Virus record (IMG/VR): IMGVR_UViG_3300024512_000011
Location: 1-23,589 of that record
DNA: 23,589 bases
From: a virus
Reading direction: 5' to 3' (one strand)
The stretch's first letter is position 1. Every line of letters begins with the position of its first letter. Of this stretch, positions 1 to 23,589 are shown one piece after another. The translations under genes and the position numbers were made by a program. Below the pieces are notes generated by a model. That model made no database searches. It saw only the letters and a program-made list of their open reading frames with translations, and was not told the origin of the DNA.

Positions 1-754
1 CTGATGAGGTGGTTGGAGAATATGTTCCTACTGTGGACGATATTTCAAACTGAGAACCCCACCAGTAAATGCCACTCGTATTATCTCCAGCATACGATCC
101 TCCACTAAAATTGCCGGGAGAAAGCGTTCCAGATGTTTGGCACAATTCCATTCTGTATGAACACAGATTCGTGCTTACAGTTGAAGTCACAGAGCAGCGA
201 TACCATCCGTTCCCAACGCTTGAGATCGACGCAGTTGCCCCAGTAAATGTTCCAGAATTTATTGCTGATACCGATATTGTTCCATTCGACAAGTTAAATT
301 CGGCAGCTGCCCCATTGGCTCCAGTCGCATTATCTTGGAATCTCAAAACAAAGACCGATCTCTCTTTTGCCTTGGCGTAAATAGATGCTGTTGCTGACTG
401 TCCGCTTGTCGAAGTGAGATTGAATTGGACTCCACCATGAACACCAGTTTGCAAATCTTCTTTGAAAAGAGTTGCTGTATTTGTTCCATCCGGTGCTATT
501 GCGGATGATCCGGTAAACGAACCTCTGGCTACAGTCCAAGTCGCATTGGTATATGTCTGGGACTGAAGGATAGTATTAACCGCAGCATACCGCAGCACCC
601 CGCTCCCATCGAAGTAGCTGCCGGTGCTGGCTCGACTGAAACTGGGCGTGGGTCCACGATAAGCGGTCAGGCTTTTGTCCAAGGCGAAGCGCAGATCAAG
701 GGCAGCGGATAAGCCGGGATTGGTGCGTCCAGCGTGGAGGAGTGGTAGGGACAT
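1..754 (-). CDS. Tail fibre / adhesin-like protein, N-terminal part (runs off the left edge)
   Basis: An open frame of 251 codons starts at the ATG directly after the TAA of the holin-like gene and has no stop before the window edge, so the C-terminus is missing. The N-terminus (residues 17-60) has the pattern ALDLRFALDKS, then FSRASTGSYFDGSGVLRY, which commonly begins phage fibre and spike proteins. Residues 75-250 look like a beta-sandwich carbohydrate-binding module: GNGWYRCSVT at 181-190, then IYWWGSQFE and a closing YSPTTS, as in families that end in IxxWGAQxE and YxPT. It probably binds a host surface glycan at the tail tip or on the capsid. The fold is inferred from these motifs; which virion part carries it cannot be told. 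Confidence 0.62.
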   Translation of the reverse strand, partial: MSLPLLHAGRTNPGLSAALDLRFALDKSLTAYRGPTPSFSRASTGSYFDGSGVLRYAAVNTILQSQTYTNATWTVARGSFTGSSAIAPDGTNTATLFKEDLQTGVHGGVQFNLTSTSGQSATASIYAKAKERSVFVLRFQDNATGANGAAAEFNLSNGTISVSAINSGTFTGATASISSVGNGWYRCSVTSTVSTNLCSYRMELCQTSGTLSPGNFSGGSYAGDNTSGIYWWGSQFEISSTVGTYSPTTSS

Positions 755-1030
755 TTACGGCATCCTCAAGTGCTGCGTGACGATGGAAAGCTTCTCAACC
801 ACTTCTTCCATCCTGTCAATCTTGTCATTCATCTTGGCTAAACCAGTCTGCATTCCTTCCAATATTTCCGCCTGTTTCTCTACCGTCTTGGCCAAGGACT
901 TGTTAGTCTCTTCCGTTGAATCAAGGAACTTGACATGACGGTCTTTTAATGGCAGAACCACATACCAGAAGACGAAGGCTAATCCAGCCGAAGCAAGTCC
1001 GTATTGTTCAGCGAATTTGAGCCAATCCAT
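755..1030 (-). CDS. Small membrane protein with coiled coil, BhlA/UviB-like putative holin
   Basis: 91 aa. A single N-terminal hydrophobic segment (about residues 11-28, LASAGLAFVFWYVVLPL) is followed by a long charged heptad-like helix (about 35-85, with KTVEKQAEILEGMQTGLAKM and IDRMEEVVEKL). This architecture, membrane segment first and coiled coil after, matches the BhlA/UviB group of small holin-like proteins that help release phage by permeabilising the inner membrane. The gene has its own upstream promoter candidate and abuts the fibre gene (TAA then ATG). A GGGGAAG stretch lies before the start. No endolysin is visible in the window, so the lysis role is inferred from architecture and position. 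A membrane-anchored spanin or tail-associated protein are alternatives. Confidence 0.5.
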   Translation of the reverse strand: MDWLKFAEQYGLASAGLAFVFWYVVLPLKDRHVKFLDSTEETNKSLAKTVEKQAEILEGMQTGLAKMNDKIDRMEEVVEKLSIVTQHLRMP

Positions 1031-1069
1031 GCCATATCTTCCCCGAAATAGCCTATGGCGGTTCGATTC

Positions 1070-1098
1070 AATATAATATATAAATATATCGTTGACAA
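1070..1098 (-). promoter_or_regulatory. Sigma70-like promoter for the holin-like gene and fibre
   Basis: On the minus strand TTGTCA is followed by exactly 17 bases and TATATT, inside the only sizeable gap (88 bases) between the tail genes. Predicted transcription start is near 1063, about 33 bases before the ATG of the holin-like gene. The surrounding DNA is AT-rich, so a chance match is possible. The spacing and the gap position favour a real promoter that separates lysis/fibre expression from the long tail operon. Confidence 0.45.
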
Positions 1099-1118
1099 TA
1101 GGTCTGTATGTCTAAATT

Positions 1119-2522
1119 CTAATTATTAGAATAATCTTCACAAGTGGCGCACTGGCGGGACTCTCCAGTGGGATCGACCTTACGGCACTCACCGTGAATT
1201 GAACATTTGTACTTGTAGCAAGCCCCGCACCCACCCCTATTGGAGCTTGGGATCAACTCTCCAAGATGGACGCAGGGCAATTTGATCCGATTTATGAACT
1301 TGACCTGAGATTGATCCAATATCGGTTCTTCTGCCACTGGAGCGTCATATTTAGCTTCTACTGGCACAAATCCTTCAGCTGGAGGCGTATAGCATTCCAC
1401 TGGAAGAAGTTCAGAATTAGGAAAATTAAGGGCATACAGATAGACCACAAATGTTGCCCGTGTCGCCGTCAGAATGTGCGGACTATTAGCCTGAGCCAAT
1501 ACGGCAGTCGAGCATATCCATCCAGCCCCATTGTCGTTGGTGCAGATATAGATTGTTCCGCCGATCATCTTCACTACAACTTGGATTCCGGCTGATGTCC
1601 CCTTGGCGACCTGAATTTCTTGGACTACGCCAACCGCTTCCACACCGCCAGCAATCCCAAGGACTCCATAGGAAGTCACAAATGCTGGATCGGTGTTATA
1701 TGTCGTTGTTCCGGCTGGAGGAGCCAATGTGGTAAGCGTTATATTGTCACAGTCGCATTGGACTCCACCCATAGCCCCACAACCAGACGAATTGAATCCA
1801 AGCTGAGTGAATTCCCTGATTGCCGTATTTCCGGTCGATTTGATGAATCCACGAAGGCAACTAAGCCATTGCGATCCATCCCACATCCCACACACATTGG
1901 GGACCGCATTGGAAGTTGCTGAAGGATCGGCGCAACCAACCCTCATACTCTCCATGCCGACAGTCATCTTGTAGTAGCTTACAGGGTCGCCTTTACCGCC
2001 AATCTGGTTGACGGATATGGACATAAAATTGGGTGATGCGAATGCCCTGCTTCGGTACGGAGTAGTGTCTACGCTTGGAATTTCTGTCAGAGTCTCACTG
2101 AACGAGACATAGCTAGACCAAGTTGTCCCGCCAGCAGTTGGGACTAGGACATAGACTGTAACAGAAACGGATATTTGTGTCGTATTTAAGGCATCAAGCT
2201 GCGCCTCAAATTTGTACTGGTGAGCGCAACTACCACCAGATACGCCATTGAAGTAGCCAGTAGCAACCCATCTATTTGGATTAGGCTCTGATCCCATGCC
2301 GGGATTTGGGCATTGCCATTGAGCCATCTTCATTGCCGATCCTAGCCAGTAGCTTGGGCTAGGGTCTGTGGCTGGAGGGCAAATTGGGCCGTAGAATGTC
2401 AGACCTATTTGACCACCATATTGCGGGAATCCAATATTGCACAATGAGCAGTCAATATTGACTGGGATTTTAGGTGGAATCGTCCCACAGACATTCGACG
2501 CTACTGTGATGTTTGTTGGCAT
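1119..2522 (-). CDS. Cysteine-rich tail-tip / adhesion protein with C-terminal Cys-His tag
   Basis: 467 aa, function not recognised. The body is rich in Thr, Ser, Gly, Pro and beta-type segments. The whole protein carries about 22 cysteines, many in short pairs (DCSLC, QCDCD), which is unusual for a phage structural protein. The last 55 residues form a compact motif: CVHLG, then GCGACYKYKCSIHGEC, then CATCEDY. Its spacing suggests a zinc-binding knuckle. From memory, similar C-terminal tags occur on many proteins of Planctomycetes and their phages; this was not checked. The gene sits two bases after the preceding gene in the tail-tip block, so a virion adhesion role is likely. It is followed by the gap holding the holin promoter. 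Confidence 0.55.
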   Translation of the reverse strand: MPTNITVASNVCGTIPPKIPVNIDCSLCNIGFPQYGGQIGLTFYGPICPPATDPSPSYWLGSAMKMAQWQCPNPGMGSEPNPNRWVATGYFNGVSGGSCAHQYKFEAQLDALNTTQISVSVTVYVLVPTAGGTTWSSYVSFSETLTEIPSVDTTPYRSRAFASPNFMSISVNQIGGKGDPVSYYKMTVGMESMRVGCADPSATSNAVPNVCGMWDGSQWLSCLRGFIKSTGNTAIREFTQLGFNSSGCGAMGGVQCDCDNITLTTLAPPAGTTTYNTDPAFVTSYGVLGIAGGVEAVGVVQEIQVAKGTSAGIQVVVKMIGGTIYICTNDNGAGWICSTAVLAQANSPHILTATRATFVVYLYALNFPNSELLPVECYTPPAEGFVPVEAKYDAPVAEEPILDQSQVKFINRIKLPCVHLGELIPSSNRGGCGACYKYKCSIHGECRKVDPTGESRQCATCEDYSNN

Positions 2523-2524
2523 GG

Positions 2525-3604
2525 CTACGGAGTCACATAGACTTGAAGATTAGATATGCCAAACTTGATGACTTCACTTCCGCCACCAAGATGATTGAAT
2601 GTCACATCGAATTTCCAGTTATTTTCTGTTCCACCATTTATCAAGTAAATGTATGGCTGGCATATGTTGTAGGTTGATGTCGGCTTATTGTAGAACCAGT
2701 ATCGTGTCGAATTGAGTCTTGGCGACCTGATTTCTGATCCGGCATAAGCTGGTGCGCCTACGAGGAATAAATGACAGTCCAGAGAGATGAACTGGTTCTC
2801 TGTTGTTACTCTTATTGGGGGTGACGGTTGAGGATTCACATAGTAATCCTCTGGCCTGTTGTCACCAAATGGCTGGCGAATGTAGGCGAATCCGAAATAG
2901 TAAATCATCGTGTAGCCGATGAACTGGCCAATTAGAGTTCCAGAACTGTTGTAGACATTGAGCGGATTGCAAAATGGAATCAAGTATTGATTGTAATTAT
3001 CAACAACCACAGGATTTGATCCTGATTGCTCGTAATTGTTTACAGCTAAAAATGGTTCAGTGACATTCTTGTTCGTCCAGAAGAATCCAGCCGGGTGCAT
3101 GAATCTAAGCCAGTCATTCTCGCCATTTATCGCCGTTGATGAATCCGTGAAGTAATACGAGTACCTTCCAGAGTAAAGAGCGTTATTAGGAGAAAGACCT
3201 CTTAGTCTCCTTCTGACCTCAGTGACCATGTGACCTTGGTATACCGCTGGCCCGGAAGTGTATTTGTTATATGGATCAGATGGGCCAAATATCTTCCTTG
3301 ATCTCCAAGGAGCGAGATTGGCCGGATTGTAGTAATAATCCAAAGTCAGATTGTTGCTGGTTCTCCCGTATGTTGGAGCGTAATTGATATTGCTTGGCAC
3401 TTTTGGTTGAGGAAGATATTGAGTTCCAAGATTAGTCACATTCGCCATGCAGCCAAATGTTCCAGCTTCTGGATTGCTTGGTTGTCCTACTGCTGGAGAG
3501 TGCATCAGCGTATGGATGCAGAACTCCTTGAATGGCATACAAATCCTTGTCGGAACTGTCACACAGTCACCGGCAAGCTGATTTGCTGCGCCATGAATTG
3601 CCAT
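2525..3604 (-). CDS. Uncharacterised tail-tip region protein
   Basis: 359 aa, no family recognised. The sequence is rich in Tyr, Asn, Pro and Ser (for example LDYYYNPANLAPW and YNQYLIPFCNPLNVYN) and has no evident signal peptide or membrane segment. This composition is typical of beta-rich receptor-binding or baseplate proteins. The C-terminal third (FKFD-like repeats of hydrophobic and polar residues, ending in NLQVYVTP) looks like a beta-sandwich. It lies four bases after the preceding gene and two bases before the cysteine-rich gene, so it is translated from the same tail-tip message. No strong Shine-Dalgarno is visible, which fits translational coupling. Confidence 0.5.
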   Translation of the reverse strand: MAIHGAANQLAGDCVTVPTRICMPFKEFCIHTLMHSPAVGQPSNPEAGTFGCMANVTNLGTQYLPQPKVPSNINYAPTYGRTSNNLTLDYYYNPANLAPWRSRKIFGPSDPYNKYTSGPAVYQGHMVTEVRRRLRGLSPNNALYSGRYSYYFTDSSTAINGENDWLRFMHPAGFFWTNKNVTEPFLAVNNYEQSGSNPVVVDNYNQYLIPFCNPLNVYNSSGTLIGQFIGYTMIYYFGFAYIRQPFGDNRPEDYYVNPQPSPPIRVTTENQFISLDCHLFLVGAPAYAGSEIRSPRLNSTRYWFYNKPTSTYNICQPYIYLINGGTENNWKFDVTFNHLGGGSEVIKFGISNLQVYVTP

Positions 3605-3608
3605 TGGA

Positions 3609-4058
3609 TCAACCGTTAAAAGTTATGGTTACAGGGCATTCGCAAAATCCATCACTGATTACAGCTGTAAATGTCATCGTGACTATTCCGGTTGATGGGT
3701 CTTGAGAACATGATCCAGTTGGAGTCCCAACAACATTGTCCACTGACCAATCTGGAAACATTTCTGTCTGATTGATTGTGCAGCTTAATGGTGGTCCGGC
3801 ATTAGTCCAAGCGAATAGAATCCCAAACGATCCAGTAGAGTAACCCCAAGTGAAATCGCACGGTCCTGTTCTGGTAAGCGTTCCAGTTATCACTCCAGTT
3901 GGCCATCCAGCATTACAGCTTGTATTTGGTGGGATTGGAGTAGACGGTCCAGCGGAGAAAGACATTGTTGCCGGTAAAGCCCTAAGCCCCCAGCATGGAT
4001 GATAGGTGGGATTGTAAGTTAATCCCGGCGCAAGCGTTTTGCAGTCAATTGATGGCAT
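3609..4058 (-). CDS. Small Cys/Gly/Thr-rich tail-tip protein
   Basis: 149 aa when started at the ATG at 4058, which shares its A with the TAA of the preceding gene (TAATG). A longer frame back to 4094 would overlap that gene by 37 bases and adds an implausible basic leader, so the coupled start is preferred. The sequence has scattered cysteines (DCKTL, HPCWGL, SCNAGW, GPCDF, SCTINQ, GSCSQD, FCECPV), with many Thr, Gly and Pro, and an Ile/Thr-rich C-terminus typical of a secreted or virion beta-domain. No known family is recognised. It is part of the run of adhesion-type genes downstream of the tape measure. Confidence 0.5.
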   Translation of the reverse strand: MPSIDCKTLAPGLTYNPTYHPCWGLRALPATMSFSAGPSTPIPPNTSCNAGWPTGVITGTLTRTGPCDFTWGYSTGSFGILFAWTNAGPPLSCTINQTEMFPDWSVDNVVGTPTGSCSQDPSTGIVTMTFTAVISDGFCECPVTITFNG

Positions 4059-4459
4059 TATCCGTAAGTTACGATTAAGTAACCACCAGTACATTGAACT
4101 GATGTGACATACCCTGTTCCGCCACCACCACCACTTTTTGGGAGAAATTCGTAGATAGTATTACCGCTAGTATCTACACCTCTAACCCTCATTATAACCA
4201 AATCGTCAACCGCAGCATTAACCCCGCTTATTGGATACGCTGGGGCTAGGAAACCATCACTATTTTCGGCTGATGCCTCATCAGCATCTTGATAATGGAT
4301 TCCGTTGGCACATACCCGCTGCTCGATCCAACTATGCTTGTATCCAACACATGAACCAGTACCGCTCTCGACTGTATCTACAGCTGTAATTCGTGCGACG
4401 AACCACTCCGATTGTACGAAGTTGGCGTTGCCTATCTGATTGACATTCATCAATGCCAT
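4058..4459 (-). CDS. Small tail-tip protein with glycine linker
   Basis: 133 aa, function unknown. The N-terminal 95 residues (FVARITAVDTV, HSWIEQRVCANGI, DDLVIMRVRGVD) look like a small OB- or beta-barrel-type domain. A five-glycine linker (KSGGGGGTG, about residues 108-116) then leads to a short C-terminal strand pair, VTSVQCTGGYLIVTYG. The same short cysteine-containing ending is shared in style with the neighbouring tail-tip proteins. The frame starts at 4459, five bases after the preceding gene. A second ATG three codons later is also possible, since neither has a clear Shine-Dalgarno. The position after the distal-tail candidate suggests a hub or adaptor for the adhesion proteins. Confidence 0.48.
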   Translation of the reverse strand: MALMNVNQIGNANFVQSEWFVARITAVDTVESGTGSCVGYKHSWIEQRVCANGIHYQDADEASAENSDGFLAPAYPISGVNAAVDDLVIMRVRGVDTSGNTIYEFLPKSGGGGGTGYVTSVQCTGGYLIVTYG

Positions 4460-4464
4460 GATCG

Positions 4465-5544
4465 TTAATCCAGTTTGAACAAGCGTTCCATCGGATACGA
4501 TTCGTAGACCGGCCTTCCATCTAGAGCCGGATTGCTTGGGTTCTTCGTCTGAACATAATAATATTTCAATTCTCCAGCCCTTGGAAGGAGATTGTGTCCG
4601 TAAGTAATCTTAAATCCTGTGCTTGCTGGAATGTCAGCTGAAAGATCACGGTAGGGCTGCATGAAACAACTAAATACGAATGTCACATCACAGAGCTTCT
4701 GGGCTACGGACGATCCAGAAGCGGGATCAACTTTGAAGAGAACTTCAGGAGGAGGATAACGCTTCGATTCTATTCCTTCAAACAGTAGTGATCCCTTTGG
4801 GTATCCGAAGAAATCGTACTGATTAACCTTGCCGAATCCCGAAACAACATTCTCAGCGAATACAATCTCGTAAGGAACGAAGTACCAAGTGAATTTAACC
4901 TTCTGCTTAACAATCCTAAGAACGATACCTCCACCGTTCTGATTGGTAGCTGGAAGGTCGTTGGGAACTGCACCGCTCTGAGTCTTAAAAGTGAACTGGC
5001 CTTGAGGGCTTGTTAGGAACTCAGTATTGGGCTCAGATTCAATATCGACGAATCTTAAGTATTCTCTCGGATCGGTAAAATTGACGAAGTTATCATTTAT
5101 GTCGTAGTACCATTTAACTTGCTGCTGCTTACCCTTTAGGTCCGTATCGTTCATTAGAAGATATGGACGAGGCTCAAATTGAACCGTCACCTTGTACTTC
5201 TGGTAGAAGACGAAGTCATAAATATAGTTGACTGATTTGTCACGCTGGTAATTCTCACCAAGACTTCTGCCAGCTGGCTGGATTCCTTCAATGTTTGTTA
5301 TCTTTGAAGCGAATAGCCAATCATAATATGGATGCGCTGCCGGGAGTCGCCTTACAAGCCTTCCAGTACCATCTCCAGCCTTATAGACGCTTCCAAGGAT
5401 ATCACTTACCAACGCTCCAAGATTAGCACGATCAATGATGAAATCCATCGTCGCAGCACCGCCATCGGTCTGAAACGATGCGCTGGATGGGCTAGTCCTG
5501 TCGATTAGCTCATAGAGATTTCTTGATGAAGGTTCAATTGCCAT
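4465..5544 (-). CDS. Putative distal tail / baseplate hub protein
   Basis: 359 aa. Its start shares the A of the tape-measure stop (TAATG), the place where distal-tail or hub proteins normally follow the tape measure in siphoviruses. The sequence alternates charged and aromatic beta-type segments (YIYDFVFYQKYKVTVQFEPR, VKFTWYFVPYEIVF) with no membrane segment, cysteine clusters or catalytic motif that I can recognise. The content is compatible with a structural protein with two or three beta domains. The function is inferred from order only, so hub versus other baseplate component is open. Confidence 0.45.
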   Translation of the reverse strand: MAIEPSSRNLYELIDRTSPSSASFQTDGGAATMDFIIDRANLGALVSDILGSVYKAGDGTGRLVRRLPAAHPYYDWLFASKITNIEGIQPAGRSLGENYQRDKSVNYIYDFVFYQKYKVTVQFEPRPYLLMNDTDLKGKQQQVKWYYDINDNFVNFTDPREYLRFVDIESEPNTEFLTSPQGQFTFKTQSGAVPNDLPATNQNGGGIVLRIVKQKVKFTWYFVPYEIVFAENVVSGFGKVNQYDFFGYPKGSLLFEGIESKRYPPPEVLFKVDPASGSSVAQKLCDVTFVFSCFMQPYRDLSADIPASTGFKITYGHNLLPRAGELKYYYVQTKNPSNPALDGRPVYESYPMERLFKLD

Positions 5545-7016
5545 TATCGAACCCCTTGCTGAGGTGCATTCTCTCTTCCTTGCCCTAAGAACCAGCCAAC
5601 CATCTTTCCTATGCCTTCAGCCATGATCTTTGTGTTGTTGGCGGTTTGCAATGCTGCATTTTGCTGAGATTGACCGAATGCAGCTTGCATCATATTCTTT
5701 CCAAGATCGGCTATGCCTGAATATGATGCCTGCTTTGCTGCTGCTCCAAATGATCCACCTTGGCCACCAACTGGCATTGGCTTTTGGCCTTCTATAAGTC
5801 CATCAACCACCCTCTTGAATTCTTGTCCACTTCTTGCAGCACTTTCAGCAACAGCTTCTGAAGCTGCCCTTATTGAATCAGCCTTCGACTTGCTGACCCA
5901 GCTTACAACCCATTCGGCTGCATCCATTATTGCAACTGTGACTATTTTAATTGCAGTCATAAATAGGTGAACCACTCCAACTACGATTTGCAATGCAGTT
6001 GAAAGCGAGTCGAAAGCCATTGAGATTACTGGTGCGCCAACTGAAAATATTTCTGCAATATCCAAAAAGAGAGGGGCTATTGACTCAAGTACAGGAATTA
6101 ACGCCCAAATTGCTTTTGCCCATAAAGCTATAACCGGGATTGCTATTTTAACCATAGCATTCCCGAATTGGCTCATCACGGGAGCCAGAGTTTGCATTAT
6201 TGGAAGAAGTGCATCAGCAAAAGCCCTGACTATCGGAATTGCTGCTTGAATTATCGGCCTTAATCCCATCCCGACAACCGCCATCAAATCTTGAAACGCA
6301 AGTGCCAATTGCCCCATTAGCGCAGGGTCTAACATTGCAACGAATTTTGATGCGAAATTCGTTATGGACATGAATGCGTTCGGTATGCCCTCCAAGGACT
6401 TTGCAACCGACATGAATATTTGACCGTAATCTATTTTTTCTCCACTAATAGCCTTCTTAAATACATCAATAATTCCAGCAACTGGTTTCGATATAGCCTT
6501 TGAAAATCCAACAACGGCAGTGAATATTCCACCTTTAAGAGAATCAAGCAAGGAGTTTATTCCTGACTTTGCATCCCTTTCGCTATCACCTCCACCTCCA
6601 CCTTTTTTATTGGAAATCAACTTTTTAATTGCAGCCAAAAGTTTTTCACAGCAGTCCGAATCTGCTAGCGAATTGAAATTCATGTTGCTTGCTTTAAGTG
6701 ATTTCCAAAGAACAGATTGTATGTCAAGAAGACTTCTTGAAATGTTCTCAAGAAGTGCTGACTGATACAGCAATTCGCTTAAAACTGCTCCAAAAGATGC
6801 TGGGCCAGAACCTGACATTTGGATTTGAGAAACTATATTGTTACCAACCATTACTAAAGTTGAATCTAGGTCAGAAAAATTTCTATTTATTTCAGCAGTT
6901 AAATTGGTAATACCGACATCAATAAAATCCAGACTAATTTGAGAATTGTAAGTAAAATCACGAATCTCGCTGGCTAGATCAGCTATCCTCTCTAGATTCT
7001 CCGCTGGAGTCGCCAT
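5544..7016 (-). CDS. Tail tape measure protein
   Basis: 490 aa. It lies directly after the frameshifting chaperone pair, the standard position. The N-terminal 135 residues are helical and polar, a GGGGG linker lies near residues 139-143, and residues about 230-375 form a long Ala/Ile/Val/Pro-rich hydrophobic stretch with repeated PIV/PIM/PVI units that could make several membrane-active helices. The C-terminus (380-490) is Gln/Ala-rich. Tape measure proteins set tail length and help DNA cross the membrane. At about 1.5 angstrom per residue, 490 residues predict a short tail of roughly 70 nm. GGGAG lies upstream of the ATG, and the start overlaps the end of the chaperone frame by 38 bases. Confidence 0.8.
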   Translation of the reverse strand: MATPAENLERIADLASEIRDFTYNSQISLDFIDVGITNLTAEINRNFSDLDSTLVMVGNNIVSQIQMSGSGPASFGAVLSELLYQSALLENISRSLLDIQSVLWKSLKASNMNFNSLADSDCCEKLLAAIKKLISNKKGGGGGDSERDAKSGINSLLDSLKGGIFTAVVGFSKAISKPVAGIIDVFKKAISGEKIDYGQIFMSVAKSLEGIPNAFMSITNFASKFVAMLDPALMGQLALAFQDLMAVVGMGLRPIIQAAIPIVRAFADALLPIMQTLAPVMSQFGNAMVKIAIPVIALWAKAIWALIPVLESIAPLFLDIAEIFSVGAPVISMAFDSLSTALQIVVGVVHLFMTAIKIVTVAIMDAAEWVVSWVSKSKADSIRAASEAVAESAARSGQEFKRVVDGLIEGQKPMPVGGQGGSFGAAAKQASYSGIADLGKNMMQAAFGQSQQNAALQTANNTKIMAEGIGKMVGWFLGQGRENAPQQGVR

Positions 7017-7299
7017 GTCTATTCTCCCACGCTGCTTCTAGCTCTTGAATCGACTTTCCAAAGGCAAGACCCATCTCGAAGAACTGCTGCCTTGCAAGCG
7101 ATTCATTCTCTCCAAAATGCGGATCAATCTTCAGTGGTACGCCAGTCTTCTTATTCCTTGGCCTGTAATATATAAGCGACACTTGCCTCATAGTCAGCTT
7201 GGCCACTTGATCCATCGACAAGCAGTATGGCTCATCAACCAATCCAGCAATAAGCTGTGGCCAATTTGGCGTTATGTCTTCGCCTCCTGAGCCTTGGCC
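6979..7299 (-). CDS. Tail assembly chaperone, second (GT-type) part, reached by -1 frameshift
   Basis: This frame encodes GQGSGGEDITPNWPQLIAGL, then VDEPYCLSMDQVAKLTMRQV and YYRPRNKKTGVP, which resembles the T domain of tail-assembly chaperones (pattern IAGLV-DPYCLT-DQ-LT-RQ). It contains no ATG that fits: the first in-frame start codon is a TTG at 7242, inside the conserved block. The frame is open only from 7326, just upstream of the GGGAAAG heptamer, and is in the -1 register relative to the preceding chaperone. It is therefore best read as the tail of a 249-residue fusion made of chaperone residues 1-143 plus 106 residues from here. Such G-GT proteins load the tape measure and recruit tube subunits. 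Confidence 0.78.
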   Translation of the reverse strand, partial: GQGSGGEDITPNWPQLIAGLVDEPYCLSMDQVAKLTMRQVSLIYYRPRNKKTGVPLKIDPHFGENESLARQQFFEMGLAFGKSIQELEAAWENRHGDSSGESREDS

Positions 7300-7727
7300 T
7301 TTCCCATTGCAACAGGGAATGACCTCTCAACAACCATCTCTACTAGCGAAGAAATCTCTGAATTTTCATTGATTAGCGTACTTGCATCATTGGCTGAAAT
7401 GCCAGCTAAAATTGAAAACAGGGTGGAGATTCCCCACAATGTCCTGAGCAATTCAGATGACTTTTTACCACCGAATACGAATTCACCGTTCTTGATTGAT
7501 TCGATGACTTCAGCGATCTGCTTATCGTATTCTTCCTTATCAAGGAATTCCTTGTACTCACGAATCTTCTCAAGCGACTTGCGCTCAAAAGCCCTTTCAA
7601 GCTCAGATTGCTTCTCAAGAGTCAGAAGAGAAATCTTGTACTTATTCCCCTTGGAGCATACCCATTCGATAGCTCCTCCAGACTGTCCAATGGAATCGGA
7701 GAGGGTGTGGATTCCCATTTCAATCAT
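7272..7727 (-). CDS. Tail assembly chaperone, first (G-type) part
   Basis: 151 aa. It is helical and charged (LEKQSELERAFERKSLEKI, EYDKQIAEVIESI) with a hydrophobic C-terminal half, lying between the tail-tube genes and the tape measure, where the lambda gpG equivalent lies. The start ATG at 7727 overlaps the preceding stop as ATGA. An in-frame ATG at 7718 has a better-spaced AAAGGA and may be the true start. The slippery heptamer falls at codons 142-143, eight residues before the TAA, so most ribosomes make this short form and a minority should shift into the second part. Sequence homology to gpG cannot be shown by eye; order, size and the frameshift carry the call. Confidence 0.75.
   Translation of the reverse strand: MIEMGIHTLSDSIGQSGGAIEWVCSKGNKYKISLLTLEKQSELERAFERKSLEKIREYKEFLDKEEYDKQIAEVIESIKNGEFVFGGKKSSELLRTLWGISTLFSILAGISANDASTLINENSEISSLVEMVVERSFPVAMGKAKAQEAKT
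7299..7305 (-). promoter_or_regulatory. Programmed -1 ribosomal frameshift site GGGAAAG
   Basis: The codons ATG GGA AAG read as G GGA AAG, the X XXY YYZ slippery pattern and the same heptamer used by phage lambda in its G-GT genes. Slipping back one base leads straight into the frame that encodes the second chaperone part, which is open past the zero-frame stop. Downstream, GGCCAA and TTGGCC could pair, with GGCG and CGCC as an inner stem, a possible stimulatory structure. That pairing was found by eye and not energy-tested. Confidence 0.82.
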
Positions 7728-8239
7728 CCTTTCGGGTGGGGTGCGTAATCAACTTCCGTAGACAAGCAAGCAAATTCTATATCGTATTCTAGCAGATTTC
7801 TGACTGAGTTATCGTAATTGGTGCTGATAACTACTGAATTGGTAATTTGGAACAATGTGCGTTTCTGGCCAGCTTGATTGGTGTATTTGATTTCCAACTT
7901 GCCCTTTTCGTTAATGATCGGCACTCTTGGACCGTCATTGATACTTAGAGTATTATCTAGGAATAGATAACCGTGAATCGTTACTTTGGTTTCACGCATC
8001 CCGCCATTAAGCATCTGCATTGGGATGCCATAATTTTTCCACGCTGGAACGGCAGATAAATCGCCATTGACTATATTGCCTTCAATATTGGCATCACGGA
8101 GCGATTTGATATTGGAGATGTGAATAGACTCGTCCTCAATCTCAATGCCCCATTCATCGGCAAAGAGAGTGAGGACGGTCCCCGGACGAGTCTCGGAAGT
8201 GAAGACAACGCCAGAACCCTTACCTGAATAGAAGGGCAT
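7724..8239 (-). CDS. Tail tube-like protein, second copy
   Basis: 171 aa. It begins FYSGKGSGVVF, continues to a DEWGIEIEDE motif near residue 30, and ends in a beta-rich region (VTIHGYLFLDN, KYTNQAGQKRTLF, LLEYDIEFACL). The next gene upstream begins YYAGKTGFVTV with EEWSMELEVEE near residue 25, so the two look like paralogues of one tail-tube fold. A GAGGA site lies seven bases before the ATG, and the stop overlaps the chaperone start as ATGA. It could be the main tube subunit, a tube initiator or a minor tube protein. The order (tube before chaperone) supports a tube role. Confidence 0.52.
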   Translation of the reverse strand: MPFYSGKGSGVVFTSETRPGTVLTLFADEWGIEIEDESIHISNIKSLRDANIEGNIVNGDLSAVPAWKNYGIPMQMLNGGMRETKVTIHGYLFLDNTLSINDGPRVPIINEKGKLEIKYTNQAGQKRTLFQITNSVVISTNYDNSVRNLLEYDIEFACLSTEVDYAPHPKG

Positions 8240-8251
8240 GGCTTATCCTCA

Positions 8252-8677
8252 TTACGCCTGAGCGATGGTCTGATTCTGGGCAGCTTGAATCACACCGCTA
8301 TTGTCCATGTTTGTTAGCGTTCCAGTGAATTCAAAGGTCGGCTTTTCACGGACATTGTTGCCTACTGTCACACCAGTAAGAATCACGCTAAGCGAGAATC
8401 CAATAGTGCCAGTCTGCAATAAACCAAGCTCAACAGGAACAACCGTACCAGCTTGGAAAGTAGTCAGAACTCCAGCGTCAGCAATACTCTCATACGGTCC
8501 AGAAGCAGAGATAGTGCCACCCCTGATACCAGACATAATCGAGTTCATGCCATAGGATTCAAAGTTAGTGGCATCAACTTCTTCAACCTCAAGCTCCATA
8601 CTCCACTCTTCAAGAGGGATGCGGACGGCAGGCGATCCAACAGTAACGAATCCAGTCTTACCAGCGTAATAAGCCAT
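8252..8677 (-). CDS. Major tail (tube) protein candidate
   Basis: 141 aa. The sequence reads as an all-beta protein with the tube-like opening YYAGKTGFVTVGSP, EEWSMELEVEEVDATNFES, a central GIRGGTISASGPYES, and a strand-rich end (KPTFEFTGTLTNM). A strong GGAGG, placed inside the end of the preceding gene, lies nine bases before the ATG, the best Shine-Dalgarno of this block, as expected for an abundant tube subunit. It sits between the tail-terminator candidate region and the chaperones. Assignment rests on size, order, predicted beta content and similarity to the next gene; no signature motif is diagnostic. Confidence 0.55.
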   Translation of the reverse strand: MAYYAGKTGFVTVGSPAVRIPLEEWSMELEVEEVDATNFESYGMNSIMSGIRGGTISASGPYESIADAGVLTTFQAGTVVPVELGLLQTGTIGFSLSVILTGVTVGNNVREKPTFEFTGTLTNMDNSGVIQAAQNQTIAQA

Positions 8678-8679
8678 GA

Positions 8680-9162
8680 TTACTGACCTCCCAAGAAGGC
8701 GATTTTGTAAGTAGCACCAGCGGAACTAGAAAGAGTAATCGTCTTATCAGTGCCACTGACCGTCTGATGGGTAGGCGTTGTGAACATGAATCCCGCTCCA
8801 GCCGGGATCGAAATGGTCGGGCTTGTTCCACCAAGGAACCATTCAAGACCATTCGTTGCGCCGGGAGCGAATACAACCGTTCCAGTGGAGGAAGTGACGA
8901 TGACCGCAAAAATCCTCGTCAGGTTAATTGCGGTTCCCAAGAAATCCGTAAGTCCAGTGGTCAGATCATAGGTATACGATCCACCAGCTGAGAGAGTTCT
9001 CTGCTCTGCGAATACGATATTTGCTGGAGTAGCACCAGTAAGCGCAGGAGATACTGAGAGCGATACAGCATCAGCACCTTGGGCGACAGGATTGAATCCG
9101 GTCAGCGTTTTCTGCTGATCCCAAGCGACATTCATCAATGTCGATGCTGAGTTGAGTGCCAT
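8680..9162 (-). CDS. Uncharacterised beta-rich structural protein
   Basis: 160 aa, no recognised family. It is very rich in Thr, Ser, Gly and Ala with short hydrophobic strands (AVIVTSSTGTVVFAP, GFMFTTPTHQTVSG, TITLSSSAGATYKIAF), which suggests a small beta-sandwich. Its start shares one base with the stop of the preceding gene (TAATG), and its last codons carry the Shine-Dalgarno of the tube candidate. The C-terminal half (NGLEWFLGGTSPTISIPAGA) resembles decoration or lectin-type domains of virions in style only. It probably forms part of the tail or decorates the virion. Confidence 0.45.
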   Translation of the reverse strand: MALNSASTLMNVAWDQQKTLTGFNPVAQGADAVSLSVSPALTGATPANIVFAEQRTLSAGGSYTYDLTTGLTDFLGTAINLTRIFAVIVTSSTGTVVFAPGATNGLEWFLGGTSPTISIPAGAGFMFTTPTHQTVSGTDKTITLSSSAGATYKIAFLGGQ

Positions 9163-9599
9163 TAGCTCACTCTCTCCTCAATGCTTTTATATCTGATAAT
9201 CATTCCAGATATATCATAATTATTCGCATCACCCGATACAATATCAAAAGCTGGCGTTAATTCAATATTTGCATCAATAAATTCAGTTCCCGGCAGATTT
9301 GGCTGGAATAGCGCATTCCTAATGTCTTCACGGAGAGCTAGGAACGATTCGACATCTGCCTCGTAAATCCTGTTTCCCGGCCTAATCAGAGTCACATGAA
9401 TGTCATAGGTGTATTCGGCTACTTTGTCGAAAGCCTCCATAGTCACCTTTTCCTTGCCGGGACTAAGGAAGATGACTGGAATTGGGTCTTCTTGAAGCAA
9501 TACTGGCTTTTTCCTGATCTTCACGGGAGGGATCAGAGGAATGGCTTCGATGCGCTGCTTGGTATAAACAAGCCCATTCCAGAAGTAGGAGCTAGGCAT
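9162..9599 (-). CDS. Putative tail terminator / tail completion protein
   Basis: 145 aa. A central KVAEYTYDIHVTLIRPGN segment is followed by REDIRNALFQPNLPGT and a C-terminal NNYDISGMIIRYKSIEERV. This mix of a strand pair, a helix beginning with a LRxxIR-like motif, and a closing strand that recalls LRYxSxE fits the small alpha/beta fold of tail terminators and minor tail U-like proteins, which cap the tube at the head end. It lies just before the tube genes, the expected place, and is linked by one-base overlaps at both ends. The assignment is structural and positional, not by identified homology. Confidence 0.5.
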   Translation of the reverse strand: MPSSYFWNGLVYTKQRIEAIPLIPPVKIRKKPVLLQEDPIPVIFLSPGKEKVTMEAFDKVAEYTYDIHVTLIRPGNRIYEADVESFLALREDIRNALFQPNLPGTEFIDANIELTPAFDIVSGDANNYDISGMIIRYKSIEERVS

Positions 9600-10009
9600 T
9601 AGTTGACCCCTTCCCCAGCTTGAGAAGTGGCCTTGACGCTCCAGCGAGTGCGGAGAACTCCGTCATCAATCAAGTCCACATTGTACTTTTTGCCATTCTG
9701 GTCAGTAATTATCGCATTAAGGCGGGGGATGAAGGATGACGATCCAACAACATCAATGTTGGTTTCATCGTCATCAGCAACAATATCTTCTCCCAATCCG
9801 TCCTGAAGATAAGCAGATTGGATCGAATTCTTCCAGATAAGGAACTCAATTGCTGCTGCGTAATAAGTCGATCCAGATGCCGTATCAGTCGCCAATACTG
9901 CTGGTCGGCGTGTCACATCTGGAATAGTTACGGCAGATTCACCCTGATTCTGGAAGGTGATCGTTTCTTTGTTATCGAAGATTACATAATCGTCAGCTAT
10001 GTTTAACAT
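9599..10009 (-). CDS. Putative head-tail joining protein
   Basis: 136 aa. It begins MLNIADDYVIFDNKETITFQ and ends with FIPRLNAIITDQNGKKYNVD, a small beta-barrel-like pattern with a late YNVDLIDDGVLRTRW that recalls head-closure and head-tail adaptor proteins (often ending in a measured-quantity-type loop and TxW). The start ATG shares a base with the previous stop, and the end shares one with the next start. Located between the gp10-like protein and the tail-terminator candidate, it probably closes the head or joins it to the tail. The function is inferred. Confidence 0.45.
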   Translation of the reverse strand: MLNIADDYVIFDNKETITFQNQGESAVTIPDVTRRPAVLATDTASGSTYYAAAIEFLIWKNSIQSAYLQDGLGEDIVADDDETNIDVVGSSSFIPRLNAIITDQNGKKYNVDLIDDGVLRTRWSVKATSQAGEGVN

Positions 10010-10608
10010 TATGACCTTTCACCCGGATAGTGTATTTCTATTAGTCCGAATGAATTCTCTCTTGGCATCCCATCGGCAGTATCAGCCAAACCAAGTCTTC
10101 CTCTAGCTGCGAGTATTTGGGAATATCTCGCCGGGTCAGGGTCTGATCCACGCCTCTTGTAGCCGATCTTTATTTTATCATTGTCTCCGATTGAATCGGA
10201 AGTTCTTGGCTTGTAATAAACACTTCTATAGAGTTTTCCGCTTCTCCTAGCTGGGTATTCTCCGGGCTGAGAAGATGGCGGGTAATCGTTGCTTATTAGC
10301 TTTTTATGCTTCTCAACCAAATCAGAAGCAAAGCTAATCAACGCTTCCCTTCTAGCTTTCCTGTCTATTTTTGGTGGCTTATATTGAGGCTGAGCTTCTT
10401 GCTCTTCCGGCTCCTCAATTTTCTCCTTGGCCTTCTTGCCAGTGAAGTAGCCGAATAAATTGGTGAAAAACCCTCCAATCTTGGAGAGTATTCCACCCTT
10501 CTTCTTTTCAACTTTTTTATAGACTGGTTCTTCTTGAGCTTTCACTTCCTCTTCGGGTGGAAGCTCATCGGCGTATCGTACAGTCAGAACTGTGCGAATA
10601 TTCGCCAT
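10009..10608 (-). CDS. HK97 gp10-like head-tail protein with amphipathic N-terminal extension
   Basis: 199 aa. The C-terminal part (about 84-180) has the features of HK97 gp10-type tail-completion proteins: a helix LISFASDLVEKHKKLI, SQPGEYPARRSGKLYRSVYY, a strand DKIKIGYKRRG, and YSQILAARGRLGLADTAD. The N-terminal 80 residues are unusual: a charged segment, then KKKGGILSKIGGFFTN and LFGYFTGKKAKEK (about 35-63), a cationic amphipathic stretch with many Phe and Gly, then an acidic EEPEEQE. That stretch is not part of the normal gp10 fold and could be membrane- or DNA-active. The gene is three bases after the previous stop and ends in TAATG with the next gene. Confidence 0.5.
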   Translation of the reverse strand: MANIRTVLTVRYADELPPEEEVKAQEEPVYKKVEKKKGGILSKIGGFFTNLFGYFTGKKAKEKIEEPEEQEAQPQYKPPKIDRKARREALISFASDLVEKHKKLISNDYPPSSQPGEYPARRSGKLYRSVYYKPRTSDSIGDNDKIKIGYKRRGSDPDPARYSQILAARGRLGLADTADGMPRENSFGLIEIHYPGERS

Positions 10609-10611
10609 TCA

Positions 10612-10929
10612 TCAGTCCGTCACGATGTAGGTGATATGGCCACCAACCGCCACTGCTGCGCTGAGATTCAGATTCAACGCTTCGCCTTGGTTCGTTTCAA
10701 ACTGTCCAATCAGACCACCGGGAGTAGCCTGTCCAGCGGAAGGAGCAGCACCGCCATTAGCAGCTAAAGCCATAGGACCGCTGAGAGCATTGGATGCCGA
10801 TTGCCAAGTAACAGAGACATCACCAGCAGCGATAATCACATAGGACAGAACCCGAATTCGTTTATTGGTTACAGCTGCGACAATCGTGTTCGATCCAGAG
10901 GCAGAGGCGTTTACAATGGCGTATTTCAT
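10612..10929 (-). CDS. Small beta-sandwich phage structural protein (decoration or adaptor type)
   Basis: 105 aa. The sequence KYAIVNASASGSNTIVAAVT, then KRIRVLSYVIIAAGDVSVTW, GPMALAANGG, FETNQGEALNLNLSAAVAVG and GHITYIVTD matches a small family that I recall in many phage head-tail regions, with the signature ASxSGxNTxVAAVxxKxIRVLSYVxxAxG and LxANGG. It is predicted to be an all-beta sandwich, probably a virion stabilising or trimeric decoration subunit. Function has not been shown to my knowledge. The start overlaps the preceding stop as ATGA. Confidence 0.5.
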   Translation of the reverse strand: MKYAIVNASASGSNTIVAAVTNKRIRVLSYVIIAAGDVSVTWQSASNALSGPMALAANGGAAPSAGQATPGGLIGQFETNQGEALNLNLSAAVAVGGHITYIVTD

Positions 10930-11144
10930 CTTGATTTAACCCTCGTCATCCTCTGGAACGGTCCACCAAGAAGCTGCTGAATCTTGAGTAGAGATGCCAG
11001 CTTGGTGGTCAGCGTATCGAGGTAATCAGCCCAATTCACAGTCTGCCCGTCTACCGTGTAATTAGGCTTAGGATTGGCAGTAATTTCCTTGATTGTTTCG
11101 GAGATGTTAGCGATTGCCTGAGCAATATCAGTTTCCGCTGACAT
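10926..11144 (-). CDS. Small helical head-region protein
   Basis: 72 aa, uncharacterised. It is mainly alpha-helical: IAQAIANISETIKEITANPK, then YTVDGQTVNWADYLDTL and KLASLLKIQQLLGGPFQRM. The segment DGQTVxWxDYLDxLxxKLxxLxKxQQxLxGPFQ is typical of small phage proteins between capsid and tail genes and is seen often, without function. It overlaps the preceding gene by 17 bases and ends ATGA into the next. A connector-accessory or chaperone-like role is only a guess. Confidence 0.5.
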   Translation of the reverse strand: MSAETDIAQAIANISETIKEITANPKPNYTVDGQTVNWADYLDTLTTKLASLLKIQQLLGGPFQRMTRVKSR

Positions 11145-11322
11145 CTTTGAACTCCACAGCTATCGGCTGGCGAGATTCGTGCAGTTGGTAGCGAAGTCGA
11201 TATTCGTTCTTCGCCTGCTCTTTTCCGTATGCCTTGATGAAGGCTCTGGGAAGCTCCCCGAAGGAAACCTCCCAGACCTTCATTGTTGGCATAGCAGTCT
11301 TCTCAGATGTGGTGGGTTTCAT
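11128..11322 (-). CDS. Small hypothetical protein after the capsid gene
   Basis: 64 aa. The start chosen is the ATG at 11322, 15 bases after the capsid stop, with GAGG close before it; two later in-frame ATGs (11292 and 11283) have weaker ribosome sites, so the true N-terminus may be shorter. The sequence PTMKVWEVSFGELPRAFIKA, then KEQAKNEYRLRYQLHESRQP contains a helical, charged core. Its position matches the small assembly accessory genes often found behind capsid genes. No family recognised. Confidence 0.45.
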   Translation of the reverse strand: MKPTTSEKTAMPTMKVWEVSFGELPRAFIKAYGKEQAKNEYRLRYQLHESRQPIAVEFKDVSGN

Positions 11323-11337
11323 CTGCCTCAGACCTTA

Positions 11338-12678
11338 TTAGGCGTTGTTGTTCTTGACGCTGTGCCAAGGACTCCAGACGCTGGGGATACCACGCTCGTT
11401 GGCGAAGTAAGTTGCGACGATGCCCCTGTCGAGCATCTCGTACTGGTTGGGGCTGGCCTGAGTGACGGTCAGCGGGTAGTTCTGCATATAGCGGAACGAT
11501 TTACCAGCTTCCATCATAAACCACAAGCCATCGGTGTTGGCTTGATTCAGGTTCAGACCATCCGCTGCCAAGCATCGCTGCTCGATCAGTGGGCTGGACA
11601 GAATCTGGAACTGTCCAGAGTAAGGATTGCCCGGAGTGCTGCTCACATTCAAGGTATCAGCAGTTGCCTGAGTCGCACCCGGAGTGGTACGGCGATCAGT
11701 GCTGCTTGCACCCAGAATCAAGTTAGCGGTAGCCAACTTGGCCGGATTCACCAGAATGGTGTTCGGCGTAATCAGAAGACGCTTGCCAGTATGGGGGTCT
11801 TCCATACGGGAGAAGAGCAGCATGGCAGATTGGAGCGAAGTCCAATCAACAAGCTGGTTGGTGTGGGCGTTGAGGTAGCCCAAGGTGCGGCTGGTCTGGT
11901 AGGTGTTGTAAGTCGAACCGTTGTACTTGAAGGTGTTGTTCACCCCAAGCAGCGTGTCGATGACTTCCAACTCCTTGCGATAAGCAAGCTCAGTACCAAC
12001 CGAATTCGCCTGCTGGAGGATTGCTCCGGTCAGGTCAAAGAACACGGTTTCCTTGAGAACATCAATCGCCAGAGCGTTCTCACGGGTTTCGGGAGTCTCG
12101 ATCCAACGCTCACCGAATTGAGCCCTTGGATGAGTCTCGCCGGGAGCCCGCTTGCGACCCCGATCACCGATGTTCTGAAGGCCGATGACCTTCTGACCGT
12201 TGAGCTTGGTAGCTTCGACGGGCATCAACTTATCAGCAATCAGAGCGGGGTTCTGGAAAGCTTCCAGAATCTTCACTTCCACCAGACCACCAACGATAGC
12301 GGTGAAAGTGTTGATGTTCAGGAAGGCCGAAGGATCAAGGCCGAAACCAGTGGCTTCGACTAGAGCCCTCTGCTCATTGGGGAAACCGCCTTCAACCAGA
12401 GAACGGGCAATCGTGTACTGATTCAGACTGCCAGACTCAGGATTGAAGACATTGCGCCAGCTGGGTCCAACGATGGACTCGGCAAGCTCTTGGAGGCTGA
12501 ACTGCTCAGGGCGAACGCTGCGATCCTTCAGGATGCGGTTGCCAGCGAAGTCCCGATTGTCGTTCCCGTCCTTGTCGCAAAGGCCCAAACCTTGGCGCAT
12601 CTCGGTCAGGAACCGCCAACGCCCGTTAGTCTCCTTAGTGCGAGACTCGTACAGGCTCCTCAACTTAATCGTGTTCAT
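11338..12678 (-). CDS. Major capsid protein (HK97-fold)
   Basis: 446 aa. It lies right after the protease-scaffold and cement genes, the standard location. The sequence carries an N-terminal helical arm (NTIKLRSLYESRTKETNGRW), a middle with FNPESGSLNQYTIARSL, IVGGLVEVKILEAFQNP and ETRENALAIDVLKETVFFDL, and a C-terminal domain ending in LDRGIVATYFANERG, consistent with the HK97 fold of phage capsids. A strong AAGGAG stands before the ATG. The gene is markedly more GC-rich and uses more C- or G-ending codons (CTG, AAG, AAC) than its neighbours, as expected for the most expressed protein. A long open frame on the other strand is a shadow of this codon bias. Confidence 0.8.
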   Translation of the reverse strand: MNTIKLRSLYESRTKETNGRWRFLTEMRQGLGLCDKDGNDNRDFAGNRILKDRSVRPEQFSLQELAESIVGPSWRNVFNPESGSLNQYTIARSLVEGGFPNEQRALVEATGFGLDPSAFLNINTFTAIVGGLVEVKILEAFQNPALIADKLMPVEATKLNGQKVIGLQNIGDRGRKRAPGETHPRAQFGERWIETPETRENALAIDVLKETVFFDLTGAILQQANSVGTELAYRKELEVIDTLLGVNNTFKYNGSTYNTYQTSRTLGYLNAHTNQLVDWTSLQSAMLLFSRMEDPHTGKRLLITPNTILVNPAKLATANLILGASSTDRRTTPGATQATADTLNVSSTPGNPYSGQFQILSSPLIEQRCLAADGLNLNQANTDGLWFMMEAGKSFRYMQNYPLTVTQASPNQYEMLDRGIVATYFANERGIPSVWSPWHSVKNNNA

Positions 12679-12705
12679 TGCTCTTGTTCTCCTTGTTACT
12701 CGTTA

Positions 12706-13245
12706 TTAGACGGAAGTGGTGTTGTTGTAGTCAGCGTAGTTGAAGGGCGACCACCGCCCGATCAAGCGAACACGCACCGAAGTGGTGTTGGAAGCATAAC
12801 GCTCCACAACATAGCCAATCGCCTCGCCAGCATCGGTGGTTTTCACCAGAGTCTGGTTAGCCACATTGCCAGCACCAGCAGCAGCGGTCACCGAAGCAGC
12901 GACCAAGTCACCGGGCTCGAAAGTGGCAGCAGCGCAAGTCGCCTCGTACAGTGCGTCAGGGGCGAAAGTGATAGCCTCGCCATTGAACGCAGGGTAGCCA
13001 GCAGAAGGATCAGCTGCCAATTTGCCTTGAAGGGCAACGCCAGCGAAAACTGCACGAATTGCAGCTTGGTCAGTATTAACCGTTCCGGTCGCCACATACT
13101 GGTCAAAAGGTTTCAGCACCTTGTTGGTCGTATCCCAGAACAACAAGTCGCCAACGCTGATGGCGGTGGAAGCTGCGCTAGGCAGATCCATCACCGTGTC
13201 AGAAGCTGGCTTGTAGAGCCTGAATCCACCGAAAACAGTACCCAT
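12706..13245 (-). CDS. Capsid decoration / cement protein
   Basis: 179 aa, located between the protease and the capsid gene, where lambda-type decoration proteins sit. The sequence is Ala/Thr/Val-rich and beta-type: SVGDLLFWDTTNKVLKPFD, AVFAGVALQGKLA, NGEAITFAPDALYEATC, EPGDLVAASV, and TDAGEAIGYVVERYASN. The succession of short strands with V-x-GD-x-(V/L) motifs resembles DUF2190-type capsid cement proteins. GAAAGGGG precedes the ATG by about ten bases. Codon choice is like the capsid gene, supporting a high-copy structural protein. Confidence 0.62.
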   Translation of the reverse strand: MGTVFGGFRLYKPASDTVMDLPSAASTAISVGDLLFWDTTNKVLKPFDQYVATGTVNTDQAAIRAVFAGVALQGKLAADPSAGYPAFNGEAITFAPDALYEATCAAATFEPGDLVAASVTAAAGAGNVANQTLVKTTDAGEAIGYVVERYASNTTSVRVRLIGRWSPFNYADYNNTTSV

Positions 13246-13262
13246 TGCTCATACCCCTTTCT

Positions 13263-14621
13263 TTAGTTTTGCAACCAACGGAACAAGGACTCACCTTCAG
13301 GAATGCTAGACCCCTTGCTCTCTTGAAGCGGGGCACTTGCTGGTGGGCACTTGGGCTTCGCTGCAACATAAGCAGCAGCGATCCTCTTGATCTGACGCTC
13401 CATAGCAGACTCCTCCAGCGAAGACAAATCTTCGACCAGAGACTCTTCAAACTTCACGCCAGATGCTTCGCAGAGGTCACGAATCTTGTCCTTGGCTTTA
13501 AGATAAGCCAATTGCTCCTGAGGGTCTTTCGACTCCTTCACAGGCTTCATGCGCTCTTTGCCCATTTCCTTATCATCCATGTCGGAATCATCAGATTCTT
13601 TCATGGGTTTCATTTTGGCCCCGCACTTCTCGCAGGTATCCATCTTCTCTTCGGCATCAACCGAATCGGCCTTTTTGTCAGCGTCCATGCCTTCTTCGGT
13701 ATCGTCCGAAGAATCCTTCTCGTCTTCCTTCGGCTTATCGTCGATGCGGTCCATAGCCTCTTCGGTATCCTTAACCGATTCAGTTGCATCCATTTCAATA
13801 TCTCCTAATTCATCAGCAAGGAAACCAATAAGTTCATCGGCCTTCTGGTCATCGGCCAAATCATCTCTGGTGAGAATCTGCATGACCTTGTAGTGAAGGT
13901 CTTTCTTCATTTTCTCGCCGTCATCAACCTTGGCATCTACAGGCTGGCTATTCTCATCAGCCTCCTTGATGGTCCCGGTCGGCTTATTTGCACCCTGACT
14001 CTTGCTCTTCACGAAGTTCCTCCGTGCTTGAGGAGGTCGTTTTTTGCTCTTTCGATAAACTCCTGAGTACGCTGCTTCTTCTGTCTCTTGCTTTGTTGCC
14101 TGTTTCGATTCCGCAAGCGATTGCGTTGTTGCCGGGTCTGCAACCAAATCGACATGGCGTACCTCAGTGATCTTATTCACTTCAAAGATGCCACGCTTAT
14201 CAACAATTCCTTCACCTTGAGCGTTATGGGACATCCCAAACACATCCGGCATACGCTCGGCAGCTTCGCAAACTTGCTCTGCGATTGGATGACTCTTCAA
14301 GTAGACTAAGTCGCCAAAAAGTCCTTCGCCTTCAACGAATCGGACATTGACGAACTTTCCAAAGCGATCATAGCTGGAACGCTGCTGAGTCGGACCCTTT
14401 TCAGGATGATCGACATTGACCTTGATCCCCTCATACAGGGGAATAGCAGCTTTCAATGCGCCAGAAGTGTATCGCCGTCCATTCTGCGAATTAAAACCGA
14501 TGATCTTGACATTACGAATAACGCCAGCTTCCCGGTCAACAAGTAGCTGAGTCTTGCCCACTTGTTGAGGCTGGAAAGTGGTGATTGAAAGGTCTTCGGT
14601 TAAAATTTCTAGTGTCGGCAT
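13263..14621 (-). CDS. Prohead protease fused to scaffold
   Basis: 452 aa. Residues about 20-170 form a serine protease domain of the HK97-prohead type: GFNSQNGRRYTSGALKAAIP, a candidate catalytic His in KVNVDHP (H72) and Ser in FGMSHNA (S131), then EVRHVDLVADPATTQSLAES. A basic linker (about 185-215) leads into an acidic helical scaffold (about 230-452) with repeated MD/DD/EE units, a lone CEKC pair (330/333) and a repeat MKPMKESDD / MKPVKESKD. The fusion is typical of phages that cut their scaffold out during maturation. There is no clear Shine-Dalgarno before the ATG; the gap of 62 bases holds a TTGACA element and a hairpin. Confidence 0.75.
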   Translation of the reverse strand: MPTLEILTEDLSITTFQPQQVGKTQLLVDREAGVIRNVKIIGFNSQNGRRYTSGALKAAIPLYEGIKVNVDHPEKGPTQQRSSYDRFGKFVNVRFVEGEGLFGDLVYLKSHPIAEQVCEAAERMPDVFGMSHNAQGEGIVDKRGIFEVNKITEVRHVDLVADPATTQSLAESKQATKQETEEAAYSGVYRKSKKRPPQARRNFVKSKSQGANKPTGTIKEADENSQPVDAKVDDGEKMKKDLHYKVMQILTRDDLADDQKADELIGFLADELGDIEMDATESVKDTEEAMDRIDDKPKEDEKDSSDDTEEGMDADKKADSVDAEEKMDTCEKCGAKMKPMKESDDSDMDDKEMGKERMKPVKESKDPQEQLAYLKAKDKIRDLCEASGVKFEESLVEDLSSLEESAMERQIKRIAAAYVAAKPKCPPASAPLQESKGSSIPEGESLFRWLQN

Positions 14622-14630
14622 GATGACATC

Positions 14631-14656
14631 TTGATAGCAATATATTTTCCTGTCAA
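14631..14656 (-). promoter_or_regulatory. Possible weak promoter before protease-scaffold gene
   Basis: A perfect TTGACA (14651-14656) is followed 14 bases later by TATCAA preceded by TG, an extended -10-like match. The spacing is short. If used, transcription would start only a few bases before the ATG, giving a nearly leaderless message, which would suit the lack of a ribosome site. The evidence is weak. Confidence 0.22.
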
Positions 14657-14664
14657 GTGCTAGT

Positions 14665-14689
14665 GTATAAATTTTTCAATTTTTTATAC
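14665..14689. repeat. AT-only inverted repeat overlapping a stop codon
   Basis: GTATAAA (14665-14671) and TTTATAC (14683-14689) are perfect complements with an 11-base loop. The right arm contains the TAA of the gpF-like gene. With no GC pairs it is a weak hairpin and not a good terminator. It may be an RNA processing or decay element between head genes. Confidence 0.4.
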
Positions 14690-15754
14690 TTTAGCAATAA
14701 CAGTCTTAGCCCTCTTGATTCTGTTAGCTCTTTCAGTAGCAGTCTCATTCGACAATTCGTCGGAATCCAATAACATTCCAGAGGATGGATCGAGGAGATG
14801 ATGCCACTGAAGGACTTCTCCCTTTTTCAGCCTTGAATGCGCTATATTCCATCTACGCACACCAACCGCCAGAATTTGCCTATCCCTTGATGCGCTGGAA
14901 AACCATTCATTGAAAACCTGTGCGTTGGGAATAATCCTTCCCTTAAAATCATAGAATTTATTAGAAAATGAGGCCAAAATAGGAGTTAGCCAGCAACGGC
15001 AGTTGAATGCCGTAGAACCATCTGCCTCTAGTGGCGGGTTCGGCATCTCGTCCATTCCAAGCTGCCCATAGCGTGGATTCCTGAAATAGATGTTGCCATT
15101 CCGCTCCCGGTGGGCTGGCCTAATCCTTTCGTCTAGAATTCCGTGAACTTGAAATCCAACTAGATCACGGGGCAGTGCGCCATAATTTTCTAGGCGAACT
15201 TGTCCCATCATGGCAGCAACATTCGTTCTAGTTACTGTATAGGCTGTATTTCGCAGCATCCTGAAGTAGTTTGCGACCAAAGATGCCCTAATAGCCGGAT
15301 CACGCTGAATTGCCACAACTTGGGCATAAGCTTGAGGAGTCATCCTCGTTTTCTGCATAGCCTTTAGTATTCTTGCGGGAACATTCTGATTCCTTACAAT
15401 CCTGTCAATAATTTCCTTGGGAATTTGACCGAAAACCTGTCGTACAATAGATTTGCGTGATTCCTCAATATCTTTTCCAAGGATGGCATTTCTAAGTATT
15501 TTGACTACATTTCTGGAGTGTTTCTGTAAGAAGTAAGGTGCTTTATTCCTTACAATTTCGTCAACTTCTCTGTAGACAATTGTCAACTGATACTGGATTT
15601 TCTCGATTGATGAAAGATTATCGGATTTCGACGCATCCCGCATTCGCCTATCAATGGACGCTCCAACGAGACGAGCTACTCGAATCGAGTCATAAATTGA
15701 CTCAATCTGCTCAACGCCAAGTCGGGCAGCTAGGATTTCGTTGAGTCTGTCCAT
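14684..15754 (-). CDS. Head morphogenesis protein, Mu gpF-like
   Basis: 356 aa. The N-terminal 160 residues are helical and charged. The signature lies at about 165-260: NTAYTVTRTNVAAMMGQVRL, GFQVHGILDERIRPAHRERNG (H215) and FNCRCWLTPI (251-258), the conserved parts of Mu gpF/SPP1 gp7-type minor head proteins, which interact with the portal and DNA during packaging. It ends with a basic region NRIKRAKTVIAKV. It overlaps the end of the ParB-type gene by 25 bases and follows portal order. The family is recognised from the motif; the specific role in this phage is inferred. Confidence 0.8.
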   Translation of the reverse strand: MDRLNEILAARLGVEQIESIYDSIRVARLVGASIDRRMRDASKSDNLSSIEKIQYQLTIVYREVDEIVRNKAPYFLQKHSRNVVKILRNAILGKDIEESRKSIVRQVFGQIPKEIIDRIVRNQNVPARILKAMQKTRMTPQAYAQVVAIQRDPAIRASLVANYFRMLRNTAYTVTRTNVAAMMGQVRLENYGALPRDLVGFQVHGILDERIRPAHRERNGNIYFRNPRYGQLGMDEMPNPPLEADGSTAFNCRCWLTPILASFSNKFYDFKGRIIPNAQVFNEWFSSASRDRQILAVGVRRWNIAHSRLKKGEVLQWHHLLDPSSGMLLDSDELSNETATERANRIKRAKTVIAKV

Positions 15755-16956
15755 TCCGCTACTCTGATTGGTGGATCGACCTTTTCACGATTCTGATGAC
15801 TTCTGCTTGGATAAGCAAAGTAGCTTTGAAGAATTATCTCGATATTCATCGGGTCAGGCTCTGCTGCCATGATCTGGGAGTACCATCCAAAGGTGCAGAG
15901 TCTGACAAGAAGGCCCGTATTCGCAGACGGAATTATAAATGTCGGTATGAACTTGTCCTTGAATCCTTTCCCACGAACCGCAGCAAAAAGATACTGAGCC
16001 GATTTCCTGTAGATCACAGATCCATCCACTGGCGAAGGATATTCGTCCAGATTGATTGCCGGTTCTTTGCCTTTATACTTCTTCTCTGAATCAAAATGAT
16101 TCTTGAAGTGCGCCAGTGGTTCTTGCTTCTCTTTACTGTGGAATGTCACAATCTGGGCGTTATCGCCATTGGATACCGTATAAAGCCCCTTGACGCTTCC
16201 AGATTGAAGCAGCTTGCACATCAAGGCCGGATCATTGTTGGTAAATGTCCATCCCTCGTCTATTTCAATAAATTTTGAAAGATAGTCATAAGCTAAATAG
16301 TCGTTTTCTATTGCCCTTGGAGCGTTGGCAAATAGTTTGTAGTATTTTTTACCTTCACGCTTTGTATTTTTGTTAACTGTGTCGATGAATATTTGATCCT
16401 TGTAGCTTCCGCAGTAAATGTAGCTTCCAGCCCTTAAACGCCATACATCTCCCGGCTTGACTCCGAATAATCCTTCTCCGCTCTTTAGCTTTTCCCTGCG
16501 CTCTTTTTCGGCCCTTTCAGCCTCTTCACGCTTCTTATCCTCGTCTTCAAATATTTCAGATGATTCGTTTATTTCGTTTGAATCTGCGAAGATATTGGTT
16601 TCGTCAGAGAATGTTGACAGGAGGTCATTTAGGATTTTTTCGTCAATCTTCGCCATTGATCCGATGGCATCGTAAGAGGCTAGGATTTTGTTTCCTTCCT
16701 CTTCATTTACATCAAGAATTAGCACTGGGACTTCGGAATCGCCACACTCCGCTGCCCTCATATGACCATCCAGAAGGACAAGCTGCCCATCCTGTTCACG
16801 GCATAGCAATGCCCCAGCGAATCCGATCTCTTGGAGCGTCTTTCGTAGTGCTTTTTTCTGTGGCTCTGGATGCACTCTATGATTCAATGGATTGGCCAGA
16901 AGTTCGCTGGCCTTGATCCTCTTGAATTCCTTTATCCTATCTTTGAACTGAATCAT
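15730..16956 (-). CDS. ParB-like protein fused to a degenerate (probably inactive) methyltransferase-like domain
   Basis: 408 aa. The start at 16956 is preferred: it forms an ATGA overlap with the upstream stop and has GAGG seven bases before it, while an earlier ATG at 16986 would overlap more. Residues 5-110 are a ParB/Srx-type domain (RIKASELLANPLNHRVHP, LLDGHMRAAECGDSEVPVLI). A charged helical linker (136-160) leads to VKPGDVWRLRAGSYIYCGS, as in ParB-methylase fusions (xxPGDVWxLGxHRLxCGD). The expected DPPY and FxGxG motifs appear as NAPR (211-214) and SANTG (344-348), followed by MAAEPDPMNIEIILQSYFA, similar to the closing MEIDPxYCDVxIxRW of such enzymes. It is probably a former DNA methyltransferase kept as a DNA-binding or structural protein. 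Confidence 0.62.
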   Translation of the reverse strand: MIQFKDRIKEFKRIKASELLANPLNHRVHPEPQKKALRKTLQEIGFAGALLCREQDGQLVLLDGHMRAAECGDSEVPVLILDVNEEEGNKILASYDAIGSMAKIDEKILNDLLSTFSDETNIFADSNEINESSEIFEDEDKKREEAERAEKERREKLKSGEGLFGVKPGDVWRLRAGSYIYCGSYKDQIFIDTVNKNTKREGKKYYKLFANAPRAIENDYLAYDYLSKFIEIDEGWTFTNNDPALMCKLLQSGSVKGLYTVSNGDNAQIVTFHSKEKQEPLAHFKNHFDSEKKYKGKEPAINLDEYPSPVDGSVIYRKSAQYLFAAVRGKGFKDKFIPTFIIPSANTGLLVRLCTFGWYSQIMAAEPDPMNIEIILQSYFAYPSRSHQNREKVDPPIRVAEWTDSTKS

Positions 16957-17165
16957 TTTTCCTCTTCTTTGAAAGCATCGGCGCACTTAGAGCAAGTAGA
17001 TAAATGATTCTTTAGTTTAATTTCTACACGCTCTTTTTCCAGCTTCGCTTCCAGATTGTCTGGTTGATGCGAAACTAATTCCATTAACGATCCAAGACGA
17101 ATGATGTTCCAAGCTGTATCTTGGCATACATCCAATGGATCGACATCTTTATTTACTTCAATCAT
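16953..17165 (-). CDS. Small HxxxCxxC zinc-finger-like protein
   Basis: 70 aa. The C-terminus LKNHLSTCSKCADAF has H54, C58 and C61 in H-x3-C-x2-C spacing, the pattern of anti-sigma-type (zf-HC2) zinc fingers. C14 could be the fourth ligand, as in RsrA-like proteins. The rest is helical and acidic. It is joined to the portal and the ParB-type gene by ATGA overlaps on both sides. With no membrane segment and only one finger, it could bind a host sigma factor or another phage protein. This is suggested by spacing alone. Confidence 0.5.
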   Translation of the reverse strand: MIEVNKDVDPLDVCQDTAWNIIRLGSLMELVSHQPDNLEAKLEKERVEIKLKNHLSTCSKCADAFKEEEK

Positions 17166-19285
17166 TTCTTTTTATCCGCTGCGTCCATCTGGTTAGCGAC
17201 CTTGTTGGCCCATGACTTTCCAGAGTCACCGCCCCACAGTAGCCATGCAATATATCCGGCTGAATCCTTGCCCCATCCCTCGCCCTTCTTATCGACTTCG
17301 TGACGGGCAAAGTAGCTGACCATCCGCTTAATTGTGGAAGGCGACAGTTCTGCGCCATTCATCAGATCACGGGCACGGGCCACTCCAACCCCAGTACCTC
17401 CACGCCCATGCTTCTTCCTCAATTCTAGTCCACGCTTTGCAGCCTTTCTGACGGATTGAGGCGGGGTGAAGGTGATATGGGAATACTTTCCGTCCTTGGA
17501 TTCCGCAACTGGCTGGACTTCTGGAACCGCATCGAATTCTGGTGGAGCTTCCGGCTCGGCTTGATCGGATGACCGTCCAGTGGAATGAGGAGGCAACTTT
17601 TGGGAGCCAGCAAGCGATTCTGGGAAGATGGCGTTAATGTCCTCTTCTGCCATCAGCGGGAATGCAGCCTTGGCGATAGAACGGCCAACTTCAACAGGAA
17701 TCTGCCCTGTAGCCACCCGCATGACGATTCCAACAAGATTCTCGATTTGTAGACCGTTGAGAGCGGAGTCGGACACTTGAGCGTCACCCTCTCCACCAAG
17801 AGAATCATTCGCCATCTTCTCGGCTTGCTGCTCGATATTGCGCTGCTCTGCGTCGAAGTTCAGACCGATTTCCTGAGTGATGGTCTGGGCCGATTTGATC
17901 CCCATAGCCATGTAGGTCTGGTTGGCTTGCGAATCGGCAATCTTGTCACGGGCTTCGACAGCTGGAGGAGTCACAAGGACATCCACCACATCTAGAATAT
18001 TGATTGGCAGATTGCCCATCTCCGCTGCTGTTCTAATTGCTTCACGGGCAATCCGTGTAAAATGCTTCTTGTAGAAGGTTTGCAATCGAACGCAGTTACG
18101 GAGGAACGGCGATTCTGCCGTTAAGGACGATGCGTAGTTCGCACCAGCGATATTCGCTGAAGATAGCCATTCGGGGGCGTTATGCCTATTTCCAGCTGAA
18201 CGGAGTAGACTTTGAAATATCTCTAAATGATCTTTTGCGCCACTTGCACCCGGAGGAGCGACATAATTCATGCCCTTCGGAATATCCAGAAATGTTCCGG
18301 GCTCAATTTTCTGGTAGTCCGTCTGCCGTCCATTGGGAGATGACGCAACAGAGTAATCCACCATCTCATCCACAAACGATTCAACTTGTGCAGCAGATGC
18401 CGTATCATGCTGGCGAACCGCAGCAATGGCAGACTGCACGGATGCCCCTTCCCCAAGGTTTTTCCGCAGCTTGGACGCAATGCTGAATGTGTCGAGAGTC
18501 TCGTAGCTGAAGTCGCTCAATCCACGCTTGATTGCTTTCGGCACATTGCATTTGACATGGACGATACGGTCAGCGTTGACCATTTCTCCTGTCGAGGCAT
18601 CCTTCTGCGCCTCGTCCTGTTCTTCTCCCCTTGGAGCGTTGTAGTCCACATAATATGAGCGGATATTGAATACATCGTCTGGATCAGTTTCGATTCCGTA
18701 AGACCAATGGGAGAAGTCTTCTCCCGGCGGTTGCATAATCTGTTCTGGCTCAATGGTGCGTACCAATAACCGTCCAGAAGGCTGGGGGAATAAACGGAGG
18801 AAGCATTCTCCATCGGTGCGGGAACGCTTGAAGATTTCCTCCTCCATCATCGTCCAGTCATTCTCGTTGAGGAAGCGGTCGAGAATGTCTTGGCAGCGAC
18901 GAACGGTCGATTCGTCAATGTCTATAGTGCCCTTCGGAGCAATTCTGTAATTGAATCCGCCCCCAATGACATAGCTGCATAGTCCGTTAAGGAGTCCAAT
19001 TGCATTTGGATTGGTAGTGGTAACCAGTCGAGCTTGAGCCCTAATAAGGCTAAGCTGTTGTTCGCTGTACCAAAATGGGTAATTGGAACCGTAGCGACGA
19101 TCATTTGGATTTGTGATAGGGTAAGAAAAAATCCCGCCATCACGAAAACGATCCAGCAGATCGACATAGTTGCCCAGCCAGAAATCGTTAGTAAGGACAT
19201 TTTCACGGATATTCCTCTTGACTACCTTGGGAGCGGATTCCCTTGGAGGAAGGAGAAAGTTGATGATTTTCTGCCAAGTAGTCAT
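17162..19285 (-). CDS. Portal protein with C-terminal phage module
   Basis: 707 aa. The portal part includes NPFWYSEQQLSLIRAQARL-like helices at 80-110, TNPNAIGLLNGLCSYVIGGG, RTDGECFLRLFPQ, RTIEPEQIMQPP, NAPEWLSSANIAGANYASSL and TAESPFLRNCVRLQTFYKKH, the pattern of lambda/HK97-type portals, the ring through which DNA enters the head. The final 109 residues (599-707) are a separate conserved module: KAAKRGLELRKKHGRGGTGV, VARARDLMNGAELSPSTIKR, MVSYFARHEVDKKG, AGYIAWLLWGGDSGKSWANK. From memory it also appears on other phage head proteins, with no function known. ATGA overlaps link it to HNH and the zinc-finger gene. Confidence 0.78.
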   Translation of the reverse strand: MTTWQKIINFLLPPRESAPKVVKRNIRENVLTNDFWLGNYVDLLDRFRDGGIFSYPITNPNDRRYGSNYPFWYSEQQLSLIRAQARLVTTTNPNAIGLLNGLCSYVIGGGFNYRIAPKGTIDIDESTVRRCQDILDRFLNENDWTMMEEEIFKRSRTDGECFLRLFPQPSGRLLVRTIEPEQIMQPPGEDFSHWSYGIETDPDDVFNIRSYYVDYNAPRGEEQDEAQKDASTGEMVNADRIVHVKCNVPKAIKRGLSDFSYETLDTFSIASKLRKNLGEGASVQSAIAAVRQHDTASAAQVESFVDEMVDYSVASSPNGRQTDYQKIEPGTFLDIPKGMNYVAPPGASGAKDHLEIFQSLLRSAGNRHNAPEWLSSANIAGANYASSLTAESPFLRNCVRLQTFYKKHFTRIAREAIRTAAEMGNLPINILDVVDVLVTPPAVEARDKIADSQANQTYMAMGIKSAQTITQEIGLNFDAEQRNIEQQAEKMANDSLGGEGDAQVSDSALNGLQIENLVGIVMRVATGQIPVEVGRSIAKAAFPLMAEEDINAIFPESLAGSQKLPPHSTGRSSDQAEPEAPPEFDAVPEVQPVAESKDGKYSHITFTPPQSVRKAAKRGLELRKKHGRGGTGVGVARARDLMNGAELSPSTIKRMVSYFARHEVDKKGEGWGKDSAGYIAWLLWGGDSGKSWANKVANQMDAADKKK

Positions 19286-19725
19286 GCTATTCCCCTTCGC
19301 CTTCTAGCTTTCTGTGTTTCGTTCTGGCATATTCGGCAACATATCTTTGCCGTTCCATCTTTTTGTGGCCTAATTCTCATATTTTCCCTGTTCCATTTAT
19401 GCCCATTGGCGCAAGTATTATTTCTGTGGGCTTCCATTGTCTTGCTTTTTCCACGCCTTGAATTTTCACCAACTGTTACAACTTCCATATGCGCTGGGTT
19501 TACACAGGATTTGTTTCTGCAAGTGTGGTCAATAACTTTTTCTTCTGATATTTTTCCAATAATCATTTCATAAAAAAATCTATGAGCCCTTTTATTTTTG
19601 TAATTTATTGTTAATTGGCCATATCCACTAACACCCTTACTTCCAACCCAATTCCAACAACCTTCAGCAGATGTCGCTTTGACATTTGCCCAAATCCTCT
19701 TCATTCTTGTATCTTCAGAAATCAT
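19282..19725 (-). CDS. HNH endonuclease between terminase and portal
   Basis: 147 aa. The motif CWNWVGSKGVSGYGQL, then RAHRFFYEMIIGKI, VIDHTCRNKSCVNPAHMEVV (H67, C69, C74, N76, H79) matches HNH_3-type nucleases. A C-terminal zinc cluster (C105 to H109, C130, C133) and a basic tail RRRRGIA follow. It is coupled by ATGA overlaps to terL and portal. In HK97-like phages an HNH protein next to terminase is needed for packaging, so it may take part in cutting; it could also be a selfish homing nuclease. Its coding DNA is visibly richer in AT than both neighbours. Confidence 0.78.
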   Translation of the reverse strand: MISEDTRMKRIWANVKATSAEGCWNWVGSKGVSGYGQLTINYKNKRAHRFFYEMIIGKISEEKVIDHTCRNKSCVNPAHMEVVTVGENSRRGKSKTMEAHRNNTCANGHKWNRENMRIRPQKDGTAKICCRICQNETQKARRRRGIA

Positions 19726-21020
19726 GCTATTATTCTCTTTGCGCTGCTTGATCTTTTACCGTTCCACATAGAAATCATAACTCTCAACGCCATTTCAAGC
19801 GAATCTGGCCCGTCATCATGCTTCCCTAGTGGGAATTCTCGGAGTTGCGCCACCAGAAGTCTTGTGCCTTCATTACGCTTGAATTTAATCAGCTTATTGG
19901 CAAGGTATGGGCCAAGTCTCCTGATACGCACATCCTTTGATATATTATTATAAATTTGCATGATTGGAATAGCATTTCCTTGCTTTTTTGACTCCTCAAG
20001 GATTTGAGTCGCAAGGAGATGTTGGAATTGGTTTGTTTCGATTCCTAGTCCGTCAGGATCAAATTGGGCAGCTTCTGATACCGTCATGGCTACGAGATGC
20101 TCTGAATCCATTCGGCGCATAGTGGCATCACAGTAAAGAGTTCCGTCCTGATCTCTGGCCAGTTTTATGATGGATGTATAGTCGCCATGACGAGCATCTC
20201 GCCCCTTTGATGGGTCAACCGCCATCGTTTTGATTTTGATATTGGAATTATGTGGCCACTCGTCGAACCAGATGGACTCTCCAAAGTGAGAATTAGGCCA
20301 CTCCGCCCCTTCCTGATCGACGAATTCGCCATCTAATTCCTGATTGGCCTGCTTGTCGGAGTATTGCTTGGATACTGCGCTAACGAATTCACGGGCCAAG
20401 AAAGGATTCTGGGAAGTCTTGGATCGGAATAGCTCCGTATTCTCCCTATCGCCTCGACCGAATACTTCGTAAGTCCAATGGATCATTCCTTTGGGAGTGA
20501 AGGTAGCGGTTAGCCATCCCGCTCGTCCACCTTCACGGAGGCGACCGATGCAGATGTTGAATACTTCCTCATCCATCACGGATGCTTCGTCCAGCCAAAT
20601 TCCGCTGATGTTGGGTCCACGCAGCTTGTCCGGGTCTTCACCAGATCGGAAGATGATTTCGCTGCCGTTAGCTAGGACGAGTCGGGGCGGTTGCTTCCAC
20701 TTCTCCTTTGTGACTCCCATATCATCGGCTATTTGGTAGATTGTCCTCATCGTTGCGTCTTGGAGGACATTGTAAGTGGGAGCGATGACCATGTAGAGGC
20801 GACCCTTGCCGTCCTCGCTCATGGCTCTACGGAGAATGTCGTAAGCACCAATCCAAGATTTACCGCTACCGATCCCGCCTACATATCCTCGATACAACGC
20901 TCCAGAATGATGGAAGTCGTGCTGGATTTTATGGAGCTTGTAGGTCTTGGTTATCGTTTCCGATTTGGCCTTTTCAGGCTTCGTCGGATTCGACGGCAAC
21001 CCCTTCGGCTTCGGAGGCAT
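19722..21020 (-). CDS. terL: Terminase large subunit (packaging motor)
   Basis: 432 aa. The ATPase has GGIGSGKS (Walker A, 48-55), IWLDEA (Walker B, 141-146) and TATFTP (coupling motif, 171-176). The nuclease domain has D269 in MAVDPSKGRD, E328 in GLGIETNQF and D406 in HDDGPDSLEMAL. Together they make the motor that packs and cuts DNA at the portal. The start at 21020 overlaps the TerS end by 47 bases and has AAGGA before it. The N-terminal 30 residues are Lys/Pro-rich and may be a flexible arm. The gene ends as ATGA into the HNH gene. Confidence 0.92.
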   Translation of the reverse strand: MPPKPKGLPSNPTKPEKAKSETITKTYKLHKIQHDFHHSGALYRGYVGGIGSGKSWIGAYDILRRAMSEDGKGRLYMVIAPTYNVLQDATMRTIYQIADDMGVTKEKWKQPPRLVLANGSEIIFRSGEDPDKLRGPNISGIWLDEASVMDEEVFNICIGRLREGGRAGWLTATFTPKGMIHWTYEVFGRGDRENTELFRSKTSQNPFLAREFVSAVSKQYSDKQANQELDGEFVDQEGAEWPNSHFGESIWFDEWPHNSNIKIKTMAVDPSKGRDARHGDYTSIIKLARDQDGTLYCDATMRRMDSEHLVAMTVSEAAQFDPDGLGIETNQFQHLLATQILEESKKQGNAIPIMQIYNNISKDVRIRRLGPYLANKLIKFKRNEGTRLLVAQLREFPLGKHDDGPDSLEMALRVMISMWNGKRSSSAKRIIA

Positions 21021-21510
21021 CGTTGAATCCTTCAGGTAGATTGGATGGCTTGTATTCGACCGCTGGAGTCACCTTGACTTCAATCTGCTTGGAGTCTGCG
21101 TCAACAATCTCTTCGACGATCTGGAGCTTGACGGTAGTCACATTGGATACTTCTTGACGCTCCACATAGCCCCGTTCACGCCCCAGAGTACGGAGGAGCA
21201 TGGTGATGGCCCATTGCTCCCCCTTGTCTACCGCCTGCATAAGCTTCGCTTCGGCTAGATCGAGAGTCTTGCCTCTCTGATCCTTCATCGCTTCGAGGAG
21301 TTCTGGAGTGTTGTTGATTCGGTAAGCGAGAGTAGCGTGTGGCACTCCAAGGATGTTGGCAGCGAGATAGAGGAGTCCACGACACTTCTTGAGCGTTTCG
21401 ATGATCTCTTCGTCAGTTACTTGCTGGAGGGCTTTATTCTGATTGCGGACTCGACCCGTAGCAGCTTTGCGGGTTTCCTTATCGTCGATATCGAGTAAGT
21501 CAATTTGCAT
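20974..21510 (-). CDS. terS: Terminase small subunit
   Basis: 178 aa from the ATG at 21510, which has GGAGAG six to seven bases upstream; the open frame goes back to 21546 but that start has no ribosome site. Residues 33-67 (DEEIIETLKKCRGLLYLAAN, ILGVPHATLAYRI) form a helix-turn-helix for packaging-site recognition, followed by a helical core LDLAEAKLMQAVDKGEQWAI and LGRERGYVERQEV, a frequent ending of such proteins. The C-terminal acidic region may bind TerL. It overlaps TerL and the membrane gene by a few codons. Confidence 0.78.
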   Translation of the reverse strand: MQIDLLDIDDKETRKAATGRVRNQNKALQQVTDEEIIETLKKCRGLLYLAANILGVPHATLAYRINNTPELLEAMKDQRGKTLDLAEAKLMQAVDKGEQWAITMLLRTLGRERGYVERQEVSNVTTVKLQIVEEIVDADSKQIEVKVTPAVEYKPSNLPEGFNDASEAEGVAVESDEA

Positions 21511-21820
21511 GGCACTCTCCAGAAGGATGGAGACGAAGTGGATCATTTCTGAGGATTTCGGCTAATGCCTTCTTGCAGGAAGCTATCTCCTCTGGATCAT
21601 CCGTCTCGATTATAACCTTAATTAGTTTGTGGATATCCTCCATGTCACCGCCTGATAATGAAGTGAACGGTCCAGCCCAAGAAGTCCACTCCCTAAGCGC
21701 ATCCTTGTATACCTTGTGCTGTCCTTCCAATATTCCAATTGATTTGTTTATGAAGTGATTGAATACTAGAGTTGTTCCAATCAGTGATGCAATCAGAGTG
21801 AAGATTATGACCGTTTCCAT
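21500..21820 (-). CDS. Small membrane-anchored protein before terminase
   Basis: 106 aa. METVIIFTLIASLIGTTLVF is a single N-terminal membrane segment or uncleaved signal, followed by a polar domain with DMEDIHKLIKVIIETDDPEE and IASCKKALAEIL. No family recognised. It is the first gene after the non-coding region and the extended -10 promoter, with AAAGGA about nine bases before the ATG, so it is the first gene of the late transcript. It could act in lysis or in host-membrane changes; nothing in the sequence decides this. Confidence 0.52.
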   Translation of the reverse strand: METVIIFTLIASLIGTTLVFNHFINKSIGILEGQHKVYKDALREWTSWAGPFTSLSGGDMEDIHKLIKVIIETDDPEEIASCKKALAEILRNDPLRLHPSGECHAN

Positions 21821-21865
21821 AAGAAAATCCTTTAGAAAATTTATTCTGTAAAAATTAGGTTAATC

Positions 21866-21874
21866 ATTATAGCA
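21866..21874 (-). promoter_or_regulatory. Extended -10 promoter TGCTATAAT for the late operon
   Basis: The minus strand reads TGCTATAAT, a perfect extended -10. At 17 bases upstream the -35 (TAATCC) is poor, as usual for extended -10 promoters. Predicted start is near 21859, about 40 bases before the ATG of the membrane protein that opens the packaging operon. Inverted repeats at 21924-21981 lie upstream and might bind a regulator. Confidence 0.6.
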
Positions 21875-21923
21875 GTTTGAATCAAGGTGGATTAGGAGAA
21901 GGTCGATTTCCCGATTGGAATCA

Positions 21924-21981
21924 TTACTAAGTTTAGGAATTTAGTAAAGATAATTCTAAGAAATAGGAATTGAAATTTCTT
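21924..21981. repeat. Two inverted repeats with identical geometry (7-10-7)
   Basis: TTACTAA (21924-21930) pairs with TTAGTAA (21941-21947), and AAGAAAT (21958-21964) with ATTTCTT (21975-21981). Both have ten-base loops, centres are 34 bases apart, and TAGGAATT occurs in or at each loop (21934 and 21964). Located about 60-120 bases upstream of the late -10 element, they may be operator sites for a dimeric regulator. Confidence 0.45.
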
Positions 21982-21987
21982 GAAGAT

Positions 21988-22020
21988 TGGGGGGTCAAAT
22001 GCGAGGCCTGCTATCCCCCA
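21988..22020. repeat. G-run / C-run hairpin
   Basis: T plus six G (21988-21994) can pair with CCCCCA (22015-22020) around a loop of about 20 bases containing AGGCCT. It is a GC-rich island in AT-rich DNA. No U-run follows on either strand, so a normal terminator is unlikely. It may be part of a recognition or packaging site. Confidence 0.4.
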
Positions 22021-22120
22021 CTGATTTCCTCTATCACTTGATATCTAAATATTTCTAGTGCTATCTAAAAATATATATTGGTATTGGTATGATATTTGCT
22101 CTATTAATATATATATCACT

Positions 22121-22163
22121 TATCACTTAGGCTAGACTAATATATCACTTAGGTTAGACTAAT
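22121..22163. repeat. 22-base tandem repeat, two copies
   Basis: TATCACTTAGGCTAGACTAAT (22121-22141) and TATCACTTAGGTTAGACTAAT (22143-22163) differ at one base. Extra TATCACT cores lie at 22113 and 22032. This could be a protein-binding array (iteron-like, packaging or regulatory) or a remnant of duplicated leaders. Confidence 0.6.
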
Positions 22164-22246
22164 GTAGGATGATATATTTATCCACCCTATATATCTATAA
22201 CTATATCCAATACTATATATTTTATTAATCATATATAAATAACTAC

Positions 22247-22275
22247 AGCCTATGCTACTTTATATAGCATAGGCT
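22247..22275 (-). terminator. Candidate terminator after the small-gene cluster
   Basis: AGCCTATGCTA (22247-22257) and TAGCATAGGCT (22265-22275) form a perfect 11-base stem with a 7-base loop, starting 24 bases after the stop of the last small gene. On the minus strand it is followed by GTAGTTATTTATAT, U-rich but not a clean U-run. It probably separates the small-gene operon from the late operon. Confidence 0.48.
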
Positions 22276-22299
22276 ACTAGCTATTAGATTGTATGCTAT

Positions 22300-22587
22300 C
22301 TATCTATCCACTGCATTGAAAGTTAACCTAGTGCTACCTATCCTATACCATCCATAAGCATATCCGCCGTCGATGCTAACACGAGCCATATGTTGCTGAT
22401 ATCTACCATCAAATAACCCCCACCTTCTAACGGCCTCCCTGCAAGCCATATCATGATTCTGCTCCTCATTCAAGCTATGATCCCAAGCTACCATGATATA
22501 TCGCTTATCATGCCACTGCTTAACACTAGATACTTTAATTCTAGTTCCCCTTACATTAGATGGCCCAATATACTTTGTGGTAATCAT
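22300..22587 (-). CDS. Small conserved hypothetical protein (KYIGP-type)
   Basis: 95 aa. MITTKYIGPSNVRGTRIKVS, then YIMVAWDHSLNEEQNHDMA, AVRRWGLFDG and GGYAYGWYRIG match a small uncharacterised family I recall from phages and planctomycete metagenomes (KYLGPTNxRGxRIKA, DHALxxEENHxxAA). No function is known. The start has AAGGAGTGATA upstream, and the ATG overlaps the preceding stop as ATGA. A hairpin follows the stop. Confidence 0.55.
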   Translation of the reverse strand: MITTKYIGPSNVRGTRIKVSSVKQWHDKRYIMVAWDHSLNEEQNHDMACREAVRRWGLFDGRYQQHMARVSIDGGYAYGWYRIGSTRLTFNAVDR

Positions 22588-22832
22588 TTGCTATCACTCC
22601 TTATGCTGTAGTTATCCATGCTTGATGAATCTGATAGCAAGATAGCATCCATATGATCCCTAGTATCCATAGCGTACTGCATAGCTGAACTGATACAGTC
22701 ACATAGGCTCTTGATATATTCTGGCGTATTAGATAGCTCTGATAGCATACTGATAGCACGGATGCAGTCTGGCCTATCTATTTCTTTGTAGTAAAGCCTA
22801 AGCATATCCCAAGCCATATCTATATCATTCAT
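22584..22832 (-). CDS. Small helical acidic hypothetical protein
   Basis: 82 aa when started at the ATG at 22832, which has the conserved AAGGAGTGATA leader eight bases before it; a longer frame to 22874 lacks a ribosome site and would overlap the upstream gene. The sequence DIDMAWDMLRLYYKEIDRPD, IRAISMLSELSNTPEYIKSL and DHMDAILLSDSSS is helical and acidic, with several Met residues. Function unknown. It is part of the coupled small-gene operon and ends as ATGA. Confidence 0.6.
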   Translation of the reverse strand: MNDIDMAWDMLRLYYKEIDRPDCIRAISMLSELSNTPEYIKSLCDCISSAMQYAMDTRDHMDAILLSDSSSMDNYSIRSDSK

Positions 22833-23027
22833 GATATCACTCCTTATCCATGTCCACTGGTTCGATAAAATCAAATAGATCTTCTAGATCTTCTATAGTC
22901 TGCTTATGTGCTATCCAACTATGCATACAATACTGCTTATCCTTGTAAGCTTGGAAAGCACCAACTAGGTCGTTATAAGCGCACTTTATAGCTGCTATCT
23001 GCTTTCTATCCACTGCTATCACTCCTT
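22592..23027 (-). promoter_or_regulatory. Three identical AAGGAGTGATA translation leaders
   Basis: The 11-base sequence is at 22592-22602, 22835-22845 and 23017-23027 on the minus strand, each 5-7 bases before the start of a small gene (GATAGCAA-ATG, GATATC-ATG and GATAGCA-GTG). A related AAAGGAG lies before the fourth gene (23511-23517). The identity beyond the AGGAG core suggests duplication of a leader or a shared translational control site. It also decides the starts of three genes. Confidence 0.6.
22837..23013 (-). CDS. Small helical hypothetical protein, GTG start
   Basis: 58 aa from a GTG at 23013, chosen because it lies eight bases after the same AAGGAG as in the sister genes; the frame can be extended to an earlier GTG at 23022, but that lies within the leader itself. 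The protein (DRKQIAAIKCAYNDLVGAF, then YKDKQYCMHSWIAHKQTIED) is helical and ends LEDLFDFIEPVDMDKE. The last codons GAT AAG GAG TGA form the ribosome site of the next gene. No family recognised. Confidence 0.6.
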   Translation of the reverse strand: MDRKQIAAIKCAYNDLVGAFQAYKDKQYCMHSWIAHKQTIEDLEDLFDFIEPVDMDKE

Positions 23028-23045
23028 ATCCTTTATACCACACAT

Positions 23046-23077
23046 GAAAAAACGGCCCTATTTTAGCGTTTAGGCCA
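23046..23077 (-). terminator. Intrinsic terminator candidate after the repeat protein gene
   Basis: On the minus strand GGCCTA pairs with TAGGGCC (one bulged G) around a ten-base loop, followed by G and six T (complement of 23047-23052). The stem begins just before the stop of the 13-residue-repeat gene. The short stem and bulge make it modest, but the T-run is clear. It would end or thin transcription ahead of the three leader-sharing genes. Confidence 0.5.
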
Positions 23078-23503
23078 CCTTAGCAACATCCTAATACGAT
23101 CCCACAACCTAGTGGTAGATGTGCTATTTTTGGGGCCTTCTAGGGCCTGCAAACGCACTTCGAAATCCAGTAGCATTGAATGATCGGCCACTAGGCCAGA
23201 TACATACTCTAACAGTTCATTTCTTAACTTATTAACATTATCAGAAATGATATCGCCTGCTACATCCGATACTATGTCCCTGATATCTACATTATCCTTC
23301 ACAGTATCTTCTGATATCACATCGGAAAAATCAAAGTTATTGATAGCATCGGATACCTTATCCTCTAAATCATAGTTATCGATGGCGCATGATATCTTAT
23401 CATCCATATCTACATTATCGATAGCTTGCTCTACTGCATCATTAATAGCATTCTCTATGATATCTTTGATGCTGTTAGCCACATCCCTAGCATTACTAGC
23501 CAT
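23063..23503 (-). CDS. Acidic 13-residue-repeat protein
   Basis: 146 aa. It starts at an ATG with AAAGGAG seven bases before it. Residues 27-79 hold near-repeats of 12-13 residues: AIDNVDMDDKIS (27), AIDNYDLEDKVS (40), AINNFDFSDVIS (53) and a degenerate VKDNVDIRDIVS (68). The N-terminus DIIENAINDAVEQ is helical, a long helix NELLEYVSGLVADHSM follows, and the end is strongly basic (RLWDRIRMLLRWPKR). Similar repeats occur in hypothetical proteins of cyanophages and other marine phages, by memory. It may form a regular acidic solenoid or DNA mimic; function unknown. Confidence 0.6.
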   Translation of the reverse strand: MASNARDVANSIKDIIENAINDAVEQAIDNVDMDDKISCAIDNYDLEDKVSDAINNFDFSDVISEDTVKDNVDIRDIVSDVAGDIISDNVNKLRNELLEYVSGLVADHSMLLDFEVRLQALEGPKNSTSTTRLWDRIRMLLRWPKR

Positions 23504-23589
23504 ACATATACTCCTTTATCCTTTAGTTACAACCTGATATCACCTGTTAGTGTTTAGGATAGCTTACCCATAGTACGCTATTATCCCAG

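Follow-up and report, generated by a model that had tools for sequence, protein, structure and literature searches.

A putative lambda-type programmed -1 frameshift in the tail chaperone-like genes of an uncultivated phage lineage

Frameshifted tail chaperones are already known to be widespread, and G_GGA_AAG is familiar as the lambda slippery site. Frameshift signals of the dnaX type consist of A_AAA_AAG and a downstream stem-loop. The frameshift that joins the lambda tail assembly chaperones gpG and gpGT, and the roles of the two proteins, have been described (PMC5009743; Levin 1993, Xu 2004 and Xu 2013, as cited in PMC5009743). The lambda site G_GGA_AAG is shift-prone in E. coli, which may not be the host of the phage studied here (PMC5009743, PMC7618472). 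Stimulatory stems are spaced 5-9 nt downstream of the slip site (PMC7618472), and -1 shifts without a stimulator have been reported for certain tailed phages (PMC5009743).

The window (the whole stretch of DNA analysed, a virus record 23,589 bases long) carries its tail genes on the minus strand, and portal and terminase genes were also found. The order is a major-tail-protein-like gene (8252..8677, minus; phrog_1407, E 8.9e-5), a gene with only a weak tail match (7724-8239, minus), the two putative chaperone frames, and a tape measure protein gene (5544..7016, minus; phrog_305, E 2.5e-7), so that the location of the chaperone frames between the major tail and tape measure genes is common to lambda and the window. 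The upstream G-like ORF (7272..7727, minus; annotated from the ORF, its conservation and gene order) runs from an ATG to a TAA and encodes 151 residues. The T-like extension (6979..7298, minus; annotated from the open frame and a conserved PNWPQ motif) lies in the -1 frame and would be read after slippage. This frame is preceded by a TGA at 7329-7327, is open from 7326 to its stop at 6979, and is overlapped at its end by 38 nt of the tape measure gene. Among the relatives described below, L048 has the gene order of the window, a tape measure match is present in L050 and a major-tail match in L069, and the tape measure gene lies downstream of the chaperone frames in several lineages.

The slippery heptamer G_GGA_AAG (7305..7299, minus) is read as ATG GGA AAG by the 151-residue ORF, which is the slip-prone register, and the distance from the heptamer to the end of the 0-frame stop codon is 34 nt. 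Frame analysis confines slippage to an overlap of 18 codons in which both frames are open (7272..7326, minus). A -1 slip at the heptamer predicts a fusion of 249 residues with the junction peptide ...VAMGKGQGSGGEDITPNWPQ... The register of the heptamer, the -1 phase, the opening of the second frame at 7326 and the length of the fusion had all been proposed in an earlier note and are borne out here; its identification of the heptamer with the lambda G-GT site agrees with the literature (PMC5009743, PMC7618472). On both strands of the window GGGAAAG occurs twice, once in register. Across 20 minus-strand window genes, in-register heptamers of the form X_XXY_YYZ (Y = A or T) are found at about one per thousand codons and in-register GGGAAAG once in total. 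At the rates given by these 20 genes, the probability of finding any in-register X_XXY_YYZ by chance within the 18-codon overlap is ~0.018, and that of finding in-register GGGAAAG is ~0.003.

The window was compared with 28 other IMG/VR contigs from about six lineages (29 contigs with the window). All 28 have both ORFs in the same -1 phase, with a slippery site in register where the two frames meet; the site is GGGAAAG in 17 (hence identical across 18 contigs including the window), AAAAAAG in three and CCCAAAAAAA in eight. Fifteen of these contigs form a close set of two clades in which the product of the upstream ORF is 92-99% (clade 1) or 64-66% (second clade) identical to that of the window. 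Conservation of heptamer and phase in relatives, the check suggested in the earlier note, was found throughout the close set: all 15 keep GGGAAAG, its register and the -1 phase, with predicted fusions of 238-249 residues. The codon that contains the first G of the heptamer varies among them (ATG, GTG or TCG), with the G always kept, and the linker 3' of the slip site differs between the two clades by a 3-nt gap that preserves both frames. In L032 (the same contig as L049) the site reads ACG GGA AAG. More distant relatives have other slippery sites at the corresponding position and in the same phase: GAA AAA AAG, or A_AAA_AAG, in L050-L052, and TAC CCA AAA AAA, that is, CCCAAAAAAA in register, in L064-L071. 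All distant relatives have their second ORF in the -1 phase, and their slip sites precede the end of the first ORF by 28-49 nt. The slippery site is thus kept or replaced in 28 contigs with both ORFs in the same phase, which supports programmed -1 frameshifting. L048 (3971-3992) contains GGGAAAG twice, 15 nt apart within the same overlap and both in register; either or both copies could be usable, giving slightly different fusions.

Both frames appear to be under selection as proteins. The pN/pS of the upstream ORF is 0.07-0.26 between the window and other lineages. Between the window and clade 2, it is 0.26 for the upstream ORF and 0.32 for the body of the -1 frame, with synonymous sites of the upstream ORF near saturation (pS 0.86); it is 0.06, from few sites, for the stretch of the -1 frame between its TTG and ATG codons. 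In the same comparison, the 11 codons that follow the 0-frame stop show few synonymous as well as few non-synonymous changes, too few for a pN/pS. The codons GGA AAG are invariant in the 16 sequences compared, and this constancy is notable because, of the 77 upstream codons that encode an invariant residue, only 16 (~20%) are themselves invariant. The PNWPQ motif, located directly after the 0-frame stop and 5' of the TTG and ATG codons of the second frame, is invariant in the alignment. The stretch after the 0-frame stop is therefore likely translated, even though it is preceded by no conserved start.

Taken from these sequence comparisons, a lambda-type programmed -1 frameshift yielding a G-like product of 151 residues and a GT-like fusion of 249 residues is very probable. 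The main alternative is that there are two genes, the second starting by translational coupling at TTG 7242, at ATG 7215 or, behind an AGGAGG, at ATA 7275, a weak start codon. TTG and ATG codons are indeed present in the second frame; the earlier note had stated that this frame has no ATG of its own, which was incorrect, as ATGs are present at 7215 and 7191. These two ATGs are inside the conserved domain, are not kept in all relatives (ATG 7215 is CTG in L068-L071), and no ribosome-binding-like sequence was seen by eye before either of them. Of the 15 close relatives, 12 have TTA in place of TTG 7242, rightly regarded in the note as a doubtful start; among the 12 is L003, whose upstream ORF product is 99% identical to that of the window. 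Among distant relatives, L071 has only TTG in the part listed, and L049 has an ATG and a later TTG. A perfect AGGAGG (7288-7283, minus) is found just 3' of the slip site, 7 nt before the ATA codon of the -1 frame; however, L006 has TTA at this position and most of the second clade has GTA, and since the ATA is not conserved the AGGAGG probably represents merely Gly-Gly linker codons. No start codon of the second frame is shared by all the contigs compared, and a separate start was rejected for this reason. Moreover, conserved coding begins 5' of the TTG and ATG codons, and a two-gene arrangement leaves the invariant or replaced slippery heptamer unexplained. A separate second gene is therefore very unlikely, as no start is conserved and TTG 7242 is lost even in a near-identical relative.

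The fusion could also be made by slippage of RNA polymerase instead of the ribosome, for which the runs of seven A in more distant relatives would be suitable; however, the homopolymers at the site in the window and its 17 GGGAAAG relatives are of three bases at most, and this origin is more improbable still. That a sequencing or assembly error, or decay into a pseudogene, split one ORF is conceivable, as the virus record comes from a public collection of contigs and is known as sequence only, but is already refuted by the relatives, with the same split in 29 contigs, each of which has a slippery site in register there, and purifying selection on both frames where measured, leaving it a negligible chance.

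The earlier note had also suggested that pairing of GGCCAA with TTGGCC, with an inner GGCG/CGCC, stimulates slippage. The pairing exists in the window, but its stem has the last base of the heptamer as its first paired base, rather than beginning 5-9 nt downstream. No covariation was detected for these pairs in 11 sequences, and four of the ten pairs are broken in at least four of the 11, the breaks being outside the nearest clade. The stem was consequently rejected as a stimulator: it begins inside the slippery site, does not covary and is not conserved. Larger folds of the window RNA are comparatively stable (z -3.9 for 107 nt and -3.2 for a 90-nt stretch; 5% quantile elsewhere -2.9) and are absent from the second clade; such a fold is at most a candidate element. 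Scans of the window for Rfam families and tRNAs gave no hits.

Most relatives with an A-rich site contain a strong stem-loop 4-8 nt 3' of the slip site (L052, L064, L066, L068), which is absent from the GGGAAAG lineages. The variable linker provides its 5' arm, and the IVAGL or LVAGL codons provide its 3' arm. The arms differ in sequence by lineage with pairing largely retained, and L066 pairs in another register. Covariation among seven distinct sequences did not exceed that of shuffles, and a stimulatory role of this stem-loop is a lead only.

The frameshift proposed for the window resembles that of lambda: the second ORF lies in the -1 phase and lacks a conserved start codon. The two differ in that the window proteins have no detectable sequence similarity to the reference families tested and the window phage is uncultivated; furthermore, A-rich sites, mostly followed by a hairpin, are found in the distant relatives. 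These sites (A_AAA_AAG in L050-L052, CCCAAAAAAA in L064-L071) are instead similar to the dnaX type, from which the window is distinguished by GGGAAAG, the lack of a supported stem-loop and a different gene. If the window behaves like lambda, the tail operon mRNA (minus strand) would yield mostly the 151-residue G-like chaperone, while a minority of ribosomes would slip back one base on G_GGA_AAG, pass the 0-frame stop and produce the GT-like fusion. The G part may cover the tape measure protein, and recruitment of tail-tube subunits may fall to the T part; how often ribosomes slip would fix the G:GT ratio. That slippage occurs, how frequent it is and what the chaperones do are inferred.

Sequence searches of Pfam, PHROGs and NCBIfam gave no significant match to either chaperone ORF, a phage reference collection contained no match to either, and no relative turned up in searches of genomes of bacteria and archaea. 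A PDB sequence search with the upstream ORF only gave no match. AlphaFold models of the chaperones were of low confidence (pLDDT 43 and 61), too uncertain for a fold search. The description of both frames as tail chaperones in the earlier note thus agrees with their position and the frameshift, which support a putative G/GT-like function, but not with any family match or, for the upstream ORF, structure match.

The window is a well-supported but ordinary example of a frameshifted tail chaperone; what appears new is an uncultivated lineage whose predicted chaperone proteins have no counterpart among the library families. In such a database-unmatched phage family, the two chaperone frames can be annotated correctly as one frameshifted gene, and the relatives provide a small natural series of changing slip sites with a retained product. 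Within this one chaperone family, the signal may, tentatively, have been exchanged as a unit between GGGAAAG without a conserved stimulator and an A-rich site with its downstream hairpin (L052, L064-L071), the fusion and probably its ratio being retained. The tandem GGGAAAG of L048 could be a variant of such an exchange.

Several other genes of the window were noted. A small ORF between the terminase and portal genes (19282-19725, minus) resembles an HNH endonuclease by eye. An ORF of 418 residues with a GTG start (15730-16986, minus) is flanked by the portal gene and by a gp7-like minor capsid gene, and its N-terminal part looks ParB-like by eye. The portal protein (17162-19285, minus) has a C-terminal extension, residues 600-698, that matches the functionally uncharacterised family phrog_2859 (E 1e-18).
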